Shown: positions 1 through 64,000 of the stretch, in pieces
Layout of the letters: the number at the start of each line of letters is the position of its first letter
Position numbering within the stretch: position 1 is the first letter of the stretch
Assembly: GCA_903875465.1 (NCBI GenBank)
Contig: CAIQWB010000029.1
Span: forward strand, 1 to 64,000
Reading direction: 5' to 3'
DNA from: an uncultured Verrucomicrobia subdivision 3 bacterium
GTDB taxonomy: Bacteria > Verrucomicrobiota > Verrucomicrobiia > Limisphaerales > UBA11358
DNA length: 64,000 nt
Position numbers and translations under genes: made by a program
Notes under the pieces: generated by a model
What the model saw: the letters and a program-made list of their open reading frames with translations, nothing else
Told to the model about the DNA's origin: nothing
Databases searched by the model: none

Positions 1-7
1 AATTGGT

Positions 8-91
8 AGGCGCACCGTTTGGTCCGCCTCCTGTTGAGGCGCGGGAACTTGTTTTGGTTTCATCACCACAAGCCCGCCAGACGGTGCGCCT
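8..91. repeat. 84-bp element with 11-bp terminal inverted repeats
   Basis: Positions 8-18 (AGGCGCACCGT) and 81-91 (ACGGTGCGCCT) are perfect inverted repeats. With one mismatch the similarity continues for about four more bases inward. A smaller hairpin lies inside, with arms GCCTC and GAGGC near 27-41. The element starts five bases beyond the stop codon of the shortened NamZ-like gene, which runs leftward into it. It could be a transcription terminator with a long loop, a REP/MITE-like repeat, or the scar of an event that cut the gene short. No flanking target duplication is visible, and the left side is close to the window edge. Confidence 0.5.
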
Positions 92-95
92 CTTT

Positions 96-1124
96 TCAAG
101 CTGAATCGTTCCGGCTTAGTTCCCGCATGACCGCCAGCAGCAGCAGGCTGGTGCGTAGCGGTTGAAAGCTCTGGCGTTCGGTCACATGCAACTGAACCCC
201 GCCGCACCCCTGGCCGGCGTGTTTTTGAAAGGTGGGTTTAAATTGGGTGGGGCGGAAAATTACGCCGGGCAGGCATTCGGCATTCAAACGACCCGCCAGC
301 CGGGTGGCGTCCAGCCAGGGGGCGCCGCAGAGTTCAAATGGCCGGGTGGTGCCCCGGCCCTCGGAGAGGTTGGTGCCTTCGAGGAGGCATTGGCCGGGAT
401 AGACTACGGCGGTGTCTACCGTGGGCATGTTGGGGGAGGGCAGGACCCAAGGCAGGCCGGTTTCCTCGAAGTACATGGCTCGGTGCCAACCGGCGCAGGC
501 AATAATGTCAATCCCGGCTTTGTCCAGGCCCCGGGCGGTTTGGTAAAACCGCGCCAGTTCCCCCATGGTCAGGCCATGCCGGGTGGCGAGGTTGTGCGGT
601 CCCACAAAACTTGCAAAGCCCGCCTGGAGGGCGGGTCCTTCCACTTGCAGCCCGCCGATGGGATTGGGGCGGTCCAGCACCAGCACCCGCAGCCCAATGG
701 CCTGGGCGGCCTCCAGGCAATACAGCATGGTGGCTTGAAAGGTATAATAACGACTGCCGATGTCTTGCAGGTCGATCACCAGCACATCGAGCCCGGCGAG
801 TTGCGCGGCGGTGGGGCGGAGGCTATCCACCGTCGCCCCGTAAAGACTGATCACCCGCGGGCCAGGCCGGGTGATCGTTTCCGCCTGCCCGCTGGATTCG
901 GCCACCGGCTCCAGATCCTGGGCCTGACCCAGCCAGCCATGTTCAGGTCCAAACACGGCCGCCAGGGTCACGCCGGGGGCGGTGCCGAGCAAATCGGCGG
1001 CATGGCGCAATGAGGCATCCACTGAGGCCGGATGCGCCACCAGCCCCACCCGCAGGCCGCGCAGGCGTTTAAATTGTTCGGCTGCCAAAATATCCAATCC
1101 GGTTTTTACACGATTCATGATCAT
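96..1124 (-). CDS. DUF1343 protein, NamZ-like exo-beta-N-acetylmuramidase, short at the C-terminus
   Basis: The 342-residue product matches the DUF1343 family: an N-terminal TGLDIL start, VGLVAHPASVD near residue 28, FGPEHGW near 58, and the Asp-rich VLVIDLQDIGSRYYTF segment near 115. NamZ of this family removes terminal N-acetylmuramic acid from peptidoglycan fragments during wall recycling. No signal peptide is seen, so a cytoplasmic place is likely. Family members usually run to about 390-420 residues, with a Tyr/Glu-rich tail after the last helix; this one stops after VMRELSRNDSA, so roughly 60 residues appear to be missing. An ATG two codons in (1118) is an equally good start. It begins 4 bp after the upstream secreted-protein gene and is probably co-transcribed with it. 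Family assignment is firm; activity is uncertain because of the missing end. Confidence 0.8.
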   Translation of the reverse strand: MIMNRVKTGLDILAAEQFKRLRGLRVGLVAHPASVDASLRHAADLLGTAPGVTLAAVFGPEHGWLGQAQDLEPVAESSGQAETITRPGPRVISLYGATVDSLRPTAAQLAGLDVLVIDLQDIGSRYYTFQATMLYCLEAAQAIGLRVLVLDRPNPIGGLQVEGPALQAGFASFVGPHNLATRHGLTMGELARFYQTARGLDKAGIDIIACAGWHRAMYFEETGLPWVLPSPNMPTVDTAVVYPGQCLLEGTNLSEGRGTTRPFELCGAPWLDATRLAGRLNAECLPGVIFRPTQFKPTFQKHAGQGCGGVQLHVTERQSFQPLRTSLLLLAVMRELSRNDSA

Positions 1125-1128
1125 TTAA

Positions 1129-3801
1129 TCAAGGCCCTGAGCGCGCACGAAAATAGCGTTGCGCGTCGTTGGTTACCGCCCCGGTCGTAAATTGCCAGGT
1201 GCCATTAGTGGCCACCAGGGTGGTCAGCGAGGTCCAGTGGAACATATCGGTCGACGTTTCCAAAATATAATAGCCGCCGGCATCGCCCACGGCGGACCAT
1301 TGCAGGGTCTGGTCGGGCAACGCGCTTACCGTGGTGAACTGGGCCGGGGCGGCGGGCAGGAGGGTTAGCAGGGCGTTGCTGCTGCGGAGGCTTCCCGCCA
1401 GATTGGTCACCAGCACCGAATAAGTGCCAGCCTGGTTGGTTTGGACGCCGGTCAGGGCATAGGTGGCATTCGTTGCCCCGGGAATGGGCACGGCGTTGCG
1501 CCGCCATTGGTAGGCGGGGGCGGGCAGCCCGCTGGCCGTCACCGTAAAGGCCGCCGCTCCGGCCACTTTCACGCTCACATTGGCGGGTTGGGCGGTAATC
1601 GTCGGGGCCACGGCGGGCACTTCCACGCGCAGATTGTCCACGAGGCCGAAGCTGAGGTTGGTATTGTCCGTGAGGGAGGCAATGGGATCCCAAAAACCGA
1701 CGCAAATATTGGAGGCGGTGAAGGTGGCATTGGAAATGGTGGCCAGACGCGTGCCATCCACGGACCAGTCCACAGTCGTGCCGCGGCGGGACACGATGAA
1801 GTCATGCCAGCCGAGGCCCAAAGTGCCGGCATTCAGGGCACCGGTTTGTTGCGCGTAAGTGGTTTGTTGGAGTGCGGGTGCGGCGGCACCGGTGGGGAAG
1901 GTGGTGAGGTAATAGTTGTTGGCATTATCGCGCGCGGTTGAGTCGGTGCCGGCTGCGTAATCGCCCGAGGCAGAGCCCAGCAAAGCCGGGCCGGCATACG
2001 CGCAGTAATCGCCCAAGGTGGTGGAGGTGCCACTTACCCCGCCATCACCATCGGCCGAGAAAAAATAGCCGTCGGCGGTGGTGCCCGCGCCGGTCCATTC
2101 CGTGCGGTTGCCCGCGGTGCCCAGGCCGGCGATCAAAAATTCCGTGGAACTCGCCCCGCCGGCGGGCAGGGGGCCGTTTACATTAATCCAGCCATCAAAG
2201 TGCAGCCGATAGTCCCCGGAAAAGGTTTGGCTGGCGGGCGAGATCGACAGGGCCGCCACCGTTCCCAGGGTCAGGTTGGCCTTGAGCTGCACTCCCTTGG
2301 TGGTACCGCCGGATGAATGCGGGGCGGATGGAATGCCCAGCTTGGAATAATCAAAACCAAAGGCAACGGCGGTGTCGCTGGAGCTGCGGTTGACGAGCCA
2401 GTTGGCGGCGGAATTGGTCTCGAAATTATCGGCAAACACGGTGGCCTGGGGCGGGTACACCACCAGCGTGACCGGACTGCTGGTGGCGCTGCCATATAGA
2501 TTGGTGACTAGCACGGTAACATTCCCGGAGTTGCTGGCCTGGGCATTGGTCAGGGTAAGGCTCGCATTCGTGGCTCCGGGAAGGGGGGTGCCGTTAAACA
2601 GCCATTGGTAGGACAGTGGCGCGGAGCCGGTGGCGGTGGCGGCAAAGCTGGCGCTGGCCCCGGCCTCGCAGACGGGACTACGGACTGGCTGGGGCACGAG
2701 GTAAGGCGGGAGATTGGAGCTGTTGCCAACGTTGGCGGCGCCCACGGCGGCATCCATGTCCGCCGTGCGCTCCTGGGCATCCCAGAAACTCACGCCGGCA
2801 TAGCCGGCCACCGTTGCCTTGGGGGTGTTGGTTTGCAGAGCATAAAGAAACTGCGTGATCTGAGCGCCGGTCACCGGGGTATAAGACTGGGCCAGGGGCA
2901 CGATGGGCTTGATGGCATTGGTGTTGAAGCCCGTGAGGGTGTTTTGCCAGGTGCGCCACTGGCTGTTCATATTGACCACCATGGTGGCTGGCGTTATTCC
3001 AATGGCCCCCCAATAATCCTGGGGCATCACGGCGTCGCAGTTGGTGCCAAATTCCAAATACGGAAATCCGGAGTGGGAATTGATGTAAGGGAAGGGCGCA
3101 TGGGCCAGAAAACGGGTGGGATAACTGGCTTTGATGGTGTGGGCGTAGAGCGTGGCATCCGCGCGGCGGGTGGCGTTGGTTTCGTATTCAATCTCGGCGT
3201 CGATGATCAAGCCGTCCGCCCCCAGATTCAGCGCGTTCAAGGCCACGTTGATCTCGCCGTTGATATTGGCGGCCTGGGTGCTGCCGCTGCCATAGACTTT
3301 CGAGTTGTTCCCATAGACATACGCCCAGCCAAATATTTTCAGCCCGGCGGCATGCGCCCGGGTAATCAAATCGCTGCTAAATTGGGTATAGATCGAGCCG
3401 GCGTCCCCGCACTTGACGGTGATCCACTGCATGCCCAGCGCCTGCTCGTAATCCACCACCTGCTGCACAGTGGTCACCCCCAAGTGACTCATGGTGGTGT
3501 TCATTTGCCAAATCCAGTCGCCCTTGCCCAAATTTGCCGGATCCACCCCGTTATCCAAAAGGATCGACGGCTGGGCGCGCGGGATCGGGGCGGTGGTCGG
3601 GGCTGGAATTGTATTGGTGGTTTCCGCCGTGTGGTTCGCGGAATCGACCCCGGGCGGCGGCCAGGCGCCATTATGGGTGCGGCGATAGTAGAGCTGGGCG
3701 TCCGCCGGGGTGGTTTGGGCGGGGGCGGTTGACGTGGCTGCGATTAAGCCGGTCAGCAGCCCCAGGCCTTGAGCGGAAACTCGGATAAACCGGAGAAACA
3801 T
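1129..3801 (-). CDS. Secreted multidomain protein: TIM-barrel-like domain, two Ig-like domains, concanavalin-like domain
   Basis: About 890 residues. The ATG at 3801 is chosen because it is followed at once by a signal peptide (MFLRFIRVSAQG, a hydrophobic core, then an A-x-A-type site before QTTPADAQ); a GTG at 3852 would add 17 polar residues. Residues about 80-370 look like a (beta/alpha)8 glycosidase-type domain, with strands such as WITVKCGDAG, KIFGWAYVYG and DGLIIDAEIEYE; the acidic pair in that last strand could be catalytic. An Ig-like domain follows (about 375-455), then a concanavalin/LamG-like segment (about 465-735), a second Ig-like domain (about 740-820), and the short C-terminal module common in Verrucomicrobiota exported proteins (ILETSTDMFHWTSL). 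The substrate is unknown; a polysaccharide is a guess. Four bp separate it from the NamZ-like gene. Confidence 0.7.
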   Translation of the reverse strand: MFLRFIRVSAQGLGLLTGLIAATSTAPAQTTPADAQLYYRRTHNGAWPPPGVDSANHTAETTNTIPAPTTAPIPRAQPSILLDNGVDPANLGKGDWIWQMNTTMSHLGVTTVQQVVDYEQALGMQWITVKCGDAGSIYTQFSSDLITRAHAAGLKIFGWAYVYGNNSKVYGSGSTQAANINGEINVALNALNLGADGLIIDAEIEYETNATRRADATLYAHTIKASYPTRFLAHAPFPYINSHSGFPYLEFGTNCDAVMPQDYWGAIGITPATMVVNMNSQWRTWQNTLTGFNTNAIKPIVPLAQSYTPVTGAQITQFLYALQTNTPKATVAGYAGVSFWDAQERTADMDAAVGAANVGNSSNLPPYLVPQPVRSPVCEAGASASFAATATGSAPLSYQWLFNGTPLPGATNASLTLTNAQASNSGNVTVLVTNLYGSATSSPVTLVVYPPQATVFADNFETNSAANWLVNRSSSDTAVAFGFDYSKLGIPSAPHSSGGTTKGVQLKANLTLGTVAALSISPASQTFSGDYRLHFDGWINVNGPLPAGGASSTEFLIAGLGTAGNRTEWTGAGTTADGYFFSADGDGGVSGTSTTLGDYCAYAGPALLGSASGDYAAGTDSTARDNANNYYLTTFPTGAAAPALQQTTYAQQTGALNAGTLGLGWHDFIVSRRGTTVDWSVDGTRLATISNATFTASNICVGFWDPIASLTDNTNLSFGLVDNLRVEVPAVAPTITAQPANVSVKVAGAAAFTVTASGLPAPAYQWRRNAVPIPGATNATYALTGVQTNQAGTYSVLVTNLAGSLRSSNALLTLLPAAPAQFTTVSALPDQTLQWSAVGDAGGYYILETSTDMFHWTSLTTLVATNGTWQFTTGAVTNDAQRYFRARSGP

Positions 3802-3855
3802 ATTCTTGCGACGATGGTTATTGCAGGGGGTAAATAATTCGGCTCTGGGCACCGG

Positions 3856-4176
3856 CTAGAGTTTTGTTTTTAGCTTTTTTTGTTTTCTTCGTTCAATCCA
3901 GTAGTCCGGCCGCCTCCTCCCATCAGCGATGGCCAGAATCCAAATGGTGTCATCCCAGATGTCATAGGCGATATAATAGGCAAAAACCCGCAAATTAACT
4001 CTCCGGTATCCCTTGGGCCGGAGGCGCGGCAATTCCGGGTTTAAGCCAATCCACTGAATGGCCGCACGAATCTCTTCTTTCAGGCGCAAACCCAGGCCCG
4101 ATTCGATTTCCTGATAGTAAGCAATGGCTTCGGTGAGTTCTTGTTCCGCCGCCTCGATAATCTCGATTTTCCTCAT
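3856..4176 (-). CDS. RelE/ParE-family toxin
   Basis: A 106-residue basic protein with the ParE/RelE layout: an N-terminal helical part containing EAAEQELTEAIAYYQE, a central IEFNPELPRLRPKG-like stretch (here LNPELPRLRPKGYRR), and C-terminal strands with FAYYIAYDIWDD and IWILAIADGRRRPDYW. Members inhibit gyrase (ParE) or cut mRNA at the ribosome (RelE); which applies here cannot be read from the sequence. Its ATG overlaps the stop of the upstream antitoxin gene (ATGA, 4173-4176), the usual sign of translational coupling in such pairs. The tail KQKKLKTKL is strongly basic. The call as a toxin of this superfamily is good. Confidence 0.85.
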   Translation of the reverse strand: MRKIEIIEAAEQELTEAIAYYQEIESGLGLRLKEEIRAAIQWIGLNPELPRLRPKGYRRVNLRVFAYYIAYDIWDDTIWILAIADGRRRPDYWIERRKQKKLKTKL

Positions 4177-4406
4177 TGAAACCGATGGTCCAGGTCGGCA
4201 AATACTTGATCAAAACTCCGGGAAAGAGGAGTGCCCGCCCGGACAGTCTGCATACGCCGCGCTATCTCATTATCCCAAGCCTCCTCAGTTTGAGGTGAAA
4301 AATCGGCATCTGCCGCCGTCGTATCCAGCAGCATGCGGGCGAGGGTCAGACGTTGTGGGGTTGGTAATTCCAAGGCGTCGCGGGCCAAATCGGAAAGCAC
4401 TCTCAT
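4173..4406 (-). CDS. Addiction-module antitoxin (CHP02574-type)
   Basis: This small acidic protein pairs with the ParE-like toxin, whose start overlaps its stop. The core LARDALELPTPQRLTLARMLLD followed by an acidic EEAWDNEIARRM helix matches the 'addiction module component' antitoxins usually found beside ParE toxins. The ATG at 4406 gives 77 residues, the normal family length, and is preferred; an ATG at 4466 would add 20 residues that look unstructured. No DNA-binding ribbon-helix-helix motif was recognised. The pair is expected to be autoregulated from the spacer upstream of 4406, but no operator was identified. Confidence 0.75.
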   Translation of the reverse strand: MRVLSDLARDALELPTPQRLTLARMLLDTTAADADFSPQTEEAWDNEIARRMQTVRAGTPLSRSFDQVFADLDHRFQ

Positions 4407-4874
4407 GGGGAGCAAACTACTCGCTGATGGTTGATTGTCGAGCGGTTTTTCGACAACCAGGGCCAAGGATTGGCAGTTTTTCCAGCCTTCGACGCTGACA
4501 TTTTCCAGCCCCCCGCTTTACCGAACCTTCATCTGCCAGACAGTTGTTAGTAGTGGGTGGGGCGGGCAACTTCGAATTTGCCGATTTGAACCAAGTGGTT
4601 GGGTTTAAAAAAACTGGCCGGCGTGAGGCGCCGGCCAGTTTTCGATCACCGTACCAAATTTATCGGGACAGACGGCGACGCTGTCCCGTTGATTGAGAAG
4701 AATCTTTTGTCGGTTTGCCGTCGCCGCCGACTCAAGACTTCATGGTCAGATATCAATTTGACTTCTTCTCCGGGAATTTGTTCAAAAATTCTCAGAAAAT
4801 ATAATCCTGCCCGATTTCACGCCAACGCAAGCTTGACGCTGCCCCTTGGTCTCACCCATGTTTTGGATCTCTAA
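4407..4874. other. Intergenic region between divergent genes
   Basis: About 470 bp separate the leftward toxin-antitoxin pair from the rightward GH1 gene. A 91-codon reading frame on plus (4599-4874) shows no family resemblance and crosses the hairpin at 4610-4642, so it is not called. Apart from that hairpin and an AT-rich stretch near 4770-4810 that may hold the GH1 promoter, nothing specific was recognised. Confidence 0.5.
4610..4642. terminator. Perfect 14-bp hairpin flanked by A and T runs, terminator-like in both directions
   Basis: The arm 4610-4623 (AAAACTGGCCGGCG) pairs perfectly with 4629-4642 around a 5-nt loop (TGAGG). The outer AAAA/TTTT pairs, preceded by more A residues, give a U-tract for leftward transcripts and a short one for rightward transcripts. 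It lies between two divergently transcribed genes, where neither needs a terminator at this place. Confidence 0.65.
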
Positions 4875-6143
4875 ATGAAGCCCACCGGTGGTAAAAACGG
4901 GGTTTTGAGCTTTCCCTCACAATTTTTGTGGGGTACAGCCACTTCGCCTACTCAGGTGGAAGGTCATATTACCAACGAATGGACGGATCACGTTGCCCGC
5001 GATGGGCGCACGTGCCATCCCGCCTGCGATAGTTACCACCGTTACCCTGAGGATATTGAATGGATGGTTCGGTTGGGCGTAAAAGCCTATCGCATGGGGA
5101 TCGAATGGTCCCGGCTCCAATCAGGACCGGGCGCACCGTTGAATCAAACCGAACTTTATCGTTACATAGATCAATTAGACCGGCTCAAAGCTGCCGGTAT
5201 TGAGCCGATGGTGGTCCTCCACCACTTTTCCAATCCACTCTGGATCACGCAGGCCGGTGGTTGGGAAAATCCCGCCACGGTCACCGCTTTCGTGACTTAT
5301 GCCACCCAACTGGCCACCGCCCTGCGCGGCCGGGTCCGCATCTGGAACACGTTCAACGAACCGGACACCTATGCCTCCTGCTCGTATTTGATCGGCGAAT
5401 TTCCACCGGAACAAAAATGGCGTTTTAGGGCCTATCGCCGGGTGGTGTGCCACATGGCGGAGGCGCATGGCCAAATCTGCCCCATCCTGCGGCAAATTGG
5501 TTCGTCGGCCGGGCCGGTGGAGGTGGGATTTTCCAAAAACTGGACCACCTTTGCCGCCTACCATCCTTGGGCCCCGTGGGATCAGGCGATTGCCGGGCTG
5601 AGTCACGAAATATTCAACCAATTTGTGCTGCGCAGCTTTCTTGGGGGCAAGCGCGGGGAGGTCTCCACGTTTCTGGGCGTAAACTATTATGGCCGGGTCC
5701 GTTATCGTCACACCCGGCCGTTAATTCCCACTTTTGGCTATTTCCATGACCAGCTCAACGCCCTGGGGGTGTATTGCGACGACATGTTTGAACGCCACCC
5801 GGCCGGCATGGCCCCCGCCCTCAAGGAAATGCAGCAACGGTATCACCTGCCCATTTACGTGACCGAACACGGCTCCGCCTCCGCTGATGAGGGTTTTCGC
5901 GAGCGCGATTTGCAAGAAAATCTCCAGGCTTTGCACGCCGCCATGGCCGGCGGGGTGGAGGTGCGGGGTTTTTTCTACTGGTCCCTGCTGGATAATTTCG
6001 AATGGCAATTTGGTTATGCCAAAAAATTCGGCCTGATCAGCGTGGATTTTGCCGACCCCAGCCTGCCACGAGCGATGAAACCCCTCGGTGAAATCTACCG
6101 GCAAATCTGCCTGGCCAACGCCGTCGCCCAGTCTAGCCCTTAA
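4875..6143 (+). CDS. Glycoside hydrolase family 1 (beta-glucosidase/beta-galactosidase type)
   Basis: A 422-residue cytoplasmic-type protein without signal peptide. The N-terminal FLWGTATSPTQVEG is the GH1 signature region. The acid/base Glu is E162 in NTFNEPD and the nucleophile is E331 in YVTEHGSA; both are present, so a retaining beta-glycosidase is expected. WSLLDNFEW near residue 377 supplies the usual aglycone and substrate-binding residues. The length is slightly under the common 440-480. Specificity among beta-glucosides, galactosides and related sugars cannot be told. The start directly follows an in-frame stop and no strong ribosome-binding site is seen. The gene stands alone, with 118 bp before ruvX. 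Confidence 0.9.
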   Translation: MKPTGGKNGVLSFPSQFLWGTATSPTQVEGHITNEWTDHVARDGRTCHPACDSYHRYPEDIEWMVRLGVKAYRMGIEWSRLQSGPGAPLNQTELYRYIDQLDRLKAAGIEPMVVLHHFSNPLWITQAGGWENPATVTAFVTYATQLATALRGRVRIWNTFNEPDTYASCSYLIGEFPPEQKWRFRAYRRVVCHMAEAHGQICPILRQIGSSAGPVEVGFSKNWTTFAAYHPWAPWDQAIAGLSHEIFNQFVLRSFLGGKRGEVSTFLGVNYYGRVRYRHTRPLIPTFGYFHDQLNALGVYCDDMFERHPAGMAPALKEMQQRYHLPIYVTEHGSASADEGFRERDLQENLQALHAAMAGGVEVRGFFYWSLLDNFEWQFGYAKKFGLISVDFADPSLPRAMKPLGEIYRQICLANAVAQSSP

Positions 6144-6261
6144 TCCAGCCGGCCAAGTTCACGAGGGGAGTGAGGGTACCCTAACAGCCCTGGCGGGCCA
6201 CCCGGCCAAAAAACGAAATCGACTCGCCACCCGTTGATTTTCTGGCAGGATACGAGCTGAC

Positions 6262-6690
6262 ATGCGCATTTTAGCCCTTGATCATGGAACCAAACGCATT
6301 GGTGTGGCGGTCAGCGATGAGACCCGCACCATCGCGCTGCCCATTGAATACATTCTTACGGAACCTTTTGCCGCATTTCTTGACCGCCTTAAAAAACTGA
6401 TCGTGGACAAGGAAGTCGACCTTATTCTGGTCGGTTTGCCGCGCAACATGAATGGCAGTCATGGTCCAGCAGTGCAAAAGGTGGAGGCATTTGTCGCGGT
6501 GTTGCGCAACGCGGTGACGGTGCCCATCAAAACACTCGATGAGCGACTGACTTCCTCCCAGGCCAATCGCATTTTGATTCAGGGCGGTGTCCGCCGCGAC
6601 CAGCGCAAGGAAAAGGTGGATCAAATGGCCGCCGCCATCCTGCTGCAAAGCTATCTTGATGCCCAGCCCCTCCCGCCGGCGGCCGGATGA
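6262..6690 (+). CDS. ruvX: YqgF/RuvX: putative pre-16S rRNA nuclease / Holliday junction resolvase
   Basis: The 142-residue product begins ILALDHGTKRIGVAVSDE, the RNase H-like first strand with its catalytic Asp (LALD). A second acidic site lies in KTLDERLTS (about residue 94) and the third in KEKVDQMAAAILLQSYLD near 118, completing the YqgF triad. Family members are named as a Holliday junction resolvase but act in E. coli as a nuclease maturing the 16S rRNA 5' end. Length is typical. It is followed after 10 bp by truA and then trmL with an overlap, giving a small RNA-processing and modification operon. Confidence 0.93.
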   Translation: MRILALDHGTKRIGVAVSDETRTIALPIEYILTEPFAAFLDRLKKLIVDKEVDLILVGLPRNMNGSHGPAVQKVEAFVAVLRNAVTVPIKTLDERLTSSQANRILIQGGVRRDQRKEKVDQMAAAILLQSYLDAQPLPPAAG

Positions 6691-6700
6691 AGGTTGCGCG

Positions 6701-7516
6701 ATGGAAAATCTGAAATTCAAACTGACGATTGCTTACGATGGCACTGCCTACCAAGGCTGGCAGGTGCAGAAAATCGGGACGGGTGTGCAGGAGAAAATTG
6801 AACAGGCGCTGGGTAAATTATATCCCAGCGTTAAACGCATTCATAGCTCGAGCCGGACCGACACCGGGGTTCACGCCCTCGGCATGATTGCCCATGTGGA
6901 AATCCCGCGGGCGGAATTCAAGTTTCCGGACGCGCGGCTGGCCCTGGCCTTGAACGCCTTCCTGCCGGATGACATTCGCATCCTTGAGGCGGTGCGGGTT
7001 CCCGCCGCATTTCACGCCCGTTTCGATGCCATTGGGAAACAGTACCGCTATTACGTGTGGAATCACCATGCGATGAATCCGCTGCTCTACCAGCGCGCCT
7101 GGCATTTTCCGGTGACATTAGACCCCGCCCGGATGCGCGCGGCCGCCCGGATGATTGTGGGCCGCCGGGATTTTAAATCGTTCGCCGGCACCCGCGAATA
7201 TGAAATGAAATCCAATGTCCGCACCCTGACGCGCTGCGACCTGCGGAAGCAGGGGCCGCTGTATACCTTTACCATCGAAGGCGACGGATTCCTTTACAAA
7301 ATGTGCCGGGGCATTGTGGGCACGCTGGTGCAGGTGGGGCAGGGGAAGATTCCGTTGGAAGAGGTCGCCACGATTCTGACCAGCCGCGACCGGACCGTGG
7401 CGGGCATGACGGCACCGGCGCATGGGCTGGTGCTGCAAGAGGTGTTTTATCCCACGCGCCAACGCCGCACCCTGACTACGGAACCATCGCCCGCCACCGC
7501 GCCCACCCCCGCATGA
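6701..7516 (+). CDS. truA: tRNA pseudouridine(38-40) synthase TruA
   Basis: The ATG at 6701 is used, ten bases after ruvX; an upstream in-frame start at 6587 would run through ruvX and adds nothing recognisable. The 271-residue protein starts KLTIAYDGTAYQGWQ, as TruA does, and has the catalytic Asp in SSRTDTGVHA (about residue 54). Further family blocks are FHARFDAIGKQYRYY, FKSFAG and GDGFLYKMCRGIVGTLVQVG. It converts uridines 38-40 of the tRNA anticodon stem-loop to pseudouridine. Its stop overlaps the start of trmL (ATGA, 7513-7516), so the two are translationally coupled. Confidence 0.95.
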   Translation: MENLKFKLTIAYDGTAYQGWQVQKIGTGVQEKIEQALGKLYPSVKRIHSSSRTDTGVHALGMIAHVEIPRAEFKFPDARLALALNAFLPDDIRILEAVRVPAAFHARFDAIGKQYRYYVWNHHAMNPLLYQRAWHFPVTLDPARMRAAARMIVGRRDFKSFAGTREYEMKSNVRTLTRCDLRKQGPLYTFTIEGDGFLYKMCRGIVGTLVQVGQGKIPLEEVATILTSRDRTVAGMTAPAHGLVLQEVFYPTRQRRTLTTEPSPATAPTPA

Positions 7517-7977
7517 ATATTGTCCTCGTGGAACCCGAAATCCCCCCCAACACGGGCAATGTGGCCCGGCTGTGTGCGGTGACCAACAGCACGCTGCATC
7601 TGATTGAGCCTTTCGGTTTCAAACTGGATGATGCCTCGCTCAAGCGGGCGGGCATGGATTACTGGCAGCAGGTGCGCTGGCAGCGCTGGCCCGGCTGGCG
7701 GGCCTTTGCGGATCAACTCCCGCACGCGGCACGCCTGTGGTTTATTGAGTCCGATGGTCCGCAAAAATACAGCGACGTGGTGTATGGCCCGGATGATTAT
7801 CTGGTGTTTGGCCGGGAGACGGCCGGCTTGCCCCAAGCGTTGCTGGCAGAAAATCCCACGTGCTGGTTGCGGTTGCCGATGTTCAACCCAGCTTCGCGGT
7901 CGCTGAACTTGTCGAATTGTGTTGCGCTGGTTTTGTACGAGGCATTGCGACAGCAGGGCTTTCCGGGGGAGATTTAA
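7513..7977 (+). CDS. trmL: tRNA (cytidine/uridine-34 2'-O)-methyltransferase TrmL
   Basis: This 154-residue SPOUT-class methyltransferase opens with NIVLVEPEIPPNTGNVARLC and contains the knot motifs LVFGRETAGLP and LRLPMFNPASRSLNLSN, all standard for TrmL (YibK). It uses S-adenosylmethionine to methylate the 2'-OH of the wobble nucleotide in certain tRNA-Leu species. Length matches the family. The gene closes the ruvX-truA-trmL operon, and its stop lies 3 bp from the stop of the convergent prepilin gene with no hairpin between them. Confidence 0.94.
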   Translation: MNIVLVEPEIPPNTGNVARLCAVTNSTLHLIEPFGFKLDDASLKRAGMDYWQQVRWQRWPGWRAFADQLPHAARLWFIESDGPQKYSDVVYGPDDYLVFGRETAGLPQALLAENPTCWLRLPMFNPASRSLNLSNCVALVLYEALRQQGFPGEI

Positions 7978-7980
7978 TCC

Positions 7981-8820
7981 TTATTGGATCAGGCGGGTGG
8001 CATGATCCATCAACCAACAGGCGTCGGCGTTAAAGCCCGTCAACGGGGTGGGGTAGGGGGCGCTTTGATTGTGGATCGGCGGCTGCAGCAACGGTGGTGT
8101 GGTCCACTTTTTAAGCTGGGCGTGGCCATCGACAAAGGAGAAGCCGGCCGCGCCGTTATGGTATTGCGCGGGAAAATCGCAAATATCTGCGGTGGTGTTC
8201 GGATAGGTCAGCATGTCGGTGACAAAGAAGCCGTCGTTGAGGCTGTCCATCCGCTCATCCACGAATAGAAAAGTCATGGCTGGGCCGGGATTTTGGATGT
8301 CACTGAGGTGATAGTACACCCGGTATTCACCGGGCAACTGGCCGAGCCGGGTGTTGGAGAAACCGATGCCGTCGGGATGGCCCTGGCCATCCGCGCGACC
8401 GCCCACCCAGTTGAGCATGGAAATGCTGCGGACGCGTGGATAGGTGACGCCGTTGACTTGCACCGTGCTGGGGTCGGCCGGGCATTTAAAAAGGGCGGTG
8501 TTTTTGCCGCAGTAAGGCCAGAGCGGGCTTTGCATAATGTCCACGGTGGGGTCCCAGTTGCTGCGGTTGCCCGGGTGGTAATCCAACCAGCCCCCCATCC
8601 ACTGCCAGGGACCGCCTTTGGCACTGAGCAAGCGGCCATTGGCCTCCTCGGCATACATCCGCCAGGCGGTCATGAGCTGGCGGTTATTGCCCAAGCACTG
8701 AATCCCCTGGGCGCGGCCCTTGGCGCGCAAGAGGGCGGGCAGCAGCAGGGCGGCCAGGATCGCGAGGAGGGCGAGGACCACCAGCAATTCCACCAGCGTA
8801 AAGCCTGCCTGCCGTTTCAT
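7981..8820 (-). CDS. Prepilin-like protein with N-terminal methylation motif and H-X9-DG tail
   Basis: The 279-residue product has the type IV prepilin leader KRQAG^FTLVELL with Glu at +5, then a hydrophobic helix VVLALLAILAALLLPALLRAKGRAQ. Cleavage after Gly by a prepilin peptidase is expected. The C-terminal part has HNGAAGFSFVDGHAQLKKW, the H-X9-DG block abundant in Planctomycetota and Verrucomicrobiota pseudopilins, where genomes hold dozens of such genes. The role is probably in a type II secretion-like or pilus-like fibre on the cell surface; the ligand is unknown. It may work with the PilM-to-secretin locus at 34-40 kb, but that is only inference. ATG start at 8820. Confidence 0.85.
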   Translation of the reverse strand: MKRQAGFTLVELLVVLALLAILAALLLPALLRAKGRAQGIQCLGNNRQLMTAWRMYAEEANGRLLSAKGGPWQWMGGWLDYHPGNRSNWDPTVDIMQSPLWPYCGKNTALFKCPADPSTVQVNGVTYPRVRSISMLNWVGGRADGQGHPDGIGFSNTRLGQLPGEYRVYYHLSDIQNPGPAMTFLFVDERMDSLNDGFFVTDMLTYPNTTADICDFPAQYHNGAAGFSFVDGHAQLKKWTTPPLLQPPIHNQSAPYPTPLTGFNADACWLMDHATRLIQ

Positions 8821-8890
8821 GCGATGTGATTGGGCGGAATTGGTCGGGGAATGTCAAGCCGGGGTGTGCCAGCCTTGCATGACAAAGTTG

Positions 8891-9520
8891 CTATTTATTT
8901 TGCGCGGCTGACCAGCTGATCATCTGATCGAATTCCGAAAGCTGCCAAACCACAACAGGTGTTAACCGAGCGAAAGCAACTATCAAAAGCACAGCAAACA
9001 CGCAATGAACGACTCGCTGAGGTCCTTGCCGCATGCGAGAGTCCAAGAAAACTGTCGTGAGAACACCAGTTGCTCCGAGAGCGTAAAGATAAGGCAACCA
9101 CGCACGCGCAAGGATTAGCGCGTGCGTAAATTCAGAGGTATTTAATGAGTAACACCACAAAAACCAAACTAGGCAAACCAAGTTCCAAAGAAAAAAGAAG
9201 GTCAGCGCACAATATAAACTTGTAAGCAATGCCTGAACGAAAGCGCCCACCCATTCGTTATGTGACTTTGCCCAAAGCCTTACTTGCCAAGCAACGCCGA
9301 AGACGATTGTCCAGATTACAGCCACAGGAAATGCCAGCCAAGAATGTGGCAGCAATTGCGCACTGCCAATAATTCCTTGTAGATGGATATCTAAAAATCC
9401 CGGAAAACCAAAAGCTAGATCGCTGCTATTCATGCGATCGCCAACCTGTGGCAGGAAAACCACCGGCGCAGCAAGCCCGAAGTTAAAAAGCCATCGGCGA
9501 GTATGAGGGGCAATTTGCAT
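8891..9520 (-). CDS. Hypothetical multi-pass membrane protein
   Basis: No family was recognised. From the ATG at 9520 (a GTG at 9577 is possible) the protein has about 209 residues with four or five hydrophobic segments: LFNFGLAAPVVFL, LAFPVAVIWTIVFGVAW, LLTSLYCALTFFFLWNLVCLVWFLW, ILARAWLPYLYALGATGVL and CVFAVLLIVAFARLTPVVVW. Base composition is clearly lower in G+C than the surrounding genes, which suggests a gained gene or relaxed selection. It stands alone between the prepilin and the AraC regulator, transcribed leftward. Confidence 0.55.
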   Translation of the reverse strand: MQIAPHTRRWLFNFGLAAPVVFLPQVGDRMNSSDLAFGFPGFLDIHLQGIIGSAQLLPHSWLAFPVAVIWTIVFGVAWQVRLWAKSHNEWVGAFVQALLTSLYCALTFFFLWNLVCLVWFLWCYSLNTSEFTHALILARAWLPYLYALGATGVLTTVFLDSRMRQGPQRVVHCVFAVLLIVAFARLTPVVVWQLSEFDQMISWSAAQNK

Positions 9521-9775
9521 GGCGATGGGCCATGGTTTAAACCAGACCACTTGCCATGTCAAATTGCATTTATGCACGTATCAATTGGCATCATGCTAAT
9601 TTACCACGGTCCGGTCATACTTCCGGCATTCTCAACAGCAAATGCGGCACTCAAGCCAGGATAAGTGCTGCTGTTTCGCGCAGTGTTGTTGCGCCAAAAC
9701 GGTAAAATAACGCAATTTCAAAACCGCAAAATTAGTCAAGCGGCGGGTGGCGGTGTTTGCTAATTTTACGGGCAG

Positions 9776-11221
9776 ATGAGCGCGAGCCGCCCAAAGCACA
9801 AGACCACTTGGAATGATTATCAGGAGCGCATCCTGCGGGTGTTGAACCATATTCAAGAGCATCTGGATGCGGCGCTGGAGCTGGAGGAGCTGGCGCGGGT
9901 GGCTTGCTTTTCCAGTTTCCATTTTCATCGCGTTTTTGCGGCGATGACGGGCGAGACGATTGCGGAGCATGTGCGCCGGCTGCGGCTGGAGCGGGCAGCC
10001 CTGGCCTTGCGGTCGGGTGTGCAGCCGGTGATTCAGGTGGCACTGGAGGCGGGCTACGAGGCGCATGCGGGCTTCACGCGGGCATTCAAGTCCGCCTATG
10101 GCGTGGCGCCGGCGGTGTTTCGCCGGGGGCCGGAGCCAGCCGCCCAACCCGCCGCGCCCTCCGGTGTGCATTTTCGGCCGGGCGTGCCGGTGACCACCTT
10201 CAACACCCAGCACATTACCAATAAGTATATGAAAGTCCTTACCCGGAAAATCAAACCGCTCCGCGTGGCGTACTTGCGGCACGTCGGGCCCTACGAAAAC
10301 ACCCGGCAAACGTGGATGGATCTCACGGCCCGACTTTCGGCGGACCAGCAGGTGGGCGAGCGTTCCGTATTCATCGGCATCGGGCACGACGATCCCGCTG
10401 TGACGCCGGCGGCGGAGCTGCGCTACGATGCGTGCATTACGGTGGACGAAGCCTATGTGCCGCGGCCGCCGGTTGGCTGGCAGACGATTGTGGGCGGTGA
10501 TTACGCCGTGGTAAAAAACTGCCCGGTGGGGGAGATTAAGGATGCCTTCCAGTATTTGTTCGGCAAATGGCTTGCGGGAAGTTCGCGAGAGTTGCGGCCA
10601 GCGCCGAGCTATGTTGTGCTGGTGGATCCGCGAAACGTGGTTCCGCCCGCGCAACCGCGGGTGGATCTCCATGTGCCCTTGATGCCGAAACGGCCCGGCC
10701 CTAAAGCCGAGCCAATGTGCATCGAAGTGAAGACCCTTGAGCCGCAGCGAGTCGCCTACCGGCGATACACGGGGCCCTACCATGGAGCCTACCAGGTCTG
10801 GCAGGATTTTGCGGCCAAGCTGATGCCGGACGGGTTGCCGCGCAAGGATTCATGCTTCATCGGTGTGCCTTTGGATAATCCCAAGACCACGGCACCGGAG
10901 AAATTGCGTTATGACGCCTGCGTGACGGTGGGTGACCAGTATGTGCCCACCAAGCCTTTGCGGGTGCGAACGATAGCGGGGGGCGATTACGTGGTGGTGC
11001 GGAATTGCCCGATTCGGGAGATTGCCTCAGGCTATGAGAAGGTATTCAGCGCCTGGTTGCCGCACAGTGGCCGCACCGTGCGGAAGGCACCGTCTTTTTT
11101 GGTGGCGGCGAATGCCCAGGAGGGAATCGCGCCAACCTTTGGGATCACGGATATTTATGTACCCCTGGCGGTGGCCAGGAAGACACCGGTGGGGAAGCGG
11201 ACCGGGCGATCGAAGATTTGA
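9776..11221 (+). CDS. AraC-family regulator with two tandem GyrI-like effector domains
   Basis: A 481-residue protein. Residues about 15-115 form the AraC double helix-turn-helix (RILRVLNHIQEHLDAALELEELA, SSFHFHRVFAAMTGETI, then AGYEAHAGFTRAFKSAYGVAP). Two copies of a GyrI-like (SOUL-fold, small-molecule binding) domain follow, about 150-305 and 320-475. The copies align by eye: RVAYLRHVGPYENTRQTW with RVAYRRYTGPYHGAYQVW, FIGIGHDDPAVTPAAELRYDACITV with FIGVPLDNPKTTAPEKLRYDACVTV, and GGDYAVVKNCPVGEI with GGDYVVVRNCPIREI. Common relatives have one GyrI domain and about 290 residues. The protein probably senses amphipathic or antibiotic-like compounds, by analogy with Rob/SbmC. Its target is unknown; the nearest downstream element is tRNA-Val. 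Confidence 0.85.
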   Translation: MSASRPKHKTTWNDYQERILRVLNHIQEHLDAALELEELARVACFSSFHFHRVFAAMTGETIAEHVRRLRLERAALALRSGVQPVIQVALEAGYEAHAGFTRAFKSAYGVAPAVFRRGPEPAAQPAAPSGVHFRPGVPVTTFNTQHITNKYMKVLTRKIKPLRVAYLRHVGPYENTRQTWMDLTARLSADQQVGERSVFIGIGHDDPAVTPAAELRYDACITVDEAYVPRPPVGWQTIVGGDYAVVKNCPVGEIKDAFQYLFGKWLAGSSRELRPAPSYVVLVDPRNVVPPAQPRVDLHVPLMPKRPGPKAEPMCIEVKTLEPQRVAYRRYTGPYHGAYQVWQDFAAKLMPDGLPRKDSCFIGVPLDNPKTTAPEKLRYDACVTVGDQYVPTKPLRVRTIAGGDYVVVRNCPIREIASGYEKVFSAWLPHSGRTVRKAPSFLVAANAQEGIAPTFGITDIYVPLAVARKTPVGKRTGRSKI

Positions 11222-11263
11222 TGTTTGTCAAAGCCGGAAGGTTTGCTAAGCTGTGGACCGGTC

Positions 11264-11338
11264 GGGCGATTGGCGCAGTGGTAGCGCAGCTCCTTTACAC
11301 GGAGACGGTCGGGGGTTCGAATCCCTCATTGCCCACCA
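11264..11338 (+). tRNA. tRNA-Val (anticodon TAC)
   Basis: The cloverleaf is complete: acceptor GGGCGAT pairs with ATTGCCC (one G-T wobble), the D stem GCGC/GCGC encloses AGTGGTA, and the T arm is GGGGG TTCGAAT CCCTC. The anticodon loop TTTACAC places TAC at 11296-11298, reading valine codons GUA and GUG. The 3' CCA (11336-11338) is encoded. The pair at positions 27-43 of the anticodon stem is G-A, a mismatch. It lies 42 bp after the AraC gene on the same strand. Confidence 0.95.
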
Positions 11339-11348
11339 TCCGCTTTAT

Positions 11349-12512
11349 TTAACCCGGTTCACCCACGGCGATGAGCGTGCCATCACTGCGCAAGCGCATG
11401 CGCTGGCCGCGCCAGATGACGGTGTTGCTCAGGAAGGAATTGAACCACACGAGAAAATTCAGCAGGTCTTTGACGGGCACCAGCCAATGCGGAGAAATCA
11501 ATTTGCGATCCGGGGTAAACCGGCGCTGGAGGTCCCAGGCGATCAAAATCCGTCCCAGAATGCACCCGGCCGCCACGGCGGAAAACACATGGTGATGGTT
11601 GACCAGGCAATCCGTCATCAGCCAGAGCAGGGGCCAGAGGGTGGCATTGGCCAGGATGCTGAGGAAATAGGGCAGGGGCTGGCAGACCCGGATGGTGCGC
11701 GCCCAGCGGAGTTGATGATGCCAGACTTCCTGCCAGTTCATGGCGGCGTCCCAGCATTCCACCACGACGGAACCCAGCGCAATGCGATGGCCTTTGGCGG
11801 CGAGGCGGCGGCCGAGTTGATAATCATCGGCCAACACATCGGCGAGGGCGGTGAAACCGCCAATTTCCGCCAGCGCGGAGCGCCGGGTGAGCATGACCGC
11901 ACCCAAGGCAAAATCCGGGGGCTTGAGGGTGGTGGATTGCACCACCTGGCTCCAAAAATCGGCATTCACGGCGATGGTTTCCCAATGCATGGCGGGCGTC
12001 AAGGGATTGGCCAGCCGGTAGAAGCAATTCACCAAGCCAACCTCGGGATCATCCAAATGGGTGACGATTTGCTCCAAGAAATCCGACGGGACGCGGACAT
12101 CGGCATCGCTGGCCAGAATCAAGGCGTATTTCGCCAGGCGTTCCAACTGGATGAGGGTGGACACTTTGGCGTTCCGGCCCAAACTTTCGCCACAGATGAC
12201 CAATTTAGCATCCTGGCCGGGAAATTCCGCAAGTAACTGCTGCACCACGAGGCAGACGGGATCACCTGCGTCGGCCACCCCAAAAAGAATCTGGGTGTGA
12301 CCGCCATAGGTCTGGGCCAGCCAGCAACGCAAGGAATCCTTGGTGGTCTCATTACAGCCTTTCAACGGCTTGAGCAGGGTGATGGCCGGGGGGTTGACCG
12401 CCGGGCTTTGCTTTTGGTGGAGGGGAAACCGCAGCGCGGCCAGCCATTGCCACAGTACGAGAGCGAAACTGAGCAAGGCGAGCACCGCCAAGATGATGTT
12501 TAAATATAACAA
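11349..12512 (-). CDS. Ceramide glucosyltransferase-like GT (HpnI family)
   Basis: The 387-residue membrane glycosyltransferase has an N-terminal anchor (LNIILAVLALLSFALVLWQW), then GT21 blocks: ITLLKPLKG, the metal site LILASDADVRVP, the acid motif LADDYQLGRRLA, and the H-H-Q-L-R-W box (a (Q/R)xxRW motif) in VWHHQLRWARTIR. C-terminal hydrophobic segments (ILANATLWPLLWLMTDCL, HHVFSAVAAGCILGRIL) anchor the catalytic domain. Relatives are ceramide glucosyltransferases and HpnI, which adds N-acetylglucosamine to bacteriohopanetetrol. No hopanoid genes are in the window, so the lipid acceptor is not established. It starts 21 bp after the GH42 gene on the same strand, suggesting co-transcription. 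Confidence 0.82.
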   Translation of the reverse strand: MLYLNIILAVLALLSFALVLWQWLAALRFPLHQKQSPAVNPPAITLLKPLKGCNETTKDSLRCWLAQTYGGHTQILFGVADAGDPVCLVVQQLLAEFPGQDAKLVICGESLGRNAKVSTLIQLERLAKYALILASDADVRVPSDFLEQIVTHLDDPEVGLVNCFYRLANPLTPAMHWETIAVNADFWSQVVQSTTLKPPDFALGAVMLTRRSALAEIGGFTALADVLADDYQLGRRLAAKGHRIALGSVVVECWDAAMNWQEVWHHQLRWARTIRVCQPLPYFLSILANATLWPLLWLMTDCLVNHHHVFSAVAAGCILGRILIAWDLQRRFTPDRKLISPHWLVPVKDLLNFLVWFNSFLSNTVIWRGQRMRLRSDGTLIAVGEPG

Positions 12513-12533
12513 AGCAGCTAAACGTACCTAAAA

Positions 12534-14612
12534 TCAAGGATTCGCACCAGAAGTTTTGCCATCCGGGTGCTCGTCCAATACCAGGATGCCATGCGGTGGC
12601 AGGTCGTAATTGCCGGAGAAGGTATTGCCCGTAAGAAAGTCATGCATCGGCTTGTAAAACTGGATGCGCACCGGTGAATTTTGATGGTTGATCAGGAAAT
12701 AAACGCGGGTGCCGTCCTTTTGCCGCATGCTTACCTCAATGTTTTCCGGCACCTTTAACAGCGGCAAAATCCCGCAACTTTGCCGCAGCCAGAGCACCAA
12801 ATCGTTGTAAAAGTGCTGATGGCTCAGGGTGCCGATGTAAATAGCCTTGCCCAAGCCATAACTGTTGCTGGTCATGGCGGGTTTGCCCGCATAAAAATCT
12901 TTGGCGTAAGTCGCCAGCACCTGACATTCGCCGGGTTCAATCAGATCGACCCAAATTTTCGCCACATGCAAATGGCTGGTGGGAAAGGCTCCTTTGAAAA
13001 TGAGGTGATTTTCCTCGTTGGGAGCCAGCATGTCGAACTCCTGAACCTCCAGACCGAACAAATCGGTCAGGTAACCGGGATAACCGGTGGTGGGAGCCGT
13101 CTGGCTGGAATTCACGAGGCTGGTGTTGAAGGTGCCGACCAGGGTGCCGCCGTTTTGGACAAACAGTTTCAAGCGATCGGCCTCGCCGGCTGAGAGCAGG
13201 TGCAGCGAGGGGGCGACCACGAGTTTATAGGCAGAAAGATCATCCGTGGGCCGGGCAAAATCCACCGGGATATTGCGGTCATGGAAGGCGTTGTAAATCA
13301 TCTGAATGTGATCTCGCAGCCGGAAATGCTCGTTTGGTTGATGCGGCTGGGAGAGCGCCCATTCATTATCGTGCGAATAGAGCAGGCATACTTCGGCCAC
13401 CACGCGGGTGTCTTTCAAGGCTGGGGCGAGCAGCTTTAATTCCTCGCCAATCTGGCTGATTTCAGTGAAGATGCGATGACTGCCAGCCAGGTTGTGGGGC
13501 AGCACGGAGCCATGAAATTTCTCGGTGCCGATCCGGGGCTGGCGCCAGCGAAAATACAAGACGGCGTCGGCTCCCCGCGAAATGAGCTGGTAAGTAAATT
13601 TGCGCAGCACGCCCGGACGGATCAGGCCGTTGACCTCTTGAAAAGTGGTCTGGCCGGCTTTTTGTTCCAGCACCCAGAAACCGGAGTTGCCGCCTCCTGG
13701 CATGCGAATATCGGTCTTTTTGAGCGACCGCATCATGTCCAGATCGCAGGCGGTTTCGGAAAACTTCATTTTTACCGCCGCGGTACTGCTGCAACCGACG
13801 AAATCCATGGCCTCGGCCATGTCAAAGTGGTCAAAGCGGCCCACAAACGGCCGCAGATTGGTGGTGACTGGCACATTGGGGGTCAGTTCGTGCAAGACTT
13901 CCGCCTGCATGCGGGCAAAGGCCACGATGGTGTCGCTGGAAAACCGGTGCCAGTCGGACACCAGGGCGGGATTATGCTCGGTGGGAGCTTTCATGGGCAT
14001 GGGCACTTGATCCCAGTCGGTGACCAACTGGCCCCAATGGATCAAACCCAGCCGGTGGTTGAGCCGCTCAATGGTTTCATATTTGAGCTTCAACCAGTTG
14101 TGCCATTCCATCCGGGTGGATTCGTTGAAGGAGGATTCGGTGTAATGGCCGCCCAAGCCATTGTCGATCTGCCAGGCGAGCAATTGGGGATGGCGGGCCA
14201 CGGCTTCCGCCATCCGGGTGACGATTTGCTTGGCGGCGTTCCAATAGGCATCGGAATTCAGACAGGTGGCGCGGCGGGTGCCCGCCTGCAAGGTCGTGCC
14301 GTCCTCGGTCACCGGGAGGATGTCGGGAAAAAGCTGGCTGAGCCACAAGGGCGGAGCGGCGGTGGGGGTGCCCAGCACCACTTGAATGCCATGGCGCTGG
14401 AGAATGTTCATCACGCGGATGAGCCAGTCGAAGTTGTACTTGCCCGGGGAGGGTTCGCACAGGCCCCAGGTGAATTCGCCGATGCGCACGACGTTGAAGC
14501 CGGCCTTAACCATCAAGGCGGCGTCCATTTCCCACTGGGCCTCGGGTTCATCCGAAGTGCCTGCATAAGGGAAGACCCACTGTTCCGGATAGTAATCTAC
14601 GCCAAAATACAT
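12534..14612 (-). CDS. GH42 beta-galactosidase homologue lacking the acid/base Glu
   Basis: The 692-residue protein has the GH42 plan: a catalytic barrel (MYFGVDYYPEQW, VVRIGEFTWGLCEPSPGKYNF, LAWQIDN), a trimerisation-type domain from about 390 (VCLLYSHDNEWAL, VVAPSLHLLSAGEADRLK) and a small beta domain at the end (INHQNSPVRIQFY, LPPHGILVLD). The nucleophile is present as E316 in GFWVLEQKAG. The acid/base Glu normally follows WQxDN; here N151 is followed by G152 (codon GGC at 14157-14159), giving WQIDNGLGG. Either the enzyme uses another proton donor or it no longer hydrolyses ordinary galactosides. The frame is otherwise intact and all other blocks are kept, so simple decay is not evident. 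No signal peptide. Confidence 0.88.
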   Translation of the reverse strand: MYFGVDYYPEQWVFPYAGTSDEPEAQWEMDAALMVKAGFNVVRIGEFTWGLCEPSPGKYNFDWLIRVMNILQRHGIQVVLGTPTAAPPLWLSQLFPDILPVTEDGTTLQAGTRRATCLNSDAYWNAAKQIVTRMAEAVARHPQLLAWQIDNGLGGHYTESSFNESTRMEWHNWLKLKYETIERLNHRLGLIHWGQLVTDWDQVPMPMKAPTEHNPALVSDWHRFSSDTIVAFARMQAEVLHELTPNVPVTTNLRPFVGRFDHFDMAEAMDFVGCSSTAAVKMKFSETACDLDMMRSLKKTDIRMPGGGNSGFWVLEQKAGQTTFQEVNGLIRPGVLRKFTYQLISRGADAVLYFRWRQPRIGTEKFHGSVLPHNLAGSHRIFTEISQIGEELKLLAPALKDTRVVAEVCLLYSHDNEWALSQPHQPNEHFRLRDHIQMIYNAFHDRNIPVDFARPTDDLSAYKLVVAPSLHLLSAGEADRLKLFVQNGGTLVGTFNTSLVNSSQTAPTTGYPGYLTDLFGLEVQEFDMLAPNEENHLIFKGAFPTSHLHVAKIWVDLIEPGECQVLATYAKDFYAGKPAMTSNSYGLGKAIYIGTLSHQHFYNDLVLWLRQSCGILPLLKVPENIEVSMRQKDGTRVYFLINHQNSPVRIQFYKPMHDFLTGNTFSGNYDLPPHGILVLDEHPDGKTSGANP

Positions 14613-14999
14613 ATGGATGCCTTTCTGGAATTAATGCGACCTTAAGCCCAAACCGGAACGGGTGCAAGCAAAAGTAACCGCGCTGGAGCAACTATATTTT
14701 CACGGAGGCCAGAAGGGGGCACGACGGCTGGTTGGCCGGCTTTTGACCCGCTGTCCAAGGGTAAAAATCATGGCGCGCAGCGAAACTTCCCGGTTTGTCT
14801 ATCCATCAAATGTTTATTTGAAATTTTTTCGCGCCAACGTCAACCTCCCAAGCTGTTCCAGCTATACCCCCGGCAAGGCCTGGGTGGGCGGGACTATCAG
14901 TCCCCCGCGCATGAGCCGAGGGTGTGGCGTTGGTTCGCCCAAAGGCGATCCCGCAGGGGACGAACCGGCGGGTTGGTGGCAAACATTGGCACTATTAAT
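14613..14999. other. Intergenic region between divergent GH42 and glycosidase-like genes
   Basis: The 387 bp have no supportable gene. A short hairpin (GGGACT ATC AGTCCC, about 14891-14905) is followed by a foldable stretch near 14932-14965 whose outer arms GTTCG and CGAAC enclose CCC-GCA-GGG. This may be a leader structure of the gene starting at 15000 or a dispersed repeat. A short AT-rich patch near 14810-14830 could contain a promoter. Confidence 0.35.
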
Positions 15000-16730
15000 A
15001 TGGTCAGAAAACATCAATTTACCTTCATTGCGCTCGCCGGTTTGCTCCTGGCCGGCAGCGGCTGGCAAGCCACTGCGGCGGCAAACGAGGTGCCGGCGAG
15101 ATTCCTCCTGGACATGGTGCAGGATAATCCCGGTGAAACGCCGCAGGCCTCCGCGTTTCGCGATCCGCGCACCCTGGCTGACTGGGGATACAACGGCCAG
15201 GTGATTGAGGCGGTGGCGGATTCTTGCGAGACTTTTGATGCGGTGGCCCCGGGGGTTTTGGCCAAGGGAAGCAAGGAACGCCAGTGGATTGAGCAACACG
15301 CGCAGGCATTGGAGCATAAGGCGCAACAGGCCCATGCAGCGGGGATTCAGGCCTATGCGTGGTTTCAGTTTATCGTGCTGCCCAAGGTGCTGGTGGCGAA
15401 ATATAAAGCAGACCTTTGCGATGAGCAGGGGCACATTCAGCTGGAACGTCCGCTGACCCAAACCATCCTGCGGGCGCAGGTGGCCGAGGTGTTTGACCGC
15501 TGCCCGTCGCTGGATGGCCTGGTAGTGCGCACGGGGGAGGTTTATTTGCAAGACAGCCCCTTTCACGCCGCGAGTGGCAATGTGCGGGAAGGTAAAACAC
15601 AGGGCAGCACGGCAATCCAGCACGGTCCGGCCAGCCATATTGCCTTGCTCAACATCTTGCGCAAGGAGGCGTGTGTGAAACGGCACAAGCTGATCGTTTA
15701 CCGCACCTGGGACTTCGGTAATGGTTTTCACGTCAACCCGGCGTACTACCTCAAAGTGACCGAGGCCATTGCGCCGCATCCGAATTTGATTTTCTCGATC
15801 AAACCACAGGCCGGTGATTTTCTGCGGATGACGCCCTTCAATCCCACCTTGGGGATTGGCCGGCACCGGCAAATTGTGGAGGTGCAATGCCAGCGGGAGG
15901 CCTATGGGAAGGGAGCGCATCCTTATTACATTGGGGATGGGGTTATTAATGGCTGGGAGGAATATGCCACCCTCATGAAACCCGGCCAGCCGCATGGGTT
16001 GCGCGACCTGGTGACCAATACCAATTTCGCCGGGGTGTGGACTTGGTCGCGTGGCGGGGGCTGGGAAGGGCCCTATATCACGAACGAATTTTGGTGCACG
16101 CTCAATGCCTGGGTCGTGACGCAATGGGCGTTGCATCCAGAGCGGCGGGAGCCGGAGATTTTTGATGAGTACGCCCGGCGGAAGCTGGGGCTGAGCGGCG
16201 ATGATGCGTCCCGGTTTCGGGAATTAAACCTGCTCTCGGCGGCAGCGGTACTGCGCGGGCAGTGCAGTCTGGTCAAACCCGTGGAGCTTTGGTGGGCCCG
16301 GGATGATTTCCTGGGCGCGCCGGATTTGCGGATGTTTGCCACCCCCGAGCTGATCGCGGCGGCGCTGAGGGAGAAGGCGGAGGCGGTGACGATGTGGGGC
16401 AAGATTGAAACGCTCGCCCGGCAAATCCATTTTGCTGACCCGGACACCCAGGAATTTGTGGAAACCTCCGGTGCCTATGGCCGGATTAAATATGCGATTA
16501 TTGAACAGGCTTGGATCATCCTGTTCGCTGGGGCACAAGGTGAACGAACGGGGCAATTCGACCGGGTTAAATTATCGGCTGCCTTGGTCCGTTACGATGC
16601 TTTGTGGCAGGAATGGCGGACCTTAAAGGCCACGCATCCCGCCTGTGCAACCCTTTATAAGGACGTGGCTTTTGGGGACAAACCCGGGATGGGTGCGGCC
16701 GTGGAGCACTGGCGCAAGGCCAGCGAGTGA
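15000..16730 (+). CDS. Secreted glycosidase-like protein, alpha-glucuronidase-like barrel
   Basis: The ATG at 15000 is chosen because a signal peptide follows (MVRKHQFTFIALAGLLLAGSGWQATA-AANE). The 576-residue product has barrel-like features: YNGQVIEAVADSCETF, AGIQAYAWFQFIVLP, SLDGLVVRTGEVY, KLIVYRTWDFG, LIFSIKPQAGDF, RQIVEVQCQREAYG and FAGVWTWSRGGGWEGPY. The Glu in VRTGEVY and that in EVQCQREAYG are candidate catalytic residues. The general look is that of GH67-like or alpha-glucuronidase-related exported enzymes of Verrucomicrobiota, but no assigned family was recognised with confidence. Family-level function is therefore an inference. It ends before a pair of convergent terminators. Confidence 0.6.
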   Translation: MVRKHQFTFIALAGLLLAGSGWQATAAANEVPARFLLDMVQDNPGETPQASAFRDPRTLADWGYNGQVIEAVADSCETFDAVAPGVLAKGSKERQWIEQHAQALEHKAQQAHAAGIQAYAWFQFIVLPKVLVAKYKADLCDEQGHIQLERPLTQTILRAQVAEVFDRCPSLDGLVVRTGEVYLQDSPFHAASGNVREGKTQGSTAIQHGPASHIALLNILRKEACVKRHKLIVYRTWDFGNGFHVNPAYYLKVTEAIAPHPNLIFSIKPQAGDFLRMTPFNPTLGIGRHRQIVEVQCQREAYGKGAHPYYIGDGVINGWEEYATLMKPGQPHGLRDLVTNTNFAGVWTWSRGGGWEGPYITNEFWCTLNAWVVTQWALHPERREPEIFDEYARRKLGLSGDDASRFRELNLLSAAAVLRGQCSLVKPVELWWARDDFLGAPDLRMFATPELIAAALREKAEAVTMWGKIETLARQIHFADPDTQEFVETSGAYGRIKYAIIEQAWIILFAGAQGERTGQFDRVKLSAALVRYDALWQEWRTLKATHPACATLYKDVAFGDKPGMGAAVEHWRKASE

Positions 16731-16788
16731 AAATCCAACCCTTAGTTTTAGCAGGTTTTAGGCAGGATGGAGGCGCATCCGGGGCAGG

Positions 16789-16818
16789 AAAAATCGCCCG
16801 ACGCGAGGCATCGGGCGA
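16789..16818 (-). terminator. Intrinsic terminator for the leftward YHYH gene
   Basis: Read on minus, TCGCCCGA (16818-16811) pairs perfectly with TCGGGCGA (16801-16794) around a 9-nt loop and is followed by TTTTT (16793-16789). It begins 41 bp after the stop of the YHYH gene. Confidence 0.75.
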
Positions 16819-16824
16819 CGTGCT

Positions 16825-16849
16825 TGCCAGAAAATTTGCTGGCAGTTTT
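16825..16849 (+). terminator. Intrinsic terminator for the rightward glycosidase-like gene
   Basis: TGCCAG (16825-16830) and CTGGCA (16839-16844) form a 6-bp stem around AAAATTTG, followed by G and TTTT. It lies just short of the convergent YHYH gene and ends plus-strand transcription coming from the gene at 15000. Confidence 0.55.
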
Positions 16850-16858
16850 CCGGCCGGC

Positions 16859-18376
16859 TCAGAAACCTGCCGAATCGAAGGTGGCAATCCCGGTGCGGTT
16901 CAAACGATAAAACCGTTTGGCATAAGTGGTGGCCGCGCCGGTTTCGATGGCTGAGGCGGTGTTGTTGGTTGCGGTCACGGTCAGGGCCGTGTTGGTGCTC
17001 CAGGCACTGGTGAGCGGGTTGGTGGTGACATTCACCTGATAGGTGCCACCTTCGACGGCGCTCCAGACCAGGGTGACGTTGCCTGAGCTTACGGACGGCG
17101 CACTCAAAAAGGCCGTCAAGTTGGTGGCGCCTTTAAAATACAGGGTCAAGGGCGTGTCTGCGTTCATGACCGTGGTGGTGGTGGTGCCGCCGGTGGGGGT
17201 GTCCAGATACCAGCGGCCAATATGATAGGGAAACCAGGAGGTGCCGCTGGCCTGGATGCTTTCAAAATAGGCCCAGGTGCCGTTGGGATATTCGGGGGTG
17301 ACACACCAGCGAGCATTGTACTTGTTCAGATCGAAAAACGCGCCATTCGCATTGGTCACGCCTTGAACAGATCCCAGATCCCCCAGGTAATCGTAGTCCT
17401 CCATGAAATGCCCCAGTGGGTAGGTGGCATTGGTGTTCGGCCCGGATTGCGTGGCGGAAAGGGTGGCGGAAATGCCTTGGGCGAGGGACGCCCAGGCGGG
17501 CAGAGTTTTGCGACCAGTGATGCCGAGGTTGGTGGTGCCGAACTGGCCGTTCCGCAGGACGTAGCCGGAAATCATCCGGCGCACGGAACTGGCGGGGTTG
17601 GTGGGATTGGAATAGCCATAGGGGCCGTAAAGTGGAATGCCGTCGTTCATCCACCCCAGTAACGGGGAATGCTTGAAGACGGTGGCATTGGTGTTCTCGG
17701 AATAATTTTTCGTAGCGGGGTCGTAATTGACGTTGTCCCCGAGGAGGTAGCGAATGGCGATGGGGTTGGCGTGAGAATGGTAATCGCCACTGGGTTGCGG
17801 ATGGTTGAGGGCGTAATCGAACGAACCGCCCTCGTTGGGCAGCGCATCGCGATTCCAAATGCCATCGCCGTTGCCAATACCCGCGATGGGCGAGGCGTCC
17901 TGGCTATGGGAATACGAGTAAGAAAAGCCGTCCGAATCATTGTAGATGGAAACGCCGTCCACGAGGCGGCCGATGGCCCCCAAGCCGGTGAGAGTTTTTG
18001 TGACGGCGGTGTTGGTGACCCCGGCATTGCCGCGCGGAAACCGGTAGGCACTGGTGCTGGTGCCCTGATTTTTTGCGTAATTGGGATTGTTCCAGGGTCC
18101 CATCACATACGAGCCGAGGCCCGTGTTGCGCAGGTAAACCCAGTTGGCGGAGTAGTCAATTTCATGCACGCCGGCGTAGGTGGGGGAGGTTTGGGTGCTC
18201 CAGGTGGTGCTGGAGATGCCGGCGGTGCGGTTGGCAGCGCTGGTGTAGACGCGGGCATACTTGCCGCTATTCGCGGTGTACCAGGAGGTGATCAAAGGAT
18301 CGGCTGACGCGGCGTGGGCGCCGAGCAGCAGAATAATCAGCAGGCGGTTAAAGTGGTTTTGAATTGGATTCTTCAT
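16859..18376 (-). CDS. Secreted YHYH-domain protein
   Basis: The 505-residue product begins with a signal peptide (MKNPIQNHFNRLLIILLLGAHAASA-DPL). The YHYH domain is seen around residues 60-370: VYLRNTGLG, RLVDGVSIYNDSDGFSYS, the DYHSHANPIAIRY block in place of the name-giving YHYH, and DGIPLYGPYGY. The family occurs in marine and soil bacteria and its biochemical role is unknown. From about 415 a short beta-rich C-terminal module follows (TLVWSAVEGGTYQVNVTTNP), similar to the tail of other exported proteins here and possibly a sorting or anchoring unit. A terminator follows the gene on minus. Confidence 0.82.
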   Translation of the reverse strand: MKNPIQNHFNRLLIILLLGAHAASADPLITSWYTANSGKYARVYTSAANRTAGISSTTWSTQTSPTYAGVHEIDYSANWVYLRNTGLGSYVMGPWNNPNYAKNQGTSTSAYRFPRGNAGVTNTAVTKTLTGLGAIGRLVDGVSIYNDSDGFSYSYSHSQDASPIAGIGNGDGIWNRDALPNEGGSFDYALNHPQPSGDYHSHANPIAIRYLLGDNVNYDPATKNYSENTNATVFKHSPLLGWMNDGIPLYGPYGYSNPTNPASSVRRMISGYVLRNGQFGTTNLGITGRKTLPAWASLAQGISATLSATQSGPNTNATYPLGHFMEDYDYLGDLGSVQGVTNANGAFFDLNKYNARWCVTPEYPNGTWAYFESIQASGTSWFPYHIGRWYLDTPTGGTTTTTVMNADTPLTLYFKGATNLTAFLSAPSVSSGNVTLVWSAVEGGTYQVNVTTNPLTSAWSTNTALTVTATNNTASAIETGAATTYAKRFYRLNRTGIATFDSAGF

Positions 18377-18446
18377 GGCGTTACTTTAGCCAAGGCCACC
18401 TTAAGCCTTAATGAAGCTGGTGAAATAGTTCCACCAGCGGTTGGGG

Positions 18447-19814
18447 TTAACCGGCCAATTCCTGCCACAAATGCGCGCTCATGAGCTGGCCTTTGGTGAA
18501 GCAATTCAGGTTGAATTTTTCGTTGGGGGAATGGGCGTTGTCGTCCGGCAGGCCAAGGCCGAGCAAGAGGGAGTCGGCGTCGAGGATTTTCTTGAACTGG
18601 TTGACGATGGGAATGGAGCCGCCCTCACGCATGAGAATGGGCGGGCAGCCGAAGGCGGATTGCAGGGCGCGCAGAGCGGCCTGGGCGTGGGGGCTGGTGG
18701 GCGAAACCAAGTAAGCCTCGGCGCCATGGCCGGCGGCAATTTCGAGGCGCACGGTCGGCGGACAGATTTTCTTCAGGTGGGCGCAGACGATTTTGCGGAC
18801 GTGCTCGGGCTTTTGATTGGGCACGAGGCGGCAGGTGATTTTGGCGGAGGCCCAGGAAGGCACGATGGTTTTGCTGCCTTCGCCCTGGTAACCGCTGGTG
18901 AGGCCATTGATCTCGAAGGTGGGGCGGGCGCTGCGCTGTTCGGTGGCGGTGAAGCCGCGTTCGCCGAAGAGTTGGGGGGAGCCCAGCAGCTTTTTCAGCG
19001 TGGCATCCTTGAGGGGATAGAGCGCGGCCTGCTGACGTTCAAATTTGGACAACGGCACGATGTCGTCGTAAAAACCGGGGATGGTCACACGACCGTTTTT
19101 ATCCCGCAGCTGGGCGAGCAACTGGCTGAGGGCCATGGCGGGATTTTCGACGGCACCGCCGAAGACGCCGGAGTGCAGATCGCGCGCGGGTCCGTGCAAT
19201 TTAATTTCGAAGGCGATGATGCCGCGCAGAGCGTAGGTCAGGGCGGGATGTTTGGGACTGGGCATGCCGGTGTCCGAGATGACGACGGCCGCGCACTTGA
19301 GTTCGGGTTTGTTTGCTTTGAGAAATTTATCGAGATTCGCACTGCCGACCTCTTCCTCGCCTTCGATGACGAAGGTCAGGTCGCAGGGCAGGGGGGTGCC
19401 GGTTTTCAGGTAGGCTTCGACCGCCTTGAGATGGGCGAAATTCTGGCCTTTGTTATCAGTGCTGCCCCGGGCATAGATGGAATCGCCCTTGATGATGGGC
19501 TCGAACGGCGGGGTTTCCCACAAGGCGAGCGGTTCGACGGGCTGGACGTCGTAATGGCCATAAACCATGAAATGAGGTTTTTTGGACTTGGGGTCGCGCG
19601 GCGTTTTGGCGACGACGATCGGGTGTCCGGCGGTGGGGCGGACCTCGGCGCTGAGGCCGATCTGGCGGCAGTGATTGACCAGCCAGTCGGCACAGGCGGC
19701 GAGATCGGGCTTGTGCTGGGACTGGGCGGAAACGCTGGCGAAGCGCAGGTACTCTTTTAATTCCGTGACAAAGCGTTCCTGGTTGGCCTTGAGATAATCA
19801 ATGACAGCTTGCAT
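18447..19814 (-). CDS. M20-family metallopeptidase (dipeptidase)
   Basis: This 455-residue cytoplasmic peptidase carries all M20 zinc-site elements in order: H and D in VYGHYDVQP (about 86-92), the bridging Asp in ARGSTDNKGQ, the general-base Glu and zinc Glu in EGEEEVGS (about 151-158), Asp in VISDTGMPS and the final His in DDNAHSPNEKF (about 430). The dimerisation domain lies between about 200 and 330. The arrangement matches the bacterial 'dipeptidase' M20 group that includes carnosinase-like enzymes. It probably splits small peptides for nutrition. It stands alone, with the next gene upstream divergent. Confidence 0.9.
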   Translation of the reverse strand: MQAVIDYLKANQERFVTELKEYLRFASVSAQSQHKPDLAACADWLVNHCRQIGLSAEVRPTAGHPIVVAKTPRDPKSKKPHFMVYGHYDVQPVEPLALWETPPFEPIIKGDSIYARGSTDNKGQNFAHLKAVEAYLKTGTPLPCDLTFVIEGEEEVGSANLDKFLKANKPELKCAAVVISDTGMPSPKHPALTYALRGIIAFEIKLHGPARDLHSGVFGGAVENPAMALSQLLAQLRDKNGRVTIPGFYDDIVPLSKFERQQAALYPLKDATLKKLLGSPQLFGERGFTATEQRSARPTFEINGLTSGYQGEGSKTIVPSWASAKITCRLVPNQKPEHVRKIVCAHLKKICPPTVRLEIAAGHGAEAYLVSPTSPHAQAALRALQSAFGCPPILMREGGSIPIVNQFKKILDADSLLLGLGLPDDNAHSPNEKFNLNCFTKGQLMSAHLWQELAG

Positions 19815-19977
19815 CCCGCATAGTTAAGCGGTGAATGGGCGGCTTGCCAAAACAAAAAACGCCAGGAAGGGGAAGAAATTTCAAATTTCAAAATCCAAAC
19901 TTCAGGGAATATTCAAACTTCAACCTCCAAACCTGCGGTGATTGACGGCCGGCGCAGGGTGGTCTAGTTTGCGTCTT

Positions 19978-21543
19978 ATGTTCGTCATTGTGCCGCCAGT
20001 CGTGACTTGGTTTCGGGCAGGCGAGTGGATTGGCCGCTTTGGGATGGGGATGCTGTTGTATTTGTGGCTGGCGCTGAGTTGTCCGGCGCAGACGCCGGAT
20101 TTTGGGTTGGTGAAGGAGCATTGGTTTGAAACACGGACGGCGCATTTCCACATTTATAGCTGTGGCGCGCCCACGGCGGTGTTCAAGCTGGCGGGCCGGC
20201 TGGAGCAGTTTTGCGAGGCTTATGCCTGGCTGGCAGGGAGCACGGCCATCGCCTCACCACCGATTGCCGTGGTGGCTTTTCCCGATCATGAACGTTTGCA
20301 GCCGTTCCTGCCATTGTACGAGGGGCAGCCGGCCAATCTGGCGGCCTTTTTCAAGCGCGGATCCGATGAGAACTTGATCGTGCTATCCCTGCCCCCGGTG
20401 GAAGCGGGGGCGGATGACATGTCGGTGATTTTTCATGAGTACACGCATTTGCTATTCCGGCACAACGACCACTTTTGGCCCATGTGGATGAAAGAGGGCA
20501 TGGCGGAGGTTTATTCCACATTTGCCACGGCGGGGGGCAAGGTGAGCATTGCCGGGCCGATCCCGTACCATCTGGCGTTATTGAAGGAGAATCAACTGAT
20601 GCCGTTGAGCGAGTTGTTCACGGTGACCCATGATTCGCCACAGTATAATGAGAGCAGCCGGCAGGGGATTTTTTATGCGGAATCGTGGTTGCTGGCGGAA
20701 TTTCTGGTGGCCGGGGATCGGCCGGTGTTGCGGGAGCGGTTTGGGCAATATACGGCGCTGCTCAAGCAGGGGCAACCGGCCGAGGAGGCTTTCACGAATG
20801 CGTTGCACATAACCCTGGCGGGTATGACCGCACAATTGCAGCGTTACCTGGCCAACCGGGAGTTCCCGCCGTTGCAACTAAAACTGACGGCGAATATCGC
20901 GGCACCCATCACGGTGACCACCCGTGCGTTGACCCCGGTGGAAACCTATTTCCGGCTGGGGGATGAGTTATTGCGGATTGACCGGGTGGAGGCTGCCCGG
21001 GCGTTTTTTGACCAGGCTTTGAAAATTGCGCCCGCCAGTCCGCTGCCTTATGAAGGCAAGGGCTTGCTAGCGTCGCAATTAGATAATCATGAAGAGGCGC
21101 TGCGGGAATTGACCGAGGCTTTGCAACGCGGCTCGGGCAGTTTTCTGGCCTATTTTATTTATGCGCGGGAGCGTTACCGGCTTACCTCGGAGGGCGGGGA
21201 CCGTTACAAGCCGCTGAAGGACGCAGCTGAAGTGGAAGTCCGGGGCAATTTAGAAAAGTCCCTGAGCCTTATGCCGGTCTATGCACCGGCGCATGAATTG
21301 CTCGGGTTTTTTGACATGGTCCAGGGGGACCAGGCGGCCGAGGCGGAAAGGCAACTGCAATGGGCGATTGAACTGGAGCCGGAGAACTCGGCGTTTCTCT
21401 TCACCCTGGCGCAATTTCAATTTCGCAATGGCCGTCCGGAGGCTGCCCGCCAAACCTTGGAGCCATTACTAAAACCCAATGTGGCCGCGGAATTGCGGCA
21501 GGAAGCGGAGAAGTTGCTGCAAGAGCACAGCCACGGAGAATAA
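19978..21543 (+). CDS. Exported HEYTH-motif metallopeptidase-like protein with TPR repeats
   Basis: The product has about 521 residues from ATG 19978, or 499 from ATG 20044, which sits directly before the hydrophobic segment MLLYLWLALSCPAQT. That cysteine may be processed as part of an export signal. A gluzincin-like domain follows: the motif FHEYTHLLFRHND gives two His ligands and the catalytic Glu, and KEGMAEVYS gives the third ligand, as in DUF1570/peptidase-MA-like proteins. From about residue 310 there are TPR-like helices (RAFFDQALKIAPASPLPYEGKGLL, HELLGFFDMVQGDQAAEAERQLQWAIELEPENS). Its substrate is unknown. A hairpin follows the stop. Confidence 0.75.
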   Translation: MFVIVPPVVTWFRAGEWIGRFGMGMLLYLWLALSCPAQTPDFGLVKEHWFETRTAHFHIYSCGAPTAVFKLAGRLEQFCEAYAWLAGSTAIASPPIAVVAFPDHERLQPFLPLYEGQPANLAAFFKRGSDENLIVLSLPPVEAGADDMSVIFHEYTHLLFRHNDHFWPMWMKEGMAEVYSTFATAGGKVSIAGPIPYHLALLKENQLMPLSELFTVTHDSPQYNESSRQGIFYAESWLLAEFLVAGDRPVLRERFGQYTALLKQGQPAEEAFTNALHITLAGMTAQLQRYLANREFPPLQLKLTANIAAPITVTTRALTPVETYFRLGDELLRIDRVEAARAFFDQALKIAPASPLPYEGKGLLASQLDNHEEALRELTEALQRGSGSFLAYFIYARERYRLTSEGGDRYKPLKDAAEVEVRGNLEKSLSLMPVYAPAHELLGFFDMVQGDQAAEAERQLQWAIELEPENSAFLFTLAQFQFRNGRPEAARQTLEPLLKPNVAAELRQEAEKLLQEHSHGE

Positions 21544-21557
21544 GTTCGGGAAAGGGA

Positions 21558-21576
21558 CACCGGCGCGACGCCGGTG
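21558..21576. terminator. Hairpin between convergent genes
   Basis: CACCGGCG (21558-21565) and CGCCGGTG (21569-21576) form a perfect 8-bp stem with loop CGA. It lies 15 bp after the TPR-peptidase stop and 6 bp after the NIL-protein stop on minus. Neither side has a clear T-run, so it may end transcription only weakly or act as an RNA end stabiliser. Confidence 0.5.
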
Positions 21577-21581
21577 CCACA

Positions 21582-21887
21582 TTATCCAGCAATCGCGCTC
21601 ATTTCGACCGGTTCAACATTCACACCGGTTTTTTCCAGCCAGTCCACGGCGGCCTGGACGGCATCGCGCGTGCCATCCAATTCCAAGCAGACCACGCCGA
21701 TTTCGTCGGTGACACTGGCCTGGCGGATGTTGGTGCTGACCTTGAATTTTTGGCTCAACTTCCAGATCAGGGGTTCCTTGATCAGCTTGGGCGGATACAT
21801 GAGCCAGAGGCGCTGGCGATGGGAGGAGGTCCCTGTGGTGCGCGCGACTTTGGTTTTGTTTTTTTTGACGGTCGGGGCTTTGGCCAT
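21582..21887 (-). CDS. NIL-domain protein, putative partner in homocysteine synthesis
   Basis: A 101-residue protein with a basic, flexible N-terminus (KAPTVKKNKTK) and one NIL domain of about 75 residues: RQRLWLMYPPKLIKEPLIWKL, VSTNIRQASVTDEIGVVCLELDG, then AAVDWLEKTGVNVEPVE. NIL domains are small ferredoxin-like units best known as the methionine-sensing tail of the MetN transporter ATPase, and as part of NIL-ferredoxins linked to homocysteine formation in archaea. Here it stands alone, last in a four-gene cluster behind a SAM-I riboswitch, 51 bp after the sulfur-carrier gene. It may bind methionine or homocysteine as a sensor, or help deliver sulfur. Domain call firm, role inferred. Confidence 0.8.
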   Translation of the reverse strand: MAKAPTVKKNKTKVARTTGTSSHRQRLWLMYPPKLIKEPLIWKLSQKFKVSTNIRQASVTDEIGVVCLELDGTRDAVQAAVDWLEKTGVNVEPVEMSAIAG

Positions 21888-21938
21888 AAGGTTATTTGGT
21901 TTGGGGATGGGGCGGAGGAAGATTTCCGCCCGGGCTGG

Positions 21939-22214
21939 CTAGCCGCCGGCAATGGCGGGGATGATGCTGATTTCGTCGCCGTCTTTGAGCGGGGTGGCGC
22001 GGTTTTGGAGGAAGCGGATGTCTTCCTCGTTCACATAGACGTTGACGAAGCGGCGGACCTCGCCTTTTTCATCGACGAGGCGTTCCTGGATGCCGGGGAA
22101 ACGGGTTTGCAACTCGACAATTGCGTCGCCGATATTGGTGGCGGTAATTTCAATGAGCTCCTCGTTGTTGGTCAACTTGCGGAGCGGGGTGGGGATGCGG
22201 ACTTTTTTTGGCAT
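21939..22214 (-). CDS. ThiS/MoaD-like sulfur-carrier protein (MetO-like)
   Basis: This 91-residue beta-grasp protein has the MoaD/ThiS pattern: RIPTPLRKLTNNEELIEI, a helix AIVELQTRFPGIQERL, RRFVNVYVNEEDIRF, LKDGDEISIIPAIAGG. It ends exactly in Gly-Gly, the terminus that an E1-like enzyme adenylates and converts to a thiocarboxylate. Similar carriers next to amino-acid synthases feed sulfide into cysteine or homocysteine synthesis (CysO, HcyS, MetO). Located 18 bp after the SnoaL-like gene and two genes behind the threonine-synthase homologue under a SAM-I riboswitch, it most likely supplies sulfur for homocysteine rather than for molybdopterin or thiamine. No activating ThiF/MoeB-type enzyme lies in the window. 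Confidence 0.87.
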   Translation of the reverse strand: MPKKVRIPTPLRKLTNNEELIEITATNIGDAIVELQTRFPGIQERLVDEKGEVRRFVNVYVNEEDIRFLQNRATPLKDGDEISIIPAIAGG

Positions 22215-22232
22215 AAATTTAATTTGAATTCT

Positions 22233-22607
22233 TTACGACTTTACGGCAAGCGTTTTCGATCCCGGTGTAAACCAGGCACGGGTGATTTTACCCGCCAGCA
22301 CTTCGTAAATGGCCACCAGTTCCAGGGTGCCGGGGCCTTCGGGAAAGGTGCGGGTCACTTTTTCATGATCAATGACCAAGTTGCCTGAAACAATCCGATT
22401 GATCAGATGCGCGTGCAGGTTGGGCTCCTGGAAACGCGTGGCGAAGCGCTCCCGGATGGCGGCCGAACCGCTGGCCAGTAATTGGGACGGGTGCTCAAAT
22501 TGCTGGGCGCTCTCTGCATACGTGAGCATCAACGCATCCAAGTCGTGGGCGTTGTAGGCTTCCACCTGTCGTTGCACGACCGTAACGGGCTGTTGGTTTG
22601 GATTCAC
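22233..22607 (-). CDS. SnoaL-like (NTF2-fold) protein
   Basis: The 124-residue protein fits the SnoaL/ketosteroid-isomerase-like fold: VVQRQVEAYNAHDLDALMLTYAE is the usual N-terminal helix pair, followed by IRERFATRFQEPNLHAHLINRIVSGNLVIDHEKVTR and the closing strands LVAIYEVLAGKITRAWFTPG. Such proteins bind small molecules in a cone-shaped pocket; some are isomerases or hydrolases and many have no known role. It lies between the threonine-synthase homologue (31 bp upstream) and the sulfur-carrier gene (18 bp downstream), so it should be co-expressed under SAM control. A part in handling a pathway intermediate is a guess. Confidence 0.75.
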   Translation of the reverse strand: MNPNQQPVTVVQRQVEAYNAHDLDALMLTYAESAQQFEHPSQLLASGSAAIRERFATRFQEPNLHAHLINRIVSGNLVIDHEKVTRTFPEGPGTLELVAIYEVLAGKITRAWFTPGSKTLAVKS

Positions 22608-22638
22608 TTTTCAAACCGGGCGACCAAAAGCCGCCCGG

Positions 22639-23895
22639 TTACACCCCGACTTTTTCCTCGTGCGCCAGCAGGGCCTCGAACTCGCGCAGGCTGGGTTTGA
22701 TCTCGCGCGGCTTGCCGCAATGACCCTGGACGGCATCCAGCGTCTTGAGACCATTTCCGGTCACGCAGATGACGGCGGAGGAATCGTGTGGGATCTTGCC
22801 GCAGGCGATCAGTTTTTTGGCCACGCCCACGGTCACGCCGCCGGCGGTTTCGGCAAAGATGCCCTCGGTCTCAGCCAGCAATTTGATCGCATCGCGGATT
22901 TCGTCATCGCTCACATCCTCGGAGGCGCCGGCAGTTTCCCGCATGACTTTGAGGGCGTAGAAGCCGTCGGCCGGGGTGCCGATGGCGAGGGATTTGGCAA
23001 TGGTATCCGGTTTGACGGGCTTGAAGAAATCCAGCCCCGCTTTTTGGGCGGTGGAAATGGGGGAGCAACCGGTGGCCTGGGCGCCGTGAATGTGGACTTC
23101 GCTCTCGGAGACCAGCCCGAGTTTGACAAATTCCTGATAGCCCTTGTGAATCTTGGTGAGCAAGGAGCCGGAAGCCATGGGAATGATGGTGTGCTGGGGC
23201 AGGCGCCAGCCGAGTTGCTCGGCGATTTCGTAGGCCATGCTCTTGGAGCCCTCGGCGTAGTATGGGCGCATATTGACGTTCACAAACGCCCAGCCGAATT
23301 TGCCGGCGATCTCGGCGCACAGGCGGTTTACTTCGTCGTAGTGGCCCTTGATGGCGATGACGTTGGCCCCGTAAACGAGGGAATTTAAAATCTTGCCCTG
23401 TTCCAAATCCGAGGGGATGAACACGTAGGATTTCAAGCCCACGCTGGCGGCGTTGGCGGCCACGGAATTGGCGAGGTTGCCGGTGGAGGCACAGGCGACG
23501 GTTTCAAAGCCCAGTTCGCGGGCGCGGCTGAGGGCCACGCTGACCACACGGTCCTTGAAGCTGAGCGTGGGGTAGTTGACGGCATCGTTCTTGATCCACA
23601 ATTCGCGGATACCCAGGCGTTTGGCCAGGCGGTCGGCCTTGATCAGCGGGGTGTAGCCCACCTGGACGCCCACAGTGGGGTCCTTGGCCACGGGCAGAAG
23701 CTCGCGGTAACGCCACATGGTTTTGGGGCGTGATTGAATCGCCGCCCGGGTGAGCGACTTTTTGATGCGGTCATAATCGTAGGCGACTTCCAGGGGGCCG
23801 AAATCGTATTCACAGACGTGAGTCGCGGCAAGGGGATATTCCCGGCCGCACTCACGGCATTTCAACGCCTTCATGAAACTATCGTGCTTTTCCAT
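22639..23895 (-). CDS. Threonine-synthase homologue, probable O-phosphohomoserine-dependent homocysteine synthase (MetM-like)
   Basis: A 418-residue fold-type II PLP enzyme. The N-terminus has a small metal-ribbon-like part (C13, C16, C28), then a threonine-synthase body: VGYTPLIKADRLAKRLG, the PLP lysine K114 in NYPTLSFKDRVVS, the phosphate-binding ACASTGNLANSVAA and the C-terminal AETAGGVTVGVAKKL and CVTGNGLKTLD. By sequence alone it would be named thrC. Context argues otherwise: it is headed by a SAM-I riboswitch, which controls methionine and SAM genes, and clustered with a Gly-Gly sulfur carrier and a NIL protein. Streptomyces MetM, a threonine-synthase homologue, makes homocysteine from O-phosphohomoserine with the carrier MetO. 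The same role is inferred here; true threonine synthase cannot be excluded. Confidence 0.85.
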   Translation of the reverse strand: MEKHDSFMKALKCRECGREYPLAATHVCEYDFGPLEVAYDYDRIKKSLTRAAIQSRPKTMWRYRELLPVAKDPTVGVQVGYTPLIKADRLAKRLGIRELWIKNDAVNYPTLSFKDRVVSVALSRARELGFETVACASTGNLANSVAANAASVGLKSYVFIPSDLEQGKILNSLVYGANVIAIKGHYDEVNRLCAEIAGKFGWAFVNVNMRPYYAEGSKSMAYEIAEQLGWRLPQHTIIPMASGSLLTKIHKGYQEFVKLGLVSESEVHIHGAQATGCSPISTAQKAGLDFFKPVKPDTIAKSLAIGTPADGFYALKVMRETAGASEDVSDDEIRDAIKLLAETEGIFAETAGGVTVGVAKKLIACGKIPHDSSAVICVTGNGLKTLDAVQGHCGKPREIKPSLREFEALLAHEEKVGV

Positions 23896-23961
23896 AATCT
23901 TTCAATTTACAAGTTGCCCTGCAGCCGGAAATAGCCGGCTGGTTTTTGCCATGGGGCCAGC

Positions 23962-23993
23962 AAAAAAGCCCCATCTCAAGCATGAGAAGGGGC
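23962..23993 (-). terminator. Rho-independent terminator of the SAM-I riboswitch
   Basis: Read on minus, GCCCCTTCTCA (23993-23983) pairs with TGAGATGGGGC (23978-23968), with one internal T-T mismatch, around a 4-nt loop, and is followed by TTTTTT (23967-23962). Its 5' arm contains CTTCTCAT (23989-23982), the exact complement of the 3' strand of the riboswitch P1 helix (ATGAGAAG, 24019-24012). The two structures are therefore mutually exclusive: SAM binding keeps P1 closed and the terminator forms; without SAM the P1 strand makes an antiterminator. It ends about 66 nt before the first gene. Confidence 0.92.
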
Positions 23994-24011
23994 CGACAAA
24001 AAGTGCGTGCG

Positions 24012-24133
24012 CTTCTCATTTTCCCTGAACGCACCCGCATTCAGGCTGGAATTGGCACCTGCGTTAAAATCGAAATTTTAACCGGTTGCCGTGGCTTCAT
24101 TGGGCCAGTCCCTCTGCCACTCTGCATGAGATT
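24012..24133 (-). promoter_or_regulatory. SAM-I (S-box) riboswitch aptamer
   Basis: The minus strand shows every conserved S-box part in order: P1 5' strand TCTCAT (24131-24126), GCAGAGTGGCAGAGGGACTG, GGCCCAATGAAGCC and CGGCAACC, a P3 helix GGTTAAAAT-TTCG-ATTTTAAC, the block AGGTGCCAATTCCAGC, a P4 helix TGAATGC-GGGT-GCGTTCA, and GGGAAAATGAGAAG, which closes P1. The core GAGGGACTGGCCCAATGAAG lies at 24095-24114. It precedes an intrinsic terminator and the threonine-synthase homologue, so high SAM should stop transcription of the four-gene cluster. Promoter elements must lie upstream of 24133 on minus, inside the spacer to the divergent gene at 24302; none was clearly identified. Confidence 0.96.
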
Positions 24134-24301
24134 CGTTGAATCAACGAATGCGGATAAATTGATATAATGATTGCAGACTGTCAAATTTATTTTTGGGACG
24201 GGAAGCATTGGAAAATACTTGGGCACACAGCCGCGCTCCGGTATTGGGATGGGTGGGGCTTGACGGGGCGGGGGAAATGGCAAACTATTTGGTCCGTCTT
24301 T

Positions 24302-24997
24302 ATGAATTCGATTGAGCCTTGGTTGGAGCGGAAGTTACGCCTGGCGGCGGTGCAGGATCGCTTGGTGGCGGGGCTGGCTCTGGGGTTGGGGGCGGTGGTG
24401 CTGACCATCACGTTTTTCTTCACTTATGCGTTGGTTTGGTTCGTCGTGAATTTCGGTGCCTCGGCGCTGTGGCAACTGGTGGCGAGCCATTCTTTACATA
24501 TTTCTCATCAGGAAATTTTGGTGGTATGCTGGGTTTTTCTGGGGCTATTGTTTCTGGGGAATGCGCGGACGAGCCGGGAATATTTGAGTGATTTATCGCT
24601 GGACCAGGCGGCCCCGCCGGCGCTGGTCTGGCATGCCGGGGTGGCGGGGGCCTTGTCGGCGCTGGCGTTTAATCCGGATGCCTCGGCCAAGTTGATCACG
24701 GATATTCTTTATACGGGGCCGCGACTGGTGGTGGGTGGGATCAAGGCGTGGCGACGGTCCTTTTTGCGCAAGCAGGTGGATACGGCGGGTTTGGCGCAGG
24801 CGTTGATGATTTTGCGGGAGAGCCCGGGGCGGGTGGCGTGCGCGGAGTTGGCCAGGCATCTGGCGGGTTTTGAGGCGGACACGGTCCTGGCGCAATTGCG
24901 GGGGATGGAGGGGGTGATGTTTTTGAATGGCCAGCCGCCGGCGGTCAAGGTGAGTGAGGAGTTGAGGTTGGAATTGCTGGCGATTGCAGATATTTGA
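24302..24997 (+). CDS. Hypothetical membrane protein
   Basis: No family was recognised. The ATG at 24302 (MNSIEPWLERKLRL) gives 231 residues; an upstream ATG at 24167 would run into the riboswitch promoter region and adds an unlikely N-terminus. Two clear membrane helices are seen: LALGLGAVVLTITFFFTYALVWFVV (about 26-50) and ILVVCWVFLGLLFLGNA (about 73-89). The second half is soluble, with a helical part (LAQALMILRESPGRVACAELARHL) resembling a winged-helix-like module. It is divergent from the SAM-controlled cluster; no functional link is visible. Confidence 0.6.
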   Translation: MNSIEPWLERKLRLAAVQDRLVAGLALGLGAVVLTITFFFTYALVWFVVNFGASALWQLVASHSLHISHQEILVVCWVFLGLLFLGNARTSREYLSDLSLDQAAPPALVWHAGVAGALSALAFNPDASAKLITDILYTGPRLVVGGIKAWRRSFLRKQVDTAGLAQALMILRESPGRVACAELARHLAGFEADTVLAQLRGMEGVMFLNGQPPAVKVSEELRLELLAIADI

Positions 24998-25063
24998 GAC
25001 TACCCACCAAGTTTTTGGCTGGGTTGGTTTGAGTGGTGGCGCATTTGGCTGGGTATCGCGGGG

Positions 25064-26437
25064 TCAAGGCGACAGTCTTTGAAACAAAATGCGGCGGATG
25101 AAGCCGTAGTCGCTTTCGCAAATGATGATGTTGCCGGCGTAATCCATGGTCACACTCCGGCCTTCCCCGATGAAATAACGAGTCGGAGCGTAAAAATACT
25201 GGCCGTCACCCGCATGGACGAAGACATTTCCGCCCAGGCCATTCAGGAGCAGATGGACCAGGTTTGCGGCGTCCACATACCAGAGTTGGGCGCCATCATG
25301 GAGCAGGAGCAGATAGCCACCGGTGGGCACGGGCCAAAGGCCGCGAGGACCATAGAAGCCGGTGGCCAGGGCCGAGGCGCGGTCGCCGCCACCGTTGGTG
25401 GTGCCATTGCCGGCGATGATGGTGGCGGTGCCACCTGCGGTGACGTTGTACACGTAATCACCGCCACGATCGGCAACCAGAAGGTCGCCATTGGCCTTGA
25501 CGCAAAAAGTGCCCAGTTCCGTGTAGCCGCTGGCGAGGGTTTGGAGGCCGCCGGTCGGGGTCCATTTGCGGACACGCGTCTTATTGCCGAAATAGGCGAG
25601 TCCTTCGTCATCCCGGACCCAGAGGCAGCGGCCGCCATCCAATGGCGTGGTTGTGTCGCTCTGGGCCTTAAAGAGCGTGCTCATCAGGCCGTTGGTGGTG
25701 ATACGGCGCACGCGGGCATTGTCGGTGTCCAGCACGTAAACAGTGCCATCGGACCGGACCCAGAGCGCGTTGGGAAAATTCAGTTGCAGGTTGGTGGCGG
25801 GGGCCGGGCCCTCGCCATTGAAGCCTCCGGCATGAGTGCCGGCGAGGGTGTTAATGGTGCCGTTCGTGGCCACGCGCAAAACGGAATGGCTGTCCTTGTC
25901 CACGATGTAAATATTCCCTGCACGATCGGCCATGGCATAATGGGGGCGGGACAGGGCAGCATTGGTGGCGGGTCCACCTTCGAAGGAATTCTGCCAGTAA
26001 CTGACGGCATCCACCCGCCCGGTGCCGTTGCCGGCCACGGTTTGCAGCAAGCCATAGGCATTAATCAGATTCGTGAAACCGGCGGCGGTGGCGGAAATAT
26101 CCACAGAGGCGAGGCGGAAGAATTGATTGGTCGCGCGCAGGTTAACAGCAGACTGACCGGCTGCATTGGTAGAATAGACATTGGGCAGCGGCGACCAGCG
26201 GCCATTGAGGCGGTCCTGAGTTTCGACCGTGGTGACGCCCGGTACGAGGGCATTGGTCCAGGCGAGGGTGCCGGAGGCGGTGAGCGCGGTTATAGATGGA
26301 GCGGCTGCGAGGGACCAAGGTAGAACCAGCAGGCCGAGCAGGGCCGCAAGCAGGGTGGAGCTCACGAATGGCCAGTAATGGCAAAGAGTGCGGCCGCGCG
26401 GGCGGGGGGTGGCCGGAAATTTAGTGGTCGGCGGCAT
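25064..26437 (-). CDS. Secreted NHL-like beta-propeller protein
   Basis: About 457 residues from ATG 26437, chosen because the next part contains a signal or anchor segment (FVSSTLLAALLGLLVLPWSLA-AAPS). A short beta-rich unit follows (VETQDRLNGRWSPLPNVYS, the module more usually seen at C-termini here), then a propeller with NHL/SMP-30-like blades: MADRAGNIYIVDKDSHSVLRV, LWVRSDGTVYVLDTDNARVRRI, VKANGDLLVADRGGDYVYNV and MDYAGNIIICESDYGFIRRI. Such proteins are usually surface or periplasmic binding proteins of unknown ligand. Having the tail-like module at the N-terminal side is unusual. Confidence 0.7.
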   Translation of the reverse strand: MPPTTKFPATPRPRGRTLCHYWPFVSSTLLAALLGLLVLPWSLAAAPSITALTASGTLAWTNALVPGVTTVETQDRLNGRWSPLPNVYSTNAAGQSAVNLRATNQFFRLASVDISATAAGFTNLINAYGLLQTVAGNGTGRVDAVSYWQNSFEGGPATNAALSRPHYAMADRAGNIYIVDKDSHSVLRVATNGTINTLAGTHAGGFNGEGPAPATNLQLNFPNALWVRSDGTVYVLDTDNARVRRITTNGLMSTLFKAQSDTTTPLDGGRCLWVRDDEGLAYFGNKTRVRKWTPTGGLQTLASGYTELGTFCVKANGDLLVADRGGDYVYNVTAGGTATIIAGNGTTNGGGDRASALATGFYGPRGLWPVPTGGYLLLLHDGAQLWYVDAANLVHLLLNGLGGNVFVHAGDGQYFYAPTRYFIGEGRSVTMDYAGNIIICESDYGFIRRILFQRLSP

Positions 26438-26898
26438 TATTAGTTTGGTGGCGGCAGCCCGTTTTTCCAGACCCACGACGGCCGGGTTGCCCGCGAGAGT
26501 GGACAAACGTTGGCACAAATCATGGGGTCTTGTCAAAGCGCCACGATGATGATCCCACGGCGTCAGGAACATCTTAAGGATCCCATCATGGCTATCGAAT
26601 TGAGAATGGGCAAACGCACGCGGTATTGTGGTCCGTTACGACAGCCAGTACTTTTGATCTCAACCCGGCGGGTTACACAAAATCCCTGGCCCAATGCCAC
26701 GGGCTTCCAGAATTGGAGTAATAGTGGTCACGCACTTCTTGACAACTTCGGGGTAAAGGCGGGGGAGTTGCGAGAATGTTCCGCCCTTACAGGGCGGCGG
26801 GGGTGTTGATTGGACGTTTCCCGGGCCTTCAGCCCGGGCTGTAACGTTACGGGCTTACAGCCCGAAGCAGCAGCCCTGTGCAACGACCGGGCCGACAC
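26438..26898. other. Intergenic region between rsgA and the NHL-like gene
   Basis: About 460 bp on the downstream side of rsgA, ahead of the NHL-like gene, both leftward. The right half holds a triple hairpin repeat (26781-26864). The left half contains a 99-codon frame on plus without family resemblance or a credible start and is not called. A promoter for the NHL-like gene is expected upstream of 26437 but no clear hexamers were picked out. Confidence 0.4.
26781..26864. repeat. Array of three GC-rich hairpins with TTACA/CTTCA loops (REP-like)
   Basis: Three perfect hairpins follow one another: CCGCCC-TTACA-GGGCGG (26781-26797), CCCGGGC-CTTCA-GCCCGGG (26820-26838) and CGGGC-TTACA-GCCCG (26850-26864). 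Between the second and third lies the 10-bp palindrome GTAACGTTAC (26841-26850). The regular loop motif and the mix of stems look like an extragenic REP-type element rather than a plain terminator. Whether copies occur elsewhere in the genome cannot be seen here. Confidence 0.6.
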
Positions 26899-28017
26899 CT
26901 ACCGGCCGGCGTTTTTGTATTCGTCGTCGCGCTCGCCGCCGAATTGGACCCATTCCTTGGATTTGTCGCGTTGTTTGAGTTTGCTGCGGCGTTCGAGGAT
27001 TTGTTTGCGGATCAAGCGGCGGCCTTGAAGCTTTTTAATTTCGCCGTCCATGTCCAAGTAGGCTTTCAGGCGCTCGGGGGTGAGGGTGCCTTTGGCGAGG
27101 GCGGCCCGCACGGCGCAGCCGGTGTCGGTGCCGTGACGGCAGTCGTCGAACTCGCACTGGGCGGCGAGTTTGGTGATGTCGGCGAAATTTTCGCGCAAGG
27201 TATGCTCATCAATCCAAAGCTGGACTTCTTTGATGCCGGGATTGTCGATGATCATGCCGCCGGTGGGCAGCAACATGAGTTCGCGGGCGGTGGTGGTGTG
27301 CCGGCCTTTGCCGGTGACCTCATTGACGGAGCCGGTCCACTGGCCATCGTCCCCCAGCAGGCGGTTGATGAGGGCGGATTTGCCGACGCCGCTGGAGCCG
27401 ATGAAGGCAATCGTCTGGCCCGGCGCGAGGTAACTCTTGATGATGGCGAGGCCCTTGCGGGTTTTGGCGCTGGTGACATGGACGTCGGCGGCGGTTTGCA
27501 ATTTCGCGATGGCGCGGGCGGCGCGCTGGTTTTTGGTGTCGGAAAACAAGTCAGCCTTGTTGAGCAGGGCCACGGCCTTGGCCCCGGAGCGGGCGATGAG
27601 GCCGAAAAAGCGTTCCATGCGGCGGAGGTTGAAGTCGGCGCCGGCATCGGTCACGACGACGACGGTGGAGATGTTGGCGGCGATGACCTGTTCTTCCTCG
27701 CTATCGCCCACGGCCCGGCGGGAGAGGCAGCTTTGGCGGGCGAGGCGGGCTTGGATGGCGGCCGTGCGGGCGGTGGCATCGACTTCGAGGGCGACCCAGT
27801 CACCGACGGCGGGGAGGTCGGCATTGGTGGTGGAGGCGTGGAAGACTTTGCCGCTGAGGGTGGCTTCGACTTCGGTTAAACCATCCGGGCCGACGACGAG
27901 GGCGCCGTAGCTGATGCGGTTGCCGCGGACGAGGCGGCCGGGTTGCCAGCCCTTTTGTTGGCAGGGGGCGAATTCTTTGGCGAAGGTTTCGTTCCAACCG
28001 AGGTCGTGGAGGGTCAT
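26899..28017 (-). CDS. rsgA: Ribosome small-subunit-dependent GTPase RsgA
   Basis: The ATG at 28017 is used, just past the stop of engB; longer frames run through engB. The 372-residue protein has an N-terminal OB-fold part (GALVVGPDGLTEVEATLSGKVF, PAVGDWVALEVD) and then a circularly permuted GTPase domain: LLNKADLF (G4), TSAKTRKG (G5), FIGSSGVGKSALINRLLG (G1) and IIDNPGIKEV (G3). The C-terminal zinc knuckle is CEFDDCRHGTDTGCAV. RsgA releases maturation factors from the late 30S subunit. The pairing with engB, another ribosome-assembly GTPase, 4 bp upstream makes functional sense. Confidence 0.92.
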   Translation of the reverse strand: MTLHDLGWNETFAKEFAPCQQKGWQPGRLVRGNRISYGALVVGPDGLTEVEATLSGKVFHASTTNADLPAVGDWVALEVDATARTAAIQARLARQSCLSRRAVGDSEEEQVIAANISTVVVVTDAGADFNLRRMERFFGLIARSGAKAVALLNKADLFSDTKNQRAARAIAKLQTAADVHVTSAKTRKGLAIIKSYLAPGQTIAFIGSSGVGKSALINRLLGDDGQWTGSVNEVTGKGRHTTTARELMLLPTGGMIIDNPGIKEVQLWIDEHTLRENFADITKLAAQCEFDDCRHGTDTGCAVRAALAKGTLTPERLKAYLDMDGEIKKLQGRRLIRKQILERRSKLKQRDKSKEWVQFGGERDDEYKNAGR

Positions 28018-28021
28018 TGGC

Positions 28022-28699
28022 TCATTCCTCGGATTCTTCCTCCCGTTCGGCCTCAGTGGCGGTTTCGCCGGATTCGGCTTCCAATTCGAGTTCGGATTCT
28101 TCCCAGCCTTGGGCGAGGGTTTTTTCCACGTAGCCCAAGAGTTCATTGCGTCCCTGGCCGGTGACGGCGGAGGAGCTGAACATGGCGGGGGTTTCTTCCC
28201 ACCACAAGGCCATGTGGGCGCGGAAGAGTTCCATGTTGGCCTTTAACTGCAGGGGCTTGGTCTTGTCGGTTTTCGTGAAGACGAGCACAAACCGGGTGGA
28301 GTGGTCGCCCAGCCATTTGACGAATTCCAGGTCGATCGCTTGCGGTTCATGGCGCCCATCAATCAATACGAACACACACGCGAGGCTGGGGCGGTGGGCG
28401 ATGTAATTGGTGACGGCATCGTTAAACTTGGCACTGTTTTCACGGGCGACCTTGGCGAAGCCATAGCCGGGGAGATCGACCAGGTACCATTCGTTATTGA
28501 TGGTGAAGAAATTGATCAGTTTGGTGAAGCCGGGGGTGATGCTGACGCGGGCCAGGTCCTTTTTACCCGAGAGCATGTTGAGCAGGGAGGACTTGCCGAC
28601 GTTGGATCGACCGATGAAGGCAAATTCCGGCAGGCTCTCCGGCGGACACATGTCCAGGTCGGGGGCGCTCAGGTCAAAAATAGCGGACTTGATATGCAT
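28022..28699 (-). CDS. engB: Ribosome biogenesis GTPase YihA/YsxC (EngB)
   Basis: The 225-residue product has GTPase motifs in normal order: FIGRSNVGKSSLLNML (G1), RVSITPGFTK (G2), VDLPGYGFAKV (G3), VFTKTDK (G4) and SSAVTGQG (G5). This protein acts in 50S assembly. The body of about 200 residues matches the family, and an acidic Glu-rich tail of about 25 residues (from EESELELEAESG on) is extra. It is the first gene of a two-gene unit with rsgA. Confidence 0.92.
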   Translation of the reverse strand: MHIKSAIFDLSAPDLDMCPPESLPEFAFIGRSNVGKSSLLNMLSGKKDLARVSITPGFTKLINFFTINNEWYLVDLPGYGFAKVARENSAKFNDAVTNYIAHRPSLACVFVLIDGRHEPQAIDLEFVKWLGDHSTRFVLVFTKTDKTKPLQLKANMELFRAHMALWWEETPAMFSSSAVTGQGRNELLGYVEKTLAQGWEESELELEAESGETATEAEREEESEE

Positions 28700-28807
28700 G
28701 ATAAAATGTTAACGCCCTCACTATGCCCGATACGCGGGCAAACGGACACTGCTATCTTTGGCGTGCCGTTGGGGAGGGTTGGAAGCGCACCCAAGCGGCG
28801 AACGCTC

Positions 28808-28828
28808 GCCAGCCTCCAGAGGGCTGGC
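28808..28828. repeat. Short GC-rich hairpin in the engB-btaA divergent spacer
   Basis: GCCAGCC (28808-28814) and GGCTGGC (28822-28828) form a perfect 7-bp stem with a 7-nt loop. It lies in the 266-bp spacer between leftward engB and rightward btaA. Nothing else was recognised in that spacer. It has no T-run and may be a small repeat or part of a leader. Confidence 0.35.
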
Positions 28829-28965
28829 ATCCGGGTATTTGCCATGGCACCGGACTGTCACGCGGGCGTTGCCACATTGTCACTAAAAACTCGTGGAGCC
28901 GTGCGGCCAATTCTGGCAGACATAAGGTTTAAACAAATCATCATGAATGTTTGCTCGAACTGGCC

Positions 28966-30168
28966 ATGACCGCCCAACCTAAAACCGACCACGGCAAGCG
29001 AGACCTGGCGCAACAATTTTTCAAAGCCACGAGCGACCTGGTCTTTCACCATGTTCATGGCAGCCAGCTCATTTACAATACCTGCTGGGAAGATCCCCGG
29101 CTGGACCGGCATTTGATGAAACTGGACGCGCAGAGCCGGGTGGTGATGATCACCAGCGCGGGGTGTAATGCCCTGGACTATTTGTTGGATAACCCGGCGG
29201 AGATTCACACGGTGGATGTGAATTACCGGCAGAATGCCCTGCTGGAGTTAAAACTGGCGTTGCTGCGCCGGGGCAAGTTCATGGACTTTTTCGAGTATTT
29301 TGGCATTGGTTCGCATGGGGATCACCAGGCTATTTACAAATCCCTGCAACCGGACCTGCCGGAAGTGGCGCGCAAGTTTTGGGACCGGCACCTGCATTTT
29401 TTTAACCCGGGAGGCATCAAGAAATCCTTTTATTATCATGGCACATCGGGCGCGGCGGCCTGGCTGCTGGGGGGAGTGCTCTTCAAGGCCAAACCCAACA
29501 TCAAGAACTTCGCGATGTGCCTGCTGGATGCCAAAACCCAGGAGGAGCAAAAGGAGATTTACACGCTGCTGGAGCCAAAAATCTGGGGTAATCTGAGCAA
29601 CTGGCTGATCCGCCAGCGCATGGTGATGACCCTGCTGGGGGTGCCCGGGCCGCAGATCAAATTGATTGAGAATCATTATCCGGGTGGTTTGGAAAGCTAT
29701 ATCAAGGACAAGTTGCGCCATGTGATGACGGAACTGCCGACGGCGGATAATTATTTTTGGCGGGTTTACATCACCGGTTCCTACACGATGGATTGCTGCC
29801 CCAATTACCTGCGGAAAGCGAATCATGAGGTGCTCAAGGAACGCAACGGACGGATCAAGACCCATACCAGCACCCTTACGCAATTTCTCCAGAAGCATCC
29901 GGGTATTTACAGCCATTATGTGTTGCTGGACCATCAGGACTGGCTGGCCTGGCATGATGCGGCAGCGCTGCTGGAGGAATGGGAATTGATCCTGGCCAAC
30001 AGCCGGCCGGGTACCAAGATTCTCATGCGTTCCGCCGGTCTGGATCTGAGTTTCGTGCCGGCGGCGGTGCTGGAGCGCTTGCGTTTCTTCCCGGAAATCA
30101 CCGAGCGGCTGCATCTGACCGACCGGGTGGGCACCTATGGCAGCCTCCATTTCGCCGAAGTCAAATGA
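28966..30168 (+). CDS. btaA: BtaA-like S-adenosylmethionine:diacylglycerol 3-amino-3-carboxypropyltransferase
   Basis: ATG at 28966 gives 400 residues; a TTG five codons upstream is less likely. The DUF3419/BtaA family is recognised by LIYNTCWEDPRLDRHLMKL near the start, then a SAM-binding Rossmann part (VVMITSAGCNALDYLL, IHTVDVNYRQNALLELK), ARKFWDRHLHFFNPG, and a C-terminal methyltransferase-like half (YSHYVLLDHQDWLAW, LMRSAG). BtaA moves the 3-amino-3-carboxypropyl group of SAM to diacylglycerol, giving diacylglyceryl homoserine, first step to the betaine lipid DGTS that replaces phospholipids under phosphate limitation. Its stop overlaps the start of the next gene, a BtaB-like methyltransferase, which supports the assignment. 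Confidence 0.88.
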   Translation: MTAQPKTDHGKRDLAQQFFKATSDLVFHHVHGSQLIYNTCWEDPRLDRHLMKLDAQSRVVMITSAGCNALDYLLDNPAEIHTVDVNYRQNALLELKLALLRRGKFMDFFEYFGIGSHGDHQAIYKSLQPDLPEVARKFWDRHLHFFNPGGIKKSFYYHGTSGAAAWLLGGVLFKAKPNIKNFAMCLLDAKTQEEQKEIYTLLEPKIWGNLSNWLIRQRMVMTLLGVPGPQIKLIENHYPGGLESYIKDKLRHVMTELPTADNYFWRVYITGSYTMDCCPNYLRKANHEVLKERNGRIKTHTSTLTQFLQKHPGIYSHYVLLDHQDWLAWHDAAALLEEWELILANSRPGTKILMRSAGLDLSFVPAAVLERLRFFPEITERLHLTDRVGTYGSLHFAEVK

Positions 30169-30812
30169 GCCACTCCTCTTCCAACGCGGCCCCGGCAGGT
30201 AAACTAACCCCGATCGAAAAATATTACCGGCTGCATGCGCGGATTTACGATGCCACGCGCTGGACCTTTTTGTTCGGCCGCACGGCGATTTTGGCGGATA
30301 TTGCGATTCGGCAAAAGCCCGTGCGGATTTTGGAGGTGGGGTGTGGCACGGGGAAAAATCTCGTGAGCCTGGGGCGGCGCTTCCCACAGGCGGCCATTAC
30401 GGGGCTGGACCTGGCTGAACCCATGCTGGAGGTGGCGCGGCGCAAGACCGCGCACATGGGCTCTCGTGTGGGCTTGCTGCACCGGTCCTACAACGCGCCG
30501 GTAGGGGATCTGGCGGGGTACGATCTGGTGCTCTTCTCCTACGCGCTTTCGATGTTTAACCCGGGTTTTGAAACTGCCATCCAGGCGGCGGCGGCCGATC
30601 TGGCCCCGGGCGGGTGCATTGCGGTGGTGGATTTTCATGCCACCCGGTTCGCTTTATTTGAACGCTGGATGGGAGTGAATCATGTGCGGATGAACGCGCA
30701 GTTGCGTCCCTGCCTGCAAGCCCACTTTATGCCGATGCTGGACCGGGTGGACCATGCCTATGGTGGAGTATGGCAGTATTTGACGTTTATTGGCCGCAAG
30801 CGGGCTAATTAA
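30165..30812 (+). CDS. btaB: BtaB-like SAM-dependent N-methyltransferase
   Basis: Starts at ATG 30165 in the ATGA overlap with btaA. The 215-residue class I methyltransferase has motif I ILEVGCGTGKNL, motif II ITGLDLAEPMLEVARRK, motif IV YDLVLFSYALSMF and a downstream LAPGGCIAVVDFH. BtaB methylates the amino group of diacylglyceryl homoserine three times to make DGTS. The family is hard to separate from other small methyltransferases by sequence alone, so the call rests on tight coupling with btaA. Its 3' end overlaps the convergent DUF1080 gene by 8 bp. Confidence 0.82.
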   Translation: MSHSSSNAAPAGKLTPIEKYYRLHARIYDATRWTFLFGRTAILADIAIRQKPVRILEVGCGTGKNLVSLGRRFPQAAITGLDLAEPMLEVARRKTAHMGSRVGLLHRSYNAPVGDLAGYDLVLFSYALSMFNPGFETAIQAAAADLAPGGCIAVVDFHATRFALFERWMGVNHVRMNAQLRPCLQAHFMPMLDRVDHAYGGVWQYLTFIGRKRAN

Positions 30813-31458
30813 TGGGCAATGGATCGAGGGCCAGCCGGCGAATTTCGAGCTCGCCGCCCTCGCTTTGAAGGCCGATAAAGCCATTGGTGACGGTGCACGC
30901 GGTGGTGGTATTCATCAGGCGGTCATTTACCCAGGCCGTCACGGTGCCGTTGGCGCAGACGGTGCGGACCGTGTCCCATTCCCCGACCGGATGTTCGTTG
31001 GCGGTGCCGTGCAAGGGCAGGGCGGTATTGGCATCCTGGCCCCGGTGTTCCTTGCTTTCCGCGCCGGCCATTAGAAATAAATCCCCCTGACGGGTATGCT
31101 TGCCCTGCACCTGCACACAGGCGGGCCAGACTTTGTCCGGCAGCTGCATGTTTACGAGAATGCCGGAATTATCCTGTTTGGGGGCTACTTTGACGAACCG
31201 CCATTCGACGGTGAGGACGTAATCCTGGTAGGCGGACACCGTGCGCAGGTAGCCGGTGGGTTTGCCGGTGCAATGAATCACGCCGTTGGTCACGGACCAG
31301 GTGGCGAGGGGGTTGCTGTCGCCCTTCAGGCAAAAAGTCCAGCCCGTGAAGTCCCGGCCGTTGAACAATTCCAAATGTCCGGACGGTTTAACCAATGGCT
31401 GGGCGCAGACCAGGTGGCCGACGCCAAACGCCAGTAAAACCGCGAGCGTAAATTTCAT
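30805..31458 (-). CDS. Secreted DUF1080 (3-keto-disaccharide hydrolase-type) protein
   Basis: The 217-residue product begins with a signal peptide (MKFTLAVLLAFGVGHLVCA-QPL) and shows the DUF1080 pattern: HLELFNGRDFTGWTF, VTNGVIHCTGKPTGYL, YQDYVLTVEWRF, NSGILVNMQ and a concanavalin-like body ending GFIGLQSEGGELEIRRLALDPL. Some members hydrolyse 3-keto-glycosides; many are uncharacterised. These proteins are very numerous in Verrucomicrobiota and Planctomycetota. Its stop lies inside the last codons of btaB, on the opposite strand. Confidence 0.85.
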   Translation of the reverse strand: MKFTLAVLLAFGVGHLVCAQPLVKPSGHLELFNGRDFTGWTFCLKGDSNPLATWSVTNGVIHCTGKPTGYLRTVSAYQDYVLTVEWRFVKVAPKQDNSGILVNMQLPDKVWPACVQVQGKHTRQGDLFLMAGAESKEHRGQDANTALPLHGTANEHPVGEWDTVRTVCANGTVTAWVNDRLMNTTTACTVTNGFIGLQSEGGELEIRRLALDPLPIN

Positions 31459-31572
31459 GGGGCCAAGTTAAATCAGGCCAACTGGGCGGGGAAAGCCAAA
31501 TCCGTGGGCCCAAGGGCGGGGAAACGCAGAGCGGTGGGGAATTTTGACACGACAGGAGACTCGGAAATTGGG

Positions 31573-32589
31573 TCAGACCCCACCCAACTGGCGCACTTGG
31601 GCCAGAACCAAGGCGGGAGTCACGGTGCGGAGGCATTCCAGCGGTTGGGGATTTTTACAACGCGGCGACAGGCAGGGCGAGCAGGGGAGATCCACGCGCA
31701 CGACATCCTGCAGCAAGCCATAGGGGCCGGTGCGATGAGGTTCTGTGGGACCAAACACCGCCACCATAGGCTTGCGCAGGGCGGCAGCCACGTGCATGGG
31801 GCCGGTGTCATTGGTCACCATTAAAGTGCAGCGCCGGACCCATTCGATCATTTCCGGCAGTGTGGTTCGGCCACAGAGGTTCAGGCATTGACCGGGGGCG
31901 GCGGCGGTAATCAACTGACCCAGGGAGTCATCGGTGCGGCTGCCCAAAATGGCAAACCGATAAATAGGATTTTCCCGGAGGAGGTTCCGCACCAGCTCGG
32001 CAAAGTATTCCGCGGGCCAGCGTTTATTATCCCAGCGGGCACCGGGTTGCAGCACCACCCAGCGGAAGTCATTCAAGGGCCATTTCGCGTCCACAGCGGT
32101 GGCCACGGATGGGCGTTCGGGCAACCAAGTGAAATGGTCATGGATGGGCACACCCAATGGGGGGAGCACGGAGAGATACCAGTCTACTGCATGGGTATGA
32201 AACGAAGTCCGGCGCACGGCCAGGTCGTAAAAACCGCGGGCACCCTCGCGCACTTCGTCGAGGCCAATGAGCCGGTGGCCATTGGCAAGCCAGCCAAAGG
32301 CGGCGCTGCGGGCCAGGCATTGGAGGTCAATAACCCAGTCGAACTTTTGCGCCCGCGTCCAGGCAATGCTTCGGGCCAGTTCGGGCCAATACCGGGGATT
32401 TCCCCAGCGTTTGCGCTCAAAAAGGATGAGGCCGGTCAGATCGGGGTCGCCGGCGAGGAGGGGGGCGAGGGCGGAGTCAATCCACCAGTAAATCTCGCTG
32501 TCCGGCAGGTGTTTCTTTAGCAGCCGCAGGACTGGCAAGGCCTGGATGACATCGCCCAATGAGCTGGGTTTGAGGAGGAGAATTCTCAA
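31573..32589 (-). CDS. Glycosyltransferase family 9 (heptosyltransferase-like)
   Basis: The 338-residue protein has the GT9 plan: RILLLKPSSLGDVIQALPVLRLLKK at the start, WVIDLQCLARSAAFGWLAN, then the donor-binding half with VLQPGARWDNKRWPAEYFAEL, FAILGSRTD, NLCGRTTLPEMIEWVRRC and the highly conserved VTNDTGPMHVAAALRKPMVAVFGPTEPHRTGPYG. Relatives (WaaC/WaaF/WaaQ) transfer ADP-heptose in lipopolysaccharide core synthesis. The acceptor here is unknown. Four Cys residues near the end (CSPCLSPRCKNPQPLEC) are also common in this group. It starts 52 bp after the phosphoesterase gene on the same strand. Confidence 0.88.
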   Translation of the reverse strand: MRILLLKPSSLGDVIQALPVLRLLKKHLPDSEIYWWIDSALAPLLAGDPDLTGLILFERKRWGNPRYWPELARSIAWTRAQKFDWVIDLQCLARSAAFGWLANGHRLIGLDEVREGARGFYDLAVRRTSFHTHAVDWYLSVLPPLGVPIHDHFTWLPERPSVATAVDAKWPLNDFRWVVLQPGARWDNKRWPAEYFAELVRNLLRENPIYRFAILGSRTDDSLGQLITAAAPGQCLNLCGRTTLPEMIEWVRRCTLMVTNDTGPMHVAAALRKPMVAVFGPTEPHRTGPYGLLQDVVRVDLPCSPCLSPRCKNPQPLECLRTVTPALVLAQVRQLGGV

Positions 32590-32641
32590 AGGAAATGCGC
32601 CCCCGCGGGACTAGGCGCGATGGGAGGGGCGCCCGCCGAGG

Positions 32642-33364
32642 TTAACGGCCAAATTCCAGCCGTTCAGCGAGGCGCTCCGGCAAACCGGCCGCCCGGATTT
32701 TTTCCTGGGTGGTGGGAATGTCGTAGTCGAGCCGGCGCAGTTCGATAGTGCCGGCATCGACATCAAACACCACGTAGGCGGATTTTGGATTGTTGTCGCG
32801 GGGCTGGCCCACGGCACCAACGTTCACAAAATATTTTTTGGAAACGTCGATTTTAAATTTGGAATAGGTACCACCGCGCACGACACTATCGCGCATGAAG
32901 GCAACGGGCACGTGGGTGTGGCCGAAGAAACAAACCTGGGTGTTTTGATACGGGAAACTGGCGGCGGCGGCCAGCTTGTCGAAGACATAACCCCAGCGCT
33001 GGGGGGCGTCCAGCGTGGCGTGAACAATGGTAAAATTGCCGACCATGCGCGAATACTTGAGGTCACGCAGCCACTGGCGGTCCTCGGTCGTTAGTTGGTT
33101 GCGGGTCCAGTAAACGGCTTCGGCCGCGTGCGGGTTGAAACCTTCCAAGGCCTCCTCGCTGGAGCAGTATTCATCGTGGTTGCCCTTGACGCAGGGAATA
33201 TTTAAATCCCGGACGATTTGGAGGCACTCCTTGGGGTTGGCATTGTAGCCAACCACATCACCCAGACAAACAATCTGGTTGACGTTTTGGGTTTTGATGT
33301 CCTCCAAAACCGTCTGAAAGGCTTCCAGATTGCCGTGTATGTCAGCTATAATGGCGTATTTCAT
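32642..33364 (-). CDS. Metallophosphoesterase (YfcE/DUF2437-like)
   Basis: The 240-residue product has all calcineurin-like dimetal motifs: IIADIHGN (D and H ligands), CLGDVVGYN, VKGNHDEYC, VHATLDAP and FFGHTHVP. It belongs to the small phosphodiesterase group with a C-terminal strand pair (YVVFDVDAGTIELRRLDYD). The physiological substrate is not known. Its start overlaps the acylphosphatase stop (ATGA, 33361-33364), so both are translated from one message. Confidence 0.88.
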   Translation of the reverse strand: MKYAIIADIHGNLEAFQTVLEDIKTQNVNQIVCLGDVVGYNANPKECLQIVRDLNIPCVKGNHDEYCSSEEALEGFNPHAAEAVYWTRNQLTTEDRQWLRDLKYSRMVGNFTIVHATLDAPQRWGYVFDKLAAAASFPYQNTQVCFFGHTHVPVAFMRDSVVRGGTYSKFKIDVSKKYFVNVGAVGQPRDNNPKSAYVVFDVDAGTIELRRLDYDIPTTQEKIRAAGLPERLAERLEFGR

Positions 33365-33630
33365 TCCAAACTAATAATTTCAAATCCGCTAAATTTATTT
33401 TGCGCGCTGTCCCAATTTACCAGTTCATCCCGAATAAATCCAGCAAGTCCTTCATTTCGTATGGCGAGCCGGAATGCAGTCAATTCCTCACGCGCACCCT
33501 CGGCGACCAATTGAACCCGGCCGTCCGGAAGGTTTAGGACCGTGCCGCTGAGGGTGAATCCCGCAGCCAGTTTTTTACAGGCATAACGAAAACCCACACC
33601 CTGAACCCGTCCTGAATAAATAACGGTCAT
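33361..33630 (-). CDS. acyP: Acylphosphatase
   Basis: Starting at ATG 33630 gives 89 residues, the usual family length; a longer frame to 33723 adds an unlikely extension. The active-site loop GRVQGVGFRYACKKLA holds the catalytic Arg, and the Asn of GTVLNLPDGRVQL is the second catalytic residue. G-G-E-like patterns of the family appear as AEGAREELTAF. It hydrolyses acyl phosphates such as carbamoyl or 1,3-bisphosphoglycerate. Coupled to the downstream phosphoesterase gene. Confidence 0.9.
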   Translation of the reverse strand: MTVIYSGRVQGVGFRYACKKLAAGFTLSGTVLNLPDGRVQLVAEGAREELTAFRLAIRNEGLAGFIRDELVNWDSAQNKFSGFEIISLE

Positions 33631-33960
33631 TCGGCAGCGCCCAGAGTTGTCAACAGGATGACTCAAAAGTAGATAAAGCCAAATCCCACGCGTGGGCGCA
33701 ATGTTTTTTCGAGATTTCCGCAATCAACGCCGCGGGGGCTGAACGCTATTTCGTCTGGAAGCAACCAACGCAAGCAAAACATGTTCCGAGTTTTCCAGGA
33801 CCGGAGACCGGGATTCCGGTCAAATTTCAAAATATTTTGAATTTTAAATGGTTTATATTTGACCCGCGCAGAAATTTGCCGTAATCACCTCGGCAGCCGC
33901 CGTGGAACTAAGGAATTAGGTCTAACCTGACTTTCCGGGGCGTCCATAGAGCGAACAGCA
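33631..33960. other. Divergent spacer, probable promoter region of the pilus locus
   Basis: The 330 bp between leftward acyP and rightward pilM carry no supportable gene. A 7-bp hairpin with arms GACCGGA/TCCGGTC lies near 33803-33825. It is followed by a very AT-rich stretch (about 33826-33861, including TTGAAT and TATATT elements, though their spacing of 11 bp is poor), about 100 bp before pilM. This is the best candidate promoter zone for the long rightward transcription unit. Confidence 0.4.
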
Positions 33961-35808
33961 ATGCTGAATACAAAGTCATTTTTGGCGGTGGATTTTGGGG
34001 CGGGCAGCCTCAAGTTGGCGGATTTTGAGACGAACGAAGCCGGTGGCTTGCGTCTGAAAAATTTCGCCATCAAACCGTTGGGTTTGGAAGGCGCGCAAGA
34101 TGCCACCCGCGAAGCCACCGTGGTGAAGGCCCTGCAAGACACGCTGGCTGAGCTTGGGCTCAAATCCAAAAACGTCAATGTCTGTGCGCCGGGATTTCAA
34201 GTCTTTTCAAAGTTTGTCAAGTTGCCGCCGGTGGATGCGACAAAAGTTACCCAGATCATCCAATACGAAGCACAGCAAAACGTTCCCTTTCCCCTGGCTG
34301 AGGTGGTGTGGGATTATCAAATTTTAGGGGCGGCGGCCAGTGGTGAGCTGGAAGTTTTGCTCGTGGCCATCAAATCGGACGTGGTAGAAGGTTTGTTTCG
34401 GGTGGCCGAAAAAGCCAAGCTCAAGTTAACCCTGTGTGACGCCTCGCCCGCCGCTTTGTGCAATGCCTTCCGCTTTAATTATGGTGATCTGGAAGATTGC
34501 ACGATGTTGCTCGATATTGGGGCTAAGACGAGTAACCTGTTATTTTTTGAAAAGGGCAAAGTCTTTTCCCGGAGCATAAACTTGGGTGCGAACGCCATTA
34601 CCCAAGATTTTGCCAATGATCAGAAGCTGAAGTTTCCGGAAGCAGAAAAAATCAAGATTGCGGAAGGCTTTGTCAGCTTGGGCGGGGCCTATGAGGAACC
34701 GGAAAATCCGAATCAGGCGGCAATTTCCAAAATTGCCCGCCAGTTCATGACGAAACTGCACATTCAGGTCAACCAAACACTGCAGTTTTATCGTGGCCAG
34801 CAGGGCGGCACCGCACCCCAGCGGCTGTTTCTTTCCGGCGGGGCTTCGATCATGCCATACACCGCGCAGTTTTTTGCAGAAAAACTGAATATTCCGGTCG
34901 AATACTTCAATCCATTCCGGAACGTTCAGATTGACCCAACGGTTAATCTCGAAGAACTTTCCCGCGTCGCTCATTCCCTTGGTGAAGTGGTGGGCTTGGG
35001 CTTGCGCAACTTGGCCAACTGCCCGGTGGAAATGAATTTGATGCCAGACAGCACCTTGCGCTGGCAGGCTTTCAATCAAAAGAAACCCTATTTCCTTTTC
35101 ACGGTGTTTTGCTTGGTTTTTGTGGCTTTTACGACAGGCTATTTATTTTCAAAACTGGCGGATCTCAAGCAGGAGCAAATTGACAAGTTGGATCCACAGG
35201 TGCGGACCAAGCAGGCTAAATCGGACCAGTTCAAGGCGGCTTTGAGTTCTTTGCAGGCCAGCCAAAAGCAAGCCGCCCAGCTTACGACTTGGATGAGCGA
35301 GCGTTACTTCTGGGGTGATGTGAGCTCCGAGTTGCGTCGAGTATTAATCGTGTCCGAGGATGATGTCCGGAAGAAATTGGCTGCCCAAAAACCTAATGTA
35401 GAAGTCGGAATTTGGATCGAGCAAATGATTTCTGACCCTAATTTGGGCAGTGCCAGCGGGGCAGGTGGGGCTTCAATGGGCGCTCCTGTCCAGCGATTTG
35501 ATCCCGGTGCCATGCCTGGCATGAGGGGTATGCGTGGCATGACGGCTCCGCCCCCGCCCCCGCCAACTGATGCGGGCACTGTCGCGGCTGGCTCGACCAT
35601 CCAATTGCGCTGTCGGTCCGTTAATCTGTCTGCAGTTGATCCCTCGGCCAACACCGCTATCGCGTTTGAAGTTCAGAGCCAGCTTCAAAATAGTTCGTTG
35701 TTTGACCCTAAGGCGACAGTTCTTGACCCCACCATCACGACCGATGAGACCACTGGGACCTTTACCTTTGGCATCACCGTGGCATTGCTCAATCCTTTGA
35801 AACTGTAA
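33961..35808 (+). CDS. PilM-like pilus assembly ATPase fold fused to a PilN-like domain
   Basis: A 615-residue protein. Residues 1-365 are an actin-like PilM domain (FLAVDFGAGSLKLADFE, VNVCAPGFQVFSKFVKLPPV, IIQYEAQQNVPFPL, MLLDIGAKTSNLLFF, RLFLSGGASIMPYTAQFF). A membrane helix follows (YFLFTVFCLVFVAFTTGYLF, about 378-397), then a coiled coil (LADLKQEQIDKLDPQV) and a beta-rich end, as in PilN. Between them is a low-complexity Met/Gly/Pro stretch near 517-537. In type IV pili PilM binds the cytoplasmic tail of the inner-membrane PilN. A fused PilM-N matches the Amuc_1101 position in the Akkermansia Amuc_1098-1102 locus. The next gene starts one base after the stop. Confidence 0.85.
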   Translation: MLNTKSFLAVDFGAGSLKLADFETNEAGGLRLKNFAIKPLGLEGAQDATREATVVKALQDTLAELGLKSKNVNVCAPGFQVFSKFVKLPPVDATKVTQIIQYEAQQNVPFPLAEVVWDYQILGAAASGELEVLLVAIKSDVVEGLFRVAEKAKLKLTLCDASPAALCNAFRFNYGDLEDCTMLLDIGAKTSNLLFFEKGKVFSRSINLGANAITQDFANDQKLKFPEAEKIKIAEGFVSLGGAYEEPENPNQAAISKIARQFMTKLHIQVNQTLQFYRGQQGGTAPQRLFLSGGASIMPYTAQFFAEKLNIPVEYFNPFRNVQIDPTVNLEELSRVAHSLGEVVGLGLRNLANCPVEMNLMPDSTLRWQAFNQKKPYFLFTVFCLVFVAFTTGYLFSKLADLKQEQIDKLDPQVRTKQAKSDQFKAALSSLQASQKQAAQLTTWMSERYFWGDVSSELRRVLIVSEDDVRKKLAAQKPNVEVGIWIEQMISDPNLGSASGAGGASMGAPVQRFDPGAMPGMRGMRGMTAPPPPPPTDAGTVAAGSTIQLRCRSVNLSAVDPSANTAIAFEVQSQLQNSSLFDPKATVLDPTITTDETTGTFTFGITVALLNPLKL

Positions 35809-35809
35809 T

Positions 35810-36766
35810 ATGTCTTGGATCAAGCGAAATTTATTTTTCTTCATTGGGGGGGTAATCGCCTTGGGCTTGCTCGGTGCAGCCGGTTATTACAATTATACCA
35901 GTTGGAGCCGCAACTCGGACATGTTGGATAAACTTAAGGAAATCTACGGCACCTTAAACACCTTGAATGATCCGCAGGCGAATCCTGGGAACGACAAAGT
36001 TAACAAGATTCAACAGGCTAAGGACCAAGCGGTGCAACTGCGGGCTTGGGTGGATCAGGCAAAGACTTGGTTTGCCCCCATTACCCCAATTCCTCCGGCC
36101 ACCGGCGCGACCAACAGCGTGACAAGTGAAGCCTTCGCTGCAGCACTGCGCAGAACAATCGATTTATTGCAGCATGAGGCGGAAGCTGCGCATGTGGAAG
36201 TTCAGACGCAATATGGTTTTTCCTTTGAAGCGGAGCGTCAATTAGTGAAGTTCTCCCCCGGCAGTTTGGATTTGCTGGCAACGCAATTAGGCGAAGTCAA
36301 AACCATTACTGAGATTCTCTACGCCGCGGGCGTTAATCAATTTGAAAGCATTCAACGGGTGCACGTGTCCGACGATGATGTTGCCGGACCACAGGGGGAT
36401 TATATTGGTGATTCCGCTGTGACTACCGATCAAGCGGTCATCACTCCCTATGTAGTCACCTTCCAAAGTTTCGGTCCGGAAATTGCCCGGGTATTTGCCG
36501 GCTTTGCCGCTTCGCCCCATGGTTTTGTGGTTAAAAGTATCAATGTACTGCCAACACTGGGGGGCAACAATCAGCCCACACCCATGCCCATGCCAAACCA
36601 GTACCCTGGCCGGGGCCGGGTTCGTGGGGGGAACGATTATGCGCCTCCGGTGCAAATCCCGCAAGTGGCAGTCCCGGGAAAGCCTGGTTTGACGACGGTT
36701 TTGAAGGAGCAACTTCTCCGCGTCAGCATGGAAATTGAAATCATAAAATTGCAGTCCAAGAATTAA
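35810..36766 (+). CDS. PilO-like inner-membrane protein, positional counterpart of Amuc_1100
   Basis: The 318-residue product has a short cytoplasmic start, one membrane helix (LFFFIGGVIALGLLGAAGYYNY, about 8-29) and a periplasmic part with a helical stretch (KLKEIYGTLNTLNDPQ, KVNKIQQAKDQAVQLRAWV) and two ferredoxin-like beta/alpha parts (ITEILYAAGVNQFESIQRVHV; EIARVFAGFAASPHGFVVKSINVLP). A Pro/Gly/Arg linker lies at about 255-285. Size, topology and gene order equal those of Akkermansia Amuc_1100 (317 residues), known to signal through host TLR2. Identity in sequence is low by eye; the claim rests on position and architecture. Confidence 0.72.
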   Translation: MSWIKRNLFFFIGGVIALGLLGAAGYYNYTSWSRNSDMLDKLKEIYGTLNTLNDPQANPGNDKVNKIQQAKDQAVQLRAWVDQAKTWFAPITPIPPATGATNSVTSEAFAAALRRTIDLLQHEAEAAHVEVQTQYGFSFEAERQLVKFSPGSLDLLATQLGEVKTITEILYAAGVNQFESIQRVHVSDDDVAGPQGDYIGDSAVTTDQAVITPYVVTFQSFGPEIARVFAGFAASPHGFVVKSINVLPTLGGNNQPTPMPMPNQYPGRGRVRGGNDYAPPVQIPQVAVPGKPGLTTVLKEQLLRVSMEIEIIKLQSKN

Positions 36767-36776
36767 GCGTACGCAA

Positions 36777-37562
36777 ATGGATTTCATCAAAAAAAATTAC
36801 GAGAAGATCATCCTGAGCGTGGTTCTGCTGGGAGTAGTAGGAGCCCTAGTGGCCCTGCCTTTTGTGATCCAGCACGATAAAGATGACATGGAGGCTGCGG
36901 GGAACTCCGCTATTAGCCCCAAGGTTGCTCCGTTGCCTGCACTTGATCTTGCTCCACAAACAGCTGTGCTCAGCCGGTTACAAAATCCTTATGATTTGGA
37001 TTTGTCCACGACGAACAAGCTATTCAATCCAGTTACATGGAAAAAGAACGCAGCCGGTGATCTAATCAAAATAACCACTGGCCATGAAATTGATGCTGAG
37101 GCGGCAGAGGTGACCAAAATAACGCCGCTTAATTTGATTCTAACTCTGGATGGCGTGGAAACGAATCTCGAAACCCGTTATGTCATTGGCATTGAACGTC
37201 AATTTGTCACGAGCCGTTCCCAACGCCACCAGACGCGGGTAGCTTCAGTGGGGGAAAAGAAGGAATTATTCACGATTACCAAAGTGAACGGTGATCCCCT
37301 GGCCCCTGATGAATTGCTTTTAAAATTGGCTGATTCCGGTGAAGTAGTTCCGGTATTCAAGGCCAAGCCATTTCAAAGAGCCGATGCTTACACTGCTGAT
37401 TTGAAGTTTGACCCGGAGAAGCTCGTCAAGCTAAACCAGCATGAAGGGGCCGTTTTAAAGTTTGGGGAAGAAACATATAATATCGTTGCCATTCATCAAA
37501 ATGAAGTGATATTATCCGACCAATCAAACCAGAAAAAAACAATTTTGCATTACCCGCGATAA
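36777..37562 (+). CDS. PilP-like pilus assembly protein, counterpart of Amuc_1099
   Basis: A 261-residue protein with a membrane helix (IILSVVLLGVVGALVALPFVI, about 10-31) and a periplasmic domain holding a repeat-like beta unit: ITPLNLILTLDGVETNLETRYVIGIE and KLVKLNQHEGAVLKFGEETYNIVAIHQNEVILSD. In pilus systems PilP is a small lipoprotein or tethered protein linking the inner-membrane PilN/O pair to the secretin; no lipobox is seen here, and a helix does the anchoring. The position before the secretin genes supports the role. Starts 10 bp after the PilO-like gene. Confidence 0.65.
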   Translation: MDFIKKNYEKIILSVVLLGVVGALVALPFVIQHDKDDMEAAGNSAISPKVAPLPALDLAPQTAVLSRLQNPYDLDLSTTNKLFNPVTWKKNAAGDLIKITTGHEIDAEAAEVTKITPLNLILTLDGVETNLETRYVIGIERQFVTSRSQRHQTRVASVGEKKELFTITKVNGDPLAPDELLLKLADSGEVVPVFKAKPFQRADAYTADLKFDPEKLVKLNQHEGAVLKFGEETYNIVAIHQNEVILSDQSNQKKTILHYPR

Positions 37563-37616
37563 CGCGTAACCTTTTGTAATTCAACAGCGCGATCCAAGTC
37601 GAACCTGAAAAACACC

Positions 37617-39863
<2,247 letters not shown>

Positions 39864-39884
39864 TTTTAATCATTTGGCGAAATT

Positions 39885-40538
39885 ATGAAGAAGCGTTATC
39901 AAAACAAGTTAAGCGGTGGGTTGGTTTCCCTTTGCGCCGTTCTGGTTTCCTCCCCGGCCATGGCCCAGGTGGTACAGCAGGCGGTTCAAACATCCGCGAT
40001 TAATTTCAATACGCAAACGGTTGAGACAGGTCCAGTTCTGGACGTGGTGCCATATGTGCTTTCCGATGGTTACACGATCAATCTGACGCTGATACCCAAT
40101 CTGACTGAATTTAACGGATATGACACTCCCCCCATTATTCCAAGTGTCACCGGCGCGCTCAACGTGGTGCAACTCCCAATTGTCCTCCCTAATTTTACCG
40201 TTCGCGAAGTTGTTACAACCGTAAATGTATGGGATAATCAGACGGTAGTGCTTGGGGGGTTGATTTCTTCCTCGATTCAGACAACCAAGGACAAGGTGCC
40301 GGTATTGGGCGATTTGCCACTGTTTGGCACGCTGTTTCAGAGCCAGAGCAAGACGGCCACCAAGAAAAACCTGATGATTTTCGTAACTACTTCGATTGTT
40401 GATCCAGCCGGTAACCGGGTGCATTCGGACGATGAATTGCCCTTCACCCAAACCGCCATTCCTCCACAGCCGGCCGGTGCCGGTCATATGTCGGAAAATG
40501 TCGAAAAGGTGCATTCATTGCCTAGCGCAAATGAATGA
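39885..40538 (+). CDS. Secretin, C-terminal half, with its own signal peptide
   Basis: A 217-residue product starting at ATG 39885, 21 bp after the stop of the first half. It begins with a complete signal peptide (MKKRYQNKLSGGLVSLCAVLVSSPAMA-Q, cleavage after A27), then continues the secretin domain where the first half stopped: VETGPVLDVVPYVLSDGYTI, LPNFTVREVVTTVNVWDNQT, VVLGGLISSSIQTTKDK, and the signature VPVLGDLPLFGTLF (138-151), KKNLMIFVTTSIVDPAG. In ordinary secretins these blocks are one chain. Here the barrel must be assembled from two separately exported chains, unless the frame break is recent. The signal peptide argues for real function. Confidence 0.85.
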   Translation: MKKRYQNKLSGGLVSLCAVLVSSPAMAQVVQQAVQTSAINFNTQTVETGPVLDVVPYVLSDGYTINLTLIPNLTEFNGYDTPPIIPSVTGALNVVQLPIVLPNFTVREVVTTVNVWDNQTVVLGGLISSSIQTTKDKVPVLGDLPLFGTLFQSQSKTATKKNLMIFVTTSIVDPAGNRVHSDDELPFTQTAIPPQPAGAGHMSENVEKVHSLPSANE

Positions 40539-40563
40539 TATCGGCTTGGTTGCCTGAATTATT

Positions 40564-41454
40564 GTGCCGCGATTGCTGATTATTGACGGTCATGCATACG
40601 CTTATCGCGCATTTTATGCGATTCGCAGATTGCAATCGCCAGATGGCCAGCCAACCAATGCGATATTTGGGTTCATAAAGATGTTGGAAAAAATGGTGGT
40701 AACCATCAAGCCAGAATATGTCGTTGTGGTCTGGGATGGTGGTTTGAGTTCTGAACGTTTGGCTTTATTGCCAGATTACAAAGCCCAGAGGCCAGCAACG
40801 CCGAATGATTTGAAGTCTCAGTTCGGTCAAATAAGCGAATTTTTGCAAGCAGCAGGGGTTTGTTCGCTGTGTAGCGATGGAGTAGAAGCGGATGATTATA
40901 TAGCTACGCTTGCCCGAAAGGCAGAACGGTTGGGAATATTGGTTGTGATCGCTAGCGCCGACAAAGACTTTATGCAATTGGTATGTGATTCGATCGGATT
41001 ATTTAATCCGAATGATAAAACCAATTCCATATGGACGAGGTCTGAAGTTCGTGACAAAACCGGAGTTGAACCGGAACAAATTGTGGGTTGGCTAAGTTTA
41101 ATGGGTGACACGGTAGATAATATTCCAGGTGTTCCGGGCGTCGGATCCAAGACGGCTGCCGATCTATTGGTTAAATTTGGCACTTTGGATGGCTTATTAC
41201 AACGTCTTGGCGAAGTTCGCCCCGACGGGCTGCGCCAACGGTTGTTCCAAGCAGTTGAATTGGTTCGGCGCAATGTTGATATGGTGCGTTTACGTGATGA
41301 TTTGCCTTGCGAATGCACATTGACGGACTTTTTGATCAAGCCGAAGGTACTGAATAGATTGCGGGAATTGTACCAACAGTGGGGTTTTAAAGGTATGCTG
41401 TCGGAACTAGAGGCATGCGCCCCCGATCGTCAACAGATATTGATTATTGAATGA
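40564..41454 (+). CDS. 5'-3' exonuclease (FEN/PolI N-terminal domain type), stand-alone
   Basis: The 296-residue product (GTG start) matches the 5'-nuclease domain of DNA polymerase I: LLIIDGHAYAYRAFYAI, NAIFGFIKMLEKM, YVVVVWDGGLSSERLALLPDYKAQR, the acidic EADDYIATLARKA, VIASADKDFMQLV and the helix-hairpin-helix LMGDTVDNIPGVPGVGSKTAADLLVKFG. It would process 5' flaps and RNA primers. It sits 25 bp behind the secretin gene in an operon of surface proteins, a strange place for a DNA-repair enzyme, and has the AT-rich composition of its neighbours. Whether the genome also has a full PolI cannot be seen. Confidence 0.88.
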   Translation: MPRLLIIDGHAYAYRAFYAIRRLQSPDGQPTNAIFGFIKMLEKMVVTIKPEYVVVVWDGGLSSERLALLPDYKAQRPATPNDLKSQFGQISEFLQAAGVCSLCSDGVEADDYIATLARKAERLGILVVIASADKDFMQLVCDSIGLFNPNDKTNSIWTRSEVRDKTGVEPEQIVGWLSLMGDTVDNIPGVPGVGSKTAADLLVKFGTLDGLLQRLGEVRPDGLRQRLFQAVELVRRNVDMVRLRDDLPCECTLTDFLIKPKVLNRLRELYQQWGFKGMLSELEACAPDRQQILIIE

Positions 41455-41591
41455 TTGTGCTGAACCGTAAAAATATGGTTTCTGGAACGGCGAAAGCTTC
41501 GATGTGGCTGTTAAAGTCTTCGATGCTCTTTCGCTTGGTATGTTTTGGACAAAACACCGAAGGTACGTTACCTTTTTATAACAAATTTTTT

Positions 41592-43574
41592 ATGTCGTTG
41601 TCGAAGTTGGCCGGTATGGCTGCCATATTCTTATGCGGGGCTGCTTGTTTGGTCTTCCCTCATTCGGGATTTGCCCAAACCAATTATTATGCCTCCAATG
41701 GAACTGAATATTCAATCGTTGGCTCGTTGCCCGGAGACCAAATGTTCCCCGACATTGCTCTGAATACCTCTGGCGGATATTTGGTCTGGCAGGACAACGT
41801 AACGGATGGCAATGGCTGGGGTATCAGCGCCGCTCGTCTTGACAGCACTTTCGCCACTACTTTGGGTTCCTTTCGTGTAAATGCGACAGGTACCAATGAC
41901 CAGCAATCTCCGCATGTCGCGCTACTAAAAAATGGGGGTGCGGCCTTTGTTTGGCAGGGCGGGGCAGCTGGTCGAACCAAAATTTTTACTCGCTTTCTTG
42001 TTCCACCGACAAATACTTGGCTGACCGCGACGGATGTAGTGGTAGGCAGTTTTACCAACACCTTTCAAACCAGCCCGGCTTTGGCTGTACTCAATAATGG
42101 GAACGTCGTTATTGTCTGGTCCAGCTATAATCAGGCGGGACTTTCCACCAAGCTGGACATCTATGGTGCCATCCTTTCCTCGAATGGACAAACGATTAGC
42201 AATGCCTTCTTAATCAATCAATTTACTTCTTACAATCAGCGCAATCCCGCTGTGGCCGCCCTGTCCGGCGGTGGCTTTGTGGTGAGCTGGGTTTCTGAAC
42301 AGCAGAACAAGGTTGCGCCCACTTTGGGAACTAATGTTCTTCAACAACCGGTTTATTCGGTGCAGCTTCCCAGTGTCGATGTTTATGCCCGTTTATATCA
42401 AAGCAACGGATCCGCTTCTGGCAATGAATTTTTGGTAAATCAAGTTGGAAACCCTTCGGCCACACCTGGCGTAGCGGCGGCTACCAATGGAAATTTCTTG
42501 GTAACTTGGTCTGCCAGGGACCCTAAGGTGGAGAGCAACGGTTGGGATATCTATGCCCGCTCATTTTCTAGCAACGGTTTAGGCGGTTCTATTGTTCGAG
42601 TAAATTCGCATCCCTATGGGGACCAATACTTGCCTAGAATTAGTGCATTGGGGGTAGATTATCTGTTGCTTTGGACCAGTTTGGCGCAGGATGGATCCCA
42701 TGAGGGGGTGTATGGACAATTCATTCACGACGGAGGATCTTTGGTAGGATCCGAATTCAAGGCCAATTCAACGACCCTGGGTTCACAAATGCAACCAGCC
42801 TTGGCCGCAGATGGTTCTGCTTGGTTTGATGTGGTCTGGACCAGTTTTACTGGCACCACCGGCTATGGCTTTGATTTATATTCCCAGCGTTACGCCAATG
42901 TGGCTGCCATTTTGCAACCGCTTAATGCGCCTTATGTTTTCGAGCCATATAACGTTGTGAGCAATAAATACATTCCACAATTGCAAGTTTCTTGGCCCTC
43001 CATACCTGGTGTTTCGGTTGCCAGTTTTCAAGTTTTTGTGGATGGTGCAACCACTCCCACTAATCTCCCGGCTACGACCAATTTCTGGACCATGGGCCCG
43101 GCAAACGGGTTGACCATCTCAAGCACACATTCCTTTCAAGTTGGTTATACGACAACTTCCGGAGGAGTTTCTCCGATTTCCCCCTCCGCTACTGGAACTA
43201 CTTGGAGTGGCAATAATTACTATGGAATTCCCTTTGAATGGATGGAATTTTATTATGGAGGAAATTTTAGTGCATGGCCAACCAATGTAAATACTCCATT
43301 GGTTCGCGGTGGATTGTCTCTTTATAATGTTTTCCTCAGTGGTGGTAATCCACTCGATTCGTCCACCTGGTTGACAGTTTCAGTATCACGGACCAGTCAG
43401 GGAATATTTTTGAATTGGAATCCGCAGCCAGGCAAGATATATCAAGTTCAACAAAGCAGCAATCTCCATACTTGGAGCAATTTCGGGGCCGCTCGCTTTG
43501 CGGCAGGAATCACTGATTCCCTCTATGTGGGAACAGGTTTGAATGGTTATTTCCGGGTAGTGCTCCTTCGCTAA
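41592..43574 (+). CDS. Secreted repeat protein, propeller-like, with Verrucomicrobiota C-terminal module
   Basis: ATG 41592 is chosen since a signal peptide follows (MSLSKLAGMAAIFLCGAACLVFPHSGFA-QT), giving 660 residues; the frame is open back to 41451. Residues about 40-430 contain recurring units of roughly 50-60 residues around V-x-W and an x-x-x-IYAR-x-F-like strand: GGYLVWQDNVTDGNGWGISAAR, GNVVIVWSSYN, GGFVVSWVSEQQN, GNFLVTWSARDPK. They suggest a beta-propeller or similar solenoid. A fibronectin-like part (about 455-530) and the C-terminal module (IYQVQQSSNLHTWSNFG) follow. Binding function unknown. One of four large exported proteins behind the secretin genes. Confidence 0.6.
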   Translation: MSLSKLAGMAAIFLCGAACLVFPHSGFAQTNYYASNGTEYSIVGSLPGDQMFPDIALNTSGGYLVWQDNVTDGNGWGISAARLDSTFATTLGSFRVNATGTNDQQSPHVALLKNGGAAFVWQGGAAGRTKIFTRFLVPPTNTWLTATDVVVGSFTNTFQTSPALAVLNNGNVVIVWSSYNQAGLSTKLDIYGAILSSNGQTISNAFLINQFTSYNQRNPAVAALSGGGFVVSWVSEQQNKVAPTLGTNVLQQPVYSVQLPSVDVYARLYQSNGSASGNEFLVNQVGNPSATPGVAAATNGNFLVTWSARDPKVESNGWDIYARSFSSNGLGGSIVRVNSHPYGDQYLPRISALGVDYLLLWTSLAQDGSHEGVYGQFIHDGGSLVGSEFKANSTTLGSQMQPALAADGSAWFDVVWTSFTGTTGYGFDLYSQRYANVAAILQPLNAPYVFEPYNVVSNKYIPQLQVSWPSIPGVSVASFQVFVDGATTPTNLPATTNFWTMGPANGLTISSTHSFQVGYTTTSGGVSPISPSATGTTWSGNNYYGIPFEWMEFYYGGNFSAWPTNVNTPLVRGGLSLYNVFLSGGNPLDSSTWLTVSVSRTSQGIFLNWNPQPGKIYQVQQSSNLHTWSNFGAARFAAGITDSLYVGTGLNGYFRVVLLR

Positions 43575-43596
43575 AATTTTTTATATGCAGCAATCG

Positions 43597-45936
43597 ATGA
43601 AACGAATTTTGTGCATTGCAGTTCTGGTCCTTCTGGCGCTGCCTTCAGCCCGTGCTTTTTCTTTGGGGGGCCCCGTTGGAAATGGGGGGGATCGCTGGCA
43701 GTTGCAAAACATAGGCTATGGGGCGCCGACTGCTGTTGTGGCACCCAAAAATATTGGTGAAGGCTATCGCCGCAACCTGCCGGTTATGTACTATGCTTAC
43801 ACCCCGGCATTTTTAGACTATTTTGGCTCCGCGGGAGAAACCAACATTGACCTGGCTTTTAGTATTCTAAACTCGCAGCTTTCCAGTGAACTTACCAACT
43901 ATTCACCAGGACTTGATGAAGTGCCCCTAAATACCAAGCAAATCAATTATACGGCCCAAGCCTTTCAGCTCTATGACATAAAATCCATGACCATGTCCTT
44001 CATGATGGAGCAATTAGGCTTGGCCGAGTCAGAATTAAATACTTGGAAATTGCATGATCGTATTCTGCCTACGGGTGGCAAATGCCCGATTGATGAATTG
44101 TACACAGTAATTCAGCGTAATTATGGAATTACCCCTTCTGGCTTTAATCAAATTCAATATTCTCCCTACGTTAATAATACACTTTATTCTTTTGAAATTT
44201 TGGAAGTATGCTCCGGAGCTCCTGTACTTGCGGATACCGTGCCGTTTCCGGTAGATACCTATGCGGACGCATACACCTCGCTCTCGGGTTTTTACCTTCA
44301 ATACGGAGAATTTTATACGGGCATGACGGCCGACGATCTGGCAGGAGTTCGTTATTTGCTGAGTCCCAGCAATATTAATTTGGAAACTGTTGGTGGCGGC
44401 AGCTTATTGTTTGACCAATCAACAAATGTTGCAGCTGGCCCGATTCAGTTTCCCACGAATACCACTGCTACCAATGGTTATGGTACTTACAATCTTTCAA
44501 GTTTATATTCTTATGCGATAACCAACCCTCCTGCGGCAGTAGCTGCGGCATTTCCTGGGGTTGTGGTGGCAAATTCCACGAGTTACCTGGTCTTGGCCTC
44601 TAACGCCACTGTTACTGCGTATTTTGTCCCTGCCCCAAATGGGTATCCTATTGGAACGCCGCCTACGTTGGCTTTAGCCACAAATTATACCTTGTATTTG
44701 GCAACCAATTACAACACTACCTTTGCGAATGTGGTTCCTGTTACGACCAACAAATATACAACTAACCTTTTAATGACCGTTACCATTGGCCCCAAATTTG
44801 GCACTCCTTATGGTACGCTGGCAACCAATACCAGTTTTACCCAGATTGTTTTAACAAATATTCCATCTGGTGATTTTTATACTGTGCCAACTTTTGGTAC
44901 CAACCTTTGTGGTTCTGGAATTCAATTCCTTGGACTTTCGTTGCCTGTTAATGTGACCAACGTCGTTACTTCTATCAATACTAATTTGGTAACCGCCACC
45001 AACACCACACTATACAGCGTAACTCAAAGTATTATTTCATCATACACCACCCATATTTACGGTGCTTATCCGGTTAATTGTGGTCAAACGGCAAATGCCA
45101 CTGGCCTTTATCGGGGGATGGACAAAATTAAATTTGTGCGTGTAAATTATGATTCCCTGCTTGGCCAGGTTATTCAGCCATTTACCAATAGCTTTAATTT
45201 GGTCGCTTTCACCAATAACCAAGATCGTGTGGAACATTTTGACCGGGTGGTTGCCACCCCTGACATTGTCATAGATGCTGCTGATTTGGCCACCGGTGCT
45301 GCGGATCATCCGGTTTTCGGAACGGTAATTGACGAAACGACAATTCCGGTTTGGAATCAAGCTAACATTCAACCTGGCCTGGCTGGTCCTGGTACAATTA
45401 ATCCAACAACAACATTAACTTTCAGCAAGGCGGGAAACTTATATGAGGACGGTAGTTTGGCTCAAATATTCGGTACTACCAACGCGTTTTTGGGTGAATA
45501 TAAAATGTACCAATTGCTGGCTTATGCTTCTTTTGATGGTACTACCAATGATCCAGTGGTTTACCCAAACGGTTCTAGCATTCAAAATTTGCAAAATGAA
45601 TTATTGGTTCAGATTAGTCCAGCTCCGTCAGATGTTTTGGCCAATACTGGCAGGACAGGAGTGGCCTATTTGTATTCTGGAACCAATCTGACTTTTAGCG
45701 TTTCTGGTGGTGGTGGTTCCTTTGATTTAACCGATCCCGGCACGTGGACAACGGTTGGACCTCCTCTTCTCGGAAGCCCTGCTAGCACCGGTCTGCCACC
45801 CGGTCTAACCCTTTCATCCAGCACCGGAGTGTTGAGCGGCAAGCCCACGCAACGTGGAACTTTCGACTTCACCCTTATCTTTACTGATTATTATTCTCAC
45901 TCGGTGCAGTGGAGCTACACTATTATCATTCAATGA
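43597..45936 (+). CDS. Secreted protein with matrixin-like N-terminal part and He_PIG Ig-like C-terminus
   Basis: From ATG 43597 (signal MKRILCIAVLVLLALPSARA-FS) the product has 779 residues. Residues about 50-260 recall matrixin-like peptidases in layout: LPVMYYAYTPAFLDYFG, TNIDLAFSILNSQL and the end helix MTADDLAGVRYLLSPSN. The zinc motif HExxHxxGxxH is absent, so it would not be an active matrixin. A long beta-rich, Thr/Asn-rich part follows, and residues about 710-779 form a putative Ig-fold (GLPPGLTLSSSTGVLSGKPTQRGTFDFTLIFTD). The role is probably structural or adhesive. The next gene starts in its stop codon (ATGA, 45933-45936). Confidence 0.6.
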   Translation: MKRILCIAVLVLLALPSARAFSLGGPVGNGGDRWQLQNIGYGAPTAVVAPKNIGEGYRRNLPVMYYAYTPAFLDYFGSAGETNIDLAFSILNSQLSSELTNYSPGLDEVPLNTKQINYTAQAFQLYDIKSMTMSFMMEQLGLAESELNTWKLHDRILPTGGKCPIDELYTVIQRNYGITPSGFNQIQYSPYVNNTLYSFEILEVCSGAPVLADTVPFPVDTYADAYTSLSGFYLQYGEFYTGMTADDLAGVRYLLSPSNINLETVGGGSLLFDQSTNVAAGPIQFPTNTTATNGYGTYNLSSLYSYAITNPPAAVAAAFPGVVVANSTSYLVLASNATVTAYFVPAPNGYPIGTPPTLALATNYTLYLATNYNTTFANVVPVTTNKYTTNLLMTVTIGPKFGTPYGTLATNTSFTQIVLTNIPSGDFYTVPTFGTNLCGSGIQFLGLSLPVNVTNVVTSINTNLVTATNTTLYSVTQSIISSYTTHIYGAYPVNCGQTANATGLYRGMDKIKFVRVNYDSLLGQVIQPFTNSFNLVAFTNNQDRVEHFDRVVATPDIVIDAADLATGAADHPVFGTVIDETTIPVWNQANIQPGLAGPGTINPTTTLTFSKAGNLYEDGSLAQIFGTTNAFLGEYKMYQLLAYASFDGTTNDPVVYPNGSSIQNLQNELLVQISPAPSDVLANTGRTGVAYLYSGTNLTFSVSGGGGSFDLTDPGTWTTVGPPLLGSPASTGLPPGLTLSSSTGVLSGKPTQRGTFDFTLIFTDYYSHSVQWSYTIIIQ

Positions 45937-48900
45937 ACCGCATCGCATCTTTCAATTTTTCCTCGGGAGGCACAAGCCGGTTAATGAACTTGGCAATATT
46001 CTGTCTTTCATTCGCTTTGGTATTGCCATGCTCCGCGAAACCTCAGCCTTTGTACCAGAATCTTCAAGTTTCCCAATATTTCAGTCCGCCGACTTTGCTG
46101 AATCCCCCAAATTCCCCTCCCCAGATTGATGCTACTGCGTTTGACAATGAGTCAACATTTACTCTGAATTTTAATACGCCCACAATTGGTATTAATTTGT
46201 TTGAAACTTCGGACACACTTTTCTATACCAATGGCGATAATGGTTTGATGATTGCCAATTGCCCGGTGGCCACAAATTATATTGTCGGAAATTTGGCTAG
46301 TTCCATAACGGCCGGCGCTGGCTTTTATTTTGATGAAAAGACCAATTCTGTTCGTAAAATGGCTGGTACTTTCTATAACAGTGGTACCATTCGTTGTGAT
46401 TCGGTTATCGATGGCAACGTTTTATATGGTGAATGTCTTGTTCTAGCCTCCAATATTTACAATCCAGGTAAGGTGGTAATGGGCATTGATAGTTTATTAC
46501 AATTCACCGGAAACACTGTCAGTTTGAACCGCTCCGATCTTGAGCTGGAAAGTCTCCAGAGCATTTTGTCTATCCTGAATGGAAATGCAGTCCTTTACAA
46601 CAATCTGACCATCAGTAGTTACGGTGATGTTGGTAATGACACCAATGGTGATTGGAATCCTGCCGGGCCTGCATTTTACAATGGAATCGTTTATCCTCTA
46701 ACACTTTCGGCAACTAATGCCATCAGTTCATATCCCGACATTCTGGCGTTATCGAATTCGGCATCATATTTTAAAATTGATCCGGATTCGACGGGTACAA
46801 ATTTTATTGTGCGCGCTGTTTTTGTTCAAAACAACAGCCCGACCGCTCCTTACAATGTTTACATCCAACCGCCGGGTTCAATTTTGGCCGGGAATGGTTC
46901 GGCGTACGTCGGTTGGACAGGGTATTACACGGATCCGGCTTCCGGATTAACCCTTACCAATTATTTGTATTTGCAGAATGACTATCTTTTGGGTGCCTCT
47001 ACAAACGTTGCAATTTTACCGGGACCAGGCACCACAGGATATCCTGATAATTTTAGTTTTTATACCTCTCCGACACCATTGCTTACAAGCCCGCTGTCTC
47101 CTAGTTTCCCCAATGGCATATTTGCCAACCAATCCATTACCAATCCTTATGCTTACATGAATGGACAAATCGTCGCTACGACTATCGCCACGAATGCCAG
47201 CATTAGCAACCCCAGTGGCTCCATTACCAATGTTTTGGGACGTATTCAAATCAATGCTTCACAGGAATTGGATTTGAACAATGCCAAAATCACCGGCCAA
47301 AACTATCTGTCCATTCAGGCTACCAACCAATTTGATGGCAGTGCAGGTTCATTTATTACCAGCCCCTATTCAGACATTAATCTTGGGGTTACCAATGGAA
47401 ATCTGGCTGTCACGAATTTGCTGGTCTCGGATATTCCAAATTGGAGCGGGACCATTCAAGCTTGGAGCACTCGTTGGACAAATTCATTTTCAGGTGTGAA
47501 TGTTGATTATCGCGTCCTGCTCGTTTACAGCCAGTTGCAACCTACGACAGAACCCTGGGTGCAAAACTTGAAACTTCACACGGGGACGAATTTGGTCATC
47601 AGTGATGTACTCAATGTTTTCGGATCACTGTATTTTGATGCGCAAAATTTAACTGTCACCACAAACGGTTACGGAATTGGAGCCACCTCCTCACAGGGTG
47701 AATTAAACGGGCTCTTCGCCGGAAATGTAGGTCCCACCCAATGGCCAAATTTGCTCAATGTTACCAATAATGGCATAATCAGCGGAAATAATCTTCTGAT
47801 ATTTACCAATAAAACCCCATACGGTTCCTTCATTAACAACGGCTTGGTGAGTGACCAAGGAACCATCATCAATGCCGGTAATTTTGTCAATGGTGGTTCG
47901 ATCACCAATGGACTGGGTAATTTGAGTGTTCAATGTCAAACCGCGACCCTTACTAATTCTTCAATTTATGCAGGTGGTAACGTAAGTATCATTGGTAAAA
48001 GTCTGTTGACCAGCAATGTTTATTGGAAAAGCCTGTCATTGACCCTGAACCCCAGTAATTATTTAAGCGATTGCGGTGTGAGTAACGCCAGCACCTGGGT
48101 GGTGGGAAGGACTAATGGTACTGGTGGCAGTGGATTTGCCTTGCTGAGCAATCCTGCGAACGGAGATTTTCTGGGTACTACGATTTCCAATATTTGTCCA
48201 CCATCCAACAAGCTGGTCGCCAATACCTGGGCGGGTCGGGATTTTGGGCCGGTCAGCCGGGGCTTTTCAAACAATGCTGCCATTGGCCGCTTAATTTTGG
48301 ATGTACAAGGGAATAATAGTTTGGTCACTTTTAACGGAATTGGAACCAATTGTGCCCTCTACGTAGACTCACTGGAATTCCGCGAATATGCCACCAATGG
48401 CATTAATAATAGCTTCGAGTTTACAAATTATGTGGCGCTCAATACCAATATTACGATTTATTTTGCCCAAGCCTTTGTGAATGGTATTTCAATTGCTGAA
48501 AAGATTGATAATGCCAGTTTAAACAATGGTAAAAACGGTGGGCGTTTGTCACCCAACGGAACGGTTTTGGCCGCCGGCCGGCTTCGGTGGGTTCCCAGCT
48601 ATGCTGGTTACTTTAGCTCCACCAATATTGTAAGCAATGGTGTCACCAATGTGGTTAATGCGGCACTTGCCAACAGTCAGGATATTGATTCCAATGGAAA
48701 TGGCCTGCCAAATGCCTTTGATCCGGCACCATTTTTTAATTCGACTCAAATTAATTTCAGCCTGACAGTCACTAATTTACCATCACCCCGTGCGTTACTC
48801 TCGTGGGCTACGGTTCCATTCGCGACAAATTACGTTTACTTTACCTCCAATCTCCTCGCCAATAGCTGGCAGGTATATACAAATTTTAACTCAATCAACG

Positions 48901-49004
48901 TATCGGGCCCCGCCTATCCGGTCACTGTCTCTGACACCAATTTGTCCAAAGGCATTCGGTTTTATAAAGTGGTGGTGCAGCCTTGGTTGACGTACCCTTA
49001 TTAA
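45933..49004 (+). CDS. Large secreted beta-helix-like protein
   Basis: Start at the ATGA overlap gives 1023 residues. The N-terminus carries a signal-like segment (MNLAIFCLSFALVLPCSAKP) about 17 residues in, so the ATG at 45984 may be used instead. The body is Asn/Thr/Ser-rich with repeated short strands like ITNGLGNLSVQCQTATLTNSSIYAGGN and NNGLVSDQGTIINAGNFVNGGS, resembling right-handed beta-helix adhesins of the haemagglutinin type. A dockerin-like or calcium-loop stretch (SQDIDSNGNGLPNAFDPAPFF) precedes the C-terminal beta module (YFTSNLLANSWQVYTNFNS). No catalytic motif was seen. Adhesin or surface-layer role is inference. Confidence 0.6.
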   Translation: MNRIASFNFSSGGTSRLMNLAIFCLSFALVLPCSAKPQPLYQNLQVSQYFSPPTLLNPPNSPPQIDATAFDNESTFTLNFNTPTIGINLFETSDTLFYTNGDNGLMIANCPVATNYIVGNLASSITAGAGFYFDEKTNSVRKMAGTFYNSGTIRCDSVIDGNVLYGECLVLASNIYNPGKVVMGIDSLLQFTGNTVSLNRSDLELESLQSILSILNGNAVLYNNLTISSYGDVGNDTNGDWNPAGPAFYNGIVYPLTLSATNAISSYPDILALSNSASYFKIDPDSTGTNFIVRAVFVQNNSPTAPYNVYIQPPGSILAGNGSAYVGWTGYYTDPASGLTLTNYLYLQNDYLLGASTNVAILPGPGTTGYPDNFSFYTSPTPLLTSPLSPSFPNGIFANQSITNPYAYMNGQIVATTIATNASISNPSGSITNVLGRIQINASQELDLNNAKITGQNYLSIQATNQFDGSAGSFITSPYSDINLGVTNGNLAVTNLLVSDIPNWSGTIQAWSTRWTNSFSGVNVDYRVLLVYSQLQPTTEPWVQNLKLHTGTNLVISDVLNVFGSLYFDAQNLTVTTNGYGIGATSSQGELNGLFAGNVGPTQWPNLLNVTNNGIISGNNLLIFTNKTPYGSFINNGLVSDQGTIINAGNFVNGGSITNGLGNLSVQCQTATLTNSSIYAGGNVSIIGKSLLTSNVYWKSLSLTLNPSNYLSDCGVSNASTWVVGRTNGTGGSGFALLSNPANGDFLGTTISNICPPSNKLVANTWAGRDFGPVSRGFSNNAAIGRLILDVQGNNSLVTFNGIGTNCALYVDSLEFREYATNGINNSFEFTNYVALNTNITIYFAQAFVNGISIAEKIDNASLNNGKNGGRLSPNGTVLAAGRLRWVPSYAGYFSSTNIVSNGVTNVVNAALANSQDIDSNGNGLPNAFDPAPFFNSTQINFSLTVTNLPSPRALLSWATVPFATNYVYFTSNLLANSWQVYTNFNSINVSGPAYPVTVSDTNLSKGIRFYKVVVQPWLTYPY

Positions 49005-49025
49005 GCGCGACAGAAAAGAACAAAA

Positions 49026-52000
49026 ATGATTTTAATTGATGAACCGTCGGCGCAAACACGCCGAAATCATCGGAGAAATGTTGTGAAACAGATTATGCAA
49101 AAATTCGCAGTAGGTGGGTTGCCAGTCCTCCTTGGAAAGACCTTTTTGAATCCGCTTTGTTTGCTGCTTGGTATCGCCAGTCTAACTGTCGTTACGGCTA
49201 ATGCCCAGCCAACCACGCCGCCAGCCAACGATAATTTTGCCAATGCTCTCAGCATTTCTGGTTTGACCGGTTCCGTAGATGCCAATAATTCCGGTGCGAC
49301 CACCGAGGTTGGTGAAACGCTTTCCATTATCACTGACGATAATTCTTTTGGTGTGCCGGTGGGTGGGTCTATTTGGTATTCTTGGACCGCTTCAGCCACT
49401 GGCAATGTCACGTTTAATACCTTCCCGACCAATGGTGCTGGATTCGACACGGTACTTGCAGTTTATACTGGAAACGGTCTCGCAAATTTAAACCTGGTAG
49501 CCGCGAATGATGAGGCGACTGGCATAACCAATGGAACAAGCCTGGTCACATTTTATGCTATTTCGGGGACAACTTATTTTGTGGAAGTAGCTGGTTACGC
49601 TGGACCTCCACTGGTTCAGGGGGATACTTCACTTAATTGGACCCAGACGGTGCCAGGGTTTTCTGCAGGTACATTTCGCCTTACCTCTACAAGTTACACT
49701 GTGGGTAATTTTGAATCATTTTCAGTTTATGGACCCAAACCTCCAATGAGTGGCTCGGCCGGCGCCCGGATCTCAGTTACTCGTGTGGGTGGCGCGGCGG
49801 GTCGTGTGGAAGTTCATTACAGTGTGACCAACAATCCGTTGGTGCCCTTGCAGGTCAGTTCTAACGTGGATATTGAAAACACCTTAGTGCAAAATTTTGA
49901 CAGTAATGGTGTTCTTACCACCTACCAAGAGGTGTTTTCCACAAGTTATTCGACTAATACTACTATTCAGTATTTTAACGGCACTACTTTTACAAATATA
50001 CCCTGCGGGCTTCAAGGCTACACAGTTATCTTGAATGTCGCCAATGGTGCAACTAATCAGAATATTTTACCTTATCCTGGTGGCTATCCCCCGAATAATA
50101 CCAATCTCGTTACGAGTGTAACTAACTCTGACGGGTCGGTAACCGTCACCACGTTGCAATCCACAAATATTACTTATCCCGCAGTGTTTTATGCGCCGTC
50201 GGCCATTGCCTTTAATCCCAAAAACGCAAGTGGCCCTTGGGATTTCGTGCCCACGACTGGAATACTTACCTTTAATGATTTCGAGATGACTAAAGATATC
50301 TTTGTTACTCTAAGTACAAATGATTATTTATCCACGACTCCTATTTATTTCCTCGTAAATCTGGATTCGGTTAACCTGGCTACCAACGAGTTGCAATCCA
50401 TTCCTGCTCCAAGCATTGATTCCGCTCGCAACTCTGCCAAAGTTAATGTTGAGCAAATCTGGCAAGATCCCTATCCAAACTCCGGCCTCTGTCCGGGGCT
50501 CCAAAGTTATCAAGTCACTAATTTGATAAATTTTGTTCGTTCCACAGTTTCCGTTGATCGCAATGGCACGAATGCTTCAATAGCGGTGGTTCTTAACACA
50601 GTTAATGCATCGCAAGGGGCCACGATGTATTATTCCATTGATTTCGGCACGGCCAATGCCAATTATAATACCTTTTCTGCTCAATCTGGATCTGATTACG
50701 CTATTCCTGATAATGCGTTGAAATCTGTCCCCGAAGGGGTGGTTGATTTCAATAATACCGGCATTGGGTCGGTAAGCTGGTCACCCTATGATCCGAGCCC
50801 CATTAAGTATATAAATGTGCCAATTGTAAATAATGGCACTGTAGAGTTTAATAAAGATTTTTTGGTTCAATTCTATGCTGACACCGCTCACACATGGAAT
50901 AATGCTCTGCCTGGTAATATTTCGCAATGTACCGTGACGATTCTCTTTGACAAACAGCCTGCAGGGGCTGGCGATCGTACCTACAACATGGATAATGTGG
51001 TTACTACCATTCCTCCTTATAATAAAAATCCTGGATTAAACGGTCCAGCCTACGCTGTCTTCGTGCAACCAGATGGCAATTCACTTATTGGCGGTGATTT
51101 CTCCTCTTACGACTCCACCAATAGTTATAATATTGCCCGTGCTTTGAGCAACGGTCAGCCAGATGCTGCGTTCATTCGAAATACCGGGTCGGGTGCTGAT
51201 AGCTTCATTGATGCGATTGCTCTTGATAGTTCAAACAATATTTTTATTGGTGGTGCTTTTGCTTCATTCAATGGAATTCAAAGGAACGGGATCGCTCATC
51301 TCAATTCCAATGGTACTCTGGACAATTCGATTTTCCTGCCTGGTTCGGGGGCGAATGGAACTGTCACGGCCATACTTGTTCAAACCAATGGGCAGCTGTT
51401 AGTTGCCGGCAATTTCTCCTCTTTCAATAATACGAATCGTAATTGTATTGCTCGTTTGAATCCCGATGGTTCAGTGGATTCTACATTTGATGCGGGAACC
51501 GGTCCCCTGGATGAATATAGCCCGGGCAACACGGTAATTAATTCCCTAGCCCTGCAGGCTGATGGGCGAATTCTTGTTGGCGGTGATTTCACAACGTTCG
51601 ATGGCGTTACGCGGAATTATTTAGCCCGCTTGAATTTTGACGGTACTTTGGATGCGAGCTTTGACACTGGTGATGGGGCTAATGACGTCGTTAATGGCGT
51701 GGCGGTTGACACCAATGGTTTAATAGTCGCAGTAGGTCCATTCACGAAATTCGGTGCTCTTGGAACTAGTGCGGGAATCACCCGTTTGGAAACCAATGGT
51801 GTTTTGGACACAACTTTTAATGTCGGTTCAGGGGTTAACGATGCAGTTAATTCGGTTGTGCTTCAGACTGACGGTCGAATTATAATTGGCGGTAGTTTCA
51901 CTTCCTTTAATCAGACCAGACGTGTTGGAATTGCCCGCTTGAATCCTGATGGTTCCTTGGATACCAGCTTCATGGATACTGCTTACAATCAGTTTGCCGG

Positions 52001-55000
52001 TGTCGTGAATCCCATTTTTAATCCGGATATTAATCCCAATAATTCGGTTTACTCTCTTTCTTTGCAACCTGATGGCGGGGTAATCATCGGCGGTTCCTTT
52101 AGCCAAGTCGGAGGTGGTAGCACCCGGGCATCGCTTCTGCCGCGGGGTAATGTCGCTCGTTTGATTGGCGGTGCCACCCCTGGACCCGGTAATATTGGGC
52201 TTGCTTTGACCAGCTATATTGCTGACGCGGCGAACAATGGTTCTAATACAAACTCCACCAGCACCATAACCGTGACTCGTTCCAACGGCATTCTGGGACC
52301 GGCATCTGCCACGGTTGCCCCGGTCACCTTGCCTACCGGACCAGGTGCTGCCATTTATGGCACGGATTTCTTGTTCAACGCGGCTCAAGTTAATTATGGC
52401 ACTACCTGGGCAAATACTTGGATGTTGAGCGACGGTGTGGCAGGAACGAATAGCGCTACGACGGTAACCGTTTACAACAATAACAGGCCTAATGCGGTTC
52501 TCGATTTGGAAGTTACCGCCCCGGTTGGCCAGGACATCTTTTTTCTTGGTGGCAGCAGTGCTAATAAAAACACGGGATTGGGGATTTTTAGTCCTGCCTA
52601 TGGGGAACAAGATGGTGAAAACATTCCGCTTGGTGTGGCCTTGGGTCAATCCCTTTCACCGCTCACGATTATTCACAAACTTCCTCAACCGGGGGTGTTG
52701 AGTTTTACCACTCCGACTTACACAACGAATGAAGGTTCAGGAACCGCGATCATCAATGTATATCGTGCGAATGGAAGTGATGGCCAAGTTTCTGTTTTCT
52801 ACAAAACCGTCGATGGATCCGCCAAGGCCGGTATTGATTATGTTTCTTCCAGCGGCAAATTAACTTTTAATGCTGGTATAACGAATCAAGTTTTTAAAGT
52901 GACTCTTCTGAATAACGGAATAAGCCAGCCTGATCGCTTCATTAATCTCGTTCTCTATACCACCTCAGGCGGTGCCACCTTAAGCGCATTGCCGGGCGGA
53001 ACCAATGCCCAAATTATTCTGATTAATAATAATTACGCTTACGGTAATGTTAGTTTTGCCGGCGGTTTGTCGGTTATCAATGGTTCGACCAACGTAATGA
53101 CGTATGGTACCAATGAAAATTCTGGCTCAGCACTCGTTACTATAACTCGTCAGGGGGGTAGTTCCGGGGTTTTGAGTGTGAATGTAGCATCAAGCGATGT
53201 CACTGCTGTCAATGGCGTTAATTATACTGGTTTTACCAATGTTTTAACCTGGCAAAACCAGCAAGCACAGCCACAAACCATTGTTGTTCCGGTAAAGCAA
53301 GATGGGGTTTACACCGCAAATTTGACCGCCAAGCTAAGGATCTTCAATGCTACGGTGAATGGAGTGGTCACCACCCAAGCGCTTGGTGGAGTTTCCATTA
53401 CCGGCTCGCTCATCATCAGCAATGTTGATTATCCTGGTAAAATGGAATTTAGCGCTCCAACTTATACTTTTAATGAGAACGGTGGCTCTGCCATTATTCC
53501 AGTGATTCGGACCGGTGGTACCGCAGGTACCATTGCCAACCAGTTTTCCACAGTGGATGGCACTGCTATCGCTGGAAATCAGTATGTGGCAACCAATGGA
53601 ACCATCACACTTACCAATGGTCAAGTCAGTGCGATTTTTCGTGTGCCGATTATAGATAACTTGGTTCCGGATACAAATTATCAATTGTCAGTTGTTTTGA
53701 AGAATCAAACCACCAGTGATTTCTTGGGCGATCCTTCAACAGCGACACTGAATATTATCAACAATGAGACCTACAATTATCCTCCTGGTCAAATTGACAC
53801 CCAGTACAATCCTTTGGCCGGGTTCAGTGGTCCCGTGTTCGCCCTTGCATTGCAGCCTTCCAACGGAAAGCTGCTGGTAGGCGGCGGTTTTACCAATGCA
53901 AATGGTGTTGCCCGCAATCGTATTGCCCGTTTGAACACGGATGGCACCTTGGATCAAAAGTTTTCTTCCTATCTACCCGGTCAAGGGGCCAGTGACGCGA
54001 TTCGATCCATTTTAGTTGAATCCAATGGAACGATTTTAGTTGGTGGCTTTTTCACCAATTTCAACGGGGTGACGCTTAATCGAATTGCCCGTTTAACTTA
54101 CAGTGCCGGGTTGGACAGCACCTTTAATCCGGGTTCTGGGGTGGATGCTCCAATCTACGCCTTTGCCCAATACACAAATTCCAGTCTGAATGGTATTTAC
54201 GTCGCAGGTGCCTTCACAACTTACAACGGCAGCAGTCGCAACGCGATAGCACGTATCAATGAAAATGGGACCATTGATCAAAATTTTAAACCAGGAACTG
54301 GAGCCAACGGCACCGTTTATGCCTTGGGCGTGCAGGCTGATGGAAAAGTCGTCATCGGCGGTGATTTTACAATGGTTAACGGTGTTCCATTGCGTCATGT
54401 AGCCCGACTTAATATTGACGGTTCAGTCGATTATACGTTTGCAAACGCCCTTTACAGCGGCATTTGGGGAGCGAATGACTCAGTTCATGCCGTTGCTATT
54501 CAATTGGATGGCCATATTCTGATCGGGGGATTATTTACGAATGTGGATGGGGTCGCATTAAACCATATAGCTCGACTTAACACCGACGGAACTTTAGACA
54601 ACACCTTTACTCCAGGCATCGGGGCCAATGGGGATGTGCTTACCATTACCCCCCAAACTGATACACGCATCGTGGTTGGTGGCAATTTTACCTCTTTTAG
54701 TGGTGTCACTCGTAATCGCATTACCCGTTTAAATCCGGATGGTACAGTTGATCCCACCATTAATTTTGGCACGGGAGCAGATAGTTTCGTGGGTGCTTCG
54801 GTCATTCAGAATGACGGTAATATCATTCTGGGTGGTGGATTTCAGAATTTTGAAGGCACACCCCGCGCTAATTTGGTTCGTGTCTATGGTGGTTCCGCCG
54901 CGGGGTTTGGTACCTTTGAATTTTCCACGGCTAATTTTGCTTGTGACCAAACCAACGCATTTGCCGTCGTGAGCGTTCAGCGCTTAGGCGGCACCAGCGG

Positions 55001-57662
55001 TACGAATGCTGACGGCACGGGTGATTTATACATCAATTTGACCACGAGTGATGGTTCCGCTCTGGCTAATACGAATTATATTTCTGTTTCCACCAATCTT
55101 GATTTCCCGGCTGGGGAAGTTATTAGAAATGTGGCTATTCCCCTCATTAATGTTCCTGGAGTTTTTCCGAACCTTACTGTTAAACTCAGCATTACCAATA
55201 CGCCTCCGGCAGCGCTCGGGAATCAGCCCACGGCAACCCTGACCATTATCAACAGTCAAAGTGCTGTCAGCTTGCTTTCCTCCAACTATTCGGTAGCCAA
55301 AAATGCCATCAATGGCGCAGGGATTATCACCTTGGTTCGGCAGGGGAGCACCAATGGGACTTGCAGCGTTGACTTTCTGACGACAACCAACGGTTCTGCT
55401 TCCATTGGCAACAATTATACCCCGGTTCAAGGAACTGTCACATTCTATCCTGGTGATGCCATTAAAACCTTCCAAATACCAATTAATAATAACGGCGTAG
55501 CTGAAGGAAATAAGACTGTTACTTTTGTTCTTACAAATTCAATGGGAACTTACCTGTATAGCCCCTCTAACGCTGTTTTGACCATTATTGATACGGTCAA
55601 CGCGCCCGGTCAGCTCTATTTCGCAACGAACAGCTACACCGTTATGAAGCAAAGTGGTAATGCATATGTCACTGTGGGCCGTACCAATGGCTCCTCCGGC
55701 ACAGTGTATATAAGTTACAGCACGGTGCAGGGAACCGCCATACCTGGAGTCAACTATCAAACTTCCAGTGGCATCGTTGCCTTGGGTGATGGTGTGACCA
55801 GTCAAAATATTGCCATACCTCTCTATGACAATAATCTTGCCCAAGGGACAGTTAATTTTATTGTCAATCTATTCAACCCGGGTGGAGGGGCCACTTTGGC
55901 GGCGCCAACCAATGCCGTGGTTAATATTTTGGATCACAACGTTGGTTTCAGCTTTTTGAGCCAAACCAATTTCGCCAGTGAGTCCGATTCATCTGCTCTG
56001 GTATTCGTGCAACGCTTGGGTGCGACCAATCTGGCCTATTCAGTTAAATACGTAACCACAAATAACACTGCTCTGGCGGGAACCAACTACGTTGCCCTGG
56101 CCAACACCTTGAATTTCGCTCCCGGCGAGTCCCTTAAATCCATTTCCGTTCCTCTGATTTATTACCCACAAGTTACGGGCGATCTGCTATTTGGCTTGTT
56201 TTTGACGAATGCCACTGCTGGTGCGCAATTAGTTAATACTACCAACACACTTGTGATCATTCATGATTCCGATGCCGGATTAAATTTCAGCACTGCATCG
56301 ACCAATGTTCTTAAAAATGCTGGTTCAATCACGCTGCAAGTTATTTGTTCCAATCCTTCGGTTGAGCCGATCATTCTCAGCACCAATACCATTCCCTTGC
56401 AGGTCAATTATTTCACCACCAATGGCACGGCCATTTCCGGGATTGATTACACGGCGGTTAGCGGCACTCTCACTTTTACGAACGGAATTGGGACCAACCT
56501 GATTACGGTGCCGATTAAAAATAATGGGGTGCTCGAAGGCAATCGCACATTCAATGTGGTTCTCACAGCTCCTACTGCTCCGGGAAAACTCACACCCCCC
56601 AGTATTGAACAGGTCAATATTATTGACGTAAATTCTGCGGTGGAATTTTCCAGTCCGACCTACACGGTCCTCAAGTCTGGTGTGCAGGCAAATATCAACG
56701 TTTATCGTACCGGTTATACTGATAGTATTGTTTCAGTTAATTATACTGCAACCAATGGAACGGCTGTGGGCAACGTAAACTTCGTTCCTGTCAGCGGAAC
56801 CTTGGTGTTTACGAATGGTGTCACGGTTCAATCCTTTTCCGTTCCGATTATTTCAAGCACCGTGGTTCAGCCTGATTTAACTGTTCAACTGCTCCTTTCT
56901 GCCCCAAATAATGCCGGGTTAAGTTATCCTAGTTTTGCCTCGCTGACCATTATTGACCTCAGTGGAAGCTTGGTGGTTCCTGCCGGTGCCATGATGGTGG
57001 AACCCGAAGGTTATGTTCCGGCCAATGGTATCGTCGATCCAGGTGAGACTGACACCATTCGTTTCGGATTCCGTGCTGGCTCTGGGACCAATGTTGCCAA
57101 CTTGATTGCCACTTTGCTGGCTACCAATGGGATTTCTTCGCCCAGCGGCCCGCAAATTTATGGACCCTTGGTGGTTGGCGGTCCGGCGGTTTCCCGCCCC
57201 TTCACTTTGACTGCCAATGGAACGAATGGGCAGGCGATAGTCGCAACCTTTAAACTGATGGATGGTACTAAAAATATTGGCACGAATAACTTTACCTTTT
57301 ATTTGGGTACTTGGACTGCATCTTATTCTAATACAGCTCCCATCATCATTAATGACTTTACCACTGCTAGTCCGTATCCATCCTCGATCAATGTCAGTGG
57401 TTTGCCCGGTGTTATTCTTAAAACAACCGTTACCTTCACGAATCTGACCCACTCAGCGCCAGGTGATATCGGTGCTTTGGTGGTGGCTCCCAATCAACAG
57501 GATACCCTGCTGATGAATCGGGCTGGAGCGGCGAACAGTATCAAAAATGTCACCTTGATATTTGATGATTCGGCGTCCAACAGTCTGCCGAAAAATTTGC
57601 CGACCATAACCACCGGAACAAATAAGCCAACCGCTTATCCCACGATCAATACTTTCCCCTGA
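49026..57662 (+). CDS. Giant secreted protein (2878 aa): PPC, two delta-60 propeller blocks, many Calx-beta domains, truncated P domain
   Basis: Signal-like segment near 35-60 (LCLLLGIASLTVVTANA-QP), so ATG 49095 is another possible start. Order by residue, approximate: pre-peptidase C-terminal domain 66-215 (WYSWTASATG, FDTVLAVYTGNG); Calx-beta-like region 220-640; delta-60 block 670-1048 with seven or so units such as LQADGRILVGGDFTTFDGV and ARLNPDGSVDSTF; Calx-beta domains 1055-1580; second delta-60 block 1588-1955; further Calx-beta domains 1958-2648 (SVNYTATNGTAVGNVNFV-type units); then MVEPEGYVPANGIVDPGETD, and half a P domain 2772-2878 ending TINTFP. The P domain's remaining strands are missing and appear in the next gene. 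Likely a surface or secreted adhesin that binds calcium. Confidence 0.8.
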   Translation: MILIDEPSAQTRRNHRRNVVKQIMQKFAVGGLPVLLGKTFLNPLCLLLGIASLTVVTANAQPTTPPANDNFANALSISGLTGSVDANNSGATTEVGETLSIITDDNSFGVPVGGSIWYSWTASATGNVTFNTFPTNGAGFDTVLAVYTGNGLANLNLVAANDEATGITNGTSLVTFYAISGTTYFVEVAGYAGPPLVQGDTSLNWTQTVPGFSAGTFRLTSTSYTVGNFESFSVYGPKPPMSGSAGARISVTRVGGAAGRVEVHYSVTNNPLVPLQVSSNVDIENTLVQNFDSNGVLTTYQEVFSTSYSTNTTIQYFNGTTFTNIPCGLQGYTVILNVANGATNQNILPYPGGYPPNNTNLVTSVTNSDGSVTVTTLQSTNITYPAVFYAPSAIAFNPKNASGPWDFVPTTGILTFNDFEMTKDIFVTLSTNDYLSTTPIYFLVNLDSVNLATNELQSIPAPSIDSARNSAKVNVEQIWQDPYPNSGLCPGLQSYQVTNLINFVRSTVSVDRNGTNASIAVVLNTVNASQGATMYYSIDFGTANANYNTFSAQSGSDYAIPDNALKSVPEGVVDFNNTGIGSVSWSPYDPSPIKYINVPIVNNGTVEFNKDFLVQFYADTAHTWNNALPGNISQCTVTILFDKQPAGAGDRTYNMDNVVTTIPPYNKNPGLNGPAYAVFVQPDGNSLIGGDFSSYDSTNSYNIARALSNGQPDAAFIRNTGSGADSFIDAIALDSSNNIFIGGAFASFNGIQRNGIAHLNSNGTLDNSIFLPGSGANGTVTAILVQTNGQLLVAGNFSSFNNTNRNCIARLNPDGSVDSTFDAGTGPLDEYSPGNTVINSLALQADGRILVGGDFTTFDGVTRNYLARLNFDGTLDASFDTGDGANDVVNGVAVDTNGLIVAVGPFTKFGALGTSAGITRLETNGVLDTTFNVGSGVNDAVNSVVLQTDGRIIIGGSFTSFNQTRRVGIARLNPDGSLDTSFMDTAYNQFAGVVNPIFNPDINPNNSVYSLSLQPDGGVIIGGSFSQVGGGSTRASLLPRGNVARLIGGATPGPGNIGLALTSYIADAANNGSNTNSTSTITVTRSNGILGPASATVAPVTLPTGPGAAIYGTDFLFNAAQVNYGTTWANTWMLSDGVAGTNSATTVTVYNNNRPNAVLDLEVTAPVGQDIFFLGGSSANKNTGLGIFSPAYGEQDGENIPLGVALGQSLSPLTIIHKLPQPGVLSFTTPTYTTNEGSGTAIINVYRANGSDGQVSVFYKTVDGSAKAGIDYVSSSGKLTFNAGITNQVFKVTLLNNGISQPDRFINLVLYTTSGGATLSALPGGTNAQIILINNNYAYGNVSFAGGLSVINGSTNVMTYGTNENSGSALVTITRQGGSSGVLSVNVASSDVTAVNGVNYTGFTNVLTWQNQQAQPQTIVVPVKQDGVYTANLTAKLRIFNATVNGVVTTQALGGVSITGSLIISNVDYPGKMEFSAPTYTFNENGGSAIIPVIRTGGTAGTIANQFSTVDGTAIAGNQYVATNGTITLTNGQVSAIFRVPIIDNLVPDTNYQLSVVLKNQTTSDFLGDPSTATLNIINNETYNYPPGQIDTQYNPLAGFSGPVFALALQPSNGKLLVGGGFTNANGVARNRIARLNTDGTLDQKFSSYLPGQGASDAIRSILVESNGTILVGGFFTNFNGVTLNRIARLTYSAGLDSTFNPGSGVDAPIYAFAQYTNSSLNGIYVAGAFTTYNGSSRNAIARINENGTIDQNFKPGTGANGTVYALGVQADGKVVIGGDFTMVNGVPLRHVARLNIDGSVDYTFANALYSGIWGANDSVHAVAIQLDGHILIGGLFTNVDGVALNHIARLNTDGTLDNTFTPGIGANGDVLTITPQTDTRIVVGGNFTSFSGVTRNRITRLNPDGTVDPTINFGTGADSFVGASVIQNDGNIILGGGFQNFEGTPRANLVRVYGGSAAGFGTFEFSTANFACDQTNAFAVVSVQRLGGTSGTNADGTGDLYINLTTSDGSALANTNYISVSTNLDFPAGEVIRNVAIPLINVPGVFPNLTVKLSITNTPPAALGNQPTATLTIINSQSAVSLLSSNYSVAKNAINGAGIITLVRQGSTNGTCSVDFLTTTNGSASIGNNYTPVQGTVTFYPGDAIKTFQIPINNNGVAEGNKTVTFVLTNSMGTYLYSPSNAVLTIIDTVNAPGQLYFATNSYTVMKQSGNAYVTVGRTNGSSGTVYISYSTVQGTAIPGVNYQTSSGIVALGDGVTSQNIAIPLYDNNLAQGTVNFIVNLFNPGGGATLAAPTNAVVNILDHNVGFSFLSQTNFASESDSSALVFVQRLGATNLAYSVKYVTTNNTALAGTNYVALANTLNFAPGESLKSISVPLIYYPQVTGDLLFGLFLTNATAGAQLVNTTNTLVIIHDSDAGLNFSTASTNVLKNAGSITLQVICSNPSVEPIILSTNTIPLQVNYFTTNGTAISGIDYTAVSGTLTFTNGIGTNLITVPIKNNGVLEGNRTFNVVLTAPTAPGKLTPPSIEQVNIIDVNSAVEFSSPTYTVLKSGVQANINVYRTGYTDSIVSVNYTATNGTAVGNVNFVPVSGTLVFTNGVTVQSFSVPIISSTVVQPDLTVQLLLSAPNNAGLSYPSFASLTIIDLSGSLVVPAGAMMVEPEGYVPANGIVDPGETDTIRFGFRAGSGTNVANLIATLLATNGISSPSGPQIYGPLVVGGPAVSRPFTLTANGTNGQAIVATFKLMDGTKNIGTNNFTFYLGTWTASYSNTAPIIINDFTTASPYPSSINVSGLPGVILKTTVTFTNLTHSAPGDIGALVVAPNQQDTLLMNRAGAANSIKNVTLIFDDSASNSLPKNLPTITTGTNKPTAYPTINTFP

Positions 57663-57755
57663 CCTTATGTGGATTTATCAACCCATAAACAAAGTGGAAT
57701 GGTCGGATTTGACTGGTTCCGGGGCCGGTTTGGCAAACTCAATTCTCGTAGTTAT

Positions 57756-60239
57756 ATGAAGCATCTAATGAGCACGGGTCATAAATTTTTAGTAACAGTT
57801 GGTTTGGGGTTTTTTGCGCCGGTCTTCGGGGCGTTCGCTGTCTCCAGCGAACTAGTTGCCTTGCATGGCCATGTTCCTGCTGCGGTGGCTCACTTAACAG
57901 CATCTGGCCGCCTCCCCGCCACCAATTCACTAAATCTTGCCATTGGTCTTCCATTGCGCAATCAAGCAGCCATGTCAGTCTTGATGCAACAAATCTATGA
58001 TCCCACCAGTACGAATTATCATAAATTCCTGACTCCCCAGGAATTTACTGAACAATTCGGTCCGACAACCAATGATTACCAAGCCGTTCTTGATTTTGCC
58101 CGTACTAATGGTCTGACGGTAACCCATATCCATGGGAATCGCATGCTGGTAGATGTATCCGGTCCAGCTGCCAATGTGCAATCTTCGTTTCATTTGAACC
58201 TGAACGTTTATCATCATCCGACCGAATCAAGGGATTTTTACGCGCCGGACTCTGAACCCACGGTAAGTACGAATTTGGCGGTATTGCATGTTCAGGGTTT
58301 GAACAACTATTTGTTGCCGCATCCCCTTTTGAAAAAGGTGGCAGCCACAGCCAAACCTGCGAACGGTTCCGCTCCGTTCGGTGGTTACATGGGGAATGAT
58401 TTCCGGAAGGCCTATATTCCTGGATCCAATTTAAACGGGGCAAATCAGATTGTAGGGTTGTTGCAATTTGACGGCTATTTGCCCAGCGACATAGCCACCT
58501 ATGAAAACTTGGCTGGTTTGACCAATGTTCCACTACAAAATGTACTTTTGGATGGTTTTAACGGTCAAGCCGGGGGAAACAATGATGAGGTTTGTTTGGA
58601 CATTGAAACAGCGATTTCAATGGCTCCGGCTCTCGCCAAAGTAGTAGTTTTTGAAGCAGGCCCATTTGGCAACCCGGATGATATCTTGAACAGCATGGCC
58701 TCCAGTAATTCAATTAAACAGTTTAGCGCCTCTTGGGCTTATGCCACGGATGCCACCTCTGACCAAATTTATCAAGAATTGGCCTTGCAAGGACAGACCT
58801 TTCTGAACGCTTCTGGTGACGGTGATGCCTGGTTGGGTGGTATTCCTTTCGGTGCTTGCGAGAACCCCTACTTGACTTTGGTCGGTGGTACAACTCTCAC
58901 CATGAATGGTGCGGCTATTTCATATTCCTCCGAGCAGGCCTGGAATTGGGGATTGAGTGGTCCCAACGCATTCAATCCGGATGGATACTGGGGTACCAGT
59001 GGTGGTATCAGCACTGATGTTGCTATTCCCAGTTGGCAAACTGGAATAAGCATGGCCAATAACCATGGATCAACCACCTTTCGCAATTCACCCGACGTGG
59101 CGCTTACCGCTGATAATGTTTTTGTCGTATCCAGTGGCGGAAGTCAGTCGTTAGTTGGTGGTACCAGCTGCGCTAGTCCCTTGTGGGCTGGGTTTATGGC
59201 TCTGATCAATCAGCAAGCCGCAGCTCAAGGTCGTAGCTCGGTTGGCTTTCTTGCTCCGCAGGTTTACGCCATTGCCAAAAGCACCAATTACGCCGCTTGT
59301 TTTCATGATATTATCTTGGGTGATAATACATGGGACCAGAGCCCAACCAACTTTTTTGCGGTTCCCGGATATGATTTGTGCACCGGCCTCGGAACTCCTA
59401 ATGGGACAAATTTAGTGAACACTTTGGTTGCTGGGTTAACCATTGTAAACAGTAATACCGTAACCATTGTAAGCGCGCCCCCAACTCCCTATGGAACAAC
59501 CCTGGCAAATTTAAATGGTGGTTCCCCCAACGGTGTTTGGTATCTGTTTGTTCAGGATGAAAACCAATATAATACCGGAATGATTTCTAACGGCTGGTCG
59601 ATCACGCTTACCATGGGCAGCCCGCTTGGTCCGGTGGCCGACCCCGGATTGGGATTGACGGCCTCCACTGGCACCGCAGGCCCTGGTGGCACCGTTGTTT
59701 ATTACCTCAATGTGACTAATTATGGAGGTTTTTCCACGGCAAGTAATGTGGTGGTTCAGGATTCTCTTCCTATTGGATCCACGTACGTCTCCACCTCGAC
59801 TTCCCGCGGTTCCAACTCAATCACTGGTGATTTGCTTAGTGGGTATCATGTGAAATGGAATTTGGGCAATCTCGTCACTAATGATGGCGCCAATCTCGCG
59901 ATTACCATCAAAGCCCCCACTTCGCTTGGAACCGTACAGAATTACGCCTTTCTTACGTCTGATACTCCAGACGTGAATTCGGATGACAATATTGCCACCC
60001 TGCCTCTGGTAGTGGGTAACATTACTGTACCGACATTGGGTGCTAGTTTCAATAATGCCAACGGACAGTTTGTTCTCAGCGTCGGTGGCACTGGGGCGGT
60101 AATCATTCAGGCAACCACCAATTTGGCCAACTCATCTAGTTGGATTTCGGTTTCCACCAATACTGCACCTTTCTCATTCACTAATTTCAATACGAAAAGC
60201 CCACGCAATCTTTTCTACCGTGTTGTCACGGCACCTTGA
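57756..60239 (+). CDS. Secreted S53 peptidase (kumamolisin/sedolisin type) fused to half a P domain, DUF11 and C-terminal module
   Basis: ATG 57756 begins a signal peptide (MKHLMSTGHKFLVTVGLGFFAPVFGAFA); a GTG at 57669 is unlikely. The 827-residue product has an activation prodomain (about 30-180: LPLRNQAAMSVLMQQIYDPT, YHKFLTPQEFTEQFGP), then the S53 domain with DEVCLDIETAIS (Glu and Asp of the triad), NASGDGDAW (oxyanion Asp) and SLVGGTSCASP with Ser471, and a calcium-type end near GYDLCTGLGTPNGTNLV. After a short join (about 572) comes the second half of a P domain (PYGTTLANLNG, GVWYLFVQDENQYNTGMISNGWSITL), a DUF11 domain (about 605-750) and the C-terminal beta module. The P half completes that of the preceding gene. 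Confidence 0.87.
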   Translation: MKHLMSTGHKFLVTVGLGFFAPVFGAFAVSSELVALHGHVPAAVAHLTASGRLPATNSLNLAIGLPLRNQAAMSVLMQQIYDPTSTNYHKFLTPQEFTEQFGPTTNDYQAVLDFARTNGLTVTHIHGNRMLVDVSGPAANVQSSFHLNLNVYHHPTESRDFYAPDSEPTVSTNLAVLHVQGLNNYLLPHPLLKKVAATAKPANGSAPFGGYMGNDFRKAYIPGSNLNGANQIVGLLQFDGYLPSDIATYENLAGLTNVPLQNVLLDGFNGQAGGNNDEVCLDIETAISMAPALAKVVVFEAGPFGNPDDILNSMASSNSIKQFSASWAYATDATSDQIYQELALQGQTFLNASGDGDAWLGGIPFGACENPYLTLVGGTTLTMNGAAISYSSEQAWNWGLSGPNAFNPDGYWGTSGGISTDVAIPSWQTGISMANNHGSTTFRNSPDVALTADNVFVVSSGGSQSLVGGTSCASPLWAGFMALINQQAAAQGRSSVGFLAPQVYAIAKSTNYAACFHDIILGDNTWDQSPTNFFAVPGYDLCTGLGTPNGTNLVNTLVAGLTIVNSNTVTIVSAPPTPYGTTLANLNGGSPNGVWYLFVQDENQYNTGMISNGWSITLTMGSPLGPVADPGLGLTASTGTAGPGGTVVYYLNVTNYGGFSTASNVVVQDSLPIGSTYVSTSTSRGSNSITGDLLSGYHVKWNLGNLVTNDGANLAITIKAPTSLGTVQNYAFLTSDTPDVNSDDNIATLPLVVGNITVPTLGASFNNANGQFVLSVGGTGAVIIQATTNLANSSSWISVSTNTAPFSFTNFNTKSPRNLFYRVVTAP

Positions 60240-60254
60240 TTTTAGGTGGGGGCG

Positions 60255-60839
60255 ATGAAAGTGTTGGGTCTTACCGGCGGTGTTGGCATGGGTAAGACGA
60301 CTGCCGCTCAGATGTTTATGGCGGCGGGCATTAAAGTCCTAGACACTGATGTATTAGCCCGCCAACTGGTTGAACCGGGGCAGCCTGCCTTAGCTGAAAT
60401 TATTGCCTGCTTCGGCTCAGCTTTTATTGATTCTCTAGGCCACTTGCGGCGTTTAGATTTGGCACGAATTGTCTTTGCTGATTCCGGCAGACGAATTCAG
60501 CTTGAGCAAATTTTGCACCCGCGCATCCGCACTGCCTGGCAGCAGCAAGTTTTCGATTGGCGCACCTCCGGAGAGCTCTTGGGGGTAGTGGTCATTCCCT
60601 TGCTGTTTGAAACGCAAGTTGAAAGCCATTTTGATCGCATCCTCTGTGCGGCTTGCTTGCCGGACAGTCAACAGACGCGCCTCGCCGCACGTGGCTGGAC
60701 CGCTGAACAAGCCAGCCAGCGCATTGCTGCGCAACTCCCCATCGAACAGAAAATTACCCGTTCCCATCACGTCATCTGGACGGAAGGCTGCCTTGCCAGC
60801 ACCTCCCGCCAGATCGAACGCATCCTTGGTGGTTTGTGA
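60255..60839 (+). CDS. coaE: Dephospho-CoA kinase
   Basis: ATG 60255 is preferred over GTG 60246 because MKVLGLTGGVGMGKTTAA is the normal family start and GGTGGGGG lies just upstream as ribosome-binding site. The 194-residue protein has the P-loop, the CoA-binding DTDVLARQLVEPG, HPRIRTAWQQQV and VVVIPLLFET of CoaE, and a lid region RLAARGWTAEQASQRIAAQLP. It phosphorylates the 3'-hydroxyl of dephospho-CoA in the last step of CoA synthesis. It follows the S53 gene by 15 bp, ending the dense rightward run. Confidence 0.92.
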   Translation: MKVLGLTGGVGMGKTTAAQMFMAAGIKVLDTDVLARQLVEPGQPALAEIIACFGSAFIDSLGHLRRLDLARIVFADSGRRIQLEQILHPRIRTAWQQQVFDWRTSGELLGVVVIPLLFETQVESHFDRILCAACLPDSQQTRLAARGWTAEQASQRIAAQLPIEQKITRSHHVIWTEGCLASTSRQIERILGGL

Positions 60840-60952
60840 AAATTGTTTGCCTCGGCGGAGCTGACTTACCCGCTTTCAACAGACGCCAGCAAATGATGAT
60901 TTTTGCAAGAACAGTTTCCTTTGCCTTTTGAATGGGGTAATCTTTTTTCAGC

Positions 60953-63148
60953 ATGATTCTCAAGCCAGACGAGTTGCGCAGCCTTGTTGAACTGAAGCAT
61001 CAGTCACCTCACACATTGCTCGGCATGCACCGGTTGGCCGACGGCTCCGGTCTCGTGGTTCGCGGCATGTTCCCTGATGCCGCCAGTGTGGAAGTGCTCC
61101 CCACTCACGAAAAGGACAAACCCCACTTTAAGCTGCTGCGCATCCATCCTTGTGGTTTGTTTGAAGGTGTCACGCAAGAAGCTAGCGAGGTGTACGCCTA
61201 TGATTTTTGCGTTACCAATCAACACGGACAGACCCGGCAAGGCCGCGATCCCTTCTCTTTTTTGCCCACCCTCGGTGAGTCTGATTTATTTCTTTTTGGC
61301 AAGGGGGATGAGCGGCGGATTTACGACAAGCTTGGGGCGAAGCTCCGCGTTATTGATGGTGTGCACGGGACCAGTTTTGCCGTATGGGCGCCCAATGCCC
61401 GGCGAATCAGTGTGGTGGGGGATTTTAACCAATGGGATGGTCGGGTGCATCCCATGCGCCTGCTGGGGGCATCTGGTGTCTGGGAAATTTTTATCCCCGG
61501 GGTTGGCGAAGGTGCCCATTACAAATTTGAACTGTGTGATGCCCATGATGCCATCCGGTTAAAAACTGACCCTTACGGCAGTTTCTTTGAGATCGCCCCA
61601 AAAAATGCCGCCATTGTTTGGGAAACTCAAAAGTTCGCCTGGAGCGACCAGGCCTGGTTACAGCGCCGCCGGAATTACGATCCGCTCCGCACGCCCATGA
61701 GTGCCTACGAGGTTCATTTGGGTTCCTGGCAAAAAAAATCCGCTTCCGAATCGTGGAGCTACCGTGATCTCGCCGCTCCCCTCGTAGCCTACCTGCAGCG
61801 ACTGGGTTTTACCCATGTGGAATTCATGCCCGTGGCCGAGCACGCCTATTATCCTTCCTGGGGCTATCAAGTCACCGGCTTTTATGCTCCGACGAGCCGC
61901 TATGGCACCCCGGACGATTTTCAATATCTGGTCAATGCCCTGCATGAAGCGGGTATCGGTGTGATTATTGACTGGGTGCCCGCCCATTTCCCGCGTGATG
62001 ACTGGGCGCTGGCCCGTTTTGATGGGACCGCCCTTTACGAACATGAAGATCCCCGCAAAGGCTCGCATCAGGACTGGGGTACATTGATTTTCAATTTTGG
62101 CCGGAACGAAGTTTCCAATTTCCTAGTAGCCAACGCCCTCTATTGGTGCGAACGTTTTCACATTGACGGTTTGCGCGTGGATGCCGTGGCTTCCATGTTG
62201 TACCTGGACTATTCCCGCAAAGAAGGGGAGTGGATTCCCAATCAATATGGCAGCCGGGAAAATTTGGAGGCGATTGAGTTCCTTAAAAAATTCAACTATC
62301 TCACCCATACTGAGCACCCCGGCGTTGTGACCATTGCCGAGGAATCCACAGCCTGGCCTCTGGTTACTCGTCCGCCGGAAGCCGGCGGCCTGGGCTTTTC
62401 CCTGAAGTGGAACATGGGCTGGATGCATGACACGCTGGGTTATTTTAAACGCGAACCCATTCACCGCAAATTCCACCAGCATGAGCTCACCTTTGCCATG
62501 CTCTATCATCACAACGAGAATTTTGTTCTTCCCCTCTCGCACGATGAAGTTGTCCACGGCAAGGCATCCCTCTTGGGGCGCATGCCAGGCGATGAGTGGC
62601 AGCAATTCGCCAACCTCCGCACCCTGCTGGGATACCAATGGCTATTCCCCGGCAAAAAGCTCCTCTTCATGGGCGGGGAAATCGGCCAGCGTGCCGAATG
62701 GAATGAAAATGGGCAATTGGACTGGGCAGCCCTCCAGACCGGCCCATTCCATGTGGGCCTGCAGACCTTTGTCGCCGATTTAAACCGGCTCTACGTCGCC
62801 TCCGCTGCACTCTGGCAGGCGGATTATGATCATGCCGGCTTCTTCTGGATTAATTGCAATGACCGCGAAAACAGTGTCCTGTCCTTTATCCGCCAGACTG
62901 CTGATGGTTCGCGGAAAATTGCCGTGATTTTGAACCTCACCCCTGTGCCGCGCGAACATTATCGGATGGGTCTCCCCATCGGTGGCCAATGGCGCGAAGT
63001 ATTGAATAGCGATGTCACGATTTACGGTGGTAGCAACAAAGGCAACCTGGGGGGCGTGACGGCTCAGCCAATTCCCCTGCACAACCAGTCCCACTCCGCC
63101 GAATTTCTCCTCCCGCCCTTGAGCGTAATTGCTTTCGAGGCAGAATAA
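60953..63148 (+). CDS. glgB: 1,4-alpha-glucan branching enzyme
   Basis: A 731-residue GH13 enzyme with the bacterial GlgB plan: an N-terminal N1 domain (PHTLLGMHRL, VEVLPTHEK), a CBM48 (GTSFAVWAPNARRISVVGDFNQWDG), the barrel with VEFMPVAEHAYYPSWGYQVTGFYAP and GVIIDWVPAHFP, the nucleophile D410 in DGLRVDAVAS, the acid/base E463 in IAEEST, and the HDEVVHGK block with the transition-state Asp. It makes alpha-1,6 branches in glycogen. No other glycogen genes are in the window. A 113-bp gap to coaE suggests its own promoter. Its stop adjoins the stop of convergent hscB. Confidence 0.95.
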   Translation: MILKPDELRSLVELKHQSPHTLLGMHRLADGSGLVVRGMFPDAASVEVLPTHEKDKPHFKLLRIHPCGLFEGVTQEASEVYAYDFCVTNQHGQTRQGRDPFSFLPTLGESDLFLFGKGDERRIYDKLGAKLRVIDGVHGTSFAVWAPNARRISVVGDFNQWDGRVHPMRLLGASGVWEIFIPGVGEGAHYKFELCDAHDAIRLKTDPYGSFFEIAPKNAAIVWETQKFAWSDQAWLQRRRNYDPLRTPMSAYEVHLGSWQKKSASESWSYRDLAAPLVAYLQRLGFTHVEFMPVAEHAYYPSWGYQVTGFYAPTSRYGTPDDFQYLVNALHEAGIGVIIDWVPAHFPRDDWALARFDGTALYEHEDPRKGSHQDWGTLIFNFGRNEVSNFLVANALYWCERFHIDGLRVDAVASMLYLDYSRKEGEWIPNQYGSRENLEAIEFLKKFNYLTHTEHPGVVTIAEESTAWPLVTRPPEAGGLGFSLKWNMGWMHDTLGYFKREPIHRKFHQHELTFAMLYHHNENFVLPLSHDEVVHGKASLLGRMPGDEWQQFANLRTLLGYQWLFPGKKLLFMGGEIGQRAEWNENGQLDWAALQTGPFHVGLQTFVADLNRLYVASAALWQADYDHAGFFWINCNDRENSVLSFIRQTADGSRKIAVILNLTPVPREHYRMGLPIGGQWREVLNSDVTIYGGSNKGNLGGVTAQPIPLHNQSHSAEFLLPPLSVIAFEAE

Positions 63149-63760
63149 TCAAAACGACAACCGTGCTACCCGTTCTGACAACTGGTTTTGCCAGCGGTTG
63201 AAGTAGCCGTAGAAGCGGTAGAGTTCTTCGAGACGGGCCAGGCTGGCGACTTTCGTATCTGGCGATTGGCTGGTGGTCTGCCAAGCGGCGTCCAGCATTT
63301 TGAGCCGGTCATCCAGTTCACCGCGCATATTATTGAGTTTCTGCTGCCAGACCTGAATTCGCTCGATCCAGTCCTGCGCGCGCTCGAACCATTGAATTTT
63401 GAGCAGCGGGGACGTGACCTGCTCCCGTTCCAGCAGGAAGGTGTCTGCCTCCTGGCAAATCGCGGCGATGTCCACAAACCAGTCCGCCAACGCTGTGGGG
63501 ATGCTCTGAATCTCCGCCGGTCGGCTGCCCCGCTCCAATTCCAGCAAATGCAGCAGGCGCGTTTTAGGATCAGTGAGGCACTGGCAGGCGGCGTTCAGCT
63601 CGGCGTAATGCCGGTTCGCCGCGGTCTTTTCGGCGTCACTGGCTTGGTGGACCCGGTCAGGGTGAACGTCGGCGGCGCGGGCGAGAAATTGTTGCCGGAG
63701 CCGGTCGGTGTCTAGACCGGGGCGGCGGGGTTCATTCAGCAGGGCAAAATAGTCCGTCAC
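63149..63760 (-). CDS. hscB: Fe-S cluster assembly co-chaperone HscB-like J-protein
   Basis: The 203-residue protein (GTG start) begins with a J domain: DYFALLNEPRRPGLDTDRLRQQF, the HPD motif in ADVHPDRVHQ, and NRHYAELNAACQCLTDPKTRLLHLLELE. A C-terminal three-helix part follows (ERAQDWIERIQVWQQKLNNMRGELDDRLK; LYRFYGYFNRWQNQL), as in HscB, which hands IscU to the HscA chaperone. The C-terminal half is longer and more divergent than in proteobacterial HscB. Its start overlaps the stop of an IscA-type gene (GTGA, 63757-63760), which supports a role in Fe-S assembly. Confidence 0.82.
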   Translation of the reverse strand: MTDYFALLNEPRRPGLDTDRLRQQFLARAADVHPDRVHQASDAEKTAANRHYAELNAACQCLTDPKTRLLHLLELERGSRPAEIQSIPTALADWFVDIAAICQEADTFLLEREQVTSPLLKIQWFERAQDWIERIQVWQQKLNNMRGELDDRLKMLDAAWQTTSQSPDTKVASLARLEELYRFYGYFNRWQNQLSERVARLSF

Positions 63761-64000
63761 GCCGTGAAACTTTCACCGCAAGAACAGCTCGTGGCGGCGT
63801 TGGGGTTCTTCACCTTGAAACCACCGTCCAGCGCGTTGACATAATCCAGTTCGCTGCCGGTGACGTACAGGGCACTTTTGGGATCCACCACCACGCGGAC
63901 GCCGGCGCTTTCCACCAGAATGTCGCGGCTGGCGGGGCCATCCTGCAAATCCATTTTATATTGCAAACCTGAGCAACCACCGCCCACCACGGCCACGCGC
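63757..64000 (-). CDS. IscA/ErpA-type Fe-S assembly protein, 5' part outside window
   Basis: Only the C-terminal 80 or so residues are in the window; the frame runs off the right edge, so the internal ATG at 63996 is not the start. The A-type carrier pattern is clear: VAVVGGGCSGLQYKMDL with the first Cys, VVDPKSALYVTGSELDYVNALDGGFKVKNPNA, and the end SCSCGESFTA with the Cys pair that binds the cluster. A-type carriers take Fe-S clusters from the scaffold to target enzymes. It is translationally coupled to hscB by overlap. Confidence 0.9.
   Translation of the reverse strand, partial: RVAVVGGGCSGLQYKMDLQDGPASRDILVESAGVRVVVDPKSALYVTGSELDYVNALDGGFKVKNPNAATSCSCGESFTA

Follow-up and report, generated by a model that had tools for sequence, protein, structure and literature searches.

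SAM-I (S-box) riboswitches, represented by the Rfam family RF00162, combine a complete aptamer with a terminator and a P1-based antiterminator, and a sulfur amino acid operon lies downstream. In the CysO/CysM/Mec+ system of Mycobacterium tuberculosis, with a corresponding cluster in Tsukamurella, a fold-type II PLP enzyme stands beside a ThiS-like carrier ending in GG. In the HcyS/MetY pathway of Wolinella succinogenes, a protein-thiocarboxylate pathway to methionine, homocysteine is formed from the carrier thiocarboxylate by MetY, a PLP enzyme of fold type I (PF01053) that uses O-acetylhomoserine supplied by MetX. The protein thiocarboxylate pathway is mentioned by Price et al., as is the DUF39/HcyBio–NIL/ferredoxin–COG2122 pathway of Desulfovibrio and methanogens, by which homocysteine is made without MetX; these authors stated that at least one further homocysteine pathway is undiscovered, naming Aquifex, Pyrolobus and Acidimicrobium (PMC5764234). 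Methylacidiphilum fumariolicum, an autotroph that grows on methane, presents a similar problem, since work on its genome-scale model found no genomic evidence for the synthesis of L-homocysteine and hence of L-methionine, and orphan reactions were added to the model because no homocysteine gene was found (PMC12341988).

The locus described here lies in the window, i.e., the whole 64,000-nt stretch of DNA that was analysed, and consists of a predicted SAM-I riboswitch with a terminator-type platform (24132–23962, minus strand) and the operon behind it, whose first gene product is called ThrCL below (Table 1). The RNA is of a known kind and no different from known SAM-I riboswitches, whereas the regulated gene is annotated thrC and is not one of the recognised met genes. 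The pairing of a fold-type II PLP enzyme with a GG-ending ThiS-like carrier is shared with CysO/CysM/Mec+; however, the enzyme is ThrC-like rather than CysM, no JAMM hydrolase adjoins it, the control is by SAM-I, and the predicted substrate has four carbons. A carrier-thiocarboxylate route to homocysteine, as proposed here, would be shared with HcyS/MetY, but the genome contains neither MetY nor MetX, and the PLP partner of the carrier is neither CysM nor MetY but a ThrC-like enzyme, PF01053 giving no strong match in this genome. Finally, the locus resembles the DUF39 pathway in its NIL-domain protein and in the proposed synthesis of homocysteine without MetX, but here the NIL protein is stand-alone, without a ferredoxin domain, and DUF39 (PF01837) is absent both from this genome and from all of the 237 genomes of the class that were searched, control genomes being positive. 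Overall, we consider it likely that the locus is a SAM-repressed homocysteine synthase operon, in which ThrCL would probably act on O-phosphohomoserine and a carrier thiocarboxylate would serve as the sulfur source.

Table 1. Features of the riboswitch and operon (positions in the window)
Feature	Position	Strand	Remarks
SAM-I (S-box) riboswitch aptamer, predicted	24013..24132	-	RF00162 match; kept upstream of orthologues
P1 3' strand ATGAGAAG, also antiterminator 5' half	24012..24019	-	Exact complement of 23989-23982
CTTCTCAT, antiterminator 3' half, within terminator 5' arm	23982..23989	-	Pairs with P1 3' strand
Intrinsic terminator, predicted	23962..23993	-	Hairpin 23993-23968 and six-U tract 23967-23962; fold -19.3 kcal/mol
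ThrCL, threonine-synthase-like PLP enzyme, 418 aa, proposed homocysteine synthase	22639..23895	-	TIGR00260 282 bits, PF00291
SnoaL_2-domain gene	22233..22607	-	PF12680; insertion in the window's operon, between ThrCL and sulfur carrier
CysO-like ThiS/MoaD sulfur carrier, 91 aa, C-terminal AIAGG	21939..22214	-	PF02597
Stand-alone NIL-domain protein, 101 aa	21582..21887	-	PF09383

An earlier note made from the letters alone had read an S-box upstream of this gene and proposed a covariance-model search as a check. Infernal with RF00162 returned a match of 85.9 bits on the minus strand at 24132–24013 (gathering score 44.4, E = 6e-19), aligned over the full model from 1 to 108, i.e., a complete aptamer, which is the single match in the whole 5.3-Mb, 96% complete genome, a verrucomicrobial one of Limisphaerales type. 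The exact P1/antiterminator complementarity claimed in that note was found as well: the P1 3' strand (24019–24012) and the segment at 23989–23982 are exact reverse complements over 8 nt, and the terminator stem consists of 10 bp with one mismatch. With the respective pairs enforced, the antiterminator fold (−65.3 kcal/mol) and the fold with P1 and terminator (−64.7 kcal/mol) are approximately isoenergetic, which fits the expectation for a switch, and in the nascent transcript, before the terminator 3' arm has been made, the antiterminator is preferred (−52.1 vs. −46.5 kcal/mol). The exact 8-nt complement and the alternative folds thus describe an expression platform with a mutually exclusive antiterminator and terminator, and the on/off logic that had been read from the sequence stands. 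In 71 of 77 Limisphaerales leaders (near relatives, with the window's own leader counted in), a segment of 6 nt or more that complements the P1 3' strand is kept within 45 nt, compared with 8.3 leaders expected from shuffles, showing that the complementarity is beyond chance. Outside Limisphaerales, most leaders (L154–L173) lack this complement, suggesting that the switch mechanism in these diverse loci of the class probably differs and uses another expression platform.

The conserved unit behind the riboswitch is ThrCL together with the ThiS-family carrier and the NIL gene. Among 88 related loci with enough flanking sequence, the carrier is downstream of ThrCL in 83 (at most 150 nt away in 58) and the NIL gene in 78, while no SnoaL_2 gene was found in 80 related loci, indicating that the latter is not a core part. 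Of the 77 near loci, 76 have the SAM-I aptamer ahead of the ThrCL orthologue, as do 17 of the 20 diverse loci that represent other families in the class. The same row is found in the actinobacterium Nonomuraea gerenzanensis, in which a SAM-I aptamer (68.7 bits) is followed by ThrCL (57% identity) and, adjacent to it, a ThiS-like carrier (47% identity) ending in AVAGG, so that the association of riboswitch, ThrCL and carrier extends over two phyla. In two genomes, G309 (L166) and G291 (L167), the operon of SAM-I, ThrCL, carrier and NIL gene runs on into cysH, cysD and cysN, the genes of sulfate activation and reduction. The carrier has CysO as its best PDB match (3dwg_C, from the M. tuberculosis CysM:CysO complex, 73.8 bits), and its C-terminal GG is retained in 87/87 homologues, both of which, together with the PF02597 domain, mark it as a CysO-type ThiS/MoaD protein. 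The best PDB match of the NIL protein is the C-terminal domain of the methionine importer MetN. No E1-type activating enzyme or JAMM hydrolase was found conserved in the neighbourhood of the operon.

Some related loci depart from this arrangement. Five (L019, L042, L049, L058 and L059) have ThrCL with neither carrier nor NIL gene nearby, although 2.5 kb or more of sequence is available downstream, and two 0.9-Mb genomes (L158 and L159, in G057 and G036) have kept ThrCL and the carrier and lost SAM-I, the operon NIL gene and PF02574. In three relatives (L022, L084 and L094), several Acido-Lenti-1 RNAs (RF01687) lie close to the operon. Elsewhere in the window, a gene for a DUF3419 protein is followed by an overlapping methyltransferase gene (28951–30812), i.e., the BtaA/BtaB arrangement of betaine lipid synthesis, a SAM-consuming pathway. 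A very long open frame of 2878 aa (49026–57662) belongs to a series of large frames whose codon-position GC is unusual and which perhaps encode repetitive surface proteins.

It had also been noted that the gene downstream of the riboswitch would be called thrC, and this is indeed what NCBIfam does, since ThrCL passes TIGR00260 with 282 bits (cut-off 167.1); with the closer model PRK08197 it scores 295, just below the cut-off of 303, and with the solved threonine synthases about 190 bits. ThrCL shares with class I threonine synthase (2zsj, 1uim, 6cgq and 2d1f) a homologous catalytic domain, the PLP lysine and the STGN motif, and is distinguished from it by replacements in the active-site region, an N-terminal extension with a CxxC motif and the gene context. 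When 101 ThrCL homologues were compared with these four solved enzymes (Thermus numbering), K61 (the PLP lysine), STGN, N154 and T317 were found to be kept, whereas T88L, S155N, R160Y, GNAGN to ASGSL, W249G and a replacement of N157 were each present in 99 to 101 of the 101. Residues invariant in class I ThrC are therefore missing from ThrCL in spite of the retained PLP lysine and STGN, and nearly all of the same replacements occur in the Nonomuraea protein. The changed residues include some of those that we take to lie near the substrate phosphate in Thermus threonine synthase (T88, S155, R160 and N188), suggesting that O-phosphohomoserine may not be the substrate of ThrCL. The alignment is uncertain in this stretch, where an additional residue and an arginine (R210) are found in ThrCL. 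An AlphaFold model built from 28 close homologues reached a pLDDT of 61, too poor for use. By its sequence, ThrCL is a fixed ThrC-like subfamily in which the PLP machinery is kept and many ThrC-invariant residues are replaced, and it is probably not a threonine synthase in function. ThrC paralogues with 35–38% identity to ThrCL were also seen on haloarchaeal plasmids (H2–H15).

The gene complement of the genome bears on what ThrCL may do. A second thrC (TIGR00260, 241 bits) is located in a hom-thrC-lysC cluster, where it is accompanied by the genes for homoserine dehydrogenase and aspartate kinase. MetX was not found in this genome, and PF01053 gave only weak matches (best 33.7 bits), indicating that MetB, MetC, MetY and MetZ are missing. 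The DUF39 and MetX routes are ruled out for this genome by the absence of both. The presence of MetH shows that homocysteine is used in this organism, and the cysteine supply is covered by two CysK-type genes. The earlier note had remarked that SAM control would make little sense for threonine supply, which agrees with the evidence from the gene context, from the gene complement and from the active-site sequence, each of which points to homocysteine and methionine synthesis; a homocysteine synthase function for the thrC-like gene was not part of that note.

A survey of 237 genomes of the class (at least 90% complete, the same draw in each search) showed that ThrCL and the MetX/MetY-type genes are nearly complementary. 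Using cut-offs of E ≤ 1e-100 for ThrCL, E ≤ 1e-60 for strong MetX and E ≤ 1e-50 for strong PF01053, ThrCL was found in 96 genomes, MetX in 145 and PF01053 in 147; 70 genomes have ThrCL only, 137 have MetX/PF01053 only, 26 have both and 4 have neither (Fisher p = 7e-33, although the genomes are related and phylogeny makes the counts non-independent). Of the families, 16 have ThrCL-only genomes throughout, 18 lack ThrCL throughout, 8 combine ThrCL with MetX and/or PF01053, and 12 are mixed. The MetH catalytic domain (PF02574) is present in 62 of the 70 ThrCL-only genomes and absent from 8, the two 0.9-Mb genomes among these. All 12 pMMO-bearing genomes of one family, which presumably is Methylacidiphilaceae as pMMO is its marker in this phylum, have ThrCL without MetX/PF01053. 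In a separate draw from the phylum, 25 SAM-I matches were sorted by the gene behind them: 9 lead into ThrCL, 12 into MetY-like genes, of which an HMM identified four as O-acetylhomoserine sulfhydrylase, and 1 into a MetX-like gene. Depending on the lineage, SAM-I thus lies ahead of ThrCL or of MetY, i.e., ThrCL occupies the position of MetY.

The substrate, sulfur donor and product of ThrCL are probably those of the following scheme. At low SAM, the antiterminator would form and the operon would be read, whereas at high SAM, P1 would be stabilised, the terminator would form and transcription would stop. Homoserine would be phosphorylated as in threonine synthesis, and ThrCL, a fold-type II PLP enzyme, would take O-phosphohomoserine, the only activated homoserine expected without MetX, and eliminate its phosphate on PLP. 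Rather than water at the beta carbon, ThrCL would add sulfur at the gamma carbon, so that the gamma-phosphate is replaced; by analogy with CysO/CysM, the most likely source of this sulfur would be the carrier, bearing it as a thiocarboxylate at its C-terminal Gly-Gly. MetH would then methylate homocysteine to methionine, and the NIL protein may have a role in methionine sensing or in assisting the transfer.

Homocysteine synthesis by ThrCL could also proceed with free sulfide, i.e., by direct sulfhydrylation as in the MetY and MetZ enzymes, which use sulfide, and the carrier would then be a sulfide store, a regulator or part of another pathway. This reading would account for the five loci that lack a nearby carrier and agrees with the lack of a conserved JAMM or E1 gene in the cluster; however, the carrier follows ThrCL in nearly all loci, is adjacent to it in Nonomuraea as well, is kept even in the 0.9-Mb genomes and invariably ends in GG, and we regard free sulfide as a plausible but rather unlikely sulfur source. 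The CysO-like carrier, the cysHDN genes that follow in G309 and the known mec-cysO-cysM arrangement, seen in Tsukamurella, might instead suggest that ThrCL and the carrier are a CysM/CysO-type cysteine synthase acting on O-phosphoserine under SAM control. This is very unlikely, since the genome already has two CysK-type genes, ThrCL belongs to the threonine synthase family rather than to CysK/CysM, the genes that it replaces are MetX/MetY, and MetY-like genes occupy its place behind SAM-I in sister lineages.

The scores with TIGR00260 and the solved enzymes would suit an ordinary second threonine synthase placed under SAM, e.g., to balance the use of O-phosphohomoserine. Against this stand the thrC of the hom-thrC-lysC cluster, the replacement throughout the 101 homologues of residues invariant in the four solved enzymes, and a complementarity that is with MetX/MetY; moreover, SAM repression would lower threonine when methionine is plentiful, the opposite of plant threonine synthase, which is activated by SAM. 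A second threonine synthase is therefore most unlikely, and, like the cysteine synthase, it fits the complementarity data poorly. Returning to the carrier-dependent synthesis of homocysteine, we lean with modest confidence towards a widespread route, in which gamma-replacement on O-phosphohomoserine by ThrCL with a carrier thiocarboxylate would take the place of MetX and MetY across much of Verrucomicrobiae, with Methylacidiphilaceae and the 0.9-Mb, endosymbiont-size genomes among them, and would also occur in Actinomycetota. The 26 genomes that have ThrCL plus MetX and/or PF01053, the five ThrCL loci without a nearby carrier and the 8 of 70 ThrCL-only genomes without PF02574 count against the homocysteine reading.

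The proposed pathway would be a new form of amino acid synthesis from protein thiocarboxylates, set apart by its PLP enzyme; the open-access papers searched gave no description of a ThrCL–carrier homocysteine pathway. If correct, the homocysteine reading would fill the published gap in Methylacidiphilum with a two- or three-gene candidate, and the ThrCL locus is a lead for the homocysteine gap in Aquifex, Pyrolobus and Acidimicrobium. Several methionine genes have been reported missing from the symbiont Xiphinematobacter (PMC7857533), and our guess is that the 0.9-Mb ThrCL genomes belong to it. If the homocysteine reading is right, very many genes annotated thrC are mis-annotated, the riboswitch being the clue that exposed this, and automated auxotrophy predictions for organisms with ThrCL are wrong.
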